Origin: an uncultured Treponema sp.
GTDB lineage: Bacteria; Spirochaetota; Spirochaetia; Treponematales; Treponemataceae
Reading direction: 5' to 3'
Assembly (NCBI RefSeq): GCF_946187725.1
Contig: NZ_CAMHSK010000008.1
Coordinates: 1 to 64,000 of the forward strand
Length of the DNA: 64,000 nucleotides
Position 1 is the stretch's first letter. The number at the start of each line of letters is the position of its first letter. Made by a program: the position numbers and the translations under genes. Shown here one piece after another: positions 1 through 64,000 of the stretch. The notes beneath the pieces were generated by a model that ran no database searches, was not told where the DNA came from, and saw only the letters and a list, made by a program, of their open reading frames with translations.

Positions 1-1
1 C

Positions 2-223
2 AAAAAGGATTTAGAAGATGATTTGAAATGTTTAGGACTTCCGTATGGAAATAGTTCTAGAAACGAAAAATTTAGTATAATTGAAAAGAGAATGTATCCT
101 GTTACAGAAGATTTTCCAAGAATTGTGCCAGAATCATTTAAAAATGATGTAATTCCAAATGGTATTACCCATATTGTTTATAATGTTGATCTAGGAGCAG
201 TTAAGAATTATACATCATGGTAA
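2..223 (+). CDS. C-terminal end of a PD-(D/E)XK-type protein (DUF4420-like), partial
   Basis: The frame is open from the window edge, so only about the last 73 residues are present. The tail pattern (tyrosine-valine-threonine, a phenylalanine-proline-arginine motif, then an isoleucine-threonine-histidine-isoleucine-valine-tyrosine strand) resembles the end of DUF4420, a PD-(D/E)XK motif family found with Z1-domain and MutL/Hsp90-like ATPase proteins and a C5 methyltransferase in predicted restriction systems. The family call rests on this short tail only. The stop overlaps the start of the downstream methyltransferase by 7 nt, which supports translational coupling in one operon. The catalytic core would lie upstream of the window, so activity cannot be judged. 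Confidence 0.4.
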   Translation, partial: KKDLEDDLKCLGLPYGNSSRNEKFSIIEKRMYPVTEDFPRIVPESFKNDVIPNGITHIVYNVDLGAVKNYTSW

Positions 224-1473
224 GATCTCAAAAGTTTAAAGTTATTGAAACATTTAGTGGTATAGGAGCACAAGCGAAAGCTCTTAAGAATATAAATGCA
301 GATTTTGAAATTGTTCATACCGCAGATTGGGATATAAATGCAATACTAGCCTATTTTGCAATTCACAAAGATACTATCGACTTTTCAAAATATAAGTCTG
401 TAACTTCCAATGAAATTACAAATTTCCTCAAATCGTGTTCACTTAGTTCTGATGGGAAAAAGCCAATTACAGAAACTATGTTTAACAAATTATCAGAGCA
501 AGTAAAAAAATATTTATATATTGCAATAAAAGAATGTAATAATCTCGTAAGTATAATGGATGTAAAAGGAAATGAAATTCCAGAGGTAGATTTATTTACT
601 TATTCATTTCCTTGTCAGGATTTATCTTTGTGTGGTGCATGGACTGGAGGAATATCTGGTATTTCTCGTAATGCACACAATCGTTCTGGATTACTATGGG
701 AAGTTGAAAGAATACTCTTTGAAATGAATGAAAATAAACAAAAACTGCCAACTTTCTTATTAATGGAGAATGTCCCAAATATTCTTTCTCCAAAGCATTT
801 ACCAGATTTTAATGACTGGAAAAAATCGCTTGAATCCCTGGGATATATTAATCAAGTATACGTTCTAGATGCTCGAGATTTTGGAAAGATTCAAAAAAGA
901 AGAAGAGCATATATGATCAGTGTACAATATGGGGCAGATGAGGAGAAAAAAAGAAAGCTTCAAAAGTTTTTTATAGAGAATAATCTTGAATTTAAGATTC
1001 CGAATAGAAAGGCTAAAAGAAACTTATCTGATATTCTAAAAATTGATTATTCAAATGAAATTTATCTTCAGGAAGCGTTGGCAAGTACACCAAATGATAC
1101 ACCGTCACGTCAGGTAATTTATAATAAAAATGCACATTTACTAAACAATGGAAAACCAAAAAATATGTTAGTAGATTGTGTTACAACAAAACAGGATAGA
1201 AATCCAAATTCAGGAACAATAGATTTACCTGAGGAATTATATAGAGATGGAAAAGCAAAGTGGCGCTTCTTGACTCCAAGAGAATGCTTTATGCTTATGG
1301 GGTTTGATGAGGAAGATTTTTCAAAGGTAAAGAAATTAAATACGTCATTATCAATAAGAAAAGATTTCATGTCACCAGAAAGAATGGTAAAATTAGCTGG
1401 TAATAGTATTGTTGTAGATGTTCTAGAAGAAATCTTTAAGCAAATACTTTATATAAAAGAAAGCATTTTGTAG
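217..1473 (+). CDS. DNA (cytosine-5)-methyltransferase
   Basis: This 418-residue protein transfers a methyl group from SAM to C5 of cytosine in DNA. The ordered family motifs are visible: motif I FSGIG (residues 13-17), motif IV with the PCQ catalytic cysteine at about Cys133, motif VI ENV (184-186), motif VIII QxRxR (226-230), a RECFMLMGF motif IX region and AGNS motif X near the C-terminus. Length is normal. It overlaps the upstream gene by 7 nt and is followed 10 nt later by a small nuclease-like gene, so it most likely protects host DNA as the modification arm of a restriction or related defence system. The target sequence cannot be read from the sequence. A solitary regulatory methylase is less likely given the neighbours. 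Confidence 0.93.
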   Translation: MVRSQKFKVIETFSGIGAQAKALKNINADFEIVHTADWDINAILAYFAIHKDTIDFSKYKSVTSNEITNFLKSCSLSSDGKKPITETMFNKLSEQVKKYLYIAIKECNNLVSIMDVKGNEIPEVDLFTYSFPCQDLSLCGAWTGGISGISRNAHNRSGLLWEVERILFEMNENKQKLPTFLLMENVPNILSPKHLPDFNDWKKSLESLGYINQVYVLDARDFGKIQKRRRAYMISVQYGADEEKKRKLQKFFIENNLEFKIPNRKAKRNLSDILKIDYSNEIYLQEALASTPNDTPSRQVIYNKNAHLLNNGKPKNMLVDCVTTKQDRNPNSGTIDLPEELYRDGKAKWRFLTPRECFMLMGFDEEDFSKVKKLNTSLSIRKDFMSPERMVKLAGNSIVVDVLEEIFKQILYIKESIL

Positions 1474-1483
1474 GAAGGTTCAA

Positions 1484-1993
1484 ATGATTAGTTATCAATT
1501 ATTTCCAAGATCTGTTGCAATAACACCAGAAATAAAAAAAGTAATTACTTGCTTTGAAAATGTGGCAACTCTAATTGATTCAACGGTATTTGATACCTTA
1601 GTTTCTAATGATGTTTTAAAAATTGTTGAACCAGAACTTACAAAGATTGGGTTTCAAGTTGAAACAGGAAAAACGGCAGCGGAAATGATAAATGTACCTG
1701 TATTATTTGGTAGAAATAATGTACCAGATAAGTATTTTAATGCTGATGCTCTTAGTTCAGATGGTAGGATTGTTATTGAGGTTGAAGCAGGAAGAGCTGT
1801 TGTTAATAATCAATTCTTAAAAGATATATTTGAAGCTGGCTGTATGTTTAATGTTGAGTATTTAGTTCTGGCGGTGAAGAATCTTTATCGTGGTTCTAAT
1901 GACTTTGAAAAAGTATATACATTTTTAGAAACATTGTATATTTCAAACCGAATTAAACTTCCAATGAAAGGAATTTTGCTATTAGGATATTAA
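1484..1993 (+). CDS. Small PD-(D/E)XK-like restriction endonuclease candidate
   Basis: A 169-residue protein with no signal peptide. Its core has an aspartate in an ADAL segment (about residue 87) followed by a strand with an E-V-E-A pattern (about residues 98-101), then a helix containing NNQFLKDIFEA. This D...ExE arrangement is what a PD-(D/E)XK nuclease core with a substituted lysine (as in BglII/BstYI-type enzymes) would look like. It directly follows the methyltransferase with a 10-nt gap and an AGGAAGG-like ribosome site, so it is a candidate restriction subunit. It is short for a stand-alone type II enzyme and may act with the truncated upstream protein. Nuclease assignment is inference from motif spacing and context. 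Confidence 0.55.
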   Translation: MISYQLFPRSVAITPEIKKVITCFENVATLIDSTVFDTLVSNDVLKIVEPELTKIGFQVETGKTAAEMINVPVLFGRNNVPDKYFNADALSSDGRIVIEVEAGRAVVNNQFLKDIFEAGCMFNVEYLVLAVKNLYRGSNDFEKVYTFLETLYISNRIKLPMKGILLLGY

Positions 1994-1996
1994 TTC

Positions 1997-2085
1997 TCCG
2001 GGCGTTGCGGGGTGTTCCCGCAGAAGGGGTAGCGGAAAACGCCGTAGGCGGTTGGAGCGAGGGGAAGACTTTCCCCTTTATCAAT
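1997..2085. repeat. GC-rich intergenic element, copy A
   Basis: GC-rich block in an otherwise AT-rich gap, starting 3 nt after the preceding stop codon. It contains the phrases GGTAGCG, CGCCGTAGGCGGT and GGAGCGAGGGGAAGACTT, variants of which recur in four other intergenic blocks of this window (near 6.2, 16.3, 41.5 and 45.3 kb). The end (GAGCGAGGGG, AGACTT, CCCCT) is nearly identical to the end of copy E. No coding frame is convincing. Confidence 0.6.
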
Positions 2086-2106
2086 TAATACAAGAAGGCA
2101 CTGCTA

Positions 2107-2256
2107 TTGAATAAATCTTATCAAATCCCAGATTTACCACTTTCGTTCAATTTTGAATCTGTTGCGATTTTCAAGCAACTTACACTTGCTTCTCGTGCGC
2201 TTGCTGAGTTGAAAGAAAACCATCTTATTGAAAAATATGTACCAAAGGTGATTTAA
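2107..2256 (+). pseudogene. Fic-family N-terminal remnant
   Basis: A short frame beginning with TTG encodes about 49 residues with the look of the Fic_N domain: an IPDLPL segment, then KQL.LASRALAELK, matching the usual pattern of proline-rich lead and alanine-serine-arginine-alanine-leucine-alanine-glutamate-leucine helix. The frame then ends after a short unrelated tail with TAA. The Fic catalytic domain (HPFxxGNGR) is absent. There is no good ribosome site. It is best read as the 5' scar of a deleted Fic gene. A 21-codon frame follows (2258-2323) but has no family signal. Confidence 0.55.
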
Positions 2257-2352
2257 TATGGGTAAAAAAGTTTTGAAAAAAATATCAAAAATAAATCGTG
2301 GAAACATTATGTTTTATGTGTAAAATATAATTGTTTTGGAGTGGATAATATT

Positions 2353-4992
2353 ATGTTTGAAAATGGTTCTATATGGATAAAAGCAGATTTTCACTTGCAC
2401 ACAAAGGCTGACAAAGAATTCGGTTATACTCAATCAGAAGAAGATAGAAAAAATGGTTATTCACCAGAAAACACTTTTTCAAATGATTATGTTAACTCGT
2501 TAAAGACAGCAAATATAAATATTGGAATGATTACAAACCATAACAAATTTGATAAAAATGAATTTGACTGTTTACGAAAAAAAGCTAAAAAAGAAAACAT
2601 ATTTTTAATTCCGGGAGTAGAGCTCTCTGTAAATGAAGGTGCCAATGGTGTTCATGTTTTGATTGCCTTTTCAGATGAATGGATTTCAGATGGAAAAGAC
2701 TTCATAAATCCTTTTTTAACGAGTGTTTTTGCGGGGAAAATCCCTGAAGCCTATGAGAATGAAAACGGGAAAACTGATAAAAATCTTATAGATGTTATTC
2801 AGAGCCTTAATGGTTTTAATAAAGATTATTTTATCATTTTTGCGCATGTCGAACAATCTTGCGGGCTTTTTAATGAATGCAAAGGTGGAAAATTGCAAGA
2901 ATGGACGAATGATTGTTATGCATCTTTACGAGCGCATACTTTAGGATTGCAGAAAGTTCGTACTGAAGAAAAGAGAGATAACTTTAAAAGATGGCTTAAT
3001 GGTTGGTATCTAGCAGAGGTTGAAGGTTCTGACTGTAAATCACTATCTGAAATAGGTGCTAAATCTGGTGAATGTTGGTTAAAACTAGGGGAATTGTCTT
3101 TTTCCGCCGTAAAATATGCTTTGCAGGATTATTCCGAGCGTGTAAAAAAAATGCCACCTAAAAAAATACAACATTCCTATATCAAAAGCATTGCATTTGA
3201 TGGTGGAGTCCTTGATGGTAAAAAAATTTCATTTTCCCCAGAATTAAATACTCTTATCGGTATTCGTGGTAGTGGAAAGTCTTCTGTACTTGAGGCTTTG
3301 CGTTATGGTCTTGGTATAAAAATGCAAGCTAATACTTCTGACAAAGATTATAAGGAAAATTTGGTCAATTATATGATTGGAAGTGGTGGTAAAATAACCA
3401 TTGAGGCAGTTGATAGGTTTGGACAAGAATATATCGTTTCTCGAATTATGAAAAGCTTACCAGATGTATATATAGACGAAACTATTCGTCCCGGACTTTC
3501 AATTTGTGAGACAGTCGTTCATAAACCCCTTTATTTTGGTCAAAAGGAACTTTCTTCAAGCAGCGAGAGTTTTGGCAATGATTTGGTTGAAAAACTTGTC
3601 GGAAATAAACTTTCTGATATTCACATAAAAATTGAAAACCAAAAACAAAAAATTCAGAATCTTGTTTTTTCTCTTTCAAAAACAACAAATGTTGAAGAAG
3701 CTCTTGCAGAGAATAAAAAGAAACTTGCAGATGCGGAATATAATTTGCAGAAATTTTCTGATTTTGGCATAGATGAAAAATTAAAAAAGCAAACGGCATT
3801 TACAGCAGATGAGCATTGGTTATATTCTGTAACAGAATTGTTTGCAGATTTTGAAGACAAAAATTCATTCTCTATGGAACAACTGAAAAATAAATTAAAT
3901 GAATTGTTAACATATTCCTCTCAATACAATAAAGAGAATCTTTCTGCAATAAAGGATAATCTAACTCAATTATATGCTTTGATATGTGACCTATATTCTG
4001 TTTATCAGAAGATTTTTGATAAAATAAATGCTTTCTTCGACTTGTCTGATGAATTTATGAGCAAACGAAAAGTTGCAGAAGAAGAGTTTGCAAAAATCCG
4101 GCGGGAATTAGAGACAGAAATCAGAAAAAATGGACAAACTCCACTCAATATCGATGATTTTAAGAATCTGAATACACGCATTATTCAAACAAAAGAAATG
4201 ATCGAAGCTCTGAAATTGCAGAAAGATGAGAGTTCGAGGTTGCATTCAGAATTGCTTAATGAACTGTCCGTATTAAATGAGCTTCACAGAGAGGAGTTTA
4301 AAATCATTCAATCAGAACTCACCAAGATAAACTCGACAGAGACAGGTTTATCAATAAAGGCTGAATTTAAAGAGGAAAAAGATGCCTTTTTGGCCCTGAT
4401 GAAAAATACATTCCGTGGAACAAAAATTCGCGAAAATTTATATAAAGAAATTGTCGACGAGTATACTGATTTTTCCGCAATATATAGAGATAAAGATTTT
4501 TATTCAAAATATCCTAATATAAAGGTTGCTTTTGAACCTGTTTTTTCAGCACAACTTTCAGCCTTATTGACTTATCGAGTTCCAGATAAAATAACTATAT
4601 TGTATCGTGGAAAAGAATTACGACAACATTCATTAGGTCAACGTGCTTCTGCTTTAATTTTGTTTATCCTCAGCAGTCAAGAAAGCGATGTCATAGTCAT
4701 AGACCAGCCAGAAGATGACTTGGATAACCAGACAATCTACAATGATGTCATAAAATTATTAAAAAAAGTCAAACCAAATGTTCAGTGTATCTTTGCAACC
4801 CATAACGCAAATTTTCCAGTTCTTGGTGACGCGGAGATGGTTCATTCTTTTGATTTTTCAGATAGCAAACTTTCGATTTTGTCAGGAAATATTGACAGTT
4901 GCTCAACACAAAAACAGATAATTGGTATAATGGAAGGCGGTAAAGAGGCATTCTCAAAAAGACAGGAGATTTATCAATCATGGAAGCTGTAG
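2353..4992 (+). CDS. TrlF-like protein: PHP domain fused to a coiled-coil AAA/SMC-type ATPase
   Basis: About 879 residues. The N-terminal 220 residues form a PHP phosphoesterase-like domain: HxH (residues 14-16), a TNHNKFD segment and a PGVELSV segment. A Walker A (GIRGSGKS, about residues 303-310) opens an ATPase domain interrupted by a long charged coiled-coil region (about 420-690). The Walker B (VIDQPEDDLDN, about 783-793) and a THN switch close it. This architecture is that of the TrlF family, a predicted nucleic-acid-processing or defence ATPase. ATG 2353 is preferred because GGAG lies at 2338-2341; a GTG at 2341 would add four residues. The stop overlaps the next gene by 13 nt, so the two products probably work together. 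Substrate unknown. Confidence 0.8.
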   Translation: MFENGSIWIKADFHLHTKADKEFGYTQSEEDRKNGYSPENTFSNDYVNSLKTANINIGMITNHNKFDKNEFDCLRKKAKKENIFLIPGVELSVNEGANGVHVLIAFSDEWISDGKDFINPFLTSVFAGKIPEAYENENGKTDKNLIDVIQSLNGFNKDYFIIFAHVEQSCGLFNECKGGKLQEWTNDCYASLRAHTLGLQKVRTEEKRDNFKRWLNGWYLAEVEGSDCKSLSEIGAKSGECWLKLGELSFSAVKYALQDYSERVKKMPPKKIQHSYIKSIAFDGGVLDGKKISFSPELNTLIGIRGSGKSSVLEALRYGLGIKMQANTSDKDYKENLVNYMIGSGGKITIEAVDRFGQEYIVSRIMKSLPDVYIDETIRPGLSICETVVHKPLYFGQKELSSSSESFGNDLVEKLVGNKLSDIHIKIENQKQKIQNLVFSLSKTTNVEEALAENKKKLADAEYNLQKFSDFGIDEKLKKQTAFTADEHWLYSVTELFADFEDKNSFSMEQLKNKLNELLTYSSQYNKENLSAIKDNLTQLYALICDLYSVYQKIFDKINAFFDLSDEFMSKRKVAEEEFAKIRRELETEIRKNGQTPLNIDDFKNLNTRIIQTKEMIEALKLQKDESSRLHSELLNELSVLNELHREEFKIIQSELTKINSTETGLSIKAEFKEEKDAFLALMKNTFRGTKIRENLYKEIVDEYTDFSAIYRDKDFYSKYPNIKVAFEPVFSAQLSALLTYRVPDKITILYRGKELRQHSLGQRASALILFILSSQESDVIVIDQPEDDLDNQTIYNDVIKLLKKVKPNVQCIFATHNANFPVLGDAEMVHSFDFSDSKLSILSGNIDSCSTQKQIIGIMEGGKEAFSKRQEIYQSWKL

Positions 4993-6128
4993 AAGTTCTT
5001 AATATTATTTCGCGTGGAGAAGATTCAAAGCATCAGTTTAAAAAAGAAATATCAAATCCTGAAAAACTTGCGTCAGAACTTGTTGCATTCAGCAATACTC
5101 TTGGCGGGCAATTATTTGTCGGTGTGAATGACGATGGTACTATTGCTGGATTAACTTCAGAAGAGGTAAGAAAGTTGAATCAGCTAGTTTCAAATGTTTC
5201 ATCTCAGTGTATAAATCCATCAATAAATGTTGAAACAGAAAATATACAGCTTCCAAGTGGTTTGATTGTTGTTATAACTGTTCCAGACGGTATAAGCAAA
5301 CCATATATGGATAAAGACGGTATCATTTGGGTAAAAACTGGTAGCGATAAGCGCAAAGCTACAAGTCGAGAAGAAATACAAAGAATATTTCAGCGACAAG
5401 GCCTAATTCATGCTGATGAAACAGAGGTTAAAGGATTGTCTTTTTCCGATATAGACCTCGAATATTTTAAGGATTTTTTTTACAGACAATATGGATATGA
5501 CTTAGATAATCAGCCTAATCCTTTAGAAAAAGTTCTCGAAAATATGAACCTTTCTCATGATGGCTATTTGGATATTGCAGGAGCAGTTTTGTTCGGGAAG
5601 GATATTTCATATAAACTACCTCATCTTATTGTGAAAGCTGTTGCATTTAAAGGGAAGGAAGAAACCGATTCTGAATATAAAGATAAGCGAGAATTAAAGG
5701 GAAAACTAGGTGATATTTTTCAGCAATCTGTTTCTTTTGCATTAGATTATTGTGAACATCAGCAAGGAAAACAAGATTTTAATTCAAACTCAATGCCTAC
5801 TATTCCTCGTCAAGTAATAGAAGAACTTGTTGCAAATGCTCTTGTTCATAGAGATTATTTTGTTCCTGCGACCATCAAGCTTTTTGTTTTTTCAGACAGA
5901 ATCGAAATAATCAGTCCTGGACACCTTCCAAATAATCTGACTATTGAAAATATAAAATCGGGAAATTCTGTATGCAGAAATCCAATTATAGCCTCGTTTG
6001 CTTCAACTTTATTGCCATATAGCGGGATTGGAACTGGAATTCGTAGAGCAATAAAATTACACTCTCATATAGATTTTATTGATGATAGAGATGGCAATCT
6101 TTTTAAAGTAACAATTTGGAATGAATAA
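4980..6128 (+). CDS. AlbA_2 (Schlafen-like) DNA-binding and HATPase_c-type ATP-binding protein
   Basis: 382 residues. The first 130 match an AlbA_2/Schlafen-AlbA domain: a GEDSKHQFKK strand, a LASELVAFSNTLGG helix and glycine turn, FVGVNDDG, and later GIIWVKTGSDKRKAT. The C-terminal third has a GHKL-like segment (IEELVANALVHRDY, then FSDRIEIISPG), typical of the helicase/ATP-binding regulators annotated as HATPase_c_4. The start ATG lies inside the last codons of the TrlF-like gene (13-nt overlap), implying coupled translation. In defence islands such proteins often regulate or partner an effector; here the partner would be the TrlF-like ATPase. Function is inferred from architecture and context. 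Confidence 0.85.
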   Translation: MEAVEVLNIISRGEDSKHQFKKEISNPEKLASELVAFSNTLGGQLFVGVNDDGTIAGLTSEEVRKLNQLVSNVSSQCINPSINVETENIQLPSGLIVVITVPDGISKPYMDKDGIIWVKTGSDKRKATSREEIQRIFQRQGLIHADETEVKGLSFSDIDLEYFKDFFYRQYGYDLDNQPNPLEKVLENMNLSHDGYLDIAGAVLFGKDISYKLPHLIVKAVAFKGKEETDSEYKDKRELKGKLGDIFQQSVSFALDYCEHQQGKQDFNSNSMPTIPRQVIEELVANALVHRDYFVPATIKLFVFSDRIEIISPGHLPNNLTIENIKSGNSVCRNPIIASFASTLLPYSGIGTGIRRAIKLHSHIDFIDDRDGNLFKVTIWNE

Positions 6129-6164
6129 GCATATCGAATTTTTTAATTATCGTACCCCTGTCAC

Positions 6165-6306
6165 GACAATCTATCAGGGTGTTGCGTGCTGAAGACCTTG
6201 CTGATGCGCAAGGGGGTGTAAGGGCCGCGAAGCGGAACGCCGCAGGCGGTCGGAGGCGAATAGCCGTAGCCCTGAAAGACCCGGCGGCGAAGCCGATGCG
6301 CCCTAT
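6165..6306. repeat. GC-rich intergenic element, copy B
   Basis: A GC-rich block shortly after the stop of the preceding gene. It carries GCCGCGAAGCGGAACG, CCGCAGGCGGTCGGAGGCG and AATAGCCGTAGCCC, which resemble parts of copies A, C and D. Several short inverted repeats (CCGCGAAGCGG, GGCGGCGAAGCCG) suggest folding. No coding function is seen. Confidence 0.6.
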
Positions 6307-6354
6307 GATATCTTAAAATTACATTACCCCTCCGCTTTTCTTTTGATATTTTCC

Positions 6355-6382
6355 TTGATTTTTGGTGTTTTGGTATTAAAAT
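6355..6382 (+). promoter_or_regulatory. Promoter of the OmpA/lipoprotein operon, probably leaderless
   Basis: TTGATT (6355-6360), a 16-nt spacer and TAAAAT (6377-6382). The predicted start of transcription falls within a few bases of the ATG at 6390, and no Shine-Dalgarno precedes that ATG. Confidence 0.5.
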
Positions 6383-6389
6383 TATCTTT

Positions 6390-7784
6390 ATGAAGCAAAG
6401 AATCATTATATTTATTACTGCTTTTGTAATATTGCCAATTTTCAAGCTTCCGCTTTTTTCTGAGTCTTCGGGGGGTGGGCATTCGTTTTTTGCTGGTCTT
6501 CATGGGGATTTTACACTGCCGGGAATTTGCGGTCTGGATAAGACTTTTGGTTTAGGCTGGGGGCTTGATGCTGAAGCGGGGTTGTATATCCAAAATTTCT
6601 CTCTTGGGCTTACGGCTGGGCGTTCACAGGTTGATGATGAGGGCTCGCTTGTAAAAACTATGCAAGAAACAAAATTCGGTGTCGAAGCCGGCTATACTTT
6701 CGATAAAACGGTGATTTCTTTTATGCCGTACTGGCTTGGTTTGCGGCCAAATGTTTCGGTTTTACTGGATTTGTACGAGTCGGAGGGCTATCGCTCAGAA
6801 AGCAAAAAATTAATCGGGCTGAAGGAAACTTCAAAAGGTACTTCGATTGCCTTTGAGGGCGGCCTTTTTGCTGATTTTATCAATCTTATTCATAGTGAAA
6901 CCTTTTCTTTAATTCCTGTTCTGGGATACAAGGAAACGGTGCGGCTTGAAGATGACGGGCCGGTTCTTTCGGGAAATCTTTCGCTGGGATTCCGTCTGAC
7001 TTATACGCCGCCGCCACCGGTTGATTATGATGAATGGCTTGCTGGTTTGAGCGGCGGTTCGCTTGTTGTTAAGGCTCCGACTCGTTCAAAAACCTTCAGT
7101 CCTGATGGTGATGGGGTTGACGACATTGTTGTGTTTGATGTTTCGAGCGATGCTGATGAACACGGTGGAGTCGCAACTTGGGAACTCCGTGTATATGATC
7201 CTGGAAACAATCTCTTCTGGTCTCAGAAAGGCAAGGGCGAAGTTCCAGCAGGCTTTACATGGACTGGAGAAAGCATTAAGGGCGATCCGGTTGAAAGCGG
7301 TTGTCTGTATCAATATGTTTGGTACATCAAGGCAAAGGACAATGCTGACGGCTTTATTCCTGGTCTTATCTCTACCGGCATTATGATTAAAGAAAATGAC
7401 GGTATTCTTTCATTCTCTCTTTCTTCAATTCAGTTCGGGCCGAATTCTGCTGAATTTGACAACATTAGCGCGGAGCAGGCTCAGCGTAACCATGAACTGT
7501 TTGATGCTGTCGCTGAAATCCTCAAGCGCTATAGTGATTATGATGTTACCATTGAAGGTCATGCAAACAATGTTTCTGGTACGGAACGCGAACATATAAA
7601 AGAGCTTCTGCCTCTTTCTCAGGCTCGTGCCGAAACTGTCAAGCGAGAGCTTATTGCACGCGGAATTGACGGTGAGCGCATTACGGCTGTTGGACGCGGT
7701 TCTGAAGCAATGGTTTCAACCAAAAAAGAAGACTGGTGGAAGAACAGGCGTGTTGAATTCCACATGTCTAGGAAAGGGAGGTAG
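6390..7784 (+). CDS. OmpA-family outer-membrane protein with FlgD/CHU_C-like Ig domain
   Basis: 464 residues with a signal peptide. Residues about 28-205 look like an outer-membrane beta-barrel (alternating aromatic/glycine strands, GLxxG repeats). A middle domain (about 225-330) starts with an FSPDGDGVDD segment and ends with YVWYIKAKDNADG, as in FlgD- or gliding-type Ig-like domains. The C-terminal 120 residues are an OmpA/MotB domain (FGPNSAEFD, IEGHANNVSG, LSQARAETVKRELIARGI, RRVEFH) that would bind peptidoglycan. It heads an operon of four closely spaced genes (next gap 3 nt) and likely anchors or organises the surface lipoproteins that follow. No ribosome site is visible; see the promoter at 6355. 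Confidence 0.88.
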   Translation: MKQRIIIFITAFVILPIFKLPLFSESSGGGHSFFAGLHGDFTLPGICGLDKTFGLGWGLDAEAGLYIQNFSLGLTAGRSQVDDEGSLVKTMQETKFGVEAGYTFDKTVISFMPYWLGLRPNVSVLLDLYESEGYRSESKKLIGLKETSKGTSIAFEGGLFADFINLIHSETFSLIPVLGYKETVRLEDDGPVLSGNLSLGFRLTYTPPPPVDYDEWLAGLSGGSLVVKAPTRSKTFSPDGDGVDDIVVFDVSSDADEHGGVATWELRVYDPGNNLFWSQKGKGEVPAGFTWTGESIKGDPVESGCLYQYVWYIKAKDNADGFIPGLISTGIMIKENDGILSFSLSSIQFGPNSAEFDNISAEQAQRNHELFDAVAEILKRYSDYDVTIEGHANNVSGTEREHIKELLPLSQARAETVKRELIARGIDGERITAVGRGSEAMVSTKKEDWWKNRRVEFHMSRKGR

Positions 7785-7787
7785 AAT

Positions 7788-8690
7788 ATGAAGCATTTTA
7801 AAATCTCCCGGTTTATTTCATGTTTTGTCTGTGCATCTTTATTTCTGATTACGGGTTGTATGGACTTGTATGACGATGATGAAGTTCCGACTAGTTTTAC
7901 CGTAACCTTTGTTGGAAACGGCGGAAGCTATACAAAAGACGGAAATCCTGTGCTGGAATATACTCAGGGCTTTTATTACGGTGTTGAAGTTGCTCTTGAT
8001 GATAATCTCTTTAAGCGTGAAGGATATAATTTCAAGGGCTGGTCACTTGTGCAGGATTCAGAAACTGCAAAATATGCAGACAGAGCGAAAATGCAGGTTT
8101 CGGCTGACATGACTCTTTATGCGGTTTGGGAGCAGATTTTCTTGACAGTAACCTATGCTGATGGGGTGGAAAGTCTTCCTGATGCGAGTACAGAACCTCT
8201 TACGGTTCCTGCTACTAAAACATATGCTTATGGTTCAAGTGTTACTGTTGATTTCGAGACTGTGCCATCGCTTGATGGCTATACATTCATCGGATGGTTT
8301 GATGGTGCAAACAATGTTCTTTATAAAAGTTCTGATGAAGTAAAGTATTTTATTGTTACTTCACATGTTGTTCTCCGTGCCCAGTGGCTTGAAAACAGCA
8401 TTGACGGAAGCGGAATCGACATCATTTGGGATGACAGTTACAGCGATATTGAACTTTTCAGCTGTAAAATCAGTGGCGAAAAGGGTGAGGTCTTAACCTT
8501 TACCCCAAAACAGGAGTATGAAAGCTGCAGCTGGTGGATAAGCAACAGTCAGGATAAAAAATCAACTGACAAGATTTTTGTCTGGAATACAAGTGAAGAA
8601 AAAGCGGGTACATATTATGTAACGCTCGTGGCATCTGACGGCTCTGATTCTTACAGGGCTTCGAGTATGATTGTAGTTGTCCATAAGTAA
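7788..8690 (+). CDS. Lipoprotein with InlB-type B-repeats
   Basis: 300 residues. A signal peptide ends in the lipobox LITGC, so Cys24 is expected to be lipidated. Two InlB B-repeat-like units follow: TVTFVGNGGSYTKDG...YNFKGWSL and a second containing YTFIGWFDG and LRAQW. The last 90 residues form a different beta-rich domain (SDIELFSCKISGEKGEVLTFTP region, ending in SSMIVVVHK) that has a counterpart at the end of the next gene's product (a WF/WW, then Y..ASS.IVVV pattern). It starts 3 nt after the OmpA-like gene with GGGAGG upstream. Likely a surface adhesion or scaffold protein; ligand unknown. Confidence 0.82.
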   Translation: MKHFKISRFISCFVCASLFLITGCMDLYDDDEVPTSFTVTFVGNGGSYTKDGNPVLEYTQGFYYGVEVALDDNLFKREGYNFKGWSLVQDSETAKYADRAKMQVSADMTLYAVWEQIFLTVTYADGVESLPDASTEPLTVPATKTYAYGSSVTVDFETVPSLDGYTFIGWFDGANNVLYKSSDEVKYFIVTSHVVLRAQWLENSIDGSGIDIIWDDSYSDIELFSCKISGEKGEVLTFTPKQEYESCSWWISNSQDKKSTDKIFVWNTSEEKAGTYYVTLVASDGSDSYRASSMIVVVHK

Positions 8691-8701
8691 GTGAGGTGGC
8701 T

Positions 8702-11700
8702 ATGAAGTTTTCACAATTATCACATTTATATAGAAGCATTTTGATTTTTCTCGCCGCTTTTTTGTGTTTTGCCTGTACGGATGTGTTAAGCGACCAAAAA
8801 AATCAGCAGGAATCTGATTCTGCCCTCTGTGAAGTCAATTTTGCAATGAAGGATGCGGGAAGTTCTGTCGCGAGAACTGCTCTGCCGCAAAAACTTGACC
8901 TCGAAAAGCTGTATTACACTCTTGATGTTGAACCTGCTTTTGAGGGAGTTGATAGCAAGCATTATCCTGAAAGCGGTGAGTGGAACTATGCTTCCATTCG
9001 GACGGCAAGGTTTCTTCTTACTGCCGGAACATGGAAATTCACGCTGAACGCTTACAATGATGCAAAAATGTCTGTTCTGCTTCTTTCAAGCGGTTCCACA
9101 AGTGCAGAAATTAAATCTGGTGCAAACACAATCACCTTTAAGATGCATGAACCTGAATCTGGATACGGTGAATTCAATATGGAGTTGAAGGTCGCTTCTA
9201 ATGTTACGGCGGCTTCTGCAACTCTCTGTCATATCGATGGTGAAGATGTTACCGCAGAAGAATTAGGCTCTGTCTGGAATGCAGAAACTGACGGCTCGAT
9301 TACACAAAGCTGGACTGCTGAAGAGCTTATTCATGAACAGGAAGAAAGCGAAACTTTGTATTATGCAGCTTATTCAATCAAAAACATTAAGAAAGGCTGC
9401 TATATGCTCCGCTGGGCTCTTACATACGGAAGCGGCGAAAATGCTGAAACTAGGACATTCCGTTCACTTGCCGTCATCGCTCCTGGAAATACGAGCAATG
9501 AAAGCTATGATGTTAGCGATAGTGAATCAAATACCAATGTAAGGTCATTTTATACAGTTACATATAATCTTGCTGCTGAGGGCGATGAAGTAAGTCCTGA
9601 AAAAGTAGTTGATGAATCACTTTATGAAGCCGGAGATTCTGTAATCATAAAAACATTTGAGCTTACGCGTACAGGCTATGTTTTCAGTGGCTGGATTAAA
9701 GAATCTACTATTATTACAGCATCTTCTGACGGAAGTCCTTTTACATTCAAAATGCCGAACCACAATGTAGTTCTTACGGCACAATGGGTACAGACTGATT
9801 TTACTCTTACTTTTAATGGCAACGGTGGCAAAACTGCTGCAGGTGTTGAAGAAGTAGAGCAGTCTTTTGCAAAAGATGTTCCTCAGACTCTTCATAGTAA
9901 TCATTTCGTAAAAGATGGCTATGGCTTTGTAAAATGGAATACAAAACCTGACGGTACAGGTATTTCTTATCCTGACGGTCATTTCCTTTCAATTTCAAAA
10001 GACACTGTTTTGTATGCTGTCTGGGGCAAAAATCATACCGTTACCTTCAATGGAAACGGTGGCAAAATACCTGAAACTAATGAAAGCGAATATTCTCAGG
10101 AATTCATTTCAACTGTGTCAGCTAAACTTTATGAAAACCGATTTGAATACACAGGAATGAGTTTTGCGGGCTGGAATACTGATAAAGATTCAGAAGTGAC
10201 TTTGCCTGAGTATTCTGCAGAAAAATCACTCGTTTTTGCAGATTCAGATTCTGATTTGACTCTTTATGCTATATGGAAAGTAAATAATGTCACGGTAACA
10301 TTTAATGGAAACGGTGGCAGCTTTATGCAGGATTCCGAAGAAATTACTGAAACGATACAGAATTTTGCAGCAAATACTACTAAAAAACTGGACATAAATC
10401 CATTCTCTAAGGAAGGATATGTCTTTGTTGAATGGAATTCAGAGCCTGATGGATCTGGAACTGAGTATTATACAGACGGGCAAGACTCTCAGTTTACAAA
10501 AAATACTGTGCTGTATGCTGTCTGGAAAAAAGTCTATACGGTGACATTCAATGCAAACTACGAAGGAAGTTCACAAGAAGATGTAGTGCAGAAGTTTATT
10601 GAAGGTGAGACTGCTCCTCTCAATTCTTTTGCAGAATGTAACTTCAAGCGTTCAAATTACAATTTTATCGGCTGGGCAGAATCTCCTGAAAGCGATAAAG
10701 TTGTTTACGAAGATAAGAAGGAACTTTCTCTTACTGAAGATATAGTTTTGTATGCTGTCTGGGAAAATCAGATTGTACCTTACACAGTAAATCACTGGCA
10801 GCAGAAATTGGATGCAATTGACGGTGAGTATGATAACAATAATTATGTTAAGGTTTATACTGATGACTTAACGGGTAAGGCTGGAAGTTTTACAGCGGCA
10901 ACTTCAAAAGGTTATCCTGGTTTCACTGCCTTTACGGTTACAAACGGCGTACGCGATGAAAAAATTGAACAAACAACGATTTTTAATGATGGTACGACGG
11001 TTGTGAACATTTATTATGACCGAAATGTTCATACCGTAAGCTATGATAGGGCTGTTGAAGAAAGTGAAATGAGCGAGGGCGAAACAATAACGATTCCTGA
11101 GACAATCAGTGTCCGCTATGGAGCTAGAGTAAACATCTGTTTTGATGCTGAGAGAACAGGATATACTTTTGACAGCTGGGTTGTTGCTGATGATGACAAT
11201 GAAACTGTATATCAAAGCAGCGGAACACAGGCTTTCACAATGGGCGACGAAGATGTAATTCTCAAAGCAAAATGGAATCCAAGAAGGGATACCGTATATA
11301 ATGTCTGCCACTATAAGCAGGAACTGGATTCTAATAACTATATGCGGCCTAAAATCGTTCCTTTGCGTGGTACCACGGCAGATATTATCATAGTTGAATT
11401 AGAGAATTATGAAGGCTTCACTGCAAAAAATGATACTAAGGAATACAGAATTTTGTCAGATGGAAGTCAGGTAATAAACATTTACTATGATAGAAACACG
11501 CATACAGTCACTTATGACGCAAATGTTGCAGGCTCTACAATAGCAGTTCCTGTTGACAACACTCTCTATCGTTTTGAAAAAGAAGTTGAGGTTAACTTTG
11601 ACGGAATGAGTGATGTTGGGGTAAGAAGCGGCTATACATTCCTGGGCTGGGCATTAAGCAAAACTGCGACAGTGCCTGATTATTCTGATACTGAATCTGG

Positions 11701-12073
11701 AGAGAAAACCTTTATCATGGCTGACAGTGATGTAACTTTGTATGCCGTATGGAAAGCAAATGAACTTTCTGGTGAAAGCATTACTGTTGAGCCTCCAGAG
11801 TACAGTGATAAAGATTTGGAGCTTTCTGTAACAGCAAATACAGGCTCTTCCGTTACATTTACAGTTGCAGCTGGCTATCAAAGCTACGCCTGGTTTGTTG
11901 ACGGTCAGCCTGTAGCATTTACCGGTGGAACTCCTGTTGAAGGAGCAGATACGCGCTCTTATACATGGGATTGCTCAAGTCTTGTTGCGGACAATTACAA
12001 TGTCATGCTCATGGTTACTGATGATGCTGGTCACATATATACAGCTACCACTTATGTACAATTGGCGAAATAG
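8702..12073 (+). CDS. Large InlB-repeat surface lipoprotein
   Basis: 1123 residues. A signal peptide ends in a lipobox around FLCFAC, so the product is probably a lipoprotein. Residues about 25-290 form a module also found in the next gene's product (see findings). Then come at least seven B-repeat-like units marked by GYxFxGW/W turns (YVFSGWIKE, YGFVKWNT, MSFAGWNT, YVFVEWNS, YNFIGWAE, YTFDSWVV, YTFLGWAL). Two related blocks end in VINIYYDRN or VVNIYYDRN. The ending resembles that of the preceding lipoprotein. ATG 8702 is chosen because GAGG lies at 8693-8696; a GTG at 8696 is within that site. A surface adhesin or polymer-binding role is inferred. Confidence 0.85.
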   Translation: MKFSQLSHLYRSILIFLAAFLCFACTDVLSDQKNQQESDSALCEVNFAMKDAGSSVARTALPQKLDLEKLYYTLDVEPAFEGVDSKHYPESGEWNYASIRTARFLLTAGTWKFTLNAYNDAKMSVLLLSSGSTSAEIKSGANTITFKMHEPESGYGEFNMELKVASNVTAASATLCHIDGEDVTAEELGSVWNAETDGSITQSWTAEELIHEQEESETLYYAAYSIKNIKKGCYMLRWALTYGSGENAETRTFRSLAVIAPGNTSNESYDVSDSESNTNVRSFYTVTYNLAAEGDEVSPEKVVDESLYEAGDSVIIKTFELTRTGYVFSGWIKESTIITASSDGSPFTFKMPNHNVVLTAQWVQTDFTLTFNGNGGKTAAGVEEVEQSFAKDVPQTLHSNHFVKDGYGFVKWNTKPDGTGISYPDGHFLSISKDTVLYAVWGKNHTVTFNGNGGKIPETNESEYSQEFISTVSAKLYENRFEYTGMSFAGWNTDKDSEVTLPEYSAEKSLVFADSDSDLTLYAIWKVNNVTVTFNGNGGSFMQDSEEITETIQNFAANTTKKLDINPFSKEGYVFVEWNSEPDGSGTEYYTDGQDSQFTKNTVLYAVWKKVYTVTFNANYEGSSQEDVVQKFIEGETAPLNSFAECNFKRSNYNFIGWAESPESDKVVYEDKKELSLTEDIVLYAVWENQIVPYTVNHWQQKLDAIDGEYDNNNYVKVYTDDLTGKAGSFTAATSKGYPGFTAFTVTNGVRDEKIEQTTIFNDGTTVVNIYYDRNVHTVSYDRAVEESEMSEGETITIPETISVRYGARVNICFDAERTGYTFDSWVVADDDNETVYQSSGTQAFTMGDEDVILKAKWNPRRDTVYNVCHYKQELDSNNYMRPKIVPLRGTTADIIIVELENYEGFTAKNDTKEYRILSDGSQVINIYYDRNTHTVTYDANVAGSTIAVPVDNTLYRFEKEVEVNFDGMSDVGVRSGYTFLGWALSKTATVPDYSDTESGEKTFIMADSDVTLYAVWKANELSGESITVEPPEYSDKDLELSVTANTGSSVTFTVAAGYQSYAWFVDGQPVAFTGGTPVEGADTRSYTWDCSSLVADNYNVMLMVTDDAGHIYTATTYVQLAK

Positions 12074-12085
12074 GAGGGAGATATA

Positions 12086-15000
12086 ATGACGATGAAAACA
12101 ATTAAATCATACTGCCGTCTTGCACTTCTTTGTATGATGGCGCCACTTTTCTTCTCCTGTGACAACATGGAAATCTTTGAAGGTGCTGATTCTGGCAATA
12201 AAAATCCTGTGCGAGGAACTGTCACTTTTTCACTTGAAAAAGACGAGCGCACTGTCCTTCCAACATCAGTTGACACATCGAGCCTTTCATTTGTCTTAAG
12301 GGCTGTCGCACCAGAGGGCGAGGGCATTACTGCTCCAGAAGATTTGACTTCTGGAATAAAATATCCTTCAATTAACGAGCTTAAAGCGGCAAATTTTAAC
12401 CTTGATGCTGGTGAGTGGATTTTTAACCTTTATGCTTACAAAAATCCTACACTTTATCAGGCAAAAAATGAGGATAATGAAAGCGAACATTATGGAGAAT
12501 ACACATATTCTGGTGAGTACAATGAGACAGACCTTGTGCTTACAGGTGAAAAGGATGTAACCATATCTGATGGTGCAAATTCTGTTGTTTTTCAAATGGT
12601 TGCTGCCGAAAGCGGAACAGGAAGCGTAAGCGTCACTCTTAACTGCGATCTTGGTGAGGAGACTGTAAGTACAATCACTGATGTAAAAGCTGTTTTGTCT
12701 AATACAAACGGAACTGCTCTTGCTGAAGGAATTGTCACACAAAAAGACCCGGAACTTACCCCTGCTGCAAGTAAGGGAAAGTATACTGTTAGCTATGAAA
12801 ACGACTCTGTACCGAAAGGTTCATATCTTCTGACATTTACATTCACTCTTGAATATGGAGATGCAGAGGAAATCAAAAGCTACTACAGCACAGGTGTCAC
12901 GGTAGAGCCAGGCACATTGAGCAAATCAACAGAAGAAGTCAAAGAACTCAAAGAACTCAAGCAGAGATATACGATTGTTTATAAGAATGTAAAAGATGAC
13001 GGAACTGTAGAAGATTTTACTTATTGGAAAGATGGATATACTCCGCCTTTGTCTTATAATCCTGCTTCAAAAGCACTTGTGACTTTACCTGGAAAAGATG
13101 ATATTCAAATGGCTGATAAAAGTTTTGCAGGTTGGTGGAAATCTTATGACAGTACAAACAAAATATATACAGGAAAAATTTCTTCATTCAGACCAACAGA
13201 TGATACTGGAAGTTCAACGGCATATACGAAAGGAATACAGGTTTACTATGCAAAGTGGGGCGACCTTGCTGTGTATGTGTCTGAAATAAAGGGAAATGAT
13301 AGTTACTATTTGGATAATTCAGATATTTATGTTTCTTCAGAGACTCTTCCGCTTAAGACTCTTGGAACAGCTTTGACTTATATAAAGAGTAAGGCAACTG
13401 CAGGAAATAAATGGGAAATCTATATTGACGGTGCTGTCAGTGGTACGGTTATTTTTTCTGACTCTTTGGGAAATAATGTTACCGAACTTACAATTAAAAG
13501 CTACAACAAAGATAAAAACAACGATATTACTGATTCTTTGCTTGGAAGTTCTGGCAAGTCGGCACTTTCTGTTCCTGATGTGGAAATTCCTGTTATGGTA
13601 CAAGATTTAACTCTTAAAGGCGGTTCTGGAGTTGAGGGTGCTGGCTTAAATGTTGGAACCAAAGCATGGGTCTATCTTGATAATGTAACGCTTACTGAAA
13701 ACAAAACAAACGCAGATGGAGATACAATCGTTAAGAGTGGCGGTGCTATCTTGAATGCGGGAACATTGACCTTAAACAACTGTGTGCTTACCAAAAACAC
13801 AACTTTGGGAAATGGTGGTGCTGTATTCAATCAGGGCACACTTTATATCTGTGAAAAAACTGTAATTGGCGGTGAAGATAACGGTAATACTGCGGTAATA
13901 TCTGGTGGCGGTATATACAATGATTCAACTGGTAGGCTTTATATCGGATATAATGTTACTTCTATAGATGATGAGAATCCGATTTCTAATCAAGACGCAT
14001 TTACAGGAAGTATTTCTTATAACTCAAGTACAACAGTCGGTGGTGGTATTTACAATCAAGGCCGCATGTACATGGCTAGTGGTTCTATCAATAATAATGA
14101 AGCTCCTGCGGGTGCTGGTGTCTACAATACTGTTGGCTCGGGAACTGCCCCTGGTATCTGTACTATTACGGCTGGAACAATAAGTGCTAACACAGCCACA
14201 ACTGGGGCCGGTGGCGCTATCTGGAATAACGGAACTTTGACTGTTTCGGGAACATTTGACCAGAATATTGCAGCCGGTTCAGGTGGTGCGATTTACAGCG
14301 GAAATGCCCTTACCATTGGTACTGCAACATTTACGAACAATGAGGCAACAGCAGGCTCTGGTGGTGCTGTTTATGCAGACGGTGCAGTCTCGATTGTTCA
14401 GGGAACATTTACGAACAATAAGGCACTGGCAACAAACTGCTCTGGTGGTGCAATTTACGGCGGCAGCACGGTTACTGTTAGTGAAAGCATAATTGCAGAG
14501 TCAAATACAGCAAGCGCTTCTGGCGGTGCAGTATATGCTGTTGGAGCTGTAACAATTAAAACTGGTTCATTTACTTCAAATACTGCAACAGGTGGCTCTG
14601 GTGGTGCGGTTTACAGTGAAATTTCATTTGAGTCAAGTGCACTCATTACCATGAGCGGAAATAAAGCCGAAAATGGTTCTGGTGGTGCGATATACAGTGC
14701 TGGAGCAGTTACTGTTCCAAACGAAAGCATGATTAGTAATAATACAGCATTGACTGCAGGTGGTGGTATTTATGCAGGTGGTGTTGTAACGATTGCTGGC
14801 AGTACATTCAGCGGAAACAGCCTGACTGCTACTGCTGACGGAAAGGGCGGTGCAATCTATATTGGAAATTCTTCCGATGAGTCTAACATTACAGGCGTTA
14901 CGATGACAGAAAACTCAGCGGCTAACGGCTTGGGTGGTGCTGTCTACACAGAAGGAAAGCTTAACCTTGCTTCTTGTAATGTTGGTGAATCTGAACATGG

Positions 15001-16126
15001 AAATACTGCTTTGAATGGTGGCGCTGTATATAATGCCGGAACTCTTACCCTTACAGGCACAAGTTCTGCTCCATGCTCTGTAAGCTACAATTCTGTAAGT
15101 GGCGATGGTGCAGGTATTTACAATGCCTCGCTTGCAACTTTGACACTCAAAGGAAACAGCGTGCTTGAACACAACAATGCCACAAGCGGAAACGGTGGCG
15201 CTGTTTACAATGAAGGAACATTTGTGATGTGCATTGACGGCGGCCAAACCCCTGTAATTTCAAACAATACCGCCGCAAACGGTGGCGGTGTATACACAGG
15301 CGGTGCAAGTGCAACATTCACAATGAGTGCCGGTGTAATAAAGAGCAATTCAGCTAATACAAACGGTGGTGGTGTATACAACACTGGAAGTATGTTTATG
15401 TATGGAACTGCGGTCGTTGGTGACAGTAATGCTAATGATTATGCTACTTCCACATCTGATTACTACTCAAATATAGCTAAAGATGGTGGTGGTATTTATA
15501 ATTCTGGTAAATTGTATCTTGGATACAGTTCTGAAATACAAGCAGAAATATTACTTACTGGGGTTTATTATAATCTTTCTGCAAATACAAAGAGTGGTGC
15601 TGGAATATATAACTCTTCGAGCGGTGTTGTTACAATGAATTCTGGAAATCTGGCCTTTAATAGGGCTACTGCAGATGGTGGCGGAGTATATAATGCTGGT
15701 ACATTTGTTATGTCTGGAGGAAGTATTTATAGAAACTGGGCGAAAGCTGGAGGTGGTGTAAATATTGCTGAGGGAGCTACAATGACAATATCTGATAAAG
15801 CTCTTATAGGTGATGCTTCACTTGTTAATACTGTTTCATATTCTAACTATAGTAAAACTTATGGTGGTGGTATTTATAATTCAGGTACTTTAATAATTTC
15901 AACTAGTGCTGTGCAAGATGATTATGCTGGCATTTACTGTAATAAATCTAGAATTGGTGGTGGAGGAATTTATAGTATGGGCTCGCTAATCATTAGAAGC
16001 GGATATGTAGTTGGAAATATGAGAGATAAAGACGAAACGGAAGATGAAGGCGATGAAGGAGATAAGGCTGGTGTACAAGGAGTTGTTTCAGTAGACAGTG
16101 TTTTAACAAATGTCCAATCCGACTAG
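12086..16126 (+). CDS. Giant beta-helix lipoprotein with GG(A/G)(I/V)Y repeats
   Basis: 1346 residues. The lipobox LFFSC predicts lipidation. Residues about 25-290 match the N-terminal module of the preceding protein. Residues about 300-400 contain a B-repeat-like unit (KSFAGWWKSYD). From about 420 onwards there are some 25 imperfect repeats centred on SGGAIY, GGGIYN or GGAVYN followed by GTLTL- or GxFTxNxA-type strands, the signature of a right-handed parallel beta-helix as in chlamydial Pmp and related adhesins. No autotransporter barrel is present, so surface display would rely on the lipid anchor. The C-terminus is acidic and low-complexity (DKDETEDEGDEGD). Ribosome site GGAGGGAG at 12073-12080 fits ATG 12086. 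Likely adhesion; ligand unknown. Confidence 0.85.
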   Translation: MTMKTIKSYCRLALLCMMAPLFFSCDNMEIFEGADSGNKNPVRGTVTFSLEKDERTVLPTSVDTSSLSFVLRAVAPEGEGITAPEDLTSGIKYPSINELKAANFNLDAGEWIFNLYAYKNPTLYQAKNEDNESEHYGEYTYSGEYNETDLVLTGEKDVTISDGANSVVFQMVAAESGTGSVSVTLNCDLGEETVSTITDVKAVLSNTNGTALAEGIVTQKDPELTPAASKGKYTVSYENDSVPKGSYLLTFTFTLEYGDAEEIKSYYSTGVTVEPGTLSKSTEEVKELKELKQRYTIVYKNVKDDGTVEDFTYWKDGYTPPLSYNPASKALVTLPGKDDIQMADKSFAGWWKSYDSTNKIYTGKISSFRPTDDTGSSTAYTKGIQVYYAKWGDLAVYVSEIKGNDSYYLDNSDIYVSSETLPLKTLGTALTYIKSKATAGNKWEIYIDGAVSGTVIFSDSLGNNVTELTIKSYNKDKNNDITDSLLGSSGKSALSVPDVEIPVMVQDLTLKGGSGVEGAGLNVGTKAWVYLDNVTLTENKTNADGDTIVKSGGAILNAGTLTLNNCVLTKNTTLGNGGAVFNQGTLYICEKTVIGGEDNGNTAVISGGGIYNDSTGRLYIGYNVTSIDDENPISNQDAFTGSISYNSSTTVGGGIYNQGRMYMASGSINNNEAPAGAGVYNTVGSGTAPGICTITAGTISANTATTGAGGAIWNNGTLTVSGTFDQNIAAGSGGAIYSGNALTIGTATFTNNEATAGSGGAVYADGAVSIVQGTFTNNKALATNCSGGAIYGGSTVTVSESIIAESNTASASGGAVYAVGAVTIKTGSFTSNTATGGSGGAVYSEISFESSALITMSGNKAENGSGGAIYSAGAVTVPNESMISNNTALTAGGGIYAGGVVTIAGSTFSGNSLTATADGKGGAIYIGNSSDESNITGVTMTENSAANGLGGAVYTEGKLNLASCNVGESEHGNTALNGGAVYNAGTLTLTGTSSAPCSVSYNSVSGDGAGIYNASLATLTLKGNSVLEHNNATSGNGGAVYNEGTFVMCIDGGQTPVISNNTAANGGGVYTGGASATFTMSAGVIKSNSANTNGGGVYNTGSMFMYGTAVVGDSNANDYATSTSDYYSNIAKDGGGIYNSGKLYLGYSSEIQAEILLTGVYYNLSANTKSGAGIYNSSSGVVTMNSGNLAFNRATADGGGVYNAGTFVMSGGSIYRNWAKAGGGVNIAEGATMTISDKALIGDASLVNTVSYSNYSKTYGGGIYNSGTLIISTSAVQDDYAGIYCNKSRIGGGGIYSMGSLIIRSGYVVGNMRDKDETEDEGDEGDKAGVQGVVSVDSVLTNVQSD

Positions 16127-16206
16127 CCCAGCCCAGAGTCTGCGTTAGCAGGCTCGAATCCGTGTGGCAGTTTCACGAATCCGTGACTCATTAGCCCAAA
16201 TTCCCC

Positions 16207-16262
16207 GGACAGGCAATTCCGTGTGACAATACCTCACATCGAACTGCCTGTCCGTTTTTTTT
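16207..16262 (+). terminator. Intrinsic terminator of the surface-lipoprotein operon
   Basis: A 9-bp stem GGACAGGCA (16207-16215) / TGCCTGTCC (16245-16253), with an inner stem TGTGA/TCACA, followed by G and eight T residues (16255-16262). Confidence 0.85.
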
Positions 16263-16400
16263 GCCTTGACGATGCGGTAGGGATAGTAGCCGCGTCAGTT
16301 GCGTAGTGAGCCCTTTTGCGAGGCAAAATGAGCGAACGGAGCAATGGAGCGATAGCGGAACGGCGGATAGCCCGGCTCCGACTGTTTCAAACAAGACGGC
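16263..16400. repeat. GC-rich intergenic element, copy C
   Basis: Follows the terminator. Contains GATGCGGTAGGGATAGTAG, GAGCGAACGGAGC, GGAGCGATAGCGGAACGG and GGATAGCCCGGCTCCG, related to copies A, B, D and E. The 428-bp gap between the lipoprotein and HAD genes holds only this, the terminator, a hairpin and a promoter. Confidence 0.55.
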
Positions 16401-16457
16401 ATATTGCTTTTACAGGGCGGCATGGATGCCGCATTGCCTAAAAGAGCAGGAAAGCCG

Positions 16458-16475
16458 CGAGTCGCTTGCGACTCG
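16458..16475. repeat. Perfect hairpin
   Basis: An 8-bp perfect inverted repeat CGAGTCGC/GCGACTCG with a two-base loop, lying between element C and the promoter of the HAD fusion gene. There is no T-tract, so it is not an obvious terminator. Confidence 0.5.
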
Positions 16476-16516
16476 TGATGACATGAATGTCGGAGACCGC
16501 CCTGATTTTTTCGTCA

Positions 16517-16545
16517 TTGTTCAAAAAACTTTTTTGCACTAAAAT
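16517..16545 (+). promoter_or_regulatory. Promoter of the HAD-methyltransferase gene, probably leaderless
   Basis: TTGTTC (16517-16522), a 17-nt spacer and TAAAAT (16540-16545). The expected start of transcription is 0-3 nt before ATG 16555, and no Shine-Dalgarno is present. Confidence 0.5.
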
Positions 16546-16554
16546 CATCCTGTT

Positions 16555-17874
16555 ATGGGAATCGAAGTATATGTTTTTGACTGTGACGGTACAATCATTG
16601 ATTCGGGTGAAGACATTGCCTCTTGCGTGAATGCTTCGCTTAAACAGTTCGGATTTTGGACTGTCGATGTAAATAAAATAATTACTTTTTTGGGCGACGG
16701 AACTAAAAATCTTCTTCTCCGTTCCCTCAGTTTTTCCACAAAAAATCGCTTTAATCTTGAAACGCCTTATAATCAGAATCAGTTTGCGCTTCTCATGCAG
16801 TTTTACCTGAATCTTTATCATTCAAATCCTGTTGTCAAAACCCATCTTTACGCAGGAATCAGGGAGCTTTTAAAAGTCCTCAAAAACAAAGGCAAAAAAG
16901 TCGTTCTTCTTACGAACAAGCCGGAAAGCATCGCCCGTCAGATTCTTGAAAAACTCGGCGTGCTTGAATATTTTGACCTTCTTGTAGGCCCTGAAACAAA
17001 ATGGGAAGACGGTTCATCTCTAAAAATGAAGCCTGAATGCGACGGTCTTGAATATGCACTTGATTTCTTCAATAAAAACTCTAGCAAAGCCTATACTAAA
17101 GAAAATTTCATCATGATTGGAGACAGTGCGCAGGATATTCTTGCCGGTAAAAACTTCGGATGTAAGACCGTTGCGTGCCGTGGCGGAATCGGTGACAGGC
17201 AGAAGCTTATTGACTCAAAACCCGACCTCTGTTTTTCGGTCGCAAGTGAAATCGAAAAATTCATCGATATTCTTTCGGAAGACAGCTGTGACGATTTTAT
17301 CAAGAATTTTGCGATGAAAAACGAAATTCCAATCATGCAGGATGAGGGCAGTGACTTTATCTGCGAATACATAAAATCGCACGGTGTAAAAAGCATTCTC
17401 GAAATCGGAACGGCAATCGGCTATTCGGCGGTAAGATTTGCAAAACTTGCGGATGACATTAAAGTCACCTCAATCGAAATCGACGAAGAACGCTACAAAG
17501 CGGCATGTGAAAATGTGTCAAAAAATGACCTTTCTGAGAGAATTACGCTCCTTTTCGGCGACGCATTAACTGCTCAAATCGAAGGAAAATTCGACCTTAT
17601 CTTTATTGATGCGGCAAAGGCTCAGTACATCAAATTCTTCGAAAAATACAAGGAAAATCTTTCTGAAAATGGCGTGATTGTGAGCGACAATCTTTCTTTC
17701 CACGGAATGGTCGAAGATTTGAGCCTTACGAACAACTACAGCACAAAAAAACTTGTAAAGAAAATCCGAAAATACATTGATTTTCTAAAGACGAATGAAG
17801 AATTTGACACGGAGTTTTTTGACAAGGGAGACGGAATTTCTGTGTCGAAGCGCAGACGGCAAGACAAAGCTTGA
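16555..17874 (+). CDS. Fusion of a HAD phosphatase (Gph-like) and a TrmR-like O-methyltransferase
   Basis: One uninterrupted 439-residue frame. Residues 1-235 are a HAD phosphatase of the phosphoglycolate phosphatase type: FDCDGTIID (nucleophile Asp9, Asp11), LLTNKP, and MIGDSAQDILAGKNFG. Residues about 250-439 are a class I SAM methyltransferase: ILEIGTAIGYSAVRFA, SIEIDEERY, LIFIDAAKAQYIKFF, IVSDNLSFHG and a C-terminal GDGISVSKR. The second half closely follows the TrmR (YrrM) pattern, an enzyme that methylates 5-hydroxyuridine at tRNA position 34. Each half is full length, so this is a real fusion and not a truncation. A 31-nt gap separates it from the following barrel gene. The phosphatase substrate is not determined by sequence. 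Confidence 0.87.
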   Translation: MGIEVYVFDCDGTIIDSGEDIASCVNASLKQFGFWTVDVNKIITFLGDGTKNLLLRSLSFSTKNRFNLETPYNQNQFALLMQFYLNLYHSNPVVKTHLYAGIRELLKVLKNKGKKVVLLTNKPESIARQILEKLGVLEYFDLLVGPETKWEDGSSLKMKPECDGLEYALDFFNKNSSKAYTKENFIMIGDSAQDILAGKNFGCKTVACRGGIGDRQKLIDSKPDLCFSVASEIEKFIDILSEDSCDDFIKNFAMKNEIPIMQDEGSDFICEYIKSHGVKSILEIGTAIGYSAVRFAKLADDIKVTSIEIDEERYKAACENVSKNDLSERITLLFGDALTAQIEGKFDLIFIDAAKAQYIKFFEKYKENLSENGVIVSDNLSFHGMVEDLSLTNNYSTKKLVKKIRKYIDFLKTNEEFDTEFFDKGDGISVSKRRRQDKA

Positions 17875-17905
17875 AATCTGTGTTATATTTTCGGAGGTTT
17901 TGAAT

Positions 17906-19756
17906 ATGAAAAAATATTTGTCACTTTGTGTTTTTTTTGTTTTTGGAACGCTTGCTTTTTCGCAGGTTTCGGTCGAAATTAATGATTTTTTCTATAAACA
18001 GGCTCAGATTTGGGAACTTCGCGGATTAACAACAACTTTGCCGCAGATTCGTCCGTATCCCGTAAATGTGATTAAGCGTATTCTGGATGATGTAATTGAA
18101 AACGGCTCTGAAAAGGATGCTGAACTTGCAAAAGGCGAGTATGAGAGGATTTTTCAGAAAAGCTTTTCTCCTTACTTCAAGGCGACTGGCGGCGCAAAAA
18201 TCAGTCATGAAGAAAATGATTTTGATTCTGACAATTCTGTGAACAAAGATTTTCACACCGAAGTAGGAATCGGCGGGGATGTTATTCTTCATGATTTGGT
18301 TTCGGTCGGCTACAAATTCGGAATTTACGCTCAAAAGAACGAATTTTCCGCTCATTCACAGCTTTATACTTCTATGGAAGAAGATTCAATTTTTGATCCA
18401 GTCGATGCAGGTCCTCTGACGGCTTATCTCAACTGGAACATGAATGTTGCCGTAGGAAATCAAAGCGTTTACGGAACAGGCGGCATGAATCGTCTTGGTT
18501 TCGGGCCTTTTATTGCTGACGGTCTGGCATTAAATGATGCGGGTTATCATTCGGCAAACCTCACTTTCAATGCGACTACTGAAAAATGGAGCTATGCTTC
18601 TGCTTACGAGACAATCGGTGCAACCCGTAACATGGGCGCAGAAATTGACAGTTCCTGGCTTGATTCGGGCAAATATCTTGCTTTCCATGCGATAAAATGG
18701 CACGCCTTTGAGAAATTCAACCTCACTTACTACGAGAATATCATTTTCGGACCATACAACAACCTTTCGTACATCACACCAGCACCTTATTATGCGGTTC
18801 AAAATATCGGCGGTGCAAATGATAACCTTCAGATGGGGCTGCTTTTTGAAGTGAAGCCGGTTAAAGGCCTTGATTGGGCAACAGATTTCTTTGCTGATGA
18901 CATTGAGCTTAACGAGGTCTTGAAATTCAACTTTGATACGAAGTTGCGTTTTGGATTCCAGACAGGCATTGTTTATGCCCCGGAAGAGTCGCTTTGTGAA
19001 CGGCTGACTTTCAATTACACTGCGGTCATGCCTTATGTTTATGCTCATTGGCAGTATGATGATTCAAGGACTGGAGCTTTTGACGGAAAAACCTGGAACC
19101 GTCAGAACTACACGAATTCAGGCGTTAATATCGGTTCTGCCCTTGACCCAAATTCTGATAAGATTTCGCTCACTGCTCAGTTTGCACCCGCTAAAAACCT
19201 TAAATTGAATCTGTTCGGAAATTTTATCCGTCATGCTAACGGTGCCGAAGATTTTTCTGATGACGAGGCTGCGGAGTATATGCTTGCCAAAAAAGGCACA
19301 TATGCTACGAACGGCACTTTGTATATGACTCAGATGTTCGCCGATGCAACCAGCTCACATGGAAAGCATGTTGATTCTGCATGGAAAAAACTGGGCTTTA
19401 TGACAAGCGACCACAAGATGTATGTCACACAGCTCGGTCTTAATGCTGAATATTCTTTCGCACGCACAAAATATGGAAAATTCTCTCTTTGTGCTGGATA
19501 CACCTTTGAATATGTCAAAAACAACGGAGTCAACGCACATATTTACAAAGGCGGATTGATTGACGATTTGAAGATAACCACAACCGAAGATGGAAAATAC
19601 AAAATCGGGGGCGGTTCAACTGAATACACATGGGATGAACTGAAACAGAGCAAAGAGGTTCAGACAGCGGTAAATGCGGCCCGTGAAAACTGGGTAAGCC
19701 AGCTTTACGACAGCCTGAATCACTACATCAGCGTGTCGATGAAATACAGTTACTAA
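17906..19756 (+). CDS. Outer-membrane beta-barrel protein (Wzi-like)
   Basis: 616 residues. Signal peptide MKKYLSLCVFFVFGTLAFS, then a helical segment (YKQAQIWELRGL...RPYPVNVIKRIL) typical of the plug or periplasmic part of Wzi-like capsule-assembly barrels, then amphipathic strands to a C-terminal VSMKYSY ending in an aromatic residue, as barrel assembly requires. The start ATG 17906 has CGGAGG nearby (17892-17897). The frame extends upstream into the previous gene, but those codons lack a ribosome site. It sits between two tRNA-modification genes without an obvious functional link. The barrel call is secure; the Wzi relation and any capsule role are tentative. Confidence 0.7.
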   Translation: MKKYLSLCVFFVFGTLAFSQVSVEINDFFYKQAQIWELRGLTTTLPQIRPYPVNVIKRILDDVIENGSEKDAELAKGEYERIFQKSFSPYFKATGGAKISHEENDFDSDNSVNKDFHTEVGIGGDVILHDLVSVGYKFGIYAQKNEFSAHSQLYTSMEEDSIFDPVDAGPLTAYLNWNMNVAVGNQSVYGTGGMNRLGFGPFIADGLALNDAGYHSANLTFNATTEKWSYASAYETIGATRNMGAEIDSSWLDSGKYLAFHAIKWHAFEKFNLTYYENIIFGPYNNLSYITPAPYYAVQNIGGANDNLQMGLLFEVKPVKGLDWATDFFADDIELNEVLKFNFDTKLRFGFQTGIVYAPEESLCERLTFNYTAVMPYVYAHWQYDDSRTGAFDGKTWNRQNYTNSGVNIGSALDPNSDKISLTAQFAPAKNLKLNLFGNFIRHANGAEDFSDDEAAEYMLAKKGTYATNGTLYMTQMFADATSSHGKHVDSAWKKLGFMTSDHKMYVTQLGLNAEYSFARTKYGKFSLCAGYTFEYVKNNGVNAHIYKGGLIDDLKITTTEDGKYKIGGGSTEYTWDELKQSKEVQTAVNAARENWVSQLYDSLNHYISVSMKYSY

Positions 19757-19760
19757 ATAA

Positions 19761-19776
19761 GACACAGATCTGTGTC
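19761..19776. repeat. Perfect 16-bp palindrome before thiI
   Basis: GACACAGATCTGTGTC lies 4 nt after the barrel gene and 19 nt before the thiI ATG. It could be an operator or a weak stem loop. No T-tract follows. Confidence 0.5.
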
Positions 19777-19795
19777 TAAAATTTGAGGAAGAATT

Positions 19796-20962
19796 ATGGA
19801 ACTGAATAAATTTTATATTGGAAAGATTGGTGAGCTTATCTTAAAAGGCTCTAACATCAAGATTTTTGAAATGCAGCTTGTAAAGAACACTAATGCCTAT
19901 TTAAAGAATGTGAATGCGCGGGTTCGGCTCAATTCGGGCAGGCTTTATGTCGAATGTGACGAGGACGCACAGGAAAGGGTTGAATTTGCGCTCAATCATC
20001 TGATTGGAATTACCGGCTGGGCTGAGGCAGTTGTCGTTGAAAAAAACATCGAGGCAATCAAGCAGGAAGTCCTGACCGAAGCGATTAAGGCTCGCGACAA
20101 CGGAGCAAAAACTTTCAAGCTTGATGCCCGCCGAAGCGACAAATCGTTCCCGCTTGACCATTATGGAATTTGCTGTGAAGCTGCAGAGCTTGCTTACGGT
20201 CAGAAAATCCTTGATGTCGATGTAAAAAATCCAGATGTTGTGATTATGATTGAAGTCCGCGACAAGTGCTTTGTTTACTCAAACCGCACAAAAGGCCGCC
20301 GCGGATTGCCGGTTGGCGTGAGCGGAAAGGGGCTTCTTTTGCTTTCAGGCGGATTGGATTCTCCGGTTGCAGGGTATCGTATGCTTCGCCGTGGAATGAC
20401 CATTGATGCCGTTTACTTCCATGCTTATCCGTACACGAGTGATGAGGCAAGGGAAAAGGTTGAGCATCTTGCAGAAATCCTTTCTCATTATGGACTTCGC
20501 GTACATATCAACACCGTTCCGTTTACTGAAGTTCAGATGCAGATTAAGAAAAAATCTCCTGAAGCATACACAACTTTGATGCTCCGTCTGTGCATGATGA
20601 AATGTGCCAACATGATTGCAGAGCGAATCGGTGCTTCATGCTTGATTACCGGCGAAAGTCTTGGTCAGGTTGCAAGCCAGACAATCGAGAACATGAGCTG
20701 TACCGAAAGCATGGCCGAATTCCCGCTTTTGCGTCCTCTCGTAGGCACTGACAAAGAAGAAATCGTAGAAATCGCCAAGGAAATCGGTACTTACGAAACA
20801 TCGATTTTGCCGTATGAAGATTGCTGCGTTCTTTTCAGTCCGCGTCATCCAGTTTTGCGCTCAAGTGTCGAAGAGGCTCAGAGAATCTACAAGGAGCTTG
20901 AAGTAGACGAGCTTGTCAAAAAAGCCTACGAAGAGCGTGAAATCAAGCGATACGAAGTTTAG
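19796..20962 (+). CDS. thiI: tRNA 4-thiouridine synthetase ThiI
   Basis: 388 residues. An N-terminal ferredoxin-like and THUMP region (residues 1-165: GELILKGSN, KTFKLDARRSDKSFP) binds tRNA. The PP-loop ATPase motif LSGGLDSP (about 182-189) adenylates uridine 8. GESLGQVASQTIENM and a C-terminal ILPYEDCCVLF segment match the family. It lacks the C-terminal rhodanese domain of the E. coli enzyme and so resembles the short form, which relies on an external sulfur carrier. The enzyme forms s4U8 in tRNA and may also supply sulfur for thiamine. GAGGAAG precedes the ATG. It is followed by a strong inverted repeat. Confidence 0.95.
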   Translation: MELNKFYIGKIGELILKGSNIKIFEMQLVKNTNAYLKNVNARVRLNSGRLYVECDEDAQERVEFALNHLIGITGWAEAVVVEKNIEAIKQEVLTEAIKARDNGAKTFKLDARRSDKSFPLDHYGICCEAAELAYGQKILDVDVKNPDVVIMIEVRDKCFVYSNRTKGRRGLPVGVSGKGLLLLSGGLDSPVAGYRMLRRGMTIDAVYFHAYPYTSDEAREKVEHLAEILSHYGLRVHINTVPFTEVQMQIKKKSPEAYTTLMLRLCMMKCANMIAERIGASCLITGESLGQVASQTIENMSCTESMAEFPLLRPLVGTDKEEIVEIAKEIGTYETSILPYEDCCVLFSPRHPVLRSSVEEAQRIYKELEVDELVKKAYEEREIKRYEV

Positions 20963-20966
20963 AAAC

Positions 20967-20999
20967 TTGAATATCGAGTTTTCAAAACTCGATATTCAA
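20967..20999. terminator. Long perfect inverted repeat after thiI
   Basis: Two 16-nt arms (TTGAATATCGAGTTTT and its complement) flank a single C, 4 nt after the thiI stop. The stem is long, but no run of T follows on the plus strand, so it may act as a terminator only partly or as a protein-binding palindrome. Confidence 0.5.
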
Positions 21000-21077
21000 A
21001 CTCTTTACAATTCATAAGATTTATCAACAAATAAAGCTTCAAATTAAAAAAAATCCCTTAAAATTCACTTCTTTTTA

Positions 21078-21106
21078 TTGACTTTTTGCGCAATCGGTTG
21101 CACAAT
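21078..21106 (+). promoter_or_regulatory. Promoter of the lacI-type gene
   Basis: TTGACT (21078-21083), a 17-nt spacer, CACAAT (21101-21106). Operator O1 covers the spacer and -10. The predicted start coincides with ATG 21113, suggesting a leaderless, autorepressed transcript. Confidence 0.5.
21086..21105. promoter_or_regulatory. LacI-family operator O1
   Basis: TTGCGCAATCGGTTGCACAA contains the core GCAATCGGTTGC, which fits the LacI-family GCAAnCGnTTGC consensus with a central CG. The same core occurs at 21117-21128 and, inverted, at 25569-25580. Confidence 0.75.
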
Positions 21107-21112
21107 ATAAGT

Positions 21113-22123
21113 ATGAGCAATCGGTTGCGCAATTCTAGTTTTACAATGGATGACATCGCACAGGAGCTTGGCCTTTCCAAGAGCACGGTTTCTCGCGCTT
21201 TGTCGGACTCTGGAAGAATCAGTCTGGAAACAAAAGAGAAAGTTCGTGCCTGTGCGCAAATGCATGGCTTTAAGCCGAACCTTGTTGCAAAGGCACTGGC
21301 AGGGCAAAAAACTTTCAATATTGCGGCAGTCATGCCTTATGAAGCAAATGCCACTCAGATGATGTTCTTCCACGACTGTCTTTCCGGCATTGTGAGCAGG
21401 GCTGCAAAGGATGGCTACAGTGTGCTTGTGTGCATGACTGAGAGCGATGACAACGAAATCCTCAAGAGTGTTCTTGAAAACGGTAAGGTTGATGCGGTTA
21501 TTCTGACTCAGTTAAAGCATGATGATAAAAATGCGGCTCTTGTAATTGAATATGAGATTCCTTTTGTCATCATCGGTTCTGGTTCACTTGAAGGTGCGGT
21601 TTATGTCGATTCACGCATGAAGGAAAATTGTGCTGAATTTACAAGACTTTGTAACCGCGCTCTTAGTGAGGGCGGAAATGTTCTTTTTGTATGCGGTTCT
21701 CTTGATGTCGAGGCGAACAACAATCGTCTTTCGGGATTTTTGAGTGGCATGGAGAGCATTAAAGAAAAATCGCTCAATTATGCAGTCTGCACTGATTTTT
21801 CGGACATTGCTGATGAGCTTTCCCTTAAAAACTGGAATCTGATTCTGTGTTCAGATGATGTGGTTTGTATTCAGGTGCTGGAGATTCTTAACGCAAATGG
21901 AATTCAGGCTGGAAAGGACATAAAAATTGCTTCTTTCCATGACAGCATTCTGCTTGAATCACACATGCCTCCAATTAGTGCACTTCAGGTCAATGCATTC
22001 AGTTTGGGAGAAGTTTCTGCGGAGCTTTCTTTGAAGGCTTTGAAGGGAATTGATTTTGAAAAGCTTAATTATGTGGACTGCTCGTTTGCAATGCGGGCAT
22101 CTACCGAATCAATCGATTGTTGA
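21113..22123 (+). CDS. LacI-family transcriptional regulator of galactan use
   Basis: 336 residues. The N-terminal HTH reads FTMDDIAQELGLSKSTVSRALSDSGRIS, followed by a hinge helix (KPNLVAKALAG) and a periplasmic-binding-type sensor domain (about 65-330). It likely represses this galactan locus: LacI-type operators lie over its own promoter, in its first codons and before the GH35 gene. The inducer is probably galactose or a galacto-oligosaccharide (inference). ATG 21113 is preferred because TMDDIA aligns with the usual second turn; ATG 21146 is the alternative and would put the second operator in the 5' UTR. Neither has a clear ribosome site. The solute-binding gene begins 32 nt after its stop. 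Confidence 0.9.
   Translation: MSNRLRNSSFTMDDIAQELGLSKSTVSRALSDSGRISLETKEKVRACAQMHGFKPNLVAKALAGQKTFNIAAVMPYEANATQMMFFHDCLSGIVSRAAKDGYSVLVCMTESDDNEILKSVLENGKVDAVILTQLKHDDKNAALVIEYEIPFVIIGSGSLEGAVYVDSRMKENCAEFTRLCNRALSEGGNVLFVCGSLDVEANNNRLSGFLSGMESIKEKSLNYAVCTDFSDIADELSLKNWNLILCSDDVVCIQVLEILNANGIQAGKDIKIASFHDSILLESHMPPISALQVNAFSLGEVSAELSLKALKGIDFEKLNYVDCSFAMRASTESIDC
21117..21128. promoter_or_regulatory. LacI-family operator O2
   Basis: A second GCAATCGGTTGC core, 27 bp downstream of the first and inside the first codons of the regulator (or its leader if ATG 21146 is used). The position is suited to blocking early transcription. Confidence 0.65.
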
Positions 22124-22155
22124 ACTAAGCGATTTACTTTTTAAAGGAGAATAAT

Positions 22156-23370
22156 ATGAAAAAATGTGCTGAATTTGGAATGAAAGTTTTTTGTGTGTCA
22201 TTATGTTGTCTTGCTGCGTCATTTTTTATTTCCTGCAACGAGAAAAAGGCAAATGACGGAAGCATTACTTTGACTGTCTGGGAATCAACTAACGGTCCTG
22301 ATGAATTCATTAAAAAGGCTGGTGAAGCATTTGAGGCAAGTCATCCGAATGTTAAAATCAAATTTGAAAATGTAGAACTTGGTGATTCAACAGGTCAGAT
22401 TGCGCTTGACGGACCGGCCGGGAAGGGCGCTGACATTTTTGCAGCTCCTCATGACAGACTCGGTTCACTTGTAACAGGCGGGCATGTTCTTCCGACGGCA
22501 AATGCTGATGAAATCCGTTCGCATATTCTTTCTTCATGCGTAAAGGCACTCACTTATGACGGAACTTTGTACGGATATCCAGTTTCGGCAGAAACCTACG
22601 CTCTTTTTTACAACAAAAAGCTCGTAAAAGAAAATGAAGTGCCAAAATCATGGGATGAGCTTGTTAACTGGACTTCAGATTTTAATGCAAAAAATCCTGG
22701 AAAATACGGTTTTGTAATGGATACAGGCAATGCCTACTACACGATTATTTTTACTACAAAAAACGGCAACCGTCTGTTCGGAATCAATGGAAATGACCGC
22801 AACAATTCAAACATCAATAATAAATATGCTGTCGATGGCATGAAATTCTTTCAGGGCTTAAAGCGAATTCTGAATGTTTCTTCTACCGACTTGGGAACTG
22901 CGACCGTTGATGCTGCCTTCCAGACAGGAAATGCGGCAATGCACATAACCGGACTTTGGAATGTTGTTCCTTTTGAAAAGGCTGGCATTGAATTCGGTGT
23001 TGCGCCGCTTCCGTCTCTTCCAGGGGACTCAAATCCTGCGGCTTCGTTCAGCGGAACTCGCGCGATGTTCGTTTCGGCTTATTCTGACCATCCTGCTGAA
23101 GCAAATGAATTTGCCGCTTTCCTTGTAAGCGAAGAGATGCAGCGTCTCCGCTTCGAAATTACGGGTGCAATTCCAAGCATCGATATTCCGCTCGAAAGTC
23201 CGTATGCACCAGGTTTCTTGAAGCAGCTTGAATATGCTTTCCCTATGCCAACAATTCCTGAAATGGCTATGTTCTGGGAAGCAATGAATAGTGCAAGCAA
23301 AAACATCTGGGATGGAGCTGATGTTCAGAAAGAACTTGATGCCTGCAACACTGCAATGGTAGGAAAGTAA
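22156..23370 (+). CDS. ABC sugar transporter, substrate-binding lipoprotein
   Basis: 404 residues. The lipobox FFISC follows a signal peptide, so the product is membrane-anchored. The fold is that of family 1 solute-binding proteins: LTVWESTNGPDEF at the start, GPAGKGADIFAAPHDRLG, YGYPVSAETYALFYNKKLV, AAMHITGLWN and a C-terminal MPTIPEMAMFWEAM segment, as in MalE/GanS-type proteins. It captures oligosaccharides, here probably galacto-oligosaccharides released by the GH53 enzymes. AAGGAG precedes the ATG. Two permease genes follow directly, so the three form one transcription unit with the regulator. Confidence 0.9.
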   Translation: MKKCAEFGMKVFCVSLCCLAASFFISCNEKKANDGSITLTVWESTNGPDEFIKKAGEAFEASHPNVKIKFENVELGDSTGQIALDGPAGKGADIFAAPHDRLGSLVTGGHVLPTANADEIRSHILSSCVKALTYDGTLYGYPVSAETYALFYNKKLVKENEVPKSWDELVNWTSDFNAKNPGKYGFVMDTGNAYYTIIFTTKNGNRLFGINGNDRNNSNINNKYAVDGMKFFQGLKRILNVSSTDLGTATVDAAFQTGNAAMHITGLWNVVPFEKAGIEFGVAPLPSLPGDSNPAASFSGTRAMFVSAYSDHPAEANEFAAFLVSEEMQRLRFEITGAIPSIDIPLESPYAPGFLKQLEYAFPMPTIPEMAMFWEAMNSASKNIWDGADVQKELDACNTAMVGK

Positions 23371-23371
23371 T

Positions 23372-24688
23372 ATGGATATAAAAAACGATATGTCAGAGAT
23401 GAAAAAAATTCGTGTGTCCGCTTCCTGCTTTATGGGGCTGGCGCATCTTCTCTACCTCAAAGATTATGTAAAAGGCATTTTCTTTGCTCTTTGTGAACTT
23501 GCTTTCATCGTGTGCCTGCCTTTTACAGTTAAAAAACTGGTGGGCCTTATTACGCTCGGAACTCCGCATCCGGAACTCCCAATCAAAATGCGTGACAACT
23601 CAATTTTCATGCTGATTGACGGCATTCTGATTCTTGCCTTGGTTGCGATTTTTGTGATTGTCTATGTCCTGAGTGTTAAAAGCGCACAGGCAGGATATGC
23701 CGAATATTGCAGGACTGGAAAATTCAGAACTCAAAAAGAGCAGCTCGATACCGCCTTGGGAAAATCATTTCCGATTTTCGGTCTTGCGCCTGGTTTTGTG
23801 ATGGTCATGGTTTTTGTAATCGTTCCTCTAGTTTTCAGCGTTGCCGTTGCTTTTACGAACTATTCTGATCCGGCGCACATTCCGCCAAATAATACGGTTG
23901 ACTGGGTAGGATTTCAGAATTTCGTGGAGCTTTTGGGCGGGCAGAAAACCTGGTCTGTGGGATTTTTGCGTGTCGCTGTCTGGACTTTGGTTTGGGCTGT
24001 TCTTTCGACCTTTACCTGCTATTTTGGCGGGCTTATTGTTGCGGTTCAGCTTCGTGAAATCAATTTCCGGATTGCACCGATTTTTCGCTTCATTTTCATT
24101 CTTCCGTATGCGGTGCCGGGCGTTGTTTCGATGCTCGTTTGGAAAAATCTTTTGAACGGCTCATTCGGAATTGTAAACAGAACGCTCATGGCAATCGGCA
24201 TTATTTCTCAGCCGATTCCATGGCTTGGAACTCCGGTGATGGCACAGTTTACCTGCGTGGTCGTAAATCTTTGGGCTGGTTTCGGATATTTCATGCTTCT
24301 TTCGATGGGTACAATGACCGCAATCAGTGAGGACATGAACGAGGCTGCAAAAATCGACGGTGCAAATCGCAGGCAGATTTTTTCTAAAATCACGCTTCCG
24401 CTCGTTCTGTATCAGACTTTGCCGCTGATTATCATGAGTTTTGCTCATAATGTGAACAACTTCGGTGCAATCTACTTCCTTACGGGAGGAGCACCAACTG
24501 TTTCAGATTCTACGATTACGCTTGCTGGCGGAACTGATATTCTCGTATCATGGATTTACAAACTCACAATTACGCTCATGAAGTACAACTATGCTTCGGT
24601 AATCGCAGTCATGATTTTCATTGTGCTTGCTCCGTTCGCGATTTTCAACTTCAGGCAGACTAAAGCATATAAGGAAGGTTCGGTATGA
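23372..24688 (+). CDS. ABC sugar transporter permease, MalF/GanP-like
   Basis: 438 residues with about eight predicted membrane helices. The N-terminal 130 residues hold two extra helices plus a cytoplasmic segment, as in MalF-type permeases. The EAA loop EAAKIDGANRRQIFSKITLP (about residue 323) contacts the ATPase. The gene starts 1 nt after the binding protein and shares a 4-nt overlap with the next permease. It should form the import channel for galacto-oligosaccharides. No ATPase gene accompanies it, so a shared MsmX-type ATPase elsewhere is expected. Confidence 0.92.
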   Translation: MDIKNDMSEMKKIRVSASCFMGLAHLLYLKDYVKGIFFALCELAFIVCLPFTVKKLVGLITLGTPHPELPIKMRDNSIFMLIDGILILALVAIFVIVYVLSVKSAQAGYAEYCRTGKFRTQKEQLDTALGKSFPIFGLAPGFVMVMVFVIVPLVFSVAVAFTNYSDPAHIPPNNTVDWVGFQNFVELLGGQKTWSVGFLRVAVWTLVWAVLSTFTCYFGGLIVAVQLREINFRIAPIFRFIFILPYAVPGVVSMLVWKNLLNGSFGIVNRTLMAIGIISQPIPWLGTPVMAQFTCVVVNLWAGFGYFMLLSMGTMTAISEDMNEAAKIDGANRRQIFSKITLPLVLYQTLPLIIMSFAHNVNNFGAIYFLTGGAPTVSDSTITLAGGTDILVSWIYKLTITLMKYNYASVIAVMIFIVLAPFAIFNFRQTKAYKEGSV

Positions 24689-25527
24689 TAAAAGAACATG
24701 AAATGCACCAGTTCAACAAAACGATTATCTATTTGATTTTCTTGATTGTCTCTGTGTTCGTTATTTATCCTCTGGTTTATGTCGTAAGCGGTGCTTTTGC
24801 TCCTGGAAACTCAATCGCCTCGCTTAACATCATTCCGTTCAAAAACGGCATCACATTTGAGCATTTCGTCGATTTGTTTACGAAAAATGATTACGGAAAG
24901 TGGTTTTTGAATACGCTGATTATCGCCGTGGAGACCAGTGCTGCCACCGTCGTGATTTCTTCGCTTTCGGCCTATGTTTTCAGCCGTTTCCAGTTCAGAT
25001 TCAAAAAATCTTTTTTGATGAGTCTTTTGATTCTTCAGATTTTCCCGAGCTTTGTCGGCATGATTGCAATTTATGTAATCCTGCTCCGAATCGGCGGCCT
25101 GGATACGCTTTGGGGACTGGTCCTGGTCTATGTGGCCGGAAACATTCCATATAACACATGGATGGTTAAAAATTACATGGATACAGTTTCAAAAAGTCTT
25201 GATGAGGCGGCCCGAATCGATGGTGCAAGTCATTTCCGCGTATTTGCCCAGATAATCATGCCGATTGCAAAGCCGATTATCACTTTCCTTGCGATTACGA
25301 GTTTTACTGCACCGTGGATGGACTTCATTTTCCCGAAGATGGTTTTGCGAAGCCCTGAAAATCAGACGCTTGCGCTTGGACTTTTTGCCTTCGTTTCTGA
25401 CAAAAAGAATGAATTCACGATTTTTGCGGCAGGCTCTCTGCTCGTTTCGATTCCCTTCGTTATTTTCTTCCTTATCACGCAAAGAACGCTGATTTCAAGT
25501 TTTGGCGGCGCGGCGGTCAAAGAGTAA
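24685..25527 (+). CDS. ABC sugar transporter permease, MalG/GanQ-like
   Basis: 280 residues, six predicted membrane helices. The EAA loop EAARIDGASHFRVFAQIIMP lies near residue 173. The C-terminal ITQRTLISSFGGAAVKE is typical of MalG-type subunits. Its ATG overlaps the stop of the partner permease (ATGA). The two permeases form the heterodimeric channel. The 73-nt gap after it contains an AT-rich GAAAATG-type run and the third operator. Confidence 0.93.
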   Translation: MIKEHEMHQFNKTIIYLIFLIVSVFVIYPLVYVVSGAFAPGNSIASLNIIPFKNGITFEHFVDLFTKNDYGKWFLNTLIIAVETSAATVVISSLSAYVFSRFQFRFKKSFLMSLLILQIFPSFVGMIAIYVILLRIGGLDTLWGLVLVYVAGNIPYNTWMVKNYMDTVSKSLDEAARIDGASHFRVFAQIIMPIAKPIITFLAITSFTAPWMDFIFPKMVLRSPENQTLALGLFAFVSDKKNEFTIFAAGSLLVSIPFVIFFLITQRTLISSFGGAAVKE

Positions 25528-25564
25528 AATGAAATTTGAAAACGGAAAATGAAAATTTAATAAA

Positions 25565-25584
25565 TTGTGCAACCGATTGCATTA
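25565..25584. promoter_or_regulatory. LacI-family operator O3 before GH35
   Basis: The core GCAACCGATTGC (25569-25580) is the reverse complement form of the operators at 21090 and 21117. It lies 17 nt before the GH35 ATG, where AGAGGA (25591-25596) is the ribosome site. A TTGTGC/TATATA pair around it is a weak promoter candidate. Confidence 0.7.
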
Positions 25585-25600
25585 CTATATAGAGGATTTT

Positions 25601-27799
25601 ATGAGTTACAGTTTTGATAATATAAGCATTAAAAAAGACGGAAAACGAATTTTCCCGATTATGGGCGAGATTCACTATTCACGCGTGCCTCGCTCTGAAT
25701 GGGCGGAACGGCTTTATAAGATGAAGTCAGGCGGTGTTACGCTTGCGAGTTCCTATGTAATCTGGATTCACCATGAGGAAATTGAAGGAGAATATGATTT
25801 TTCGGGTCAGCGTGATTTACATGCTTTCATGCAGACCGTAAAAGACTGCGGAATGAAGATACTGCTTAGAATCGGGCCGTGGTGTCATGGTGAGGTTCGT
25901 AACGGCGGATTCCCGGACTGGCTTTTAAAAAAGGAATATGAGCCGCGTACGAATGATGAGCGTTACTTTGAGCTTGTGAGAAAGTGGTATTCAAAAATCT
26001 ATGAGCAGGTAAGCGATTTTATCTGCAATCCTGAAGACGATTCTACGGGCGAAAATCCGATTATCGGCGTTCAGATTGAAAACGAATACGGTCATTGCGG
26101 CGGCCTTTACGAAAAGGAATCAGGTGAGCTTCATATGCAGACTTTGCAGAAACTTGCGAAAGAATGTGGCTTCAATGTCGCATTGTACACGGCAACAGGC
26201 TGGGGCGGAGCATGGACTGGCGGAATGCTTCCTGTCATGGGCGGATATTGCGATGCTCCGTGGGATCAGAGGACTTCGGAAATCGAGCCGAGCGGTAACT
26301 ACACTTTCACGCATGAGCGAAATGACCACAACATCGGAAGCGATCACGGTTTTGGCTACGGAATCACTTTTGACATCGAAAAATTCCCTTATCTCACGGC
26401 AGAACTTGGCGGCGGACTTCAGGTGACAGGTCACAGAAGAACGATTGCAAGCGCAAAGGACATTGCGGCAGTCGCTCTTTCAAAACTTGGAAGCGGCGTG
26501 AATCTGCTCGGATTTTATATGTATGCGGGCGGCACGAACCCGGAAGGAAAACTCACGACTTTACAGGAATCGCGCGCAACCGGCTATCTGAACGATTTGC
26601 CTGTCAAATCCTATGATTTCCGTGCGGCAGTGCGAGAATTCGGTCAGGTTTCGGACACTTTGCGTGAACTTAAATTGCTTTCGTACTTTACTGCCGAGTG
26701 GGGCGAAGAATTGTGCGCTCTTCCTGCCTTGATTCCTGTTGAAGTGAAGCCAGACGATTTGAAATCGCCGAGATTTGCGTTCAGATTCGGAAAAAATGAG
26801 CGTTCTGAAAAAAGCGGCTATGTTTTTGTGAACAACTATGTCCGCCATCAGAAACTGAATGAATGGAATCTTTCTGACTATAAAAAAGAATATGATTTCC
26901 TTCCGGACGGAATCACGGTTCACGGCGGGGAATTTTTCTTCCTGCCATTCAATATGGCTTTTGGGTCTTCCTTTGTCAAAAACGCAAAAGTCACTCCGTT
27001 TACAAAAATCGCTTCGGGTGAAAATGAGCTTTTCGTATTCTACAAGCGCGAAAATGACGGTGAAAGCGCGAATCTGTTTGATTTTGCTGACGAAAAATCA
27101 GAGAATCTGGCAAAAAAGAACTTCCTTGTCCTTGAACGGAAAGACGCGCTCAATTCATGGAAAATCGGGAAGCGCCTTGTGATTACAGATTCAACTTCTT
27201 CTGCAATCGAAAATGCTGGGGGCGGAATCGATATTATTTCTCGAAGCTGTTCTGAGATTTTTGTGTATCCTGATTTTGAAAAAGCTCCTGAAGGATTCAA
27301 AAAAAGTGGCATGGTGAATAAAAATGCCGCCAGTGATTTTAACCAAGTCCTGTTCGCGAAATATGAGCCAATTTCAAAAGAAGAGGACAAAGGTCTTCTG
27401 ATTTCGGAAAAAGCGGGAACTGAAAACGGCTCGGTTTTCTACAAAATCGACTTGAGTTCTCTCATTGAAAAATTGCGTTCAAAATCTTCTGACTCAGCCC
27501 TTTCTGACATCTTTGTTTCTTTTGATTACACAGGCGACAAGGCAAATCTCTACGAAGTAAATGACGGAAAGCGAAAACTGCTTCTTGACCATTTCTATCT
27601 TGGTGAAGAGTATCCCTGGGAAATCGGCTTGAAGCGTTTTACTGAAAGTGAAATTGATTTTAAGAATCTGGAACTCGAGATTGTACCGCTCAAAAAAGAC
27701 GCGGAAGTCTACATAGAAAAATGGCCACAGTTCAGCGGAAAGGAAATCGCAGTTCTTCACTCACTGAATTACGAAACTGAAAGGAAATTTGAAATATAA
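25601..27799 (+). CDS. Beta-galactosidase, glycoside hydrolase family 35
   Basis: 732 residues without a signal peptide, so cytoplasmic. The GH35 hallmarks are present: GEIHYSRVPRSEWAERL near the start, RIGPWCHGEVRNGGFPDWL, the acid/base in QIENEYG (Glu162) and the probable nucleophile in TAELGGG (Glu268). After the barrel (to about residue 330) come beta-rich domains usual for the family. It would release galactose from imported galacto-oligosaccharides. ATG 25601 has AGAGGA upstream; earlier in-frame codons run through the operator. It follows the permeases and precedes the galactanase, so the locus has import, internal cleavage and external cleavage in order. Confidence 0.9.
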   Translation: MSYSFDNISIKKDGKRIFPIMGEIHYSRVPRSEWAERLYKMKSGGVTLASSYVIWIHHEEIEGEYDFSGQRDLHAFMQTVKDCGMKILLRIGPWCHGEVRNGGFPDWLLKKEYEPRTNDERYFELVRKWYSKIYEQVSDFICNPEDDSTGENPIIGVQIENEYGHCGGLYEKESGELHMQTLQKLAKECGFNVALYTATGWGGAWTGGMLPVMGGYCDAPWDQRTSEIEPSGNYTFTHERNDHNIGSDHGFGYGITFDIEKFPYLTAELGGGLQVTGHRRTIASAKDIAAVALSKLGSGVNLLGFYMYAGGTNPEGKLTTLQESRATGYLNDLPVKSYDFRAAVREFGQVSDTLRELKLLSYFTAEWGEELCALPALIPVEVKPDDLKSPRFAFRFGKNERSEKSGYVFVNNYVRHQKLNEWNLSDYKKEYDFLPDGITVHGGEFFFLPFNMAFGSSFVKNAKVTPFTKIASGENELFVFYKRENDGESANLFDFADEKSENLAKKNFLVLERKDALNSWKIGKRLVITDSTSSAIENAGGGIDIISRSCSEIFVYPDFEKAPEGFKKSGMVNKNAASDFNQVLFAKYEPISKEEDKGLLISEKAGTENGSVFYKIDLSSLIEKLRSKSSDSALSDIFVSFDYTGDKANLYEVNDGKRKLLLDHFYLGEEYPWEIGLKRFTESEIDFKNLELEIVPLKKDAEVYIEKWPQFSGKEIAVLHSLNYETERKFEI

Positions 27800-27823
27800 G
27801 GATTCCATAAGGAGGAAAAAGTT

Positions 27824-29782
27824 ATGAAAAAAGTACTTGCTGCTGCAATCACTTGTGCTTTGATTTCGCCTTTGTTTGCTGTATCGGGAAAGGCTTCTGA
27901 TGCAGTAAAACAGAAAATCGTCGTGGAAAAGGTTGACGGACTTCGTGATGATTTTATGAAGGGCGTTGATATCAGCATGGTCGATCAGATAGAGAGGACA
28001 GGCGGAAAATTTTACAACGCTCGTGGTGAGGAAGAGGACATTTTTAAGATTCTCAAAGATCATGGCGTAAATTATGTCCGAATCCGTCTCTGGAACAATC
28101 CGACTTATGAAGAAGATCAGTATGACAAAAACGGAAAACTCGTCGCGAAAAAGGGTGAGAAACGAGGCGGCGGTGACAATACAATCGAAACCGACCTTCG
28201 AATCGCCAAAAGAATAAAGGCCGCGGGCTTACAATTCATGCTCGACTTCCATTATTCGGATTTCTGGGCGGATCCAGGAAAGCAGTATATGCCGCAGGAT
28301 TGGAAAAATCTCAGCGCGAAGGAACTTGAAAACACTGTAGAAAAATTCACCCGCGAGACGATTGACCGCTTTGCTGCAGAAGGCGCGGCTCCAGATTCTG
28401 TTCAGATTGGAAATGAGCTGAATTCGGGCTTCATGTGGCCAATCGGTCAGACCTGGAGTGAAGACCCCAAAGCGAAAATCGGCGGAATGAAGCAGTTTAT
28501 GCGTCTTCTTGACCGAGCTTCAAAGGGCGTTCGCTCTGCAAAAGGCGGCAATGACATAAAAATCATCATTCACCTTGCAGACGGCGGAAAGCAGGACTTG
28601 TATAAATATGTCTTTGATGAAGTCAAGAAAGCAAAAATCGACTATGACATCATTGGTCTTTCATTCTATCCGTACTGGCACGGCTCCATTGCAGAGCTTA
28701 CAGCAAATCTTGAGATGATTTCAAAGCGATACGGAAAAGAAATGGCTGTCGTGGAAACGGCATATGCTTTCACTGAGGAAAACGGCGATTTTCAGGGCAA
28801 TGTCTTTCAGGTCTATTCTGATGAGGCAAACGGCTATGTTCCGAGCGTTCAGGGACAGGCGACTGAATTGCGCGACATAATTGCGGCTGTCAGCAGCGTA
28901 AAAGGCGGATGCGGCGTATTCTGGTGGGAAGCGGATTCAATTCTCTGGAAAGGCGCGAATCTTTCTGCAACTGAAGGAAATACCTGGGAAAATCAGGCTT
29001 TGTTCGATTTTACAGGAAAAGTTCTTCCGTCAATGGCTGTCTGGAATTTGGTGAGCGGCAAGGGCGAGGTCGAGAATGTCTGGGGCGGTTCTGCCAAAAA
29101 TGGCTCAGGCTTTACTCCATATGCACTCGCAGATTCCCTTGAGATTACGGCAAAAACTGGGGAAACACCTGCTCTTCCGTCAAAAATCAAGGTAATCTAC
29201 ACAAACGACAGTGAAGGTCTGGTCGATGTCAAATGGGAAAGCATCGACTGGAAAAACCAAAAAGCCGGAATTGTGAGCGTTGAAGGCACGGTTAGCGGTC
29301 AAAGCTTTAAGGCACGGGCGAGCGTTGTTTTGAGCAACCGTATGAATTTGATTGAAGACCCTTCGTTTGAAAGCGGAAAAATGGGAAAATGGAAACTCAA
29401 CGGACCCGGGGCAGCCTGCTTTATGGAAAACAACAAGGGCAATGCAAAGAGCGGAAAATGGACTTACAAATACTGGCTTGGAAACGGCTTTAAGTCTGTG
29501 CTCTCGCAGACAGTCAGCGTTCCAGAAAACGGAACATACGAGCTTTCTGTCTGGGCGATGGGCGGCGGCGGCGAAAACAATATCCGCTTGTTCGCGGCAA
29601 ATTTTGACGGAACAGAAAAGCAGGTAACATCAAAAATCACGAATACCGGCTGGACAGACTGGCATCAGTACAAGATTCGCGTTCCTGTAAGCAACGGAAA
29701 AGTTACTGTCGGAATCTATCTGGACACGAATCCAGACTGCTGGGGCAACTTCGACGACATTGAGTTGATTAAAGTGGATTAA
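27824..29782 (+). CDS. Endo-beta-1,4-galactanase, GH53, with Ig-like and CBM61-like domains
   Basis: 652 residues. A signal peptide (about 22 residues) precedes a GH53 barrel: MKGVDISMVDQIE, VNYVRIRLWNNP, MLDFHYSDFWADPGKQ, acid/base in QIGNELNSG (Glu198) and nucleophile in MAVVETAY (Glu311). A bacterial Ig-like type 4 domain follows (about 430-505). The last 145 residues (NLIEDPSFESG...CWGNFDDIELIKV) resemble CBM61, a beta-1,4-galactan-binding module found on GH53 enzymes. It cuts arabinogalactan type I or pectic galactan into oligosaccharides outside the inner membrane. AAGGAGG precedes the ATG; gap to GH35 24 nt. It is not a lipoprotein, unlike the second GH53. Confidence 0.93.
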   Translation: MKKVLAAAITCALISPLFAVSGKASDAVKQKIVVEKVDGLRDDFMKGVDISMVDQIERTGGKFYNARGEEEDIFKILKDHGVNYVRIRLWNNPTYEEDQYDKNGKLVAKKGEKRGGGDNTIETDLRIAKRIKAAGLQFMLDFHYSDFWADPGKQYMPQDWKNLSAKELENTVEKFTRETIDRFAAEGAAPDSVQIGNELNSGFMWPIGQTWSEDPKAKIGGMKQFMRLLDRASKGVRSAKGGNDIKIIIHLADGGKQDLYKYVFDEVKKAKIDYDIIGLSFYPYWHGSIAELTANLEMISKRYGKEMAVVETAYAFTEENGDFQGNVFQVYSDEANGYVPSVQGQATELRDIIAAVSSVKGGCGVFWWEADSILWKGANLSATEGNTWENQALFDFTGKVLPSMAVWNLVSGKGEVENVWGGSAKNGSGFTPYALADSLEITAKTGETPALPSKIKVIYTNDSEGLVDVKWESIDWKNQKAGIVSVEGTVSGQSFKARASVVLSNRMNLIEDPSFESGKMGKWKLNGPGAACFMENNKGNAKSGKWTYKYWLGNGFKSVLSQTVSVPENGTYELSVWAMGGGGENNIRLFAANFDGTEKQVTSKITNTGWTDWHQYKIRVPVSNGKVTVGIYLDTNPDCWGNFDDIELIKVD

Positions 29783-29797
29783 AAAGGGGATTTTACA

Positions 29798-31621
29798 ATG
29801 AAAAGAAATGTTAAAATGAATAAAAAAATCTCTGTGCTGCTTGCTCTTTCTCTTTTGATTTCAAGCTCTTATGCACAGGAAGCGAATGACGGTTTTGTGG
29901 TTCCGCTGAACGAGGATTTTTCTAAGGCAGTGAGTGCGGCTCCGGCTCAGGCAAGCACTGCGGGAAATTCTTCTGTGGCACAGGGCGCATGGATTGAGCT
30001 TACTTCGAGCAACAAGGCGATTATCCGCGACATTGCGACGAACGAAAAATCGGGATACGAATTCGACAATTCGCATCTTCTCTCAAACCTCAACTGGTGG
30101 TTCTGGGGCGACATAACGCCATCGTTCCATCTTGATGCGGAAATTTCGGTTTACGATTTCGACAAGACTATCTACCAGTCGAACAGCTATGCCGATAACG
30201 ACCCGACCGTGAGCTGGAAAGACGGATTCCACGAGCTTTACTCAATGCCGTTCAGCTTCATGCACAATGGGAATGATAATACTGTCGGCTCGTTCAACAA
30301 ATTCGGATTCACGCTCATAAATCCTTACTTTGAGACAAAAATCGGCTACGGAAAGCTCAAGGCGGGCGGAATGCTTGATTTTGACGGAATCTATCATGTC
30401 ATTGACCGCTGGGAATCTGTCGAAAAGGGCTTCACTGAACTGTCGCTTGGAAAAGACCTTCAAAAAATCGGCGACTTCACCGTAAACGCGACTGCAGCAC
30501 TCAGCATGATGCGGGGCACTTACGGTCTCTATGATTTGCTTGATGTAAAATATGGTGACGAAAAAGCACCTTTGATTGAATTCGCCGCAACATTCGGAAG
30601 CAAAACCGAATCTGAAAAACTCTACGACTACAACAAGGACAATATCAACGCGTTCTCTACATATCTTGCCGTCGCTCCAATCGAGCCTCTCAAAATCGAA
30701 TTCCATATGCTCGGAACATTCGGAACGGATCTTGACCTTGAAAAAGAGACGCTTGCCTTTGCGGGAAGGGGAAGCTGGCAGGCAGAAAAATGGAGCCTTC
30801 GCGTCATGGAAAGTCTTGCCGGTTCCAGCGTGAATTCGGTCTGGGGAAGCGATGGCCAGGCTTACGATGACATCAATGCGGGAAAACTTTTTACCCAGGC
30901 GGATTTTGCTTTCGCTCCTTTGGAATGGTTTTCTTTCGGTCTTGATGAAGGTCTTACTCTTCCTTCTTATGATGACGAGACTTTCGCGCTCAGTTTTGCA
31001 TCGGACACGAGCGCGGAATATTCGCTCAGAAACGAGCCTTATTTTGACTTTGATTTGGAACGATTTCTTGCGACTCCGCTCACGCTTGCTTCTTACGGTG
31101 TAATTTATGCTGACAAGGCAGTCTCCGGGAAAAAGAACAAGCAGATTATCACGCTGCAGGAAGCCGGTGCCGAACTTGCATGGGCTCCTGATTTCAGCAT
31201 GATGAAAAAACTCAAATTCGATTATGCGACCAGCTCTTCATACAATAAATGGACGAGCAGCGCAGGCTCAAGCTACAAAAAGAATGTCACATATCACAGT
31301 ATGATTTTGAAATCTGATATTACTGATAACTTTAATGTTTTCGGCGGAATGCTTTATCGTGCCTATGAAAATAAAACTGACAAAAATCAGCCGCTCGGAT
31401 TTGCGCTCGGGTTTGCGGTCAACAAAACGCCTCTTCCAGGGCATCCGAAACTTTGGGCTCACTTTGCCTACGGAATGGATCCGTTTGAGGACAACAACTA
31501 CAGCCTGTACCGTGCCGACGACCCGCTCAATAAGCCGATTCACCGCACATATCTTCTTAACACGCTTGACGATAACAACTACAACAGTTTCGTCCGAGTC
31601 GGCTTAATCTGGGATTTGTAA
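29798..31621 (+). CDS. Outer-membrane porin-like beta-barrel of the galactan locus
   Basis: 607 residues. Signal peptide ending near SSSYAQ. The remainder is a series of amphipathic strands rich in aromatic residues and ends in FVRVGLIWDL, a typical barrel C-terminus. Start ATG 29798 has AAGGGG upstream; ATG 29816 is an alternative that also gives a signal peptide. No family is recognised. Its place between the secreted galactanase and two lipoproteins suggests an outer-membrane pore for galacto-oligosaccharides. Substrate specificity is inferred from context only. Confidence 0.75.
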   Translation: MKRNVKMNKKISVLLALSLLISSSYAQEANDGFVVPLNEDFSKAVSAAPAQASTAGNSSVAQGAWIELTSSNKAIIRDIATNEKSGYEFDNSHLLSNLNWWFWGDITPSFHLDAEISVYDFDKTIYQSNSYADNDPTVSWKDGFHELYSMPFSFMHNGNDNTVGSFNKFGFTLINPYFETKIGYGKLKAGGMLDFDGIYHVIDRWESVEKGFTELSLGKDLQKIGDFTVNATAALSMMRGTYGLYDLLDVKYGDEKAPLIEFAATFGSKTESEKLYDYNKDNINAFSTYLAVAPIEPLKIEFHMLGTFGTDLDLEKETLAFAGRGSWQAEKWSLRVMESLAGSSVNSVWGSDGQAYDDINAGKLFTQADFAFAPLEWFSFGLDEGLTLPSYDDETFALSFASDTSAEYSLRNEPYFDFDLERFLATPLTLASYGVIYADKAVSGKKNKQIITLQEAGAELAWAPDFSMMKKLKFDYATSSSYNKWTSSAGSSYKKNVTYHSMILKSDITDNFNVFGGMLYRAYENKTDKNQPLGFALGFAVNKTPLPGHPKLWAHFAYGMDPFEDNNYSLYRADDPLNKPIHRTYLLNTLDDNNYNSFVRVGLIWDL

Positions 31622-31635
31622 TGGAGGATAGGAAA

Positions 31636-32157
31636 ATGAAAATTGAAAATGGAAAAATGAAAATGGAAAACGAGCATCGATTCCTGAATCTGGCGAAAGT
31701 TAGAGGTTTTTTGGTATTGATATCTTGTCTTTTTCTGGGGGTTGGGCTTTCTTCTTGTGCTGATGCGGACGGACTTCATAATCAGCCAGAGCTTCTTGTG
31801 ACTTTTGAATTTTCGGGATTCGGGGATATTTCGGGAAATTACTCGATTCCTGGAAATTTTGACGGAAACAACGGCTGGGACAACACAAATATCGATGTCG
31901 TGATGAAAAACGGAAGGGGCGTTTCAAATGAAATTTCTGTGACGACGGCGAACATTCAGTTCTCGCTCTGTCCTACAAACGACTGGTCACGCCCATGGTA
32001 TTCTGCAGGAGCTTGTGAAGGGAACGGAGCAGACGGCTCAAACGGAAACCGAAATTTTTATATCGATAATCTCGATTTGAGCAAAGGAAAAGCCACCGTC
32101 GTCGTGGAAGTTAAAAACGGAGTCGCGACACCCACAAGCACTTCCGTATCAAAATAA
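31636..32157 (+). CDS. Small lipoprotein of the galactan locus, function unknown
   Basis: 173 residues. The lipobox LSSC lies unusually far in (about residue 41) because the start runs through an AT-rich GAAAATGGAAAATG repeat that adds MKIENGKMKMENEH. ATG 31636 has GGAGG 8 nt upstream; ATG 31621 overlaps the preceding stop but lacks a site. After the cysteine, ELLVTFEFSGF resembles the first strand of the module in the next lipoprotein and the second galactanase. A disulfide is possible (two further Cys, around SLCPTNDW and GACEG). It may bind galactan at the surface; not demonstrated. Confidence 0.65.
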   Translation: MKIENGKMKMENEHRFLNLAKVRGFLVLISCLFLGVGLSSCADADGLHNQPELLVTFEFSGFGDISGNYSIPGNFDGNNGWDNTNIDVVMKNGRGVSNEISVTTANIQFSLCPTNDWSRPWYSAGACEGNGADGSNGNRNFYIDNLDLSKGKATVVVEVKNGVATPTSTSVSK

Positions 32158-32221
32158 GGAAATGACTGTCTTTCAAAAAGGCAGATATCAATAAAAGTGA
32201 TTCTATAAGGAGGAATCTATT

Positions 32222-32986
32222 ATGAAAAAAAGCATTTTTGCACTGGTCGGTGCGGCACTCATGCTCGCATCAGGATTTGTTTTCACAGGCTGCTCTAGCA
32301 GTGATGATGAAGAAGAAGGCTCTGCTACCATGACGGTGAATTTTAAATTCAGTGATTTTACGGCTACAAGTGTAAGCGTTAAATACGGAAATGGTAAAAA
32401 CAAAGATGACTCGACAAAAACAAGCACTATTACTGCGAATCTTGCCTCTGATGGAAAAAGTGCGACTTTCACCGCTTCTGATAAGTATGTAAATGATGAC
32501 GGATATATGGACATCATAACTCTGACAGTTTCTAACAGCGATGGTGAAGTTGAAACAACTTTTGAAAGTAATTCAAGCGGAGAAACTGGTGCTTGGTTCA
32601 AGTTTGTTGAAGATGGTTCTGTCACAATTACTTACAAGAAAAAGGCAGCCGAAGCAGGTTCTTCTATTTATTCTGCAAGTTACACAGGAACTGGAGCATA
32701 TCCTGAAACAGCGACAGTTGCTGCCTCTGTTTTCTCAAGCCTCACAATAAATAAACTTAAAGTAAAGGCAGCAAATTATTCTGCAACTGATAATGATGCC
32801 TGGTGGGTTAATGTAAACTCCGCTGCTTCTTGGGATAATCAGGTTACGCTGGGATGGGACGATGACATTAGCGGTTATTCTGCTGAGATTTCAGATTCTG
32901 CTGTCATTTCTGCAATTAAATCAAACGGTTTGTTCGTTGTCGCTGGAAATGGTGCAACCTGTACTATTTCCGTGCTTTATGAATAA
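32222..32986 (+). CDS. Two-domain lipoprotein sharing a module with the second galactanase
   Basis: 254 residues. The lipobox FTGC puts Cys24 at the membrane, followed by an acidic serine linker. Domain 1 (about 36-139) aligns with residues 35-131 of the GH53 lipoprotein encoded at 33116: FxFS...SVSxxYG, a central ATFT.S..Y.....GY, and a closing WFKF.ED...TITYK. Domain 2 (about 145-254) is a different beta-rich unit with paired tryptophans (DAWWVNVNSAASW), ending in CTISVLYE. Solvent-exposed aromatic residues would suit carbohydrate binding. AAGGAGG precedes the ATG; a double hairpin follows the stop. A surface galactan-binding role is inference. Confidence 0.7.
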   Translation: MKKSIFALVGAALMLASGFVFTGCSSSDDEEEGSATMTVNFKFSDFTATSVSVKYGNGKNKDDSTKTSTITANLASDGKSATFTASDKYVNDDGYMDIITLTVSNSDGEVETTFESNSSGETGAWFKFVEDGSVTITYKKKAAEAGSSIYSASYTGTGAYPETATVAASVFSSLTINKLKVKAANYSATDNDAWWVNVNSAASWDNQVTLGWDDDISGYSAEISDSAVISAIKSNGLFVVAGNGATCTISVLYE

Positions 32987-32992
32987 TAGAAC

Positions 32993-33036
32993 TGTTCGGA
33001 AAACGCTAGTCGCAAAGCGACCTCAGTTTCCGAACA
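32993..33036 (+). terminator. Hairpin after the lipoprotein gene
   Basis: TGTTCGGAAAAC (32993-33004) pairs with GTTTCCGAACA (33026-33036), with an inner CGC/GCG stem. There is no T-tract directly after it; it may stabilise the 3' end of the mRNA. Confidence 0.45.
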
Positions 33037-33060
33037 CCTCTAATATATAGCCCCTTGCTT

Positions 33061-33097
33061 TCCCGCGTCATGTCACACGCTGGCGCGGGATTTCTTT
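33061..33097 (+). terminator. Intrinsic terminator before the second GH53
   Basis: TCCCGCG (33061-33067) pairs with CGCGGGA (33084-33090), followed by TTTCTTT. The 129-nt gap therefore ends one transcription unit before the second galactanase, although read-through is possible. Confidence 0.65.
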
Positions 33098-33115
33098 CAA
33101 AAATGGAGCAATAAT

Positions 33116-34663
33116 ATGACACTCCGAAATCATTCTTTCTTAAAAATCTTCTTTTTCTGGGCAATGCTCTTTTCTTTTTTCGCCTGCACTGACGATTCCG
33201 AAGATTCCACTCCTTCGATGGAACTTGTGTTGGCTTTTTCTGGCGAAAATGCTGAATCTCTGACAGGCGTGAGCCTTACTTACGGTGCTTCAGGCGATGA
33301 GTCAATAAAGACAAATGTAATGGCAGCTGTTTCTGGCACTAAGGCACTTTTTACCCTTAGCAGTGAATACGCAGATTCTTACGGATACTTTAAAATTTAC
33401 GGAATAAAAGTCTATGCAGGCGAGACTTTGCTTTCTGCTGAGACTGATGATAATCTCTGGTTTAAGTTTAATGAGGATCAGACACACACAATTTCTTATA
33501 AGCTGAGTAAAAATTCAGACAATTCTATAAAAATAGAAGGGCTTTCAATGAAACTTGGTGAAACATTTATCAGAGGTTTTGATGCTTCTGAGGTCGATTT
33601 TTATGAGCAGGAAAATAATGTCATCTGGACTGATTCCGATGGCAAACAGAAGGATTTCTTTCAGATTCTTGCAAATCATGGTGTAAATACCGTTCGATTG
33701 AGAATCTGGAATGATCCAAATCAATTCGCAAAAAGAATAAACACAGGCATGAACAGCCTAGAGCGCACAATTTCAATGGCAAAGCGGGTAAAGGCTGCAA
33801 ATCTCGATTTGATGCTTGATTTTCATTATTCGGACACATGGGCTGACCCTGGCCGTCAGCTTGTTCCTGCCGCATGGAAAAATTTGAAGAGCGTTGATGA
33901 GGTCGCAAGCTCACTTTCTTCTTATACTACAGAAGTTCTCCAAACCCTTAAAAACGAAGCTGGCATTGTTCCGAAATATGTTCAGATTGGAAACGAGATA
34001 AACAACGGCCTGATGACTCATTATGGCACTGATTCAAGCGACAACAACAAAAAAGAAGAATTCGCATTTGCCGGAACGAGTTGGGGTGAAAATCGTGCGA
34101 ATTTCATAACCTATCTTTCAGCAGGCTGCCATGCAGTTCGTTCTTTTGATTCGGGGATAAAGATTGTCCTTCATGTTGCGCATTCAAAGTATGTGACCTG
34201 GATTTTTGAGCCATTGAAAGAAGCCGCTCTTGATTACGATATAATCGGTCTTTCGTATTATCCCTGGGAAGAAAGCCATGAATCAATCGCTGTTTTGAAA
34301 AGCAATATCGAGGCTCTCAAAAGCGAATTCGGCAAAAAGATTTTGATTGCTGAGTGTTCCGCTCACTGGCATGATGATTCAAATCTTTCCGCTCAAAATC
34401 AAAGCTATATTCATCTTGTAGATCCGCTTACTTCAAAAGTGTATTCAGACCTTGAAACTGGTGAAAAGTCGGGCGTGAACTATGTCAAAGGCACTGTCCA
34501 GAATCAGGCAAACACAATCCGCCATATCATCGAAGAATCTGCAAAATCAGGCGGATGCGGCGTTTTTGTCTGGGGCGGCGACCTCTACGGGAATTACAAA
34601 TGGGGTATGTTCGATTCCAGCGGAAAAGCTTTGCAGAGCCTCGATGTGTTCAAGATTGAGTAA
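33116..34663 (+). CDS. Surface lipoprotein endo-beta-1,4-galactanase, GH53
   Basis: 515 residues. The lipobox FFAC (Cys24) predicts lipid anchoring. Residues about 35-131 are the module shared with the preceding lipoprotein; they precede a GH53 barrel: FIRGFDASEV, VNTVRLRIWNDP, LMLDFHYSDTWADPGRQ, acid/base in QIGNEINNG (Glu294), nucleophile in LIAECSAHW (Glu413). It lacks the C-terminal Ig and CBM61-like domains of the first galactanase, so the N-terminal module may take over substrate binding. The two enzymes probably divide the work: one secreted, one anchored on the membrane. There is no strong ribosome site (GGAGCA about 10 nt upstream is the best). Confidence 0.92.
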   Translation: MTLRNHSFLKIFFFWAMLFSFFACTDDSEDSTPSMELVLAFSGENAESLTGVSLTYGASGDESIKTNVMAAVSGTKALFTLSSEYADSYGYFKIYGIKVYAGETLLSAETDDNLWFKFNEDQTHTISYKLSKNSDNSIKIEGLSMKLGETFIRGFDASEVDFYEQENNVIWTDSDGKQKDFFQILANHGVNTVRLRIWNDPNQFAKRINTGMNSLERTISMAKRVKAANLDLMLDFHYSDTWADPGRQLVPAAWKNLKSVDEVASSLSSYTTEVLQTLKNEAGIVPKYVQIGNEINNGLMTHYGTDSSDNNKKEEFAFAGTSWGENRANFITYLSAGCHAVRSFDSGIKIVLHVAHSKYVTWIFEPLKEAALDYDIIGLSYYPWEESHESIAVLKSNIEALKSEFGKKILIAECSAHWHDDSNLSAQNQSYIHLVDPLTSKVYSDLETGEKSGVNYVKGTVQNQANTIRHIIEESAKSGGCGVFVWGGDLYGNYKWGMFDSSGKALQSLDVFKIE

Positions 34664-34675
34664 ATGGTTATGCTT

Positions 34676-36604
34676 TTATTCAACAACTAAGTATACTTTC
34701 TGTGATGAAGAAAAGCCTGTCGTGTTGAAATTTACTGTCACGCTTGAGTTTGTAACAGTTCCAACTTTGTGAACGACAATTCCGTATGGCCTGAGTGAAA
34801 CCTTTGAATTATATCCGTAAAGATAAGGACCATCGAACTTATAATAAGCAGTTGTGTCTTTGTTTGCTTCATAGGTTTCGCTCAGAAGGTCTTGAAGATT
34901 CCATAAATCCACTGCTTCAAGCGAATATTCATATTCTCCAAAACAAAGTTCACTTGAAGCAAGATTTGACTGAAATCCTTTTTCTTCTTTGCCGAGCGTG
35001 CATGCTAAAGAATATTCTTTTAAGAGAGCTTCCATGCTGCACGCATTTGAGCCGTTTTTGCTAAGTGCATTCAGAATTGCCTTTTCGTCTGCATAACCGT
35101 TTGTCGCAATTTCATGAAGAAGCGGAATGCCTCCCTGTGTGCGCAAAAGCCATGATCCGAAAGCGTAATTGTTGGAATAAGAATAATAGATTTCGGGTGA
35201 ACTTGAATTGAATTCAAGGCCGATGTCTGCATAATGACGGTTGAACAGCGGAAGCCGTGCGAAAGGACTGTCATCTTCGTTGAAATTTGAATCCAGCGAG
35301 CAGAGCGTGGAATACATAATGTCTTCGCAGAGCATTGATTTCATTTCGTTGTAGGAACTTGATGTACTGATGCCCTGATTCATAGATTTTACGCCGAAAT
35401 CAATCATATGCTGGAATTCATGGGCAAGTGTTGAATAGACTTCGCTCGTGTAGTTTGCGGCATAATATCCGTCTACATAGAAATATTTTCCTTTGTTCGA
35501 GTATTTGTATACGGAATTTGTATTTGAGAGATAAAAATAATCTTTTGCGTAGAAATAGCCTACTGTGTCGCCCGAATTTTCTCCTCTTGAATAGTCTTTC
35601 CCTATGTCATAGATTACGATGTTTACGATTGTGCCGGTTTCGCTGTAGTCATTCATGCTGATTTTACTAGACATGCTGGAATTTGCGGCCAGCTCATCAG
35701 ATTCTTCACCGAAAACATTGCGGATTTTTTCATACATTTCATCGAAATTTGAGGCTATTTTTTCTGCGATTTCTGAATTGATTTTTTCACCTGTGGCACT
35801 TGAAGATGACCAGTTATCCGGCATGACCCAGACATTGCAAAATGTTCCGACTGCACGGAGAGTCGCTGTTTCAGCCTTGAAAGTTGAAATGTTTGAATCC
35901 TGATCGACATAGATTGAGCGGGTTGCACTTCCGACATCGCTTTGCGTGTAGATTTTTGGCGTAACTTTTGTGAGTGAATAAGTCGCCGCACGAGAAGCCG
36001 ATTCTGCGGTTTGGGGGAGAGAGATGCCCAAAGAAAGGGAGGTGCAGTGATGTGGTCCGAATCCGCCGGGGCCAAAAGACAGGAATCCTGTGCTGCTTCC
36101 TGTTGAAGAAGTTGAATCTGAATCGCCTTTTGAAAGAGACAATCCGGATGCTGAAGTGACATATCTTGAACTGTTTGAAGAAATTGTGCTCGAATTCGGG
36201 TTTGTTCTTGTGAGAAATACCGTTCTGCCTGTCGGAATTCCTGAAATTGTTATGTATGAAGAAGATGCTGATATTTCGAATACATTCGGGCTAATTGAGT
36301 TGTCGTAGGATAGACCTCCTTCAGAAGAGGTGCCTGTTCCTGATTCGCTTTCTTGTTGGCTTGTCTCAGATGAACTTTCTGATGAACCAGATGATTCTGA
36401 TGATTCTGATGATTCTGATGATTCTGATGATTCTGATGATTCTGATGCGGTTTCCGTCGTTTGAGATGAATCGGTTTGTGCCGTATTGTTTATTTCGTTT
36501 GAAGTGGAGGAAGAACTTGATTCTGATGATTCGCTTGAAATGGAATCATCACATGAACAGATTAAAAATCCTATGGTCAAAAGAGAAAGTAAAATCTTTT
36601 TCAT
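34676..36604 (-). CDS. M30 (hyicolysin)-type zinc metallopeptidase lipoprotein with Ser/Glu repeat
   Basis: 642 residues. The lipobox LICSC predicts lipidation. A serine/glutamate-rich linker of about 75 residues includes perfect ESS triplet repeats encoded by a 9-nt tandem repeat. The catalytic HExxH is HEFQHMIDFG, in the YSTLAHEFQH context of family M30. A beta-sandwich N-terminal part (ITISGIPTGRTVFLTR) and a C-terminal domain ending VYLVVE flank it. ATG 36604 has GAGGTG upstream on the minus strand; a GTG four codons earlier lies in that site. It converges on the second galactanase with a 12-nt gap. It would degrade protein at the cell surface; substrate unknown. Confidence 0.8.
   Translation of the reverse strand: MKKILLSLLTIGFLICSCDDSISSESSESSSSSTSNEINNTAQTDSSQTTETASESSESSESSESSESSESSGSSESSSETSQQESESGTGTSSEGGLSYDNSISPNVFEISASSSYITISGIPTGRTVFLTRTNPNSSTISSNSSRYVTSASGLSLSKGDSDSTSSTGSSTGFLSFGPGGFGPHHCTSLSLGISLPQTAESASRAATYSLTKVTPKIYTQSDVGSATRSIYVDQDSNISTFKAETATLRAVGTFCNVWVMPDNWSSSSATGEKINSEIAEKIASNFDEMYEKIRNVFGEESDELAANSSMSSKISMNDYSETGTIVNIVIYDIGKDYSRGENSGDTVGYFYAKDYFYLSNTNSVYKYSNKGKYFYVDGYYAANYTSEVYSTLAHEFQHMIDFGVKSMNQGISTSSSYNEMKSMLCEDIMYSTLCSLDSNFNEDDSPFARLPLFNRHYADIGLEFNSSSPEIYYSYSNNYAFGSWLLRTQGGIPLLHEIATNGYADEKAILNALSKNGSNACSMEALLKEYSLACTLGKEEKGFQSNLASSELCFGEYEYSLEAVDLWNLQDLLSETYEANKDTTAYYKFDGPYLYGYNSKVSLRPYGIVVHKVGTVTNSSVTVNFNTTGFSSSQKVYLVVE
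36390..36447. repeat. 9-nt tandem repeat in the M30 gene
   Basis: About six head-to-tail copies of GATGATTCT lie in the linker region of the peptidase gene and encode the ESS repeats. Because the unit is a multiple of three, copy-number change would alter linker length without shifting frame. Confidence 0.8.
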
Positions 36605-36701
36605 AAAACACCTCACTTATTCTGTATACCCTGATTATATTCCGTCAATTTTGTAAAATCTTGTGAGATGCGTGAGAATAAAATAAGAGAAAATTAAGGG
36701 G

Positions 36702-36762
36702 AAAAAAACTGGACTTATCGAACATCCTTCGTTTCTAAGAGAAAAGTTCTCAAAAGTCCAGC
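36702..36762 (-). terminator. Intrinsic terminator of the Afu/Fbp-type operon
   Basis: On the minus strand, CTGGACTT pairs with AAGTCCAG across an A-rich loop, followed by seven T residues. It lies about 30 nt beyond the ATPase stop and ends the three-gene importer operon before the peptidase gene. Confidence 0.75.
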
Positions 36763-36790
36763 TTTCCGTTTTCAATTTTCCACTTTCCGT

Positions 36791-37867
36791 TTAAAGAATA
36801 TAAACTCCCTTTGTGTCGAAGTTGAGGGCGGCTTTTTCACCAGCTTCGTAGACTTTTCGGCCGAGCGGGTTGTAATCGGTGATGTTGACATTTTTTCCGC
36901 CGACATCTACCTGATAGTACTGATAGCTTCCCATGAATGTGCTGAAAGTTACAGTGCCGTTCAGGATTCCTGAGTCTGAAAGCGTGACATTCTCAGGGCG
37001 CAGTACGAGAGAGGCTTCAGAGCCGGCAGCAATTCCTGCATAGTTGAGAACTTCGAGCTGAGTTCCTGCTACCGTGATTTTCGCTGTTTCTCCGTCTGTT
37101 GAATCGACTTTTGCGTCAAGGAAATTTGCCTCACCGATAAAGTCAGCGACGAATTTGTTTTTGGGGCGGTAGTAGATTTCGCGCGGACTTCCGATTTGCT
37201 CAACTTTTCCCTTGCTCATGATGATAATCTGGTCGGAAATGCTCATTGCTTCGCTCTGGTCGTGTGTGACATAAACTGCCGTGATTCCGACTTTCTGCTG
37301 AATCTTTCGGATTTCGGTGCGCATCGTAACACGGAGCTTTGCGTCGAGGTTTGAGAGCGGTTCATCAAAAAGAAGGACTCCCGGCTCCATTACGAGTGCT
37401 CGGGCCAATGCGACTCGCTGCTGCTGACCGCCTGAAAGCTGGTTTGTCATGCGGCCTTCCATTCCTTCCATTTCAACGAGTTTGAGGATGTCCATTACCT
37501 TTTTCTGAATCTCTTCTTTTGGAAGTTTTCGGATTTTGAGACCGTAAGCAACATTGTCAAAGACATTGTAGTGCGGCAAAAGCGCGTAACTCTGGAATAC
37601 CATTGCCGTGTCGCGTTTGTTCGGCGGAAGGGCGTTGATTGCCTCGTTTCCAAGATAGATTTCGCCTTCGTCCGGGCTTTCAAATCCTGCAATCATGCGG
37701 AGGGTTGTTGTTTTTCCGCAGCCAGAAGGTCCGAGCAAAGTGACGAATGTGCCCGGCTTGATGTCGAGGTTTGTCTCGTGGACGGCATAAAAGTCTTTGC
37801 CTGTCTTTGGGTCCTGATAGATTTTAGATATATGATCAAGGCGCACGCCTTTTTTTTCTGTAGACAT
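36791..37867 (-). CDS. ABC transporter ATPase of the iron(III)/Afu/Pot class
   Basis: 358 residues. Walker A GPSGCGKTT (about 47-55), Q-loop VFQSYALLPH, signature LSGGQQQRVALARAL, Walker B VLLFDEPLSNLD and the H-loop THDQSEA are all present. The C-terminal 110 residues form a TOBE regulatory domain. It powers the fused permease encoded 9 nt upstream. Such ATPases are similar to the sugar-type MsmX, so it might also serve the ATPase-less galactan importer, but its operon and partners point to the Afu/Fbp class. The last gene of its operon, followed by a terminator. Confidence 0.92.
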   Translation of the reverse strand: MSTEKKGVRLDHISKIYQDPKTGKDFYAVHETNLDIKPGTFVTLLGPSGCGKTTTLRMIAGFESPDEGEIYLGNEAINALPPNKRDTAMVFQSYALLPHYNVFDNVAYGLKIRKLPKEEIQKKVMDILKLVEMEGMEGRMTNQLSGGQQQRVALARALVMEPGVLLFDEPLSNLDAKLRVTMRTEIRKIQQKVGITAVYVTHDQSEAMSISDQIIIMSKGKVEQIGSPREIYYRPKNKFVADFIGEANFLDAKVDSTDGETAKITVAGTQLEVLNYAGIAAGSEASLVLRPENVTLSDSGILNGTVTFSTFMGSYQYYQVDVGGKNVNITDYNPLGRKVYEAGEKAALNFDTKGVYIL

Positions 37868-37876
37868 AAAATTCTC

Positions 37877-39583
37877 CTATTCTTTAATTTTGCGGCTAGT
37901 TCCGAAGAAGCGGATTCCCAGTTTCATCAAAAGAACCGCGCCGTATGTGATGAGGATGAGCACCGTCGCATAGGCACAGGCGATTCCGTAGTTGCCCTTT
38001 TCGGCCTGCTCGTTAATCTGGCAGGTGATGAGAAGGAAGTCTGGCGTGACAAGCAAAATGATTGCCGAGATTGCCGTGATTGAGCGGACAAACGCCGTGA
38101 CAAGACCTGAGAAGAACGAATCGCGGATGAGCGGAAGTGTGACCGTCATAAAGACTCGCGCGCTGCCTGCTCCCATATCGTATGCACTTTCTTCGATTGA
38201 CTTATCGATTTGGCGAAGGGCTGAAATTCCGCTTCGGGTTCCGGTCGGCAATGAGCGCACGATGAAGACGATAATCAAAATCAATCCTGTTCCGTAAAGG
38301 CTTGACATGATTCCTGTGCGGAAAAGACCGTTTGCAAAGCCGCGGATGTAGCCGATACCCAAAACAGTTCCTGGAACCGCCATCGCAAGCATAGAGACAA
38401 ATTCGATGAATCCCTTTGACTTGAACTTCTTTTTAACGACAAGGTATGAAATTACCATCGAAAGAAGGGCTGTGAGAGGAGCCGCTATAAAGGAAAGCAC
38501 GAAAGAATCTTTGAATGCCTTGATACCGCTTGTGCGGAACATGTAGTCGAACCATTTGAAGGTGAGCGAGTAATTTCTTCCCCAGAGCTTAAACAGCGCT
38601 CCAAACGGAACCATTATATATAGAAGAAGAACGAATGCACTTGAAAGGCCACAAAGCACTGAAAGCGGAATGCGAACGCTTGTGTCCGTAATGAGCATTC
38701 TAGCACGGCTTGCCTTTCCTGTGAGGGTTGCCGCTGTTTTCTGCTCAAGATAGTATTTTTGAATAAGGAAGAGAACGACAGTGAGTGAGAGAAGCACGAC
38801 GCTCATTGCCGCCGCACCAGTCGCATCGTAGGCACCTGTGACCTGCAAGTAAATCGTGGTCGCAAGTGTGTCGTAGCTTCCTCCGATGAGCATCGGGTTT
38901 GCAAAATCAGCTACGGACTCAATGAATGTGACCAAGAATGCGTTTCCAAGACCTGGCAAAAGGAGCGGGAAAGTAACGCTTGTAAAGACCTTCCATCGGC
39001 TTGCACCCATGTCACGAGCTGCCTCTTCAAGCGACGGGTCAATGTTCTTTAAGAGCCCCATGAGCATGAGGTAGCAGACAGGAAAGAAAGTCATAATCTG
39101 AACGATTGCAATTCCTTTGAGACCGTAGATGTTTGAATCATTGATATGCAGAAGCGCACGCGTGATGATACCGCTACGGCCAAAAAGCATAATCATGGAA
39201 AGAGAGAGGACGAAAGGCGGTGAAACAATTGGAAGCATTGAAACCAGCCTGAAAAGTCCTGTGAGTACCTTTGTCTTTAGTTTTACATAGACTTCTACAT
39301 AGGCAAAAAGAAGACCAATTGCCGTAGAAGCAATTCCTGTTATAAAACCGAGAGTTATTGTGTTTGTAAATGCCGTCCTGAACCGAGCCATGCTCAAGAT
39401 TCTTTTGAAAACCCCGATTGTAACCTTTCCGTCAGAAATAAGACTGTCCAAAAGAACCATAAGAAGCGGGTAGAGGATAAAAAGAGCCAGAAATACAAGC
39501 AGTACGCCAATCATGCTGATGAGCACAGGATCAGCAAAAAACTTTTTCCTGTCGAGCGCACGGCCCTGATTTTTATTTTCCAT
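37877..39583 (-). CDS. ABC transporter permease of the FbpB/AfuB type, two fused domains
   Basis: 568 residues with about 12 membrane helices. Two permease domains are fused in one chain, each with an EAA loop: LEEAARDMGASRWKVFTSVTFP (shortened here to its core EAARDMGAS) and EESAYDMGAGSARVFMTVTLP (core ESAYDMGAG). This double architecture is typical of iron(III) and sugar-phosphate importers of the Fbp/Afu class. It lies between the binding-protein gene and the ATPase gene. A 154-nt gap with a large inverted repeat separates it from the binding protein, which may tune expression of the membrane parts. Confidence 0.9.
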   Translation of the reverse strand: MENKNQGRALDRKKFFADPVLISMIGVLLVFLALFILYPLLMVLLDSLISDGKVTIGVFKRILSMARFRTAFTNTITLGFITGIASTAIGLLFAYVEVYVKLKTKVLTGLFRLVSMLPIVSPPFVLSLSMIMLFGRSGIITRALLHINDSNIYGLKGIAIVQIMTFFPVCYLMLMGLLKNIDPSLEEAARDMGASRWKVFTSVTFPLLLPGLGNAFLVTFIESVADFANPMLIGGSYDTLATTIYLQVTGAYDATGAAAMSVVLLSLTVVLFLIQKYYLEQKTAATLTGKASRARMLITDTSVRIPLSVLCGLSSAFVLLLYIMVPFGALFKLWGRNYSLTFKWFDYMFRTSGIKAFKDSFVLSFIAAPLTALLSMVISYLVVKKKFKSKGFIEFVSMLAMAVPGTVLGIGYIRGFANGLFRTGIMSSLYGTGLILIIVFIVRSLPTGTRSGISALRQIDKSIEESAYDMGAGSARVFMTVTLPLIRDSFFSGLVTAFVRSITAISAIILLVTPDFLLITCQINEQAEKGNYGIACAYATVLILITYGAVLLMKLGIRFFGTSRKIKE

Positions 39584-39657
39584 ATAGTTTCCTTATTTTA
39601 TGCAATACATCGAAATAAACTAAGAAAAGTGATTAAATGCAAAAAGCAAAAAAATAG

Positions 39658-39719
39658 ACGCAGATTAACGCAGATTCACGCAGTTTTTATATCCGCGTTT
39701 ATCTGTGTATATCCGCGTC
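39658..39719. repeat. Imperfect inverted repeat inside the importer operon
   Basis: GACGCAGATTAACGCAG plus ATTCACGCAG form one arm, and ATCCGCGTTTATCTGTG plus TATCCGCGTC the other. The arms pair imperfectly over roughly 25 nt. The sequence ACGCAGATTAACGCAGATT recurs as an intergenic repeat in many bacterial genomes (from memory, unverified). Possible partial terminator or mRNA stabiliser between the binding-protein and permease genes. Confidence 0.6.
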
Positions 39720-39737
39720 ATAACCTAGATGCTTGTT

Positions 39738-40844
39738 TTATTTTGTCTTGAAGCGATCGTCGGCTGCACTTTCGAGTGCTTTGAAGAAGTCTTCTACATA
39801 TTTAGCACTGTTCTTTTTTGCATCCTCGAAGTCATATTTGATTGTGTTGTTCATGTCGAGTCCGAACTGAGCTGCTTCTTTTGGCTGCTCTGCGTTGCTC
39901 AAAACGAGGAACTGATATGAACCAGCGTCTTTTGCCTGATTTACGCAGTCTGGAGAAAGCGCATATTCAATCCAGAGTTTTGCTGCATTTGGATGTTTTG
40001 CACCCTTGAAGATTGCAGTTGCACCGACCTCAAATGATGTGCCGTCTTCTGGAACGATGAGCCCGATGTTGTCATATCCCTGAAGAATCTGATAGATACC
40101 GTCGTGAAGGAATCCAACGCCGATTACACACTCGTGAGGTCCTACCATTTTTGATGGGCCTGAACCTGATTTTGTGTACTGTGCGATGTTTTTGTCCAAT
40201 GCCTTGAAATATTCCATTGCGGCATCGTGGCCTTTCATCTGAATCATTGTGTTGATTACGAGTTTTGCAGTACCAGCGGTGTTCGGGTTTGAAAGCATGA
40301 TTAAGCCCTTGTATTCTGGTTTCAAAAGGTCATCCCATGTTTTTGGAGCTGCGAGATTGCGGTTTTTAAGTTCTTCCTGATCGACCATAAAGCCCAGGAT
40401 TCCCTTGTAGATACCGAACCAGCAGTTTGTTGTGTCCTTGTAGTCTGTGCTGATAAGATTTTTTGCGTTCTGAGCGTCGTATGATTCCAAAAGGCCTTTA
40501 GCTACAGCCTCATTGTATGGGTCTGTTGTGCCGCCGAACCAAACATCAGCGGATGGATTGCCATTTTCTTCAGAAATCTTTGTGAAAACTTCTGATGTTG
40601 AAAGACGCTGATATTTTGTAGGAATTCCGTATTTCTTTTCAAATGTTTTTACTGCAGCAGAAAGATATTCTTCTTCGCACGAACCGTAGACTGTAAGTGC
40701 TCCTTCAGCCTGGGCAGCAGCGATTAGTTTTGCGAATTCACCTTCGCCTGAAGATGCCTGTGTTGTACCGGCAGCTTTTTTGTTACATGATGCAAATGCA
40801 AAAACAAGTGCAAGACCCGCAACTATAGAAATGACTCTTTTCAT
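39738..40844 (-). CDS. ABC transporter binding lipoprotein of the FbpA/AfuA type
   Basis: 368 residues. The lipobox FASC follows a signal peptide. The core matches class II binding proteins for iron(III) or sugar phosphates: GALTVYGSCEEEYLSAAVKTFEKKYGI, SADVWFGG, WDDLLKPEYKGLIMLSNP, VIGVGFLHDGI and HPNAAKLWIEYALSPD. Some members (AfuA) bind hexose phosphates and not iron, so the substrate is open. It has its own promoter and GGAGG site and heads the three-gene minus-strand operon. Binding-protein genes are usually expressed at higher levels than permeases, in line with the intergenic repeat after it. Confidence 0.9.
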   Translation of the reverse strand: MKRVISIVAGLALVFAFASCNKKAAGTTQASSGEGEFAKLIAAAQAEGALTVYGSCEEEYLSAAVKTFEKKYGIPTKYQRLSTSEVFTKISEENGNPSADVWFGGTTDPYNEAVAKGLLESYDAQNAKNLISTDYKDTTNCWFGIYKGILGFMVDQEELKNRNLAAPKTWDDLLKPEYKGLIMLSNPNTAGTAKLVINTMIQMKGHDAAMEYFKALDKNIAQYTKSGSGPSKMVGPHECVIGVGFLHDGIYQILQGYDNIGLIVPEDGTSFEVGATAIFKGAKHPNAAKLWIEYALSPDCVNQAKDAGSYQFLVLSNAEQPKEAAQFGLDMNNTIKYDFEDAKKNSAKYVEDFFKALESAADDRFKTK

Positions 40845-40889
40845 GTTACCTCCATGCGTCCATTTTTAATTAAGTGAACGCTTTTTCAA

Positions 40890-40918
40890 TTTATATAATT
40901 GTAAGTCTGACTTTGAAA
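40890..40918 (-). promoter_or_regulatory. Promoter of the Afu/Fbp-type operon
   Basis: On the minus strand, TTTCAA (40918-40913), a 17-nt spacer and TATAAA (40895-40890). The leader to ATG 40844 is about 40 nt with GGAGG before the start. Confidence 0.5.
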
Positions 40919-40985
40919 TCTTGCAAATTTTTTTAAAGAGAATGCTGAACTTTTCTTTCCGTGCTGAATCTCAAGGCAATTCTTA

Positions 40986-41014
40986 TTGATAACACTCTTT
41001 TTCTTCTATATAAT
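40986..41014 (+). promoter_or_regulatory. Strong leaderless promoter of dut
   Basis: TTGATA (40986-40991), a 17-nt spacer and TATAAT (41009-41014). The predicted +1 is at or next to the A of ATG 41021. No Shine-Dalgarno is present. This is the clearest leaderless case in the window. Confidence 0.75.
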
Positions 41015-41020
41015 AACCGC

Positions 41021-41464
41021 ATGAACAAAGTAAACATCAAATGTGTCGCGTCTTCTGGTGCGGTAATTCCTCAATATAAAACAAATGGTGCCGCTGGTGC
41101 CGACATTTGCGCTCTTCTTTCCGAAAGCGTTGTAATCAAAAAAGGCGAAAGGGCAATGATTCCTACAGGGCTTTTTTTTGCAATTCCTGAAGGCTATGAA
41201 ATTCAGGTTCGCCCTCGTTCAGGTCTTGCCGCAAAAAATGGTGTCACAGTCCTTAACACTCCAGGCACAATTGATTCTGATTATCGCGGTGAAGTCAAAG
41301 TCATTCTTGTAAATCTCGGAACCGAAGATTTTACCGTCAATAACGGCGATAGAATTGCACAGATTGTTGTTGCTCCGGTTACAATTGGTGTTTTTGAACA
41401 GGTAACTGAACTTGATGAAACAGAGCGCGGCTCAGGCGGATTCGGCTCAACGGGGAGCAAATAA
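41021..41464 (+). CDS. dut: dUTP diphosphatase
   Basis: 147 residues, the normal length for a trimeric dUTPase that converts dUTP to dUMP and keeps uracil out of DNA. All five motifs are present in order: [38 protein letters not shown] and [10 protein letters not shown]. The GC-rich element D begins at its stop codon. The preferred start ATG 41021 follows the family's usual N-terminus ([19 protein letters not shown]) and sits 7 nt after the -10 box, implying a leaderless mRNA. Upstream in-frame codons lack a start context. Confidence 0.96.
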
Positions 41465-41545
41465 AAGCCGCCCCGCCGTGTAGCCCCTTTAGTAGCCGTA
41501 GGCTATGAGCGTGAGCGAAGGGCGAAAGGGCGGTCAGCGAGAAAA
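41462..41545. repeat. GC-rich intergenic element, copy D
   Basis: Starts on the dut stop codon. Contains GCCGCCCCGCC, TAGCCCCTTTAGTAGCCGTAGG and GAGCGTGAGCGAAGGGCG, with an internal stem (GCCGCCC...GGGCGGTC). Related to copies A, B, C and E. Confidence 0.55.
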
Positions 41546-41564
41546 TGTTGGCGCAAAATAAAAT

Positions 41565-42989
41565 ATGGCAAGTCCTATCTGGAGGCTCAAACGCTTCCTA
41601 AACGGAAAAATAACGGAACTTCTCAAAAAATTTCGAAAAACAAAGGCCTATCTTCCCATAAAGCGTGTGCTTGTTTCTATCATATACTACAGGCGCACTT
41701 GGGCAAGAAGTAAGGCCAAAAAGAATCTCGAAGAATTTGGGAAAATTCTCGTACAAAAGTACAATGATTTCAATTTTCTCAATTTCCTTTCAAAATCGTT
41801 TTCAAAGGCTGCAAAACTCTTTCATCTCAAGCGCCTTTCTTCCTTTTGGGAAACCGCCATGCAGGAAGAAAACGGCGTCAACCGTCATGTTCTTTTCCGC
41901 TACTTAATGAAGGAGCTTTTTCTATATTTTTTCATCGCATTCATCTTTTTTTTCATGGTATTCTTTGTAAATCAGATTCTTCTGGTCGCAGAAAATATCC
42001 TCAAAAAGCGCGTTCCTGTCATTGATGTAATGAGGCTTATTACATATTCGCTCCCAATGGTCATCGCTCAGTCAGCTCCTTTTGCAACTTTGGTCGGATT
42101 TTTGATGTGTCTTGGCCGTCTTGCAAGTGAAAACGAGATTCTGATTCTGCGTGCTTCTGGCCAGAACTACCGTGTGATTTTAAAACCGGTCCTCATCCTT
42201 GGAATCCTGATTTCAATTGCGTCTTTCTTCGTGAACGACTATCTGCTTCCTCTTGGAACAATCAACTATAACAAACTGTATCGCTCTATCCTCACTTCAA
42301 ATCCTGCCGTCGAGCTAGAATCCAACTCAATTAAAAGGACTAACGATAAAACTCTTGTAATCGGCGAAGTTGAAGGCGAAAATGTGAGTGATTTGATTTT
42401 CTTTGACACTGATTCCGATGGCGGTCAGAGAATCATCGTGGCGGACGCTTCCGTTGTCAAAAAATCAAGTGCGGCTGGTGTTCTCATGAAGCTGATTATG
42501 AATGATGCGAGCGTCGTAATGTTCGACCGCGACAAAAAAAATGACTATGATGTACTTACAAGTGAAAATGTTGAGCTTAATATCTTCGAGTCAACTTTCC
42601 TTGAAAATGACCGTGCAATTTCTCCGCGTGAAATGACGAGCTATGACTTGTACAAGCAGATTAAGGCAATGAAATATGATGCCGATGTAACGCAGAAAAA
42701 AAGGAATCGTTATAATCTCGAAATGGCCAAAAAATTCTCAATGCCTTTCGGCTCGATTTTCTTTGCTTTCTTTGCAATGCCTTTTGCTCTTATCTTCGGA
42801 AAGCACAACGGCCAGACAATCGGACTCATAATCGGGCTGTTCATCGCGTTGCTGTATTGGGCAATGAGCATCGTCGGTCAGATTTTCAGCTCTCGTACAG
42901 GCGTTTACGGAGTCAGCACCATGTGGCTTCCAAACCTTTTGATTGGTCTGGTTGGTTTAATTGCTTATTTCAGGTTGCTTAGAAAATGA
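41565..42989 (+). CDS. lptF: LptF/LptG-family permease with long basic N-terminal extension
   Basis: 474 residues. A YjgP/YjgQ permease: one membrane helix cluster at about 115-215 (YLMKELFLYFFIAFIFFFMVF, LRASGQNYRVILKPV core GQNYRVIL), a periplasmic beta-jellyroll (about 225-370) and three helices at the end. These proteins extract lipopolysaccharide or a similar glycolipid for the Lpt bridge. The first 98 residues are a lysine/arginine-rich extension not usual in the family. ATG 41565 has no ribosome site; ATG 41859 (MQEENGVNRHVLFRYL) would give a normal 376-residue protein. The stop overlaps lptG by 4 nt. Confidence 0.85.
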   Translation: MASPIWRLKRFLNGKITELLKKFRKTKAYLPIKRVLVSIIYYRRTWARSKAKKNLEEFGKILVQKYNDFNFLNFLSKSFSKAAKLFHLKRLSSFWETAMQEENGVNRHVLFRYLMKELFLYFFIAFIFFFMVFFVNQILLVAENILKKRVPVIDVMRLITYSLPMVIAQSAPFATLVGFLMCLGRLASENEILILRASGQNYRVILKPVLILGILISIASFFVNDYLLPLGTINYNKLYRSILTSNPAVELESNSIKRTNDKTLVIGEVEGENVSDLIFFDTDSDGGQRIIVADASVVKKSSAAGVLMKLIMNDASVVMFDRDKKNDYDVLTSENVELNIFESTFLENDRAISPREMTSYDLYKQIKAMKYDADVTQKKRNRYNLEMAKKFSMPFGSIFFAFFAMPFALIFGKHNGQTIGLIIGLFIALLYWAMSIVGQIFSSRTGVYGVSTMWLPNLLIGLVGLIAYFRLLRK

Positions 42990-44056
42990 AACTCATCGAA
43001 TATCTTTTCAGAAAGCTTATTCCTCTTTTCATCGGAGCACTTGTTTTTTTCGCCATTGTACTTATTCTCGTTGATTTGATGATGAATCTCTGGAATTTCA
43101 TCTCAAATGGTGTTTCCGGCCTCAAAGTCCTTCGAATCATGCTGCTTTATCTTCCGAAATGCCTGTGGTATGCCACGCCGATTGCGATTCTTTTTGCGGT
43201 TTCATACACTTTAAGTGACTTGTATGCGAACAATGAGCTGATTGCAATTTTTGCCTCAGGGGTTTCGCTCACACGCTTTACATTTCCGCTGCTTGTTTTT
43301 GCCTTTGGAATGAGTTTCGCGCTTTTTTTCTTCGATGACAAAATTGTCGTCCCCACCTATGCCAAAAAGACCGCCGAGCAGGAAGCCGTTTTGAACAAGG
43401 ACAAATCCCTGAACAATGACAAAATCGTTATCCTGAGCGAAAACGGTAAAATCTGCTACAAGGCTGAGTTTTACGATGACAGTACTAAACGACTCACTTC
43501 GGTTTTCATTATAATTCGGAACGAAGACAAGACACTTTCTTCTATAATAAGGGCTGATTCTGCTGCCTGGCACGACGGAAAATGGATTCTCACAGGTGGA
43601 ATTCAGTACACGCAAAAAGACGGAACAATTCACGCTGGTTATGTTACTCAGGACAATCTTGAGCGCTTGATTGAGCCTCCAGAAACATTCCAGAACAATG
43701 TAATCAGCGTCGAAACAGTAGATTCTGCCACAGCCAAGGTTTACATCGAGCACTTGCAGAAAGCGGGTTTGCCTTTCGCCGAGCCAATGAGTCTTTATTA
43801 CAAAAAATTCTCGTTCCCGTTCATTTTGTTCATAGTCGTATTCCTTTCCGTAGGTTTGAGCGGAAAAACACGAAAAAATGTCATGCTCATGAGCCTTGCC
43901 TCATGTATCAGCGCGGCCGTTTTGTTCTATGTCACGCAGATGATTACAATGCTGCTAGCAAAGTTCGGCGCAATTTCACCTTTTATGGGCGCATGGTTCC
44001 CGGTGTTCATGTTCGTTGTAATTGCGGCGGTGGTTTTGAGATATGCGAGAACTTAA
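42986..44056 (+). CDS. lptG: LptG/LptF-family permease, second subunit
   Basis: 356 residues, standard length. N-terminal helices (LIEYLFRKLIPLFIGALVFFAIVLIL core), the IAIFASGVSLTRF coupling helix, a periplasmic jellyroll (about 130-255) and three C-terminal helices. It overlaps lptF (ATGA) and would pair with it as the permease heterodimer, energised by an LptB ATPase not in this window. Many treponemes lack classic lipid A, so the cargo may be another glycolipid; this is inference. It converges on the Fic pseudogene with 29 nt between stops. Confidence 0.88.
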   Translation: MKLIEYLFRKLIPLFIGALVFFAIVLILVDLMMNLWNFISNGVSGLKVLRIMLLYLPKCLWYATPIAILFAVSYTLSDLYANNELIAIFASGVSLTRFTFPLLVFAFGMSFALFFFDDKIVVPTYAKKTAEQEAVLNKDKSLNNDKIVILSENGKICYKAEFYDDSTKRLTSVFIIIRNEDKTLSSIIRADSAAWHDGKWILTGGIQYTQKDGTIHAGYVTQDNLERLIEPPETFQNNVISVETVDSATAKVYIEHLQKAGLPFAEPMSLYYKKFSFPFILFIVVFLSVGLSGKTRKNVMLMSLASCISAAVLFYVTQMITMLLAKFGAISPFMGAWFPVFMFVVIAAVVLRYART

Positions 44057-44085
44057 AACTCACACACGCTGTAACTCGTGCTTCT

Positions 44086-44832
44086 TCAGCCGGCTTCTTC
44101 CTTTTTTAAGATTCCCCTTGAAGTGAGGGCCTTGATGTCACGGGTGGCGGTGTCCTGGGAGCACTTGCAGATTTTTGCCCATTTTGATGTAGTTAACTTT
44201 CCCTGCCAGCTACTATCCAGGACTCTTGAAAGCATGTTCTTTTGCCTTTCGTTCAGAACTGTGCGGCGGTGGGCTTCTTCCCAAAATCTTCTTATCGATT
44301 GCGTTCGCTCAATCTGGCAGAGGGAGCTTTCGATTGCTCGGGCCATGCAGCCCAAATACCAGTCGAGCCATTCTGTGATGTCGGTGCTTCCGCTTTGTGT
44401 CTTTTCGAGCATGGCGTAGTAGTCCTTTCGCTCGATTAAAAGCTGAGCACTCATGCTGAAAAGCCTGTCGTTTCCGTCCTGAGAAAGAATCATATCGGCG
44501 AGGATTCTTGAAAGCCTGCCGTTTCCGTCGTCAAAAGGGTGAATCGTTACGAAATAAAGATGTGAAATCGCGCTCTTTAGGGCAAGTTCTATCCCGGAAT
44601 CTTTTGCACTCCTGTTGAACCAGTGGAAAAATCTGTTCATTTCTGACTCCAGACTGCTGGCTGGCGGGGCTTCAAAATGAATCCTTTCTTTTCCCATGTT
44701 GCCCGAAATTACCCGCATTGGGCCGTATTCGTCACGCCTGTAAGAGCCTGTGGTAATCTTGAAGCCTGCAGAAAAGCCTTGCGGAAAAAGAAGTGAGTGC
44801 CATGAGCAGAGCCTTTCCTTTGTAAGCGGTTC
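44086..44832 (-). pseudogene. Fic-family AMP-transferase, 5' truncated
   Basis: The C-terminal part of a Fic protein is intact: core HPFDDGNGRLSR, with ATP-binding and a C-terminal winged-helix (WAKICKCSQDTATRDIKAL). Family similarity continues upstream of the first ATG (44718) through SWHSLLFPQG, FKITTGSYRRDEYGPM, but an in-frame TAG is met at 44835-44833 before any start, and the N-terminal DUF4172-like domain and inhibitory helix are missing. A product from ATG 44718 (210 residues) would keep the active site but lose the domain that normally restrains it. A pair of direct repeats marks the break. Most likely a decaying gene. Confidence 0.75.
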
Positions 44833-44889
44833 CTATTAGCAATAATATTCTCCGCAAAAAGTGCGGATATTAGTGATAATATTCTCCGC
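44833..44889. repeat. Two tandem palindromic repeats at the Fic truncation
   Basis: Two nearly identical copies begin at 44833 and 44867, reading TATTAG, then CAATAATATT or TGATAATATT, then CTCCGCA. On each, GCGGATATTA-type arms can pair. They lie exactly where similarity to the Fic gene stops. Confidence 0.6.
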
Positions 44890-44933
44890 ATAGTTTGTAC
44901 GGATGACTGCTTCGGCATGTTAGAACTTAGTAA

Positions 44934-44970
44934 AATAAAAAAAAGCGAGTACATAAATGTGCACCCGCTT
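44934..44970 (-). terminator. Intrinsic terminator of the truncated outer-membrane protein gene
   Basis: On the minus strand, AGCGGGTGCA pairs with TGTACTCGCT across a TTTA-type loop and is followed by eight T residues. It lies about 20 nt after the stop of the remnant at 44991. Confidence 0.75.
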
Positions 44971-44990
44971 TGAAAATGTATTCTAGCTTA

Positions 44991-45275
44991 CTAGAATGTA
45001 AAACTCATACCAGCTTTAGGCACGAACAGAAGACCGGAAATGTCAAGCGATTCAGATCTTTCATAAAGTTTATTACCAAGAGCTTCTGCTTTATCTTTAT
45101 AATCTGCACTACCAGTCGCATAGAAAAGTCCGACATCAGCAAATGCACCAAAATGTTTATTAAAACGGTAGGTAAACGCTACTTCTGGTCCGAAGTAAAA
45201 TTCGGTAATAGGATTGAGTTTCCTTTCCCGTTCCGCAAGAACTTTAGAACCGGTATATGATGTAGTAATGGGCGC
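44991..45275 (-). pseudogene. 3' fragment of an outer-membrane beta-barrel gene
   Basis: A 94-residue frame with no start codon. It reads as barrel strands: ITEFYFGPEVAFTYRF, NKHFGAFADVGLFYATG and a C-terminal LLFVPKAGMSFTF ending in phenylalanine, the classical barrel end signal. In-frame TAA at 45276-45278 sits at the edge of the GC-rich element E. Its own terminator is intact, so the gene was once whole and has lost its 5' part, probably by the event that brought in element E or the prophage. Confidence 0.7.
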
Positions 45276-45280
45276 TTATA

Positions 45281-45402
45281 AATCTCCGCAATGACGGGGT
45301 TTTAGGGGCTTGCCCCTTAGGCGAGAGGGTAGCGACCAAGACCGGAGCGAGCAACGCGAGTGAGGACTTGGGAGCGAGGGGGAGACTTCCCCTCTACGGT
45401 AA
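45281..45402. repeat. GC-rich intergenic element, copy E
   Basis: Contains GGGGCTTGCCCC, GAGAGGGTAGCGACC, ACCGGAGCGAGCAACGCGAG and GGAGCGAGGGGGAGACTTC, the last nearly identical to the end of copy A. It separates the barrel-gene remnant from the prophage integrase. The remaining sequence to 45540 is AT-rich and holds no gene. Confidence 0.6.
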
Positions 45403-45540
45403 TTTTAGCACATTTTACTTAATCTATGCAATATAACAAATTAGACAATTTTTAATTCTGTAGAAAAATCACTTTTTGCCGAAAAGAGAATAAAAAGGGA
45501 ATAGAATTTTTATTTTTTTTAGATTACGCTAGAGGTGGTT

Positions 45541-46782
45541 ATGAAAAAAGAAAGGCACTTGTTCAAAAGGACTGAAACAAAGAACGGCAGGAAAGAAACA
45601 CGGTGGTATTATTGGTTCTATGACGAGAACGGAAAGCAGGTCAAGAAGTCATGCGGTCAGCATGGAAAGCCTTGTTATCTGAAAAAAGAAGCCGAAGCCT
45701 ATTTAGCACTTCTGGAAGAACAGGACAGAAGGGAAGAAGAAGAGTACAAACTAGCCCGGCAAATCCGGCTCTATGATGTCGGCTCTACTTTGTATGACGA
45801 TGATTCGCTTTTTATGAAGCTGAAAGCGGCTCACGGAAAAGCATTGCAACCGCAAACGATAACACAGAAAAAACGGCTGATGAAAATTATTCTTGATGAA
45901 TTCGGCGAGAGAATCCCGGAAACAATCGAAGAAGGTGAGGTTGAGAATTTCTTGATTTCGCTTGAATATAAAAACTCTTACAAGAATACGATTCTAGGCG
46001 TTTTGCGTGATTTGTTCGGAGAGTGTAAAAGATTGCAGCTCGTAAAACATCGGCTTGATGTTGACGGCTTTATCAGAAGTGACAGGCAGAAAAAAGACAT
46101 TCTGACTATGGAGCAGCTTTCTTTATTGTTCCCGGACGATGTAGAAAAACTTACGGAAAATTGGAGCGTAAAGGGAACTGATAAATACATCGGTATTGAC
46201 GGAAAACCTCACGCTTACGGCTTTATGTTCGGTGTTATGTTTAGGCTTATGGCAAGTACAGGATTAAGACCGGGCGAAGCAAGGGCAATCTGCATAGACC
46301 AGATACAGGACAGCGGGCTTTTTATAAATCGCATGATTGACAGTTACGATGTCGAAAGACCTTATTTGAAAAAAGGAAGCATTGAAAACCCAAAACAAAG
46401 AACCGTTTTATTGCCGTCAAAAATGGCGGAATTGCTGAATGAGTATCTTGAAGTAAGACCACCGTGCAAACTGAATTACATTTTTTCAAAAAACGGAAGT
46501 TTTATTTCACAAGGTTTGATTGATTCAAGGTTTAAGAATTGCCTTGTGAAGCTGGGAATTTATGACGCTTCAAAGGTCATAACACCACACTCATTGAGAT
46601 TCACATACAACACTTACACGGTGAATTCTAACCTCATTCCGGCGGAAGTTTTGCGGAAAATGATAGGTCATAACTCGCAGATTATGACGGATTACTACAC
46701 AAGACCAGACCTTGAGGCACAGTTGCAGGGCTTGCAGCCGTACCAAAAAAATGTTGATGAAATCTGGAACAAAGTGAAATAA
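45541..46782 (+). CDS. Phage tyrosine recombinase (integrase)
   Basis: 413 residues. The N-terminal 65 residues form an arm-type DNA-binding domain (WYYWFYDENGKQVKKSC). A SAM-like core-binding domain follows (about 85-190). The catalytic domain has the first arginine in TGLRPGEARAI, the HSLR box (HxxR) near residue 360, the histidine in IGHNSQIM and the nucleophilic tyrosine in DYYTRPD (about 393). The start ATG 45541 has GAGG upstream; the GTG two codons earlier lies in that site. It integrates and, with a partner, excises the prophage. A terminator follows. Confidence 0.93.
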   Translation: MKKERHLFKRTETKNGRKETRWYYWFYDENGKQVKKSCGQHGKPCYLKKEAEAYLALLEEQDRREEEEYKLARQIRLYDVGSTLYDDDSLFMKLKAAHGKALQPQTITQKKRLMKIILDEFGERIPETIEEGEVENFLISLEYKNSYKNTILGVLRDLFGECKRLQLVKHRLDVDGFIRSDRQKKDILTMEQLSLLFPDDVEKLTENWSVKGTDKYIGIDGKPHAYGFMFGVMFRLMASTGLRPGEARAICIDQIQDSGLFINRMIDSYDVERPYLKKGSIENPKQRTVLLPSKMAELLNEYLEVRPPCKLNYIFSKNGSFISQGLIDSRFKNCLVKLGIYDASKVITPHSLRFTYNTYTVNSNLIPAEVLRKMIGHNSQIMTDYYTRPDLEAQLQGLQPYQKNVDEIWNKVK

Positions 46783-46830
46783 AGACCGCTGCTATTTTAC
46801 TTTTTGGCTTGAATGTAAAATAACGCTTGA

Positions 46831-46861
46831 AAGCTCTCTTTTTGGAAGAGGGCTTTTTTTA
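46831..46861 (+). terminator. Intrinsic terminator after the integrase
   Basis: AGCTCTC pairs with GAGGGCT across a short T/GAA loop, followed by seven T residues, about 48 nt after the stop. Confidence 0.75.
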
Positions 46862-46900
46862 TTGTCAAAAGCAATTATGATGTTTCTATAATGTAGTCAC

Positions 46901-47009
46901 GATTTCAGCAAGTAAAATCAAGATGTTACTAGATTTAATCAGCGGTCAGTCATTAGTTATTATTGATTTAATCAGCACTCTATCAATGGCTAGTCAAGAT
47001 TTATCATGA
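46901..47009. repeat. Iteron-like direct repeats between integrase and repressor
   Basis: GATTTAATCAGC occurs at 46932 and 46965. Related copies GATTTCAGC at 46901 and GATTTATCA at 46998 keep a 31-33 bp spacing. The rest of the 346-bp gap (46783-47128) holds a terminator, a TCATGA palindromic pair near 47003-47019 and an AGATAAGA-rich tract (about 47032-47090). No gene is seen. Confidence 0.55.
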
Positions 47010-47128
47010 CAAAATCATGATACTATCATGCAAGATAAGAATAGATTAGATAAGATTAGACTAGAAGAGATAAGAGAAGATGAGATAAATTTAAAATACT
47101 TACCGCCGTAATTTTTTTTTCGGCAAAA

Positions 47129-47767
47129 TCAGTCGATGTGTTTCAAGACATAGTGAACTCTTCCGACAATTCCTAAACACTGTGAATCCTGTGGTTCTTC
47201 TTTTGTTGGATAAAGTGGATTGTCTGACTTGATGATGAACTTCCCGGAATCTTTATAAACTCGTTTTACATAACCGTCACCGTCACGCATTATTGCGTAA
47301 AGCCCTTCGCCGCTATAACCGCATGAATCGCAAAGCACCAAGTCACCGCGCCTTAAAGTGGGTTCCATGCTGTCACCGTCAACATAAAGCAAAGCTAAGT
47401 TTTCGCCGAATTGTTTTAAGTATCGTGGCACTTCCATGTAGCCGATTACTTGCGGCTCTTCCTGTAGGTACTGACCGTACCCGGCTGAAAGTTTTTGATT
47501 AAGTACAGGCACAAAGAATTTATCTGTGTCGGAATTTCTGACAACTCGCCTTTCGTTTTCTTCCAGACCGTCAATCAAAAAATTAAAAGATACGCCAAAG
47601 ATTTCAGAGAGCTTTTTTAGTTCCGCAATGTTCGGCAGGCTGTTTCTCTGAATTTTGATTTCAAGATTACGCGCTCCATAGCCCAATTTTTCAGACAATT
47701 CTCTTTGAGTTATTCCGTTGCTTTTGCAGAGATTTTGTATTCTTTCCCAGAATGAAGTTATTTCCAT
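47129..47767 (-). CDS. Phage repressor with HTH and S24 (LexA-like) domain
   Basis: 212 residues. The first 65 form an XRE-type HTH (ITQRELSEKLGYGARNLEIKIQ). The C-terminal S24 peptidase domain has the cleavage-site context LSAGYGQ, the catalytic serine in VDGDSMEPTL and the lysine in GDGYVKRVY. So it should be a CI-like repressor that self-cleaves with RecA help in the SOS response. ATG 47767 is chosen because it begins just before the HTH; upstream in-frame starts would overlap the promoter. It faces the rightward early genes. Operator-like repeats lie directly upstream. Confidence 0.92.
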   Translation of the reverse strand: MEITSFWERIQNLCKSNGITQRELSEKLGYGARNLEIKIQRNSLPNIAELKKLSEIFGVSFNFLIDGLEENERRVVRNSDTDKFFVPVLNQKLSAGYGQYLQEEPQVIGYMEVPRYLKQFGENLALLYVDGDSMEPTLRRGDLVLCDSCGYSGEGLYAIMRDGDGYVKRVYKDSGKFIIKSDNPLYPTKEEPQDSQCLGIVGRVHYVLKHID

Positions 47768-47837
47768 GCTCAAATTTTCGGCAGAAAACATCAAAAAAAG
47801 CACTGTTTTTTAAGAAATGTTGTGAAAAAGCACAAAA

Positions 47838-47882
47838 AGGTGTAAAAACTTATTGACTTTAAAATCAAACAGGTGTAAAAAC
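47838..47882. promoter_or_regulatory. Operator-like repeats and rightward early promoter
   Basis: AGGTGTAAAAAC occurs at 47838-47849 and 47871-47882, exactly 33 bp apart. Between them, TTGACT (47853-47858) with TAAAAA (47876-47881) forms a weak rightward promoter whose -10 is covered by the second copy. Probable target of the S24 repressor. Confidence 0.5.
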
Positions 47883-47931
47883 AGAATCAAGACAACATCA
47901 AAATGATGTAACGACAGAGCCATTAACATTA

Positions 47932-48013
47932 CAGCGCGTTGTTAATTGCTTTGGCAATTTGGGGAAACCCGGAAAGCCTGTTGGTTTGCGCTGAAACTGA
48001 CAGGCTTTTTTTT
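47932..48013 (+). ncRNA. Structured leader with intrinsic terminator before the first early gene
   Basis: Visible elements: outer arms CAGCGC (47932-47937) and GCGCTG (47988-47993); hairpin AATTGC-TTTG-GCAATT (47944-47959); GGG-GAAA-CCC with a GNRA loop (47961-47970); terminator stem AAAGCCTGT (47973-47981)/ACAGGCTTT (48000-48008) plus T run to 48013. The outer stem and the terminator stem cross, so they are alternatives or a pseudoknot. It may attenuate or antiterminate the early transcript. No known RNA family is recognised. Confidence 0.5.
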
Positions 48014-48033
48014 GTTGCAGGGGGATTGAAGGT

Positions 48034-48246
48034 ATGACAGACGCTAGAAAAGATGCGGTGTTGGCACTGACCGAGCAGATTTTGCGTGAAGCTGATGACG
48101 AGTTTAAGGGCATGGCTATTCATAAGGTCGGGGATATGTACGACAGCGTAGATATTTTCAAAGGCGTGGGCAAGATAAATGTCCGTATTGCCGGAGATAG
48201 CCCTCTTGCAATCTTCAAGGATATAGCAAGGGCGATACCTTGTTAA
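48034..48246 (+). CDS. Small early phage protein, unknown
   Basis: 70 residues with GAAGG 5-8 nt before the ATG. The sequence is acidic at first (ILREADDEFKG) and has a strand-rich second half (INVRIAGDSPLAIFKDI). No cysteine motif, HTH or membrane segment is seen. It is the first frame of the rightward early transcript, between a structured leader and the tRNA-like element, a place where Cro-like or moron proteins are often encoded, but no such similarity is recognised. Confidence 0.5.
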   Translation: MTDARKDAVLALTEQILREADDEFKGMAIHKVGDMYDSVDIFKGVGKINVRIAGDSPLAIFKDIARAIPC

Positions 48247-48253
48247 AAATATG

Positions 48254-48350
48254 GCGCGTGTAAGCCGCTAACGGTTAAGCGGTGTATGTTCTTTTTTCAA
48301 AAGTTTTTCCGAAAGTAAATAACTTGCAGGTTCAAATCCTGTCACGCGCA
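48254..48350 (+). other. tRNA-like element lacking a recognisable anticodon arm
   Basis: The 97-nt element has a perfect 7-bp acceptor stem GCGCGTG/CACGCGC, a D-arm-like hairpin GCCGC-TAACGGTTAA-GCGGT, and a canonical T-arm GCAGG-TTCAAAT-CCTGT directly joined to the 3' acceptor strand and a discriminator A. The 42 nt between (48284-48325) do not form a normal 5-bp/7-nt anticodon arm. No CCA is encoded. It is either a degenerate phage tRNA or a tRNA mimic. tRNA calling programs may or may not score it. Confidence 0.5.
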
Positions 48351-48405
48351 AGAGGAGTTGGCGAAAGCAGGGGCGCAAAGAGTATGCAGAGGGTGTGAGT
48401 AGAGT

Positions 48406-48543
48406 ATGCAAAGGGTATGCGAAAAGAATAACAAAGGGGCTGTAGAGTTGCTCAAAGGCTACAGTGAGTATGTTATCCCGGACAAGCGAGGAAAAAATCT
48501 AATCCTTGCCACGCGCTCGCAGCGGAGTTTTCGGTGTAGGTAG
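48406..48543 (+). CDS. Possible 45-residue phage peptide
   Basis: A short frame (MQRVCEKNNKGAVELLKGY, then a SEYVIPDKRGKNLILATRS segment) with only a weak GAGGG-like site. It covers most of the otherwise gene-free stretch 48351-48619, which is rich in AGTATGCA repeats (48392, 48404, 48416 region). The protein-like composition favours a real gene, but this is uncertain. Confidence 0.35.
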   Translation: MQRVCEKNNKGAVELLKGYSEYVIPDKRGKNLILATRSQRSFRCR

Positions 48544-48619
48544 TGTTTTGTCTGTTCAAGAGATGTAGAGTGCCAGACCGCAGCAATGCGTTAATTGCAA
48601 AAAAAACAGGAGAAGAAGA

Positions 48620-49420
48620 ATGACCAACGAGAACATTTTAGAGAACTTGAAAAAACTGTATCAGTGCAAGACCGAATTCACGGTAACGCAGACAGGAAAG
48701 CAGAGCAAAAAAGTAAACGGATTTTATAAGCCGCTGACACATGAAATATTCTTGCATAACAAAAACTTCAAATCCGACAACGCCGTAATGTTCACGGCGA
48801 TTCATGAGCTTACGCACCATATCCAGAATGAAAACGGCGTAAAAGCTGCAAGAGCGCACAACAACGCTTTTTGGAGTACATTCTACAACCTTCTTGATGA
48901 AGCTGAAAGAATCGGCATTTATTCACGCGAACGAAGCGAAAGCGTAGCGGCAAAAACAAAAGAACTTACAGACATTCAAAAACAGATTATCGAATTGCAG
49001 AAAAAACAGGGAAAACTTCTTGCCGAACTTCACAGGGAATGTGAAGAGCAGGGCGACAGATACGAAGATGTACTTGAACATGATTTGCAGATTTCCAGAA
49101 ACAAGGCAAAAGAATTACAGAAACAGGCTTATTTGACTTCTGATGTTTCTGATGAAATGTCAAAGGCAATCAATTCAGCAAAAGACGCAATGATGAAAAA
49201 CGCTGCAATACAGGCGGCTGACAGCGGGGCAACCGTTGAGCAGGTAAAGGCGATTGCAAAAGACACGGCGAAAAAAACTAAGCCTGCAGACGATGGACTT
49301 GATTCACCTTCAAGCCTTATGCGCGAAAAGAAGCGTATTGAAAAAACAATCGAGCAGTTACAAGACAGACTTGTAAACATTGACGAACAGCTTATAAGCA
49401 TGGGGGTAGATGATGATTGA
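48620..49420 (+). CDS. Phage zinc-metallopeptidase-like protein with coiled coil
   Basis: 266 residues. An HExxH motif (HELTHHIQNENG, about residue 57) follows a strand-helix region (THEIFLHNKNF, AVMFTAIHEL), like short metallopeptidase domains of the IrrE/ImmA or SprT type. A third zinc ligand is not clear. From about 110 to 265 the protein is a charged coiled coil, ending in a second coiled segment (MREKKRIEKTIEQLQDRL). CAGGAG precedes the ATG. The next gene overlaps it by 11 nt. A role in repressor or antirepressor proteolysis is possible but speculative. Confidence 0.65.
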   Translation: MTNENILENLKKLYQCKTEFTVTQTGKQSKKVNGFYKPLTHEIFLHNKNFKSDNAVMFTAIHELTHHIQNENGVKAARAHNNAFWSTFYNLLDEAERIGIYSRERSESVAAKTKELTDIQKQIIELQKKQGKLLAELHRECEEQGDRYEDVLEHDLQISRNKAKELQKQAYLTSDVSDEMSKAINSAKDAMMKNAAIQAADSGATVEQVKAIAKDTAKKTKPADDGLDSPSSLMREKKRIEKTIEQLQDRLVNIDEQLISMGVDDD

Positions 49421-49646
49421 CGGTAACGAAATCAAGCTGAATACCACCCAGCAGAGAGTTTTTAATTACATCATGGATTTTGGGTCAATCACGACACTTG
49501 AAGCGTGTGTAGATTTGGGCGAAACAAGGCTTTCAGCCCGGATTTTCGAGCTGAAAAGCAAGGGCGTGAATATTTCAAGTGATTGGATTGAAGTCCAGAA
49601 CAGGTACAAGGAAAAACGCCATGTAAAGCGATATTACATCGGCTAA
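49410..49646 (+). CDS. Small helix-turn-helix phage protein
   Basis: 78 residues resembling the winged-HTH domain found in small phage proteins (TTQQRVFNYIMDFGSITTLEACVDLGETRLSARIFELKSKG). The closing strand RHVKRYYIG forms the wing. It overlaps the metallopeptidase-like gene by 11 nt and likely acts as a small DNA-binding regulator. The target is unknown. Confidence 0.75.
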   Translation: MMIDGNEIKLNTTQQRVFNYIMDFGSITTLEACVDLGETRLSARIFELKSKGVNISSDWIEVQNRYKEKRHVKRYYIG

Positions 49647-49665
49647 AAAATAAAGTGAGGTGACT

Positions 49666-50106
49666 ATGAAAAAGATTTTTATGATTCTGCTGATTCTTGC
49701 AACTTGCCTTATGGTTGGTTGTACAGGTAACGATTGGGCGGAAATGAATTATAACCGCGAAGCTCGTTCCGCAAGGTTTCAGTCGGAATATGCGACAACA
49801 GTAAACAAGCTGGAAATGAAAGAGGGCAACTTCAAGACTTACAGAAGAGTGATTTTCTACAATGTCCGGCTTGGTGAAACCGTCTTTGCCTGTGAGGGAT
49901 ATTGTCATGTGCAGGTCGATAATGACGGCGACATTGAGATTGTCGTTAAGACAGGTGATGAAGAATACTTGCGCCATTACTTAGGGCAGAAACAGGATAT
50001 TACATACTTTTCGGAACAGTTGAAACCTGTAAAACAAGACGAATACCGCTATCAAATTGTCTGGAATCCTAAATTGTGGTTTCCCGAATTCAAGGTAGCG
50101 CACTAA
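49666..50106 (+). CDS. Phage-encoded beta-sandwich lipoprotein
   Basis: 146 residues. The lipobox LMVGC (Cys19) predicts lipidation. The remainder is beta-rich: RRVIFYNVRLGETVFACEG, then IEIVVKTGDEEYLRHYLGQ, DITYFSEQL. This closely resembles the small phage family known as beta-sandwich lipoproteins. In lysogens, such envelope proteins can change phage sensitivity (superinfection exclusion), which is inference here. A site AAGTGAGGTG precedes the ATG 49666. Expression from the prophage early region would make it a lysogenic-conversion candidate. Confidence 0.75.
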   Translation: MKKIFMILLILATCLMVGCTGNDWAEMNYNREARSARFQSEYATTVNKLEMKEGNFKTYRRVIFYNVRLGETVFACEGYCHVQVDNDGDIEIVVKTGDEEYLRHYLGQKQDITYFSEQLKPVKQDEYRYQIVWNPKLWFPEFKVAH

Positions 50107-50137
50107 ATAACTATCGGGCAAAAAGTGAGGTGGGAAA

Positions 50138-50281
50138 ATGGGAAGGAGAATCTATGTAGAACAGTACACACCGAAGATGTACACAATGCACAAAAACGGC
50201 GTACAGACTAGGCGCATTAGCTTTATCCGTTACCTGTTTTTGAAGCTTTGCGGTAGCAAGGATATTAAAGTCCTTCGCTAA
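50138..50281 (+). CDS. 47-residue basic phage peptide
   Basis: A short frame with an excellent site (AAGTGAGGTGGG) and ATG 50138. The peptide (MGRRIYVEQYTPKMY, later SFIRYLFLKLCGSKD) is basic with one hydrophobic segment. It follows the lipoprotein gene by 31 nt and its stop overlaps the convergent repressor's stop by 4 nt. No family is recognised. Confidence 0.55.
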   Translation: MGRRIYVEQYTPKMYTMHKNGVQTRRISFIRYLFLKLCGSKDIKVLR

Positions 50282-50619
50282 AAATCCTGCTGCTTTTCAG
50301 ATTGCTTTTTGAACAAGTCAATCTGGAATTGCAGAGAGGACATGAGGAATGATTTTTGATTTTCATTCAGCGTGTCTAGCTCTGCAAAAAGAAGCCGTAT
50401 TTCTTGCGGAAAATCACATTTCTCTTGACCTGTAATCAGAAAATCAAGGGAAACTTTGAAATGCTTTGCGATTGCTACTAAATCCGGGAGAGCCGGGAAG
50501 CGTTTAGCCTGTTGGCTGGAATAGTAAGACGATTGCACGATTCCGTTTTTTTCAAGCATTTCTTTCAGCGAGATACCTTCTTTTTTGCAGAGTTCTTTAA
50601 TCCGTTCGTAAATATCCAT
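50278..50619 (-). CDS. XRE-family repressor, second control region
   Basis: 113 residues. The HTH spans about 8-60 (GISLKEMLEKNGIVQSSYYSSQQ), followed by LPDLVAIAKHFKVSLDFLITG. No S24 domain, so it is not self-cleaving. ATG 50619 is chosen as the last start before the HTH; earlier in-frame starts would run into the palindromic operator 36 nt upstream. It faces away from the antirepressor and probably controls its own promoter. Its role relative to the other two repressors is open. Confidence 0.85.
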   Translation of the reverse strand: MDIYERIKELCKKEGISLKEMLEKNGIVQSSYYSSQQAKRFPALPDLVAIAKHFKVSLDFLITGQEKCDFPQEIRLLFAELDTLNENQKSFLMSSLQFQIDLFKKQSEKQQDF

Positions 50620-50654
50620 GCTTTTATGTTCGGAATAATTGCTTAAAAACATAA

Positions 50655-50673
50655 CTATCAAACAGTTTGATAG
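50655..50673. promoter_or_regulatory. Perfect palindromic operator of the second repressor
   Basis: CTATCAAACAGTTTGATAG has 9-bp arms around a central A, 36 bp upstream of the ATG of the repressor at 50619. A TTGATAGGT-type sequence continues rightwards. It is the likely binding site of that repressor. Confidence 0.65.
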
Positions 50674-50698
50674 GTGTACTTTACTTTCAAGGTAAAGG

Positions 50699-50971
50699 CT
50701 ATTTAAGCAGGTTGATTATTTCTTGTGCAAGTGCGGCGGCTTTTTCTTTGGATTCGTCTTTGGGAAATGTCGGGGTATTGCCGGAAACTAGAAATTCGAC
50801 AGAGGTGTTTAGGGCTTCGGCGATTTTTATTGCTGATGTTAAATCTGGTAATCGTTCGTTATGAATCCAACTAACGAAGGTTGCAAGACTTATATCACAA
50901 GATTTGCAAAGTTTATCTTGTGTAAGTTTTTGAGATTTTAGAAGTTCTTTTACTCTTTGCCAAAATTCCAT
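50699..50971 (-). CDS. XRE-family repressor, third
   Basis: 90 residues: an HTH (LTQDKLCKSCDISLATFVSWIHNERLP), then LTSAIKIAEALNTSVEFLVSG and a helical tail (EKAAALAQEIINLL). ATG 50971 is preferred because the HTH starts at once and three operator-like sites lie just upstream. No clear ribosome site; the leader may be short. It should repress the rightward promoter at 51005 that drives the antirepressor and recombination genes, and possibly its own gene. Confidence 0.87.
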   Translation of the reverse strand: MEFWQRVKELLKSQKLTQDKLCKSCDISLATFVSWIHNERLPDLTSAIKIAEALNTSVEFLVSGNTPTFPKDESKEKAAALAQEIINLLK

Positions 50972-50980
50972 AGTCAAATT

Positions 50981-51061
50981 CTTTGCGAATACAAAGATTT
51001 GATATTGACAAACTTTGCAAACGCATATATAAACTAAGTATAAAACTTTGCAAACGCAAAG
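50981..51061. promoter_or_regulatory. Three operators of the third repressor
   Basis: CTTTGCGAATACAAAG (50981-50996), CTTTGCAAACGCATAT (51013-51028) and CTTTGCAAACGCAAAG (51046-51061). Consensus CTTTGCnnnnGCAAAG; centre spacing 32 and 33 bp. O2 lies between the -35 and -10 of the rightward promoter, as in a lambda-like switch. Confidence 0.8.
51005..51033 (+). promoter_or_regulatory. Rightward promoter of the antirepressor operon
   Basis: Perfect TTGACA (51005-51010), a 17-nt spacer and TATAAA (51028-51033). The start is expected near 51040, giving a leader of about 240 nt. Confidence 0.8.
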
Positions 51062-51070
51062 TAAATAAAA

Positions 51071-51219
51071 AATCGGATTGTTAATCCGTTTAGGCATTTC
51101 AACAATATTTTTCGGGTACATTGTTGAACTGCTTAGTTCATAAGCCTTGTGGCTTTGCACTACCCGAACATTCATGTGTCGTAGCGTGAATGAGTGCATA
51201 AGCTACAGGGCTTTTTTAT
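51071..51219 (+). ncRNA. Structured leader RNA with three-way junction and terminator-like end
   Basis: Hairpin CGGATT-GTT-AATCCG (51074-51088). Then a three-way junction: P1 TTCGGGTA (51111-51118)/TACCCGAA (51161-51168); P2 GAACT-gctt-AGTTC (51126-51139); P3 AAGCC-ttgt-GGCTT (51142-51155). Next, competing short stems (ATTCA/TGAAT; GTAGC 51181-51185/GCTAC 51202-51206; AAGC/GCTT) end in six T residues (51212-51217). The whole lies in the untranslated leader of the antirepressor gene. The layout suggests a cis-acting RNA with a termination/antitermination choice. No named RNA family is recognised. Confidence 0.6.
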
Positions 51220-51281
51220 TTCAAGCGGTTAGGGTGTCAGATTCTTGCCGGAACTTCACCCAAAACCGCAGGGAGTTACTA

Positions 51282-52169
51282 ATGCAGAACTCACTTAGTT
51301 TGTCGGCTGAAAACGGTTTGACTTTAGCACAAAATCAGAAAGTCCAGATTGTAAGACAGGAAAATGTCTTAGGACAGGAATTCACGGTTTACGGAGATTT
51401 TGAAAATCCGCTTTTCCTTGCGAAAGATGTAGCAGCATGGATTGATTATGCTAAAACTTCACAAGGTTTTTATGATGTGTCAAATATGCTGAAAAGTGTA
51501 GATGATGATGAAAAAATTAAGATTTTTACTACTACGAACAATCTTCGTAGTGGTTGTGAACAATGGTTTTTGACTGAAAACGGCTTGTATGAAGTTCTTA
51601 TGTTGTCAAGAAAACCTATCGCAAAGGATTTCAAGAAAGAAGTAAAAAGAATCCTTCACGAAATAAGAACTACAGGCGGCTATACAGTGCCTAGAAGCTA
51701 TGCGGAAGCATTGCAGATTGCCGCAGACCAAGCAAAAAGAATCGAAGAGCAGAACAAACAGATTGAAGTTATGAAACCTTCTGCTACATCTTGGGAAACT
51801 TACGCCGGAAACATGGAGCATAGGAATTCCGAAAAGTCATTCCGGGAAGTTGCAAAACTCTTGAATCTGAATCCGCAGAATTGCCTTACAAATTGGTGTG
51901 AGAAAAACGGCTACATCTACAGGAACAAGGGCGTTTACACGGCAAGTCAGAAAGCAATCACAAAGGGAATTCTTGTAAACAGAATCGTAAACGCTGAAAA
52001 CGGTTGGAGCGGCGAACAGTGCAAAATTACCGCTTACGGCATGAGGTTCTTTTCTGAAATGAAAGCGCAGGGCGAATTCGGTTATTGCGTTCTCACAGAC
52101 AAGCCAGAGGACGGAAGCAAAAGACCTGCAAGACCTTCTAGGGATTACCGCAAGCGAGGCGATAAATGA
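51282..52169 (+). CDS. Phage antirepressor (BRO-N plus KilAC)
   Basis: 295 residues. The N-terminal half is a BRO-N domain (EFTVYGDFENPLFLAKDVAAWI, WFLTENGLYEVLMLSRKPIAKDFKKEVKRILHEIRTTGGY). A coiled segment follows (about 150-175), then a KilAC-type C-terminal domain (SFREVAKLLNLNP, WCEKNGYIYR, ITAYGMRFFSE). Such antirepressors inactivate phage repressors or bind DNA during induction. ATG 51282 has AGGGAG upstream; the leader RNA lies before it. It overlaps the next gene by 4 nt. Confidence 0.92.
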   Translation: MQNSLSLSAENGLTLAQNQKVQIVRQENVLGQEFTVYGDFENPLFLAKDVAAWIDYAKTSQGFYDVSNMLKSVDDDEKIKIFTTTNNLRSGCEQWFLTENGLYEVLMLSRKPIAKDFKKEVKRILHEIRTTGGYTVPRSYAEALQIAADQAKRIEEQNKQIEVMKPSATSWETYAGNMEHRNSEKSFREVAKLLNLNPQNCLTNWCEKNGYIYRNKGVYTASQKAITKGILVNRIVNAENGWSGEQCKITAYGMRFFSEMKAQGEFGYCVLTDKPEDGSKRPARPSRDYRKRGDK

Positions 52170-52516
52170 CACTACAGATTGATGATGAAGGGGAACTTGG
52201 AAAACTTCTTCAACTTCTCCCGGAAGCGATAAACACATTCAAACAGGCTGCAAGCGTACAGAACAATCAGCTTACGGCGCAATGGTACGACTTGGAAGCC
52301 TGTTATAACTTGCGCGGCGTGGGGGCTTTTTCGACCTTCAAAAATAACAGGTGGTATCAACCGAAGGGCGGAATCCCGGACGACATCGTACAGGGGCGGC
52401 ACGCTTGGAGCAGGGAAACGGTGGCGGAATGGCTGACTTATACGGACAAAACGCTTCCAGAATACCACAAGAAATATTGCACAGGTGCAAGAAATCCGAA
52501 GGGGGCGCAGAAATGA
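52166..52516 (+). CDS. Phage protein of unknown function (116 residues)
   Basis: Starts in the stop of the antirepressor gene (ATGA). The sequence has a helical first part (LLQLLPEAINTFKQAASVQNN) and a second part with AWSRETVAEWLTYTDKTLPEYHKKY, which could be a helix-turn-helix or excisionase-like recognition region (a GAFSTFKNNRWYQPKGG segment precedes it). No firm family. Tight packing with its neighbours shows it belongs to the early operon. Confidence 0.65.
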   Translation: MTLQIDDEGELGKLLQLLPEAINTFKQAASVQNNQLTAQWYDLEACYNLRGVGAFSTFKNNRWYQPKGGIPDDIVQGRHAWSRETVAEWLTYTDKTLPEYHKKYCTGARNPKGAQK

Positions 52517-52710
52517 TGTTGAAATGCACTACAACGAAGTTTAACGGCAAAGACATAAAACTTTACGAATCTTCCTACAAGGGCAAAAAGCAGACCTTCG
52601 GAAGCATGAGAGAAGCACTTTTATACAGCATGGGTTACGGTTCTGACCAAGCGGCAGAATTGCGCTACATGATGAAAAAAAAGATAGACGAGAAATCCAA
52701 CGAAGCATAA
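52513..52710 (+). CDS. Small phage protein (65 residues)
   Basis: Overlaps the preceding stop by 4 nt (ATGA) and is followed 11 nt later by the YqaJ-type gene with its own AGGAGG. Basic, with strands LKCTTTKFNGKDIKLYESSY and a helix MREALLYSMGYG. No family is recognised. It is real on the grounds of packing and codon use. Confidence 0.6.
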   Translation: MMLKCTTTKFNGKDIKLYESSYKGKKQTFGSMREALLYSMGYGSDQAAELRYMMKKKIDEKSNEA

Positions 52711-52721
52711 GGAGGCAAAAA

Positions 52722-53774
52722 ATGCTTTATGAAGAAATCTTGAAAAACGGATTCTGTACGGCTGAAAGTACGGAAGGTATGAGCGAAGATGTATGGCTTG
52801 ATAAACGCCGTGCAGGTATCGGCGGCAGTGATTCCGGGGCAATCCTTAACATGAATCGCTTTGCTACACCGTTGAGCGTTTACATCGCAAAGAAAAACCT
52901 TCTTGATTCTGATTTGAATAAAAACAATCAGTCTATCAAGTGGGGAAAAATGGCAGAAGCTGCAATCAGAAAAGGGCTTGCAGATGATTTGAATTTGCAG
53001 ATTGAAACCGCACCTGTAATGTTCAAGAGCGTTAAAAATCCGTTCATGCTTGCTGATTTGGACGGTGTGATTTTTGTGCCGGAAGCAAGAGAAATCAACG
53101 GAAAGACCGTTAAGGGAATCGGCGGGCTTGAAATCAAGACCGCAACTTCACGCAATACGGAATTTGGAAGTGATGAAATTCCCGACAGTTATTATTGCCA
53201 AGTCCAGCATTACATGGCTGTAACCGGGCTTGATTGGTTCGTCCTTTGTGTGCTTATCGACAAGGCAGACGGCAGAATCTACACAGTGCCTAGAAATGAC
53301 GACTTCATTATCAACTCTCTTATTCCGGCTGAAAAATCATTCTGGAATGACTATGTACTTGCAGAAGTAATGCCAGCTCCAACAGGCAATGAATACGAAT
53401 CAAAGATTGTTGACGGCGTTTATAAAGAGTGTGCCGCAGAGGTTGAGCTTCCCGAAGAGGTTTCTTTGCTCTGTGATGAATACAATCTTGCAGCACAGGA
53501 AGAAAAAGCCGCCGGAGAGAAAAAAGAAATCATCAAGGAAAAAATCAAGATTGCCATTATGAAAGCCTCGCCGACCGCTGATGTCGAGAAGCAGAAAATC
53601 ATCGCAAAGGCGGGCGGTGCAAAAATATCTTGGAACAAGCAGGTTCGCAAGATTGCCGACACTGACAAGCTCAAAAAATCCGGGCTTTTTGATGAATATT
53701 GCAAGGAATCAGCAAGCCTTGTAATGAGAATCACGGCAGAGAAAAAAGCAGCGGGGGCGGCTGATGTATTCTGA
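52722..53774 (+). CDS. YqaJ-type viral exonuclease
   Basis: 350 residues. A YqaJ/lambda-Exo-like PD-(D/E)XK nuclease: RRAGIGGSDSGAILNMNRFATP near the start, WGKMAEAAIRKGL (glutamate), MLADLDGVIF (catalytic aspartate) and GGLEIKTA (ExK) before CQVQHYMAVTGLDW. The C-terminal 100 residues are helical. It degrades the 5' strand at DNA ends and pairs with the RecT-like annealase encoded downstream for phage recombination. AAGGAGG precedes the ATG. Confidence 0.93.
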   Translation: MLYEEILKNGFCTAESTEGMSEDVWLDKRRAGIGGSDSGAILNMNRFATPLSVYIAKKNLLDSDLNKNNQSIKWGKMAEAAIRKGLADDLNLQIETAPVMFKSVKNPFMLADLDGVIFVPEAREINGKTVKGIGGLEIKTATSRNTEFGSDEIPDSYYCQVQHYMAVTGLDWFVLCVLIDKADGRIYTVPRNDDFIINSLIPAEKSFWNDYVLAEVMPAPTGNEYESKIVDGVYKECAAEVELPEEVSLLCDEYNLAAQEEKAAGEKKEIIKEKIKIAIMKASPTADVEKQKIIAKAGGAKISWNKQVRKIADTDKLKKSGLFDEYCKESASLVMRITAEKKAAGAADVF

Positions 53775-53961
53775 TGATGAAGATTTGAGAGTGGATAGGT
53801 GCTGTTGTGGTGGAAATCCGCAGGTAGAAAGTAAGTACGGCTCTTTCTTTGTCATTTGTAAAGAGTGTGGTTGCTCTGGTTCTTCATATCCAACACAGAA
53901 ACAGGCAATCCGCTCTTGGAACAAGAAAAACAGACGGATTAAGGGGGAATCTGAAAAATGA
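53764..53961 (+). CDS. Lar-family (restriction alleviation-like) zinc protein
   Basis: 65 residues. The pattern C-C-C-G-G-N-P, then Y.....V.C..CG, TQKQAI..WN.... matches the Lar family: two cysteine pairs forming a zinc ribbon and a C-terminal WN motif. It overlaps the exonuclease gene by 11 nt and the next gene by 4 nt. Lar of Rac prophage relieves restriction by host systems; a role in protecting phage DNA here is inferred by family only. Confidence 0.75.
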   Translation: MYSDDEDLRVDRCCCGGNPQVESKYGSFFVICKECGCSGSSYPTQKQAIRSWNKKNRRIKGESEK

Positions 53962-54557
53962 AAGTTCTTTGGTGTGACACAGAAACAACAGGATTAAAGC
54001 CGGAAAACAGCGGAGCTTTTCAAGTCGCAATGCTTTTTAAGCACGGCATGGATAAAACAAAAGTTTGGCAGCGGCTTTTCTTTCTGAATCCGCTGGACGA
54101 AGAAAAGGGCATTTTATACCACGAAGAAGCATACGAAACCCACGGCGTAAAGAAAGAAACGATTGAAGGGTACGCAAAGGCGGCGGAAGTTATGCCGAAA
54201 ATCGCTTCATTCTTTCTGGAATACGGAAAAGGTTTTACCGATGAAGGAAAGTTTGAAAAGATGTACTTTGCGGGCTATAACCCTTCTTTCGATTGGGAAC
54301 ATCTGGACGAGCTTTTTAAGCGTTACACCGAATACAAGATGTCAGACTTCTTTGAGCCGAAATTGCTTGATGTTCTGGAACAGGTAAAGCGGGCAACGGC
54401 AATGGGGAAACTGAATACCGTAAACAAGAAACTTACAACGGTTTGCAAATCGCTTGAAATTCCGCTTGTAAACGCGCATGACGCTATGGGCGACATCGAA
54501 GCGACAAGAGAATTGGCGGTAAGACTTCAAAGAATTGGTGTACCTTTGGTTTTGTAA
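53958..54557 (+). CDS. DnaQ-type 3'-5' exonuclease
   Basis: 199 residues. DEDDh motifs: WCDTETTGL (Asp, Glu) at the start, AGYNPSFDWEHLDELF in the middle, and NAHDAMGDIEATREL (His, Asp) near the end. It should remove nucleotides from 3' ends and belongs with the recombination genes. It overlaps the Lar-like gene by 4 nt. A 24-bp palindrome begins at its stop codon, and the next operon's promoter follows. Confidence 0.9.
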   Translation: MKVLWCDTETTGLKPENSGAFQVAMLFKHGMDKTKVWQRLFFLNPLDEEKGILYHEEAYETHGVKKETIEGYAKAAEVMPKIASFFLEYGKGFTDEGKFEKMYFAGYNPSFDWEHLDELFKRYTEYKMSDFFEPKLLDVLEQVKRATAMGKLNTVNKKLTTVCKSLEIPLVNAHDAMGDIEATRELAVRLQRIGVPLVL

Positions 54558-54580
54558 ATTTGTGCAAATTTGCACAAATT
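54557..54580. promoter_or_regulatory. Perfect 24-bp palindrome
   Basis: Twelve-base arms AATTTGTGCAAA and its complement, starting at the stop of the DnaQ-like gene. AT-rich and with no T-run, so it is more likely a protein-binding site than a terminator. Confidence 0.7.
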
Positions 54581-54627
54581 CGTATTGACTGATACGATAA
54601 ATAGATTTACAATCGTATTAGATACGA
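54580..54627 (+). promoter_or_regulatory. Promoter of the recT operon with two operator-like sites
   Basis: TTGACT (54585-54590), 17-nt spacer, TACAAT (54608-54613). Inverted-repeat sites TCGTAT...ATACGA lie at 54580-54597 (over the -35, 6-nt spacer) and 54613-54627 (just after the -10, 3-nt spacer), their starts 33 bp apart. Confidence 0.75.
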
Positions 54628-54673
54628 GAAAAAGTATCAAACCCAACGATATATAGACATGGAGGCATTTTTT

Positions 54674-55678
54674 ATGAAAACAGACGGTTCTGACGCACAG
54701 AACAGACAAGTTGCGACACAGACACAGCAGAAGCAGGGAACTTTGAGGGATTGGCTGGAAGTTCAGCAAAAAAGGGTTGCTTCATCAATTCCAGCTGGAA
54801 CGGTAAGCCTTGAAAGGTTTATGGAGAGCGTGAAATTCGCTATCTTAGACCCTAAAAATCCGCTCTTGCGTACTTGTGACAAGGAAAGTTTGCAGCGTTC
54901 TATTGCACAGGCAGCAAATTACGGTTTGGAACCGGGCGGAGTTTTAGGACAGGCTTATTTTATCCCATACAATGAATCTGTCAAGTTGCCAAACGGACAG
55001 TGGCAGAAAGTTATGACCTGCCATTTTCAGATTGGTTATAAGGGATTGGTCGAACTTGCCAGACGCTCAAAGACAATCAAGACTATCGCCGCAGAACCTG
55101 TATATGCCAATGATGAATTCGAGTGTGAATTGGCAAGCGGACGGAGCATACACCATAAAATCAACATCTTCAAAGACCGAGGCGAAGTTGTAGCTTATTA
55201 CTGTCTTGTTGAACTTACAAACGGCGGTGAGCAATTCGCAATCCTTACAAAATCAGACGCAGAGAGATTCCGCGATAAGTATTCAAAATCTTATGTCATG
55301 GCAAAGAACAGCGGCAAAGGGCTTGAAGAAAATAATTGGGTGAAGAACTTTGACGCAATGGCTTTGAAAACTTGCGTTATTAAAGCTCTTAAACTCTGTC
55401 CTATCAGCATTGAAACATTGCGGGCAGTCCAGACAGAGGAAAGCGGAGATTACAACGATACAGCCGTTGAAGTTACTCCAGAAGCTGAAACTGTTACCTA
55501 TTCGGTAAGTGAAGAGCCTAGTCAGATTGCAGCTCCTGCACAGACAGAAGAGCCTGCACCTAGCGATTTGGCACAGGAAGCACTTGAAAGTGGAATGTCA
55601 GTTGAAGATGAAGCTGCAATGAACGCCGCTTTTGATTCAATGCCATCACAGGCACAAGACCCTAGTGAGATATTCTAA
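54674..55678 (+). CDS. recT: RecT-family single-strand annealing protein
   Basis: 334 residues. RecT hallmarks: ERFMESVKFAILDP, LRTCDKESLQRSIAQAANYGLEPG, CHFQIGYKGLVELARRS, and WVKNFDAMALKTCVIKALK. The last 75 residues are an acidic, proline/glutamate-rich tail, common in phage annealases. ATG 54674 is chosen because GGAGG lies at 54661-54665; the ATG at 54659 is within or before that site. It works with the YqaJ-type exonuclease. The gene has its own promoter. Confidence 0.95.
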   Translation: MKTDGSDAQNRQVATQTQQKQGTLRDWLEVQQKRVASSIPAGTVSLERFMESVKFAILDPKNPLLRTCDKESLQRSIAQAANYGLEPGGVLGQAYFIPYNESVKLPNGQWQKVMTCHFQIGYKGLVELARRSKTIKTIAAEPVYANDEFECELASGRSIHHKINIFKDRGEVVAYYCLVELTNGGEQFAILTKSDAERFRDKYSKSYVMAKNSGKGLEENNWVKNFDAMALKTCVIKALKLCPISIETLRAVQTEESGDYNDTAVEVTPEAETVTYSVSEEPSQIAAPAQTEEPAPSDLAQEALESGMSVEDEAAMNAAFDSMPSQAQDPSEIF

Positions 55679-55689
55679 GGCGGTAGGGA

Positions 55690-56484
55690 ATGAAAGTCAC
55701 AGGCTATTTTCACGGCATACTTTTCAAAGATAACTCAATTATTTTAAGACCGAGTGATAGCCGTGACTTAATCCCTATTAGAAAGGTTTTCAAAAGCAAG
55801 AAAGACCGGGAAGAAAGAAGCGGGCTTGAAATCCTTTTGAGGTGTGAAATTGACGCACCTTTACAGAAACGGAGCATAAAAGAATTAAACACAGCTTGGA
55901 AGTTGATTTCAATTATTTATGAATCAATGGAACATCGGCGCGGAACGGACGAAGAGCTTTACAGGTTGTATGAAGATTTGCTGACCGAATACGCCGAAAA
56001 GACACCTTGCACACTGTACCCGAACAGATTGCGCCCGGTACGGTTGAGCGAAGCAAACACGGTACAGGCTGCAACTTTCATTGACGGCTTAATTTATCAC
56101 CTGTGTATGCTTTGTGACTTGAAACAGGATTTACAGGCTGATGTACGAATGGTTATTTACGAATTCGAGGAATGGCGGGGAAAGCAGAAAGAAGATTTTA
56201 CCGCCACAATGACAGAATCGAAGTGGAGAGAAAGGGCGGTTTATTCCGAAGCGAGCGGAATAGGAACAGATATAGACCTTCATCACATGATGGGAAAGGG
56301 AGCGCACGAGATTTTACGGAATGACCCGGAAAATTGGATTGCGTTAAACCGTGTGGAGCATGACGAATTCCACAACGAAGGGGAAGAAAAGTTTTTGCAG
56401 AAATACCCGCACTTAAAGGGGCGTTTCGAGCATATACATAAAAAGGCGGCGAGCCTTTACGAAGATAAAAGAAATTTGGGGTGA
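55690..56484 (+). CDS. Putative HNH-type nuclease
   Basis: 264 residues. The C-terminal 75 residues carry an HNH-like cluster: DLHHMMGKGAHEIL, then NWIALNRVEHDEFHNEG, as in phage nucleases of the HNHc_6 group. The N-terminal 180 residues (strand YFHGILFKDNSIILRP; helices) resemble no known domain but often precede this core. It lies between recT and parB-like genes (gap 11 nt), so a role in recombination-intermediate processing is likely. No zinc cysteines are seen. Confidence 0.75.
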   Translation: MKVTGYFHGILFKDNSIILRPSDSRDLIPIRKVFKSKKDREERSGLEILLRCEIDAPLQKRSIKELNTAWKLISIIYESMEHRRGTDEELYRLYEDLLTEYAEKTPCTLYPNRLRPVRLSEANTVQAATFIDGLIYHLCMLCDLKQDLQADVRMVIYEFEEWRGKQKEDFTATMTESKWRERAVYSEASGIGTDIDLHHMMGKGAHEILRNDPENWIALNRVEHDEFHNEGEEKFLQKYPHLKGRFEHIHKKAASLYEDKRNLG

Positions 56485-56493
56485 CAGGTAAAA

Positions 56494-57135
56494 ATGACAA
56501 GAGAAATACCATTGAGCCGGATTCTTTACGGCACGAATGTCAGAAGCGAGCGTGACGAGGATGTTAGCGAACTTGCAAAGAGCATTGAAGCACATGATAT
56601 TTTACAGCCTTTAGTTGTAAGACCAAAGGGCAACAAGTATGAAGTTATTTGCGGACACAGACGACTTAAAGCCTTGCAGCTTGTCGGCGGTGATATTTCT
56701 GTACCTTGCATTATTCGTGAGGATATTCCAGATTCAGAAGTTCTCAAAGTTCAGCTTGAAGAGAATATTCAGCGTAAGCAAATGAGCGCGGTTGAACTTG
56801 TAGAAGCGTTTGACAAGATTAAGGCACAAAGCCGGGTAAAAGTTACGAATGAACGGCTTGCCACAATGCTGAACAAAAGCGTTAGTTGGATTTTGAATCA
56901 GTATTATGCGGTAAAGAACATTGAAAAAGTATATGGCGACAACGGCAAGGAGTATGTGAGAAATAATCACATCGCTGCTGGGAAGATTATCGGAGATTTG
57001 CAGAAAAAGAATCGAGAAGTCACAAAGGTTCAGAAAGACGGTTTTACCATTGAACATAACGGAAAGACTATCACAGTCAAATGTGAGAGCGTTGATGTGG
57101 TGAATTATGTTGTCGCAGAACTTAAAAAAATCTAA
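56494..57135 (+). CDS. ParB-like nuclease/partition-domain protein
   Basis: 213 residues. The N-terminal ParB/Srx domain is clear: IPLSRILYGTNVRSE, LAKSIEAHDILQPLVVRPKG, EVICGHRRLKAL, and LQLEENIQRKQMSAVE. A HTH region follows (ERLATMLNKSVSWILNQY). No Walker-type ParA neighbour exists, so it is probably a phage DNA-binding or nicking protein and not a plasmid partition protein. Gap to the preceding gene 9 nt. Confidence 0.88.
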   Translation: MTREIPLSRILYGTNVRSERDEDVSELAKSIEAHDILQPLVVRPKGNKYEVICGHRRLKALQLVGGDISVPCIIREDIPDSEVLKVQLEENIQRKQMSAVELVEAFDKIKAQSRVKVTNERLATMLNKSVSWILNQYYAVKNIEKVYGDNGKEYVRNNHIAAGKIIGDLQKKNREVTKVQKDGFTIEHNGKTITVKCESVDVVNYVVAELKKI

Positions 57136-57146
57136 GGGGAATTGAT

Positions 57147-57764
57147 ATGTCAGAAGAAAAGCCGATTGAGAAACCTAGAGCCGTAAAGCTCGTTTACAAT
57201 CTGAATGATGATTACAGGACACCGCGCTATCTTGTTTCGTGCCTTGATACATTCATCTTTGATTTTATGCAGCGTCATAACATCAACCGTAAATTGGTTG
57301 TGTACTGTCCTTTTGACACCGAAGAAAGCGAGTATGTACGCTACTTCAAAGAAAACGGCGCGGAAGTAATTCATGGGGATATAAAGACAGGGCAGGATTT
57401 CTTTGAGAATCCTATCCCAGAATGTGATTTAGTTATCTCAAATCCGCCTTTTTCACGGAAGCGTGAGATTTTCGCTAAACTCTTTGCGGCGAATGTTCCT
57501 TTTGCTTTGCTCTTGAATCTGCAGGCAATGCAGTATCAAGAAATGGGGCAGTTGTTCTTTGAGGAACAGCAGAGAACGGAAGCGATTCAGTTTATTATCC
57601 CGGATAAGAAAGTGTCTTTTGACGGTCACACAGCGGCTTTTTGCAGCGGTTATTATTGCTGGAAGTTCGTTGAGAAAACATCATTCGTACACCTTCCACA
57701 TAACAATAGCGGAAAGTTTTATGTTCCGGCTTATTCACTTACAAAACAGGGAGATGTGCAATAA
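57147..57764 (+). CDS. Phage DNA adenine-methyltransferase-like protein
   Basis: 205 residues. The NPPF motif (VISNPPFSRKREIF) and a preceding VYCPFDTEESEYV strand are typical of N6-adenine methyltransferases of the phage type. A DPPY-equivalent motif I is degenerate (PFD in place of FxGxG), as in several small phage methylases. It overlaps the next gene by 1 nt. It may protect phage DNA from restriction, fitting with the Lar-like protein. Confidence 0.75.
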   Translation: MSEEKPIEKPRAVKLVYNLNDDYRTPRYLVSCLDTFIFDFMQRHNINRKLVVYCPFDTEESEYVRYFKENGAEVIHGDIKTGQDFFENPIPECDLVISNPPFSRKREIFAKLFAANVPFALLLNLQAMQYQEMGQLFFEEQQRTEAIQFIIPDKKVSFDGHTAAFCSGYYCWKFVEKTSFVHLPHNNSGKFYVPAYSLTKQGDVQ

Positions 57765-58624
57765 TGAAATGGTTTAAGCACGATTCAGACGCAATGACAG
57801 ATAGCAAAATCAGAAAGTTAATCTTGAAGCATGGGGCGGTAGGTTACGCCGTTTATTTTCACTGTTTGGAGCTGATAGCAAGTAGCGTAAGCGAAACAAA
57901 CATCAATTTTGAATTGGAGCATGACGCGGAAATCATAGCTGATGATTTGAAAATCAACGGAAGTGGAACGGAAAGCGGAGCGCAGATTGTTGAGAACATC
58001 ATGCGCACCATTATTGACCTTAAACTTTTCGAGGAATCAGACGGTCACATCTTTTGCTTGAAGCTCTTGAAAAGGCTTGATACTTCCATGACTTCAAATA
58101 AGTATTTCCGTACTTTGATTGCGGAAGCAAAAAGCGCAAGAACACCACAGGCACAAATTCCGGCTCTTGAAGCGACACAAACAGAAGAGCCGAAACAGGA
58201 AGAAATACCTTACGAAGTCCAGACACCGGGCGAAGAACAATTTTCTTATGCGCAGAAAGAATACGCAAAGAAAATCTTTGACTTATGGAACGGTGCAGGG
58301 CTTCCTTGTCCTAAATCCGGCTACATTACTTTTATGCTCTCTGATTTCAGAATGGCAGTCGCAGAGTTGCAGAAAGAAAAGCTACACAGCAGTTCAGTAA
58401 TTGCCGCCGTTGAGAACTACATCAAGGTTATGGAGCTGAAAAAAGCAAATAAAACTTGGTGGAATGTTAAATACAGTTTTGATAATTTTGCGAAGTTCAA
58501 GAATATAAAAAGATTTTTGCCGGACTATTTCGACATCACGGAATATCAAGACATGAAGAAAAAGAACGGTTCAGCGGTCGCACAGTCGGGAGCAGATTCT
58601 AGCGGCGAGGGGGTAGATTTCTAA
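57764..58624 (+). CDS. Replication protein with DUF4373/DnaD-like domains
   Basis: 286 residues. The N-terminal 100 residues match the Lin1244/Lin1753-type domain (MKWFKHDSDAMTDSKIRKL, GAVGYAVYFHCLELIA). A linker rich in E/P/Q (about 130-160) leads to a helical DnaD-like region (AKKIFDLWNGAGLP ... WNVKYSFDNFAKFKNIKRFLPDYF). It should be the initiator or loader partner of the DnaC-like ATPase whose gene begins with its stop codon (1-nt overlap). Phage origin sites were not identified. Confidence 0.82.
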   Translation: MKWFKHDSDAMTDSKIRKLILKHGAVGYAVYFHCLELIASSVSETNINFELEHDAEIIADDLKINGSGTESGAQIVENIMRTIIDLKLFEESDGHIFCLKLLKRLDTSMTSNKYFRTLIAEAKSARTPQAQIPALEATQTEEPKQEEIPYEVQTPGEEQFSYAQKEYAKKIFDLWNGAGLPCPKSGYITFMLSDFRMAVAELQKEKLHSSSVIAAVENYIKVMELKKANKTWWNVKYSFDNFAKFKNIKRFLPDYFDITEYQDMKKKNGSAVAQSGADSSGEGVDF

Positions 58625-59391
58625 TGAGTGAAGAAGAAAAGAAAAACAAAGACCCTATAAAAACCGTGCCGGAAGTTATGAAGAATGTTTTTGCGGGTAT
58701 TACCGTTGCCTCTGATGAAGATATTGCGAAGCGTGAAGAAGAAATTCGCAAGTATGAAGAAGAGCAGCGAAAGGCAAACCGTGAGCGAAATTTCTTGAAC
58801 AGCGGAATAGCAGAGAAATTCGAGAATGTAGAACTTTCTGACATTCTGGAGGCTGGAATTGCGGAAATGAAAGACAAAGACGGAAACATAATCACAGATA
58901 TAAATGTCTTTGAAAAGTTCATTTCTGATATTGCGGAAGGAAAGCCTAGAGGCTTGTGGCTTTGTGGAAAATACGGAACAGGAAAAAGCGTTTTTGCAAT
59001 CGCTCTTATGCACGAGCTTTGCCGCCGTGGTGTTTCCTGCTCATATTTCAAAACACATGAAGTTATGCAGCGGCTTGACGATGTGAAATGGCATTTAAGC
59101 CATGAAACAAGAGCGGGAATTGTGAAAGAGCTTTGCAGCTCTGATTTCCGTATCTTTGACGAAATCGGGCGTTATCCAGATTCAAAGTGGGAGCAGTTTA
59201 TATTGTTTGATGTAACGAATAAATGTTACGAAAGCTATAAATCAATGCTCTTTATCTCAAATCTGACAAGAAACGAATTAGGCGAGTTTTTGGGCGGGGC
59301 TGCTACTGACAGATTCAAGGGTTTAGGAATGACTATTGAATTCAGCGGCAAATCGTTCAGAGGTTCGGAAAATGAATTGTATACAAAGTAG
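58624..59391 (+). CDS. DnaC-like helicase loader ATPase
   Basis: 255 residues. Walker A GKYGTGKS (about 118-125), Walker B FRIFDEIG (about 177-184), sensor I SNLTRNEL, and an R-finger candidate AATDRFKGLG. The first 65 residues are a charged helical part (REEEIRKYEEEQRKANRERN) that would contact the helicase. It overlaps the replication protein by 1 nt. It loads the host DnaB onto phage DNA. Confidence 0.9.
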   Translation: MSEEEKKNKDPIKTVPEVMKNVFAGITVASDEDIAKREEEIRKYEEEQRKANRERNFLNSGIAEKFENVELSDILEAGIAEMKDKDGNIITDINVFEKFISDIAEGKPRGLWLCGKYGTGKSVFAIALMHELCRRGVSCSYFKTHEVMQRLDDVKWHLSHETRAGIVKELCSSDFRIFDEIGRYPDSKWEQFILFDVTNKCYESYKSMLFISNLTRNELGEFLGGAATDRFKGLGMTIEFSGKSFRGSENELYTK

Positions 59392-59403
59392 GAGAATGAA
59401 TAT

Positions 59404-59877
59404 ATGACAGACTTAAATCATGTTGTTTTGATTGGACGGCTTACCCAAGATTTGGGAAACGATGAAAGAAGTTTCGGATATTTGCCTAACGGACAGGCAA
59501 GGGCAAATGTAAGTATTGCTGTAAATCGCAGCAAGAAACAGGGTGATGAATGGATTAACGAAGTTTTTTATTTTGAAGTTGCAATTTTCGGAAAGACCGC
59601 TGAAAACTTGAAGCCGTATCTTTTGAAGGGTAAACAAATCGGTGTAGACGGACACCTTAAACAAGACCGCTGGAAAGACCAGCAGGGCAATAACAGAAGC
59701 AAAATCAGCATTGTTGCGGAAAATGTTCAGCTTTTGGGCGGCAAGAGTGAAGATACAACACAGAACGCGGGCGGAAACTATCAGCAGCAGTTTTTCACGC
59801 CGAAAGCAAACACACAGTATCAGACACCACCTGCACCACCAAGCGATGATGAATTCCCGGAAGATATACCTTTTTAG
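59404..59877 (+). CDS. ssb: Single-stranded DNA-binding protein
   Basis: 157 residues. An OB fold (LNHVVLIGRLTQD, ARANVSIAVNRS, EVFYFEVAIFGKTAENLKPYLLKGKQIGVDGHLKQD) plus a glutamine-rich linker and an acidic tip DEFPEDIPF, the usual protein-interaction tail. ATG 59404 is in good context. It covers single-stranded DNA during phage replication and recombination and should interact with RecT and the host. Confidence 0.95.
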   Translation: MTDLNHVVLIGRLTQDLGNDERSFGYLPNGQARANVSIAVNRSKKQGDEWINEVFYFEVAIFGKTAENLKPYLLKGKQIGVDGHLKQDRWKDQQGNNRSKISIVAENVQLLGGKSEDTTQNAGGNYQQQFFTPKANTQYQTPPAPPSDDEFPEDIPF

Positions 59878-59894
59878 GAGTGAGGGCTGAAATT

Positions 59895-60080
59895 ATGGAG
59901 ATTCAGACAGACAGAAAAACATACAAGACTTTCAAGACGCTTCCGTGCTGCTATAACTGTAAACACTCTTATTTCAGAATGGGAATTGCGCTTTATTGCA
60001 ATAACCGCTCGGAGTGGATTAAAGAAGCGAGCGTAGAGCCGATAGGAACTTGTGACAGTTTCGAGGAAAAGAATGTTTGA
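59895..60080 (+). CDS. Small cysteine-rich phage protein
   Basis: 61 residues. CCYNCKHS, then YCNNRS and TCDSF give a possible zinc site (four to five cysteines). ATG 59895 has GAGGG upstream; a GTG at 59880 is a possible alternative. Overlaps the next gene by 8 nt. No named family; similar short cysteine proteins recur in this early cluster. Confidence 0.6.
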   Translation: MEIQTDRKTYKTFKTLPCCYNCKHSYFRMGIALYCNNRSEWIKEASVEPIGTCDSFEEKNV

Positions 60081-60276
60081 CAAGAAAATTAAAGAGCATT
60101 GCGGAAACTGTGTTTCTTTTCTGACTGATGAAGATGATAAAGGCAATGTCACGGAATTTCACCATGACAGGAATAAAGATTGTGGATTTTGCGCCATGCG
60201 TGATTTGTTCTACACGGTGCAAAATGATTCAAAACCTTGCGATAGCTGGGTGCATGACGGAGAAAAAGAGGAATGA
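60073..60276 (+). CDS. Small cysteine-rich phage protein
   Basis: 67 residues. The cysteines (HCGNCVSF, KDCGFCAMRD, KPCDSWV) resemble those of the previous gene product: both end in a CDS(F/W) motif after a C..C pair, so the two are probably paralogues. ATG 60073 has GAGG at 60063-60066. Overlaps the next gene by 4 nt. Possibly zinc binding. Confidence 0.6.
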   Translation: MFDKKIKEHCGNCVSFLTDEDDKGNVTEFHHDRNKDCGFCAMRDLFYTVQNDSKPCDSWVHDGEKEE

Positions 60277-60530
60277 ACAAAAACGAATTCGTAAAAGAGA
60301 TAAAGAAACTTGATAAATCCTGCTTTTATCTTGTGACTGTAGATGAAAGTTATGATTTTCAGACAATGGCAAATATCGCAGATATACTTGATAAACAGGG
60401 CGTAAAATCTGTTGTCATGCCTAAAAACATCAACTTCAAAGAATTGCCTGCAGAAAGCAAAGATGAACTTCTTGAATACATAAAGCGTGAAATCGGAATC
60501 AAAGACGGCAAGGCGGTTCAGCATGAATAG
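60273..60530 (+). CDS. Small phage protein (85 residues)
   Basis: Overlaps the preceding gene by 4 nt and the next by 8 nt. Alternating helices and strands (FYLVTVDESYDFQTMANIADILDKQGVKSVVM as its pattern, listed here in shortened form: FYLVTVDES, MANIADILD, GVKSVVMP) suggest a small alpha/beta fold. No family recognised. Real by packing. Confidence 0.6.
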   Translation: MNKNEFVKEIKKLDKSCFYLVTVDESYDFQTMANIADILDKQGVKSVVMPKNINFKELPAESKDELLEYIKREIGIKDGKAVQHE

Positions 60531-60891
60531 CGGATTTGGAAGAAGTTATTTCGCACTCCCTAAGAAAAATAAATACGGTAACAGAAAAACAACGATTGAA
60601 GGAATTACCTTTGATTCTGCCAAAGAAGCGAATCGTTACCGTGAGCTGAAAATGCTTGAAATTTCGGGGCTGATTTCTGACTTGAAGATTCAGCAGCGTT
60701 TTGAGATTGTACCGAAAGCGGGCGGGAATAAAAGAGCAAGGTTTTATGTCGCTGATTTCACATATCTGGAAGGTGGAAAGAAAATCATTGAAGATGTAAA
60801 AAGCCCTATTACCCGCAGTAATGCAGTTTATACGCTTAAAAAAGCGTTGGTGCTTTGGCAATATCCAGATTGGATTTTCCGGGAATCGTGA
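60523..60891 (+). CDS. DUF1064-type phage nuclease
   Basis: 122 residues. KYGNRKTTIEGITFDSAKEANRYREL, LQQRFEIVP (here IQQRFEIVPKAGG), ARFYVADFTYLEGGKKIIEDVKSPITR and DWIF match DUF1064, a small PD-(D/E)XK fold family in phage replication clusters. Catalytic candidates: glutamate in KEANRY, aspartate in VADF and E-D-V-K in IIEDVK. It may be a Holliday junction-type or single-strand nuclease. ATG 60523 fits the family's N-terminus. Confidence 0.82.
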   Translation: MNSGFGRSYFALPKKNKYGNRKTTIEGITFDSAKEANRYRELKMLEISGLISDLKIQQRFEIVPKAGGNKRARFYVADFTYLEGGKKIIEDVKSPITRSNAVYTLKKALVLWQYPDWIFRES

Positions 60892-60892
60892 T

Positions 60893-61063
60893 ATGTGCAG
60901 AAGTTGTATTGATTGCAAAAGGCTTTATGTCTGCAAACCGTTTTATTCAAAAAGGCTAAAAAAAGAAGTTCAAAACTATGTTTGCAAGACAAAAAGAAGA
61001 ATGATAAGCAAAAAGTTTTTTGAAATGTTTCCGTTGCGATACGGTTGTTTCGAGAAAAAATAG
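60893..61063 (+). CDS. Small basic cysteine-rich phage protein
   Basis: 56 residues. Begins MCRSCIDCKRLYVCK and has further cysteines at YVCK and YGCFEKK, so it is probably a zinc-binding peptide. It starts 1 nt after the DUF1064 stop. ATG 60893 has only a weak GGGA site. Basic overall (Lys/Arg rich), which would suit nucleic-acid binding. Confidence 0.5.
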   Translation: MCRSCIDCKRLYVCKPFYSKRLKKEVQNYVCKTKRRMISKKFFEMFPLRYGCFEKK

Positions 61064-61092
61064 TCATATTTTAGGTGGGAAGTATGAAAAAT

Positions 61093-61121
61093 TTGCAAAC
61101 TTTAACATAATAGGTTATAAA
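61093..61121 (+). promoter_or_regulatory. Promoter of the packaging-side operon
   Basis: TTGCAA (61093-61098), 17-nt spacer, TATAAA (61116-61121). The leader contains AAACCCAACGA at 61136-61146, identical to a string at 54639-54649 in the recT leader. The 127-nt gap otherwise has no gene. Confidence 0.55.
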
Positions 61122-61190
61122 ATAAAAAAAAAGAAAAACCCAACGAAGAAAACATAACGGTGATTCTGACCTAGCCGTATGGGGTGGATT

Positions 61191-61502
61191 ATGTCATATT
61201 CGTTGGATAAACTTGTAAAATCTCTTGAAAACCGCATACAGGAAATTGACAGCGGTTATATAAAACTCGGATTTGAGAGCGGAAAACTTGTAGCCGCTGC
61301 ACAATATAACAATCCCACAGAAGAAGAAAGAAAATACCCTGTTGTCAAAGAGGGCTTTTCACTTGCGGAAGAACTGAAAGAAGCAAGCGTAAGCACTTTT
61401 TACGGCACTTTGGGCTTTGTCTTTTCTGGAAAGAAAATCACAAATTGCTATAAATCTCAATCATGGAAAGGCTCAACTTTGGAGCTTTTTATCGGGGGCT
61501 GA
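61191..61502 (+). CDS. Phage protein of unknown function (103 residues)
   Basis: MSYSLDKLVKSLENRIQEI forms a leading helix, and the rest is mixed strands ending TLELFIGG. The next gene begins 2 nt after the stop. ATG 61191 is preferred with GGGGTGG upstream; ATG 61179 is an alternative within that site. No family recognised. First gene of the operon that includes both terminase subunits. Confidence 0.55.
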   Translation: MSYSLDKLVKSLENRIQEIDSGYIKLGFESGKLVAAAQYNNPTEEERKYPVVKEGFSLAEELKEASVSTFYGTLGFVFSGKKITNCYKSQSWKGSTLELFIGG

Positions 61503-61504
61503 TT

Positions 61505-61690
61505 ATGCAGTTATGCCCAAAATGCAGAAAAGAAATCCGTTATATTCCTGTCAACTACGATGAAGTTATCGTGTGTGATAATGAATTAACAACAGTCTAC
61601 ACAGAGCGTGGGCGGCGTGTGGAAGGGTATCAACCGCATAAATGCAAGGAGCTGAACAATGCCAAGAGCGAAGAAAACAACAACGGCTGA
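61505..61690 (+). CDS. Small zinc-ribbon-like phage protein
   Basis: 61 residues. MQLCPKCRKEIRYIP, then IVCDNELTTVY and HKCKEL give C..C...C...C with a ribbon-like hairpin (VNYDEVIVCDN). It overlaps the terminase small subunit gene by 32 nt. The start codon follows the previous stop by 2 nt. Function unknown. Confidence 0.55.
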   Translation: MQLCPKCRKEIRYIPVNYDEVIVCDNELTTVYTERGRRVEGYQPHKCKELNNAKSEENNNG

Positions 61691-62426
61691 AAAAGAACAG
61701 AAAGAAAAGAAGCCTCGCAAACCGACAAAGAAAACAATTCCGGCAGAAGGTGAGCCGACAAACTTAGACATTGATTTGAACTCTTTTGATTGGGGCGAAG
61801 ATTGCAAGCTGAACGACAGACAGAAATATTTTGTTATCTGGTTTACATATCCGGGAAGAACATATCACAACGCTATGCAATCTGCAATAAAAGCAGGATA
61901 TACCAAAAAGACGGCTAATGTTTTGTCGCCCGCCATACGAAGAAACCCGGAAATTTCCGCGCTCATTAAAAAGTTTGATGATATGTATGTCAGAGAATCG
62001 CTTGATGATTTCTACCACCGGGCAATAACTGACAAGATTGCAAGAGCGACTTTTGATGTAAACGATTTTCACGAAGTCAAGAAATACACGGACAAGGACG
62101 GCAACGAAAGGGAGTATTTGAGCATTAAAGACCCTTCGACACTTACGCCGGAGCAGAGAAAGTGTATTGACGGTGTAAAGTTCAACAATAACGGAACGCC
62201 AAGCTATGAATTTGCAAATAGAACTCACGAAATGGAAGTTTTGATGAAGCTGCATGAAATGGCAAGCGGCGAGAAGAAAAACACAGAGAACGAAATGGAA
62301 TTGACCATAGAGCAGATAAAAGACAAAGTGACCGCAAAAGTGAAAGTCATTCAGAAAAAGGACGAAGAAGAAGCGCTTGCGGGTAAATACATTGATGAGC
62401 CGGACAATTTGATAGAGGAAATGTAA
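61659..62426 (+). CDS. Phage terminase small subunit
   Basis: 255 residues. A basic, alanine/lysine-rich N-terminus (MPRAKKTTTAEKEQ). The HTH core LNDRQKYFVIWF.....NAMQSAIKAGYTKKTANVLSPAIRRNPEI is typical of the terminase_2/small-terminase DNA-recognition domain, followed by a coiled region and a long C-terminal helix. It recognises phage DNA for packaging. It overlaps the preceding small gene and is followed without a gap by the large subunit. The pac/cos site is not evident. Confidence 0.88.
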   Translation: MPRAKKTTTAEKEQKEKKPRKPTKKTIPAEGEPTNLDIDLNSFDWGEDCKLNDRQKYFVIWFTYPGRTYHNAMQSAIKAGYTKKTANVLSPAIRRNPEISALIKKFDDMYVRESLDDFYHRAITDKIARATFDVNDFHEVKKYTDKDGNEREYLSIKDPSTLTPEQRKCIDGVKFNNNGTPSYEFANRTHEMEVLMKLHEMASGEKKNTENEMELTIEQIKDKVTAKVKVIQKKDEEEALAGKYIDEPDNLIEEM

Positions 62427-64000
62427 ATGTTTACACCCGATGAAAGATTGCGGTTTTGCTACACCTTTATGAAGTTCAATGAGCGTGATATTGATTTGGA
62501 CTTCTGGCAAAACCGCTATATCCGAAGTATGTCAAGATTCTCTATTCTGGTAAAATCACGCCGTACAGGTTTTTCTTTTGTGACTTCCATGAAGGGAGTT
62601 GTCAAAGCGATAGACCCGGACAGAGTAGCATATACAAAGCAGTTTGTTTCTTACAACGAATCGGACGCGGTAGAAAAAATAAACTACGCCGCGCAATTCT
62701 ATGAATCTCTTCCGGGAAATGTACGGAAAGTATGCAAGACAAACAACAAGACAGAACTTGATTTTCTTGACAAAAACGGAAAGACAATAAGCCGTCTTAT
62801 CTCTATTCCTTGTCGCCCTCCTCGCGGAAAGGGAGGCGATATTGCCCTTGATGAATATGCGATTTATTTACCGAAAATGTCAGACGCAGTTTATACGGCT
62901 GCATTACCTGTAATTTCTCGTGGTGGTTGTATTGAAATGGGAAGCTCACCACTCGGAAAAATCGGCAAGTTTTATGAAATCTATTCTGACAAAGAAACAT
63001 ATAAGAGTTACGAACGCTATAACATTCCGTGGTGGTTCTCTTCCGGCTTGTGTGTTGATGTTCCAATGGCAGTAAAGATTGCGCCGGAAATGACAACAGA
63101 AGAGCGTGTTTTCACTTTTGGTACTGACATCATCAAAGAGATTTACAACTCTATGGAGCTGGAAAAGTTTCAGCAGGAATATGAATGTCGGTTCATTGAT
63201 GAAGCTGCAAGTTATATCCCGCTTGAATTGATTTATGAAAACACTCCCGGACGCGATAACGAAGAAAAACTTATTGAAATGAGTAAAGATGAATCAATCA
63301 CCGATGAAGAGTATTGGGAATACAACAGGGGTGTTGATTTTCAAGCGTACACTTCGGAAGATGAAGCGATTCTGCAATACAACAAAGAAATGCACGGTTC
63401 ACCTTTATTTCTGGGCTTCGATGTTGCAAAACATCGGGATGCTATGTCTATTTATTTAATCGGTATGAAGGGCGACAAGAAAAGGAGTTTTGCCCGGATT
63501 GAAAGAAAAGGCATGAGTTATGAGCAACAGGGAGATATTGCCGAAAAGCTCTTTAGAGAATTACCGATTTACCGTGGCGCAATCGACCGAACAGGTAGCG
63601 GCGATGGCGTTTATGAGCGGCTCTACAAGAAATTCGGGGATAAAATAGACGGTGTATATTTCACTCCACAAATGAAAGAACAGCTTGCAATCGAAGCAAA
63701 AAGGGGATTGGAACAACACGAATTCGCACTTGAAAACAACAAAGATTTTCACTCACAGATTCACAGTATTAAGCGCATGGACGCTGTAGGAAAGTATTTC
63801 AGATATGACGCAGAGCGAAACGAGAAAGGTCATGCAGATAGTTTCTGGGCATGGGCTTTAGCGAACTTTGCGAGCATGGACGCTAAAAAAATATCGTTCT
63901 ACAAACAATATGCTAGTCAAAAAAGCAATACTGTGGTACAATCGGTAGTAGATTCTACGATAAATCGCACAGAAAACGAAGTAAAACCCATCGAAAAACG
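62427..64000 (+). CDS. Phage terminase large subunit (partial, runs off the window)
   Basis: At least 524 residues. The ATPase part has a lysine/arginine-rich Walker A variant (ILVKSRRTGFSFVTS, about residues 43-57) and Walker B (DIALDEYAIYLP). The nuclease part begins with GFDVAKHRDAMS (catalytic aspartate) and continues with AIDRTGSGD. The Walker A uses SRRTGFS in place of the usual GKT, as in several TerL families. It starts immediately after the small subunit stop (no gap). It packages DNA into the prohead. The C-terminus is beyond the window. Confidence 0.9.
   Translation, partial: MFTPDERLRFCYTFMKFNERDIDLDFWQNRYIRSMSRFSILVKSRRTGFSFVTSMKGVVKAIDPDRVAYTKQFVSYNESDAVEKINYAAQFYESLPGNVRKVCKTNNKTELDFLDKNGKTISRLISIPCRPPRGKGGDIALDEYAIYLPKMSDAVYTAALPVISRGGCIEMGSSPLGKIGKFYEIYSDKETYKSYERYNIPWWFSSGLCVDVPMAVKIAPEMTTEERVFTFGTDIIKEIYNSMELEKFQQEYECRFIDEAASYIPLELIYENTPGRDNEEKLIEMSKDESITDEEYWEYNRGVDFQAYTSEDEAILQYNKEMHGSPLFLGFDVAKHRDAMSIYLIGMKGDKKRSFARIERKGMSYEQQGDIAEKLFRELPIYRGAIDRTGSGDGVYERLYKKFGDKIDGVYFTPQMKEQLAIEAKRGLEQHEFALENNKDFHSQIHSIKRMDAVGKYFRYDAERNEKGHADSFWAWALANFASMDAKKISFYKQYASQKSNTVVQSVVDSTINRTENEVKPIEK

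Follow-up and report, generated by a model that had tools for sequence, protein, structure and literature searches.

A tRNA-like RNA element without an anticodon arm among the early genes of a Treponema prophage

The early operon and the architecture of the element

We analysed a 64,000-nt stretch of DNA from an uncultured Treponema sp. (hereafter the window), which carries a prophage with an integrase gene, a divergent repressor gene and a rightward run of early genes that also includes a YqaJ nuclease and RecT (Table 1). A 97-nt tRNA-like RNA element sits in this early operon between a 70-residue ORF and a gene for a metallopeptidase-like protein, in agreement with a preliminary description of the sequence that had placed it in the early region. 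The element starts 7 nt past the stop codon of the upstream ORF, within an operon-like run of genes on the same strand, and neither a promoter nor a terminator of its own was identified. The upstream ORF belongs to no family and has no phage homologue. Its structure model, a helix followed by three strands and a second helix, is poor (pLDDT 58.7) and matched nothing in the PDB at E 0.001, and we assign the ORF no function on its basis.

The first early gene is preceded by a structured leader (47804-48033) ending in a strong terminator-like hairpin, and a similar arrangement precedes other first genes in relatives (loci L041-L044, which carry homologues of the peptidase gene). This suggests control by attenuation or antitermination.

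Table 1. Features of the prophage early region and of the tRNA-like element (window coordinates)
Feature	Position	Strand	Remarks
Tyrosine integrase	45535-46782	+	
CI-like repressor with S24 peptidase domain	47129-47803	-	divergent
Intrinsic-terminator-like hairpin	47971-48010	+	17 pairs; ahead of the first ORF of the rightward early operon
70-aa ORF (ORF70)	48034-48246	+	directly upstream of the element; no family
tRNA-like RNA element	48254-48350	+	97 nt
Acceptor stem, 5' strand	48254-48260	+	GCGCGTG; two-sided change in L003/L142
D arm	48265-48282	+	CCGCT-AACGGTTA-AGCGG; stem 48265-48269/48278-48282, 5 bp
U-rich middle	48284-48325	+	42 nt, no anticodon arm
10-codon ATG frame	48286-48318	+	MFFFQKFFRK, Phe-rich; inside the middle, in all copies
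T arm	48326-48342	+	GCAGG-TTCAAAT-CCTGT; 5 bp, canonical loop
Acceptor stem, 3' strand, and discriminator	48343-48350	+	CACGCGC plus A (48350); no encoded CCA
Metallopeptidase-like protein	48620-49420	+	downstream of the element; weak DUF6782, under the Pfam cut-off
BRO/KilAC antirepressor gene	51147-52169		among the rightward early genes

The preliminary description had reported near-perfect acceptor, D-like and T arms around a 42-nt middle without a normal anticodon arm, and both the coordinates and the pairing were borne out. All seven acceptor pairs (48254-48260 with 48343-48349) are Watson-Crick, and with the T arm they form a continuous 12-bp helix, as in elements of the RNase P/RNase Z type. 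The D stem exceeds the usual 4 bp, a departure that the earlier account did not mention; a sixth D-arm pair (G-T, 48264/48283) is possible and is lost in one copy (L002). Comparison by eye with the tRNA consensus found the elbow positions U8, A9, A14, R15 (A15, with U48), G18, G19, A21, Y48, G53-C61, T54, T55, C56, R57 (A57), A58, Y60 (T60) and R73 (A73) all present. The predicted fold of the element shows these three arms (z = -3.09; 2 of 200 shuffles folded equally well). Measured against a canonical elongator tRNA, the element has the 7-bp acceptor stem, the 5-bp T arm with a TTCRANY loop and a D arm with GG, and lacks the 5-bp anticodon stem, the 7-nt loop and a fixed anticodon. CCA directly after the discriminator is encoded in none of the 40 distinct host tRNA 3' ends, a single automatic match (tRNA-His) having been dismissed by eye. 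The missing CCA is therefore normal for this host, and the 3' end of the element resembles those of host tRNA genes.

The 42-nt middle does not allow an arm with a 5-bp stem and 7-nt loop. What comes closest is a 3-bp CTT/AAG stem flanking TTTTCAA, with a putative anticodon of TTC or TCC depending on the copy. A weak, bulged AAGTT../..AACTT hairpin is possible at 48301-48325; it is unbulged in L003 and L142, where a single deletion leaves an 8-bp hairpin adjoining the T arm. When folded with one flanking base, the middle is outdone by most shuffled versions of itself, 468 of 500 being at least as stable. It is filled by the MFFFQKFFRK frame, which is intact in all copies: the sole difference within the frame is synonymous, and the indel among copies falls after the stop codon. 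A closed frame of that length arose in 0.16% of 5000 shuffled middles, a comparison chosen post hoc, and no good ribosome-binding site for the frame was seen.

Detection, copies and relatives

Neither of the searches that the preliminary description had proposed, tRNA prediction and covariance models, called the element. ARAGORN found no gene in the window, neither tRNA nor tmRNA at the element, and none of 4227 Rfam families, tmRNA included, matched it at the gathering threshold. The best sub-threshold match in the tRNA clan was to tRNA-Sec (26.9 bits against a cut-off of 47), and on this score a tRNA-Sec identity was rejected. The long D stem and the length near 97 nt are reminiscent of tRNA-Sec, but the element has a 7-bp acceptor and no anticodon arm. 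A search of the genus with the tRNA-Sec model (RF01852) gave a match above the cut-off in 2 of 79 genomes.

A scan for tRNA shape, defined as a 7-bp acceptor stem joined to a canonical T arm, found one place in the window, the element itself. The same scan of 20 mononucleotide shuffles, one strand each (1.28 Mb), gave no match. With a D arm as a further criterion, 214 DNA records (1,168 kb, alignment rows included) yielded 130 distinct tRNA-shaped places: 120 ARAGORN tRNAs, 7 variants or duplicate rows of the element, and 3 other phage sequences of 70-74 nt. Since the arms and elbow positions go far beyond chance, and the places found by the scan are almost all tRNAs, the element is tRNA-derived.

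Six copies with five distinct sequences, about 98% alike, come from three Treponema genomes (the one analysed here and its genus-mates L002 and L003) and three IMG/VR contigs; the element and the 70-residue ORF both occur in 3 of 200 genomes of the genus, again counting its own. The anticodon arm is absent from all six copies, and all 17 arm pairs are kept over the five distinct sequences. The acceptor pair G5-C is replaced by A-U through a two-sided change in L003, the sequence of which is the same as that of L142. When six random substitutions were placed in simulation, spread over the copies as observed, all pairs were kept in 21% of draws; pairs kept plus a two-sided change arose in 0.24%, by what is a simple and post hoc test. 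A shuffle control on the alignment alone was not significant (98 of 500). The other variable columns are 48272 (D loop), 48283 (outer D-stem wobble position), 48297 and 48320 (middle) and 48336 (T-loop position 59). Within the element 7 of 97 columns vary, compared with 4 of 213 for the ORF upstream and 36 of 269 for the stretch that follows, such that the element is no less variable than its neighbours taken together. Ends and middle are kept at about an equal level, contrary to the expectation that the ends would be conserved and the middle not. Because the copies are about 98% alike, conservation proves little here.

Peptidase homologues are present in 254 of 274 family genomes, and 27 from other phages were fetched (L041-L067). 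Upstream of the 17 for which this region was read (L041-L057) there is no ARAGORN tRNA and no T-arm motif. By eye, a leader with a terminator-like hairpin lies directly before the peptidase gene in L042-L044, and another ORF intervenes in L041. As the slot in relatives is empty or holds another ORF, the 70-residue ORF and the element appear to make up a module that occupies a variable slot. A normal tRNA at this spot in related phages, which would have indicated decay, was looked for and not found among the relatives; in the 274 family genomes the 3' end of the element had three matches, each of them the element.

The element was found in one phage lineage only. Of 25 loci with YqaJ relatives in IMG/VR, 3 contain it, all belonging to this lineage. 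Its 3' end, used as a pattern in IMG/VR, recovered 11 stretches: 3 are the element, 7 coincide with ARAGORN tRNAs and one (L189) is a lone 3' tRNA end. Low-scoring covariance matches in the genus were listed at 26 places, spread over 25 of 200 genomes, 3 of them being the element; 20 of the remaining 23 were inspected, of which 2 are tRNA-Arg(tcg) and 18 carry no tRNA call. Across the phylum (392 genomes, searched with filters that lose some weak matches), three places beyond its own copy reach E 0.001, all of them ordinary tRNAs. No host tRNA among 39 distinct ARAGORN sequences matches the whole element by eye.

Some other matches were rejected. L004 (80% over 56 columns) falls within a protein-coding stretch and was judged by eye to match by chance; in L141 (Deltaproteobacteria) neither an acceptor nor a T arm was seen by eye near the matching part, and the model search gave no match; and the match in Enterococcus phage phiFL2A lies at an ARAGORN tRNA-Arg.

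A processed tRNA-like RNA as the favoured reading

A 12-bp acceptor-T helix and an intact elbow are the features by which bacterial RNase P and 3'-processing enzymes recognise their substrates. Because the element retains this helix and elbow, and because RNase P is tolerant of truncation, we propose that the element, derived from a tRNA, is recognised by RNase P, by 3'-processing enzymes and by the CCA-adding enzyme, serving as a processing or stability element or a small RNA of the early transcript rather than as a decoding tRNA (probability about 0.42). Bacterial RNase P tolerates large tRNA truncations and also cuts non-tRNA substrates, including phage regulatory RNAs (reviewed in PMC4919922). 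The preliminary description had suggested a tRNA mimic that recruits tRNA-handling proteins, and this idea fits, in that the parts contacted by RNase P, 3'-processing enzymes, the CCA-adding enzyme and EF-Tu are intact and the acceptor change is compensated.

On the proposed mechanism, the element would fold into a tRNA-like L within the early transcript. Host RNase P would cut its 5' end at 48253/48254, and host 3' processing and the CCA-adding enzyme would act on its 3' end. Processing would thereby release a stable RNA some 97-100 nt long and separate the short upstream cistron from the downstream genes, and the open U-rich middle may either link the arms passively or be the active portion of a small RNA. 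Decoding appears to have been lost and the acceptor/T/D elbow body kept; processing, release and any effect are what we infer from the sequence.

Parallels are found among tRNA-like elements processed by RNase P, namely the plant mitochondrial t-element, mascRNA and the ends of tmRNA, as given in PMC4919922. In each, tRNA-shaped ends lie in a longer transcript as a presumed processing signal, as in the present case, although the element is unrelated to them in sequence and setting, and its own processing is only predicted. With phage-encoded tRNA genes it has in common the acceptor, T arm, D loop and elbow positions, but without an anticodon arm it could not decode and ARAGORN does not call it. 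No report of the element or of an anticodon-less phage tRNA was found in the open-licence PMC literature.

If it is made and processed, the element would pass through the tRNA maturation pathway as a phage RNA with no role in translation. It would then offer a clean natural experiment on the tRNA-binding proteins that a phage must engage early, and a warning that tRNA finders demanding an anticodon arm miss such phage genes.

Alternative explanations

The simplest history is that of decay: an ordinary phage tRNA, perhaps of class II, had its anticodon arm recently replaced or scrambled, the near-perfect ends meaning that little time has elapsed. With copies so alike, a recently broken tRNA is nearly as likely as a processed element. 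In total length and in the hairpin beside its T arm, the element is similar to a class II tRNA, six copies about 98% alike make conservation a weak argument, and the simulated chance of keeping all pairs (about 0.21) is not small. Against decay, the compensated acceptor change occurred in a copy already without an anticodon arm, every checked elbow position is intact, and related prophages have no normal tRNA at the spot, the only matches to the 3' end in the family (3/274) being the element.

We consider it unlikely that the element serves as a decoy, or competes, for proteins binding to the elbow or CCA end of tRNA, such as CCA-end modifying toxins or other tRNA-targeting defences, from an accessory slot of the early operon. 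Its accessory early position is consistent with such a role, given that in relatives the slot between leader or terminator and peptidase gene is empty or taken by another ORF (by eye). A phage tRNA has also been described to help against the tRNA-cleaving Septu system, and the authors raise a possible decoy role (PMC13096335). These and other known cases employ whole tRNAs, whereas the element is a body without an anticodon arm in which nucleases that cleave the anticodon or variable loop would find no target. The preliminary description had suggested a decoy for tRNA-cleaving defence nucleases; for anticodon nucleases this is disfavoured because the target loop is missing.

Somewhat less likely again is an antisense or regulatory RNA with tRNA-like ends, in which the unstructured, U-rich middle would pair with phage mRNAs. 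The model here is the C4 antisense RNA of phages P1 and P7, which is reportedly processed by RNase P and controls an antirepressor. Both would be RNAs of a phage regulatory region and possible RNase P substrates in a phage that encodes an antirepressor, the middle is more open than its shuffles, and purine-rich ribosome-binding sites could pair with it. However, the best predicted target in the prophage was no better than those of shuffled middles (7 of 60 were equally good), predicted pairing with the start of the antirepressor gene is not strong (-9.9 kcal/mol), and no Rfam family matches, such that neither a significant target nor C4-like complementarity to the antirepressor start was found.

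An attachment-site remnant, that is, a tRNA fragment from an element integrating into a tRNA gene, is improbable. Fragments left by integration are common (PMC9897764), and the T arm resembles tRNA-Arg(tcg) of the Treponema group. Yet both acceptor strands and the D arm are present, the element is located within the prophage, some 1.5 kb past the integrase gene, and no host tRNA matches the whole, a full host copy not having been found.

Least probable of all is a miniature tmRNA-like or minigene RNA, processed as a tRNA and expressed early, which would carry the MFFFQKFFRK frame, occupy tRNA-handling proteins or ribosomes and represent a new class of phage RNA: a tRNA-like domain without an anticodon arm around a short internal reading frame (by chance or not) recalls tmRNA, but the element is 97 nt rather than several hundred, its D stem is strong, and in place of G3-U70, the defining alanine identity pair of tmRNA, the third acceptor pair is G-C in all copies.

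Two further tRNA-shaped sequences were noted in other records. On an IMG/VR contig (L169), a 73-nt sequence at 18218-18290 has tRNA shape and is uncalled by ARAGORN. In Enterococcus phage phiFL2A (L199), a 52-nt tRNA-like sequence without an anticodon arm was recognised by eye at 1288-1339, with an acceptor stem GTCACTG/CAGTGAC and a TGCAAAT T loop; it is unannotated, lies between ArpU and terminase, and was not among the places from the tRNA-shape scan. This region may be a GOLLD-type RNA.

Follow-up and report, generated by a model that had tools for sequence, protein, structure and literature searches.

A probable bistable attenuator ahead of a Treponema prophage antirepressor gene, and a family of phage leaders that share its plan

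The leader that precedes the antirepressor gene of a Treponema prophage is probably a bistable transcription attenuator of the early (antirepressor) transcript. We have studied it in the window, a stretch of 64,000 nucleotides from an uncultured Treponema sp. (contig NZ_CAMHSK010000008.1), and find that its architecture is shared by about 20 sequence-distinct Treponema phage leaders in which two hairpins, A and B, carry complementary segments denoted here as K and K'. The sequences of K and K' differ from one leader to the next with complementarity retained and, from the sequence comparisons described below, their pairing in the family is not a matter of chance. We know of no description of a Treponema kissing-loop leader family in the open literature. 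A survey of 38 Treponema prophages makes no mention of antirepressor, riboswitch, non-coding RNA, leader or terminator (PMC11144348).

Results

The leader runs for ~175 nt between its promoter and the antirepressor gene and is made up, together with its surroundings, of the following parts.

51005-51033, plus strand: sigma70-type promoter, TTGACA-17-TATAAA, agreeing with 11 of 12 consensus positions; predicted transcription start near 51041
51074-51088, plus strand: hairpin 0, CGGATT-GTT-AATCCG, from the predicted fold, with compensatory pairs in type III relatives
51090-51136, plus strand: hairpin A, with a 13-nt loop (51107-51119), from the minimum-energy fold and consensus pair counts
51111-51118, plus strand: K, TTCGGGTA, in the loop of hairpin A, complementary over 8 bp to 51161-51168; the homologous helix covaries in relatives
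51125-51140, plus strand: P2, a strand-exchange hairpin formed by the 3' arm of A with the segment that follows it (GAACT-GCTT-AGTTC at 51126-51139), recurring in most leaders
51142-51155, plus strand: P3, AAGCC-TTGT-GGCTT, the 5' arm of the terminator folded on itself, seen in the alternative fold
51142-51217, plus strand: intrinsic terminator, hairpin B (51142-51213) plus U-run (T6, 51212-51217), from the predicted fold; the stem covaries in type III
51161-51168, plus strand: K', TACCCGAA, lying mostly in a 5' bulge of B (51162-51168) in predicted folds
51225-51269, plus strand: predicted hairpin directly 5' of the Shine-Dalgarno sequence AGGGAG (51270-51275)
51282-52169, plus strand: antirepressor gene (Bro-N + KilAC ANT, from Pfam and PHROGs), the gene that would be controlled

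The first-pass annotation had called the promoter perfect; it falls one position short, and a default promoter scan passes over it because it demands that the second hexamer end in T. AAACTTTGCAAACGCA occurs twice without mismatch within 51010-51058, first in the promoter spacer and again at the predicted transcription start, and the two copies are probably operators of the HTH repressor encoded at 50699-50971 on the minus strand. Terminator B ends 64 nt upstream of the antirepressor ATG (51282), and the closest named genome relative of the antirepressor is a Treponema MAG (45% identity). A hairpin at the position equivalent to 51225-51269 is found also at the loci L338, L342 and L348 and ahead of the unattenuated antirepressor L011/L016.

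An 8-bp stem, TTCGGGTA/TACCCGAA, had previously been proposed to close a three-way junction around two small hairpins, preceded by a 6-bp hairpin and followed by a U-run. The elements are all present, with 51111-51118 joined to 51161-51168 by 8 Watson-Crick base pairs, enclosed hairpins at 51126-51139 and 51142-51155, the 6-bp hairpin at 51074-51088 and the U-run at 51212-51217, and the stretch 51071-51219 folds at -58.8 kcal/mol (z -7.3, with 0 of 200 shuffles as good); for the whole leader, 51041-51219, the values are -66.8 kcal/mol and z -8.5. The junction itself is an alternative conformer and not the predicted ground state, which is composed of hairpins 0, A and B followed by T6 and lacks the 8-bp K-K' helix. 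According to the folding, the K-K' helix in the window is a loop-to-bulge (pseudoknot) contact or the closing helix of an alternative three-way junction. P2 and P3 can form only when A is open in its outer part and B in its 5' arm, so that the three-way junction and the A+B fold are alternative states, and for an RNA ending at 51168, with K' just made, the predicted energies of junction and A fold differ by 1.3 kcal/mol (-20.7 vs -22.0 kcal/mol). As in a transcription attenuator, the terminator is placed between promoter and start codon, and a mutually exclusive fold (K-K', P2 and P3 vs A and B) is predicted to sequester part of it.

Once K' emerges the A fold and the K-K' fold are within about 3 kcal/mol of each other in most leaders of the family. 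Type II leaders (the types are defined below) prefer the K-K' fold by 6-7 kcal/mol and L376, L348 and L342i prefer the A fold by 5-7 kcal/mol, so that isoenergy is not universal. After its 3' arm has been transcribed, B dominates the predicted fold. Re-pairing through P2 loses stability when the downstream sequence is shuffled (the 25 leaders have a mean z of -2.1, the mis-delimited L254 among them), though the effect is weak in the window leader taken alone (z -0.8). Self-folding like that of P3 is seen in L003, L014, L316 and a second window leader at 47914-48018 and is missing from some other leaders.

As modelled, the leader has the anatomy of a conditional terminator, from which we infer the switching itself. 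In the first state A and B would be folded and a terminated RNA of about 175 nt produced; in the second, also predicted by folding, the K-K' closed junction with P2 and P3 would give a three-way junction. Forming during transcription, this junction would occupy the 5' arm and loop of the terminator, allowing RNA polymerase to pass; otherwise B would form and end transcription upstream of the antirepressor. With B folded, K-K' may survive as a contact between loop and bulge and, being sterically compatible with B in the models, could even stabilise termination rather than oppose it. The input rated most plausible is an RNA, namely a short terminated leader of the same type, which would use its exposed K or K' to bind, in trans, a leader still being transcribed; other candidates are a phage protein and the speed of transcription.

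In order to place the leader among its relatives we could not rely on its own sequence, as a direct DNA search of 197 relatives and a phage collection with the window leader returned only itself. The leader diverges too fast, and homologues were therefore sought via neighbouring genes (antirepressor, YqaJ), stem motifs, a loop scan and covariance models. The relaxed scan for loop complements gives many chance matches inside genes, and a candidate was retained only if its terminator and start codon followed in the expected order; L201, L206/L215 and L378 were dropped as chance-like matches and the pattern CAACAAT...ATTGTTG in viral contigs was set aside as noise. Clear whole-genome leader matches all fall in the genus of the window, with one weaker match in another genus of the family. 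The order common to the leaders begins with a sigma70 promoter; hairpin A follows, carrying K in its loop, then a segment able to pair with A's 3' arm, then terminator B, in which K' is exposed, and usually a start codon. A sigma70 promoter with at least 10 of 12 matches lies directly upstream in 19 of 25 leaders, as compared with 9% of mononucleotide shuffles.

The leaders fall into three types. In type I (L003, L014, L316, L304/L280, the window leader at 47914-48018, L333, L337, L342i, L366 and L385) the terminator has K' as its apical loop. Type II comprises L005, L236, L254 and L292-L296. Type III includes the window antirepressor leader, L338, L342, L348 and L365a/b, along with the distant L376 found with the same model, and here K' forms a 5' bulge of B or a loop inside it, generally beneath an apical hairpin. 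The leader of L002 is the same as that of the window with different operators; L003, whose antirepressor is 63% identical, and L005, whose antirepressor is distant, have leaders of unrelated sequence built on the same plan. The most conserved sequence in type I is that of P2, GATTGCTTTGGCARTC, and hairpin 0 is conserved in type III, as might be expected if a phage or host protein bound the leader, for instance at one of these elements, and so let polymerase pass the terminator, or if the RNA acted directly on polymerase in the manner of HK022 putRNA. A single global factor could in this way release several leaders per phage; however, no motif common to all three types was seen and the maintenance of K-K' would be left unexplained, and we consider such a mechanism unlikely.

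The pairing of K with K' is supported by several comparisons. A hairpin pair with loop complementarity like that of the window leader arises in 1 of 2000 dinucleotide shuffles. Among L003, L014 and L316, whose leaders are otherwise nearly identical, 4 of 7 K-K' pairs are doubly changed and 0 are broken. Pairing of K with K' is complete (100%) across five type III leaders, 4 of 7 pairs are changed on both sides and the whole structure beats all 500 shuffles and every slid control; since the scan that yielded these five demands K-K', their pairing as such is not independent evidence. Eleven leaders were not selected for K-K', and 10 of them have 6-11 bp (mean 7.3), compared with 3.0 bp for swapped loops and 3.5 bp (sd 0.26) for shuffled loops, all loops in this test having been delimited by hand from folds. 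Seven of the eleven (L376, L333, L336, L337, L366, L385 and L386) came from covariance models that carried no K-K' pairs, and L386 is a match in which hairpins A and B are present and K-K' is absent. Because MAFFT misaligns K when the window is included, the alignment counts refer to subsets without it, and support for K-K' in the window leader itself comes from the 8-bp match, the shuffles and the swap test. L334, L362, L367b and L316c are known from the K scan only and serve as examples, not as proof. The first-pass annotation had made its structure depend in part on compensatory changes in relatives; these were looked for and are found in two alignments.

The same changes bear on a rival account of the locus: a plain constitutive terminator, or a stable small RNA, whose loops happen to be complementary, followed by a gene with a promoter of its own. 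Hairpin B is very stable, and stable prophage RNAs that end in terminators are common. Against this, K-K' is retained by compensatory changes with no broken pair in the two alignments, and the distance from terminator to start codon, 12-76 nt in most leaders, is 12-21 nt in many of them, leaving no room for a second promoter. We regard this account as very improbable.

The K and K' columns vary more than the remaining leader among L003, L014 and L316 (Fisher p 0.005 to 0.014, for columns that are not independent). This excess is what recognition specific to the loops would produce, and it may alternatively represent compensatory drift in loops; the 11-bp K-K' of type II is the same throughout, with changes in the stems. 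Loop-specific recognition is central to a further explanation, in which the short terminated RNA is the main product and acts in trans, its exposed K and K' binding other copies of the leader, from a co-resident or superinfecting phage, to provide RNA-level immunity or copy-number control of the antirepressor operon. K and K' lie in exposed loops of both hairpins in every type, the K sequences of the 2-4 leaders that a phage may have show no cross-pairing beyond 4 nt, and there are precedents in the short and read-through forms of IsrK, in P4 CI RNA and in c4 of P1/P7 heteroimmunity. On the other hand, the promoter is flanked by probable repressor operators, so that the RNA may be absent in the lysogen, K does not vary in type II, and neutral compensatory drift would also account for the variation in K. 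This explanation is possible, if on the doubtful side, and it overlaps the attenuator model as the possible input of the latter.

Two further leaders are present in the genome of the window:

47914-48018, plus strand: second leader (type I), with K CAGCGC (47932-47937), K' GCGCTG (47988-47993) and terminator, from covariance model and loop scan
G000 contig C50 14383-14514, minus strand: third leader, L380, with K TCTGGC and K' GCCAGA, from covariance model

The second leader scores 68.9 bits with the covariance model R2, which has this sequence in its training set; it adjoins an S24-type repressor gene (47129-47803, minus strand) and precedes an ORF at 48034-48246. The L380 leader occurs also in genomes G089 and G230 (L376, L377). 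A second antirepressor of the same genome, L011 (G000:C50 5237-6070; 49% identical), is without a terminator leader, with just the hairpin upstream of its Shine-Dalgarno sequence. Leaders of types I and II contain a CTCCC/ACTCC segment that is complementary to the Shine-Dalgarno region (GGGGG, AGGAG, GGGGT), as in L003 (2920-2998), L280 (minus strand) and L005 (1330-1413), and pairing between the two may add translational control.

Genes downstream of the leaders encode antirepressors (KilAC, Bro-N), RecT, an HNH/NUMOD4 endonuclease, a T5orf172 protein, a metallopeptidase-like protein and small ORFs. Given this variety the leader is a module of early transcripts, not specific to antirepressors. 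The phages of the window, L002, L003, L014 and L316 are ~97-98% identical, where aligned, to the left of 50,660 and to the right of 52,166, and the intervening 50660-52166, comprising operator, second repressor, leader and antirepressor, is a cassette that has been exchanged or partly replaced among them. Similarity between the window and L002 resumes precisely where the leader hairpins begin, at 51062.

Rfam 15 gave no relevant match for the window and 12 relatives at the gathering threshold, nor at E 10 around the window leader, C4 and known aptamers included, in keeping with the earlier remark that no known family could be recognised. Judged by these searches, the leaders form a new RNA family that is undescribed in Rfam 15. 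The first-pass annotation had suggested a riboswitch or antiterminator. The second of these, in the sense of an attenuator- or antiterminator-like element, is supported by the terminator, the alternative fold and the compensatory changes. A metabolite-sensing riboswitch would suit the architecture of an aptamer-like junction plus terminator, yet junction sequences are not conserved, no sequence resembling a conserved ligand pocket was seen, the pairing elements are hypervariable and the genes downstream are unrelated phage genes, so that this reading is unsupported and, in our estimation, extremely improbable.

Discussion

The leaders would constitute an undescribed phage RNA family in a genus whose phage biology is little studied. 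They provide a natural set of mutually non-complementary attenuators in which a specificity helix and a terminator are combined in one small RNA, and L003, L014 and L316, as natural K/K' variants, are nearly ready-made compensatory mutants. They also make it testable whether RNA loop pairing decides early phage gene expression, alongside or downstream of repressor proteins. A more speculative proposal, which we put forward tentatively and think rather unlikely as a whole, is that Treponema phages hold a natural family of orthogonal kissing-loop attenuators whose terminated leaders recognise only their own kind; the hypervariable, compensating loops would then be a code for RNA-level immunity or copy sensing, passed on separately from the repressor protein, and each phage would have several addresses.

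Known systems resemble the leaders in different respects. HK022 putRNA, like them, is a folded RNA at the 5' end of early phage transcripts with an effect on termination; it suppresses pausing and termination by itself, whereas the Treponema leaders include a dedicated terminator (PMC9378689). For IsrK of the Salmonella prophage Gifsy-1, the portion of the published account drawn on here describes a promoter-proximal RNA that ends at an intrinsic terminator, a read-through mRNA that includes an antirepressor gene, alternative structures, and a short form that activates translation of the read-through mRNA in trans (PMC4825925). The layout at 51005-52169 fits, at the level of sequence, an IsrK-like leader with a terminated RNA and a read-through antirepressor mRNA from one promoter; in contrast, that same portion of the account does not describe loop-to-terminator complementarity for IsrK, and the sequences are unrelated (PMC4825925).

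P4 CI and c4 of P1/P7 are also leader-encoded RNAs with complementary segments in the same leader and control of early or antirepressor genes, and P4 CI works by premature termination, as proposed for the Treponema leaders. In these systems the targets, in leader or mRNA, are bound by an antisense RNA produced by processing, whereas in the Treponema leaders each complementary segment occupies a loop of a different hairpin, the second hairpin being the terminator, and the leaders have no match to the Rfam C4 family. The pT181-type attenuators share with them a 5' leader with alternative folds, a terminator hairpin, recognition by kissing hairpins and orthogonal loops; they are plasmid-borne with the antisense RNA made as a separate transcript, unlike the phage leaders, which hold both partners in one RNA (PMC3753616). 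A promoter scan of 50400-51500 gave a minus-strand candidate near 51065-51037 (9/12), with matches no commoner than in shuffles and nothing to indicate an antisense gene. By analogy, the nearest biology of the Treponema leaders is that of IsrK, P4 CI, P1/P7 c4 and the pT181 attenuators.
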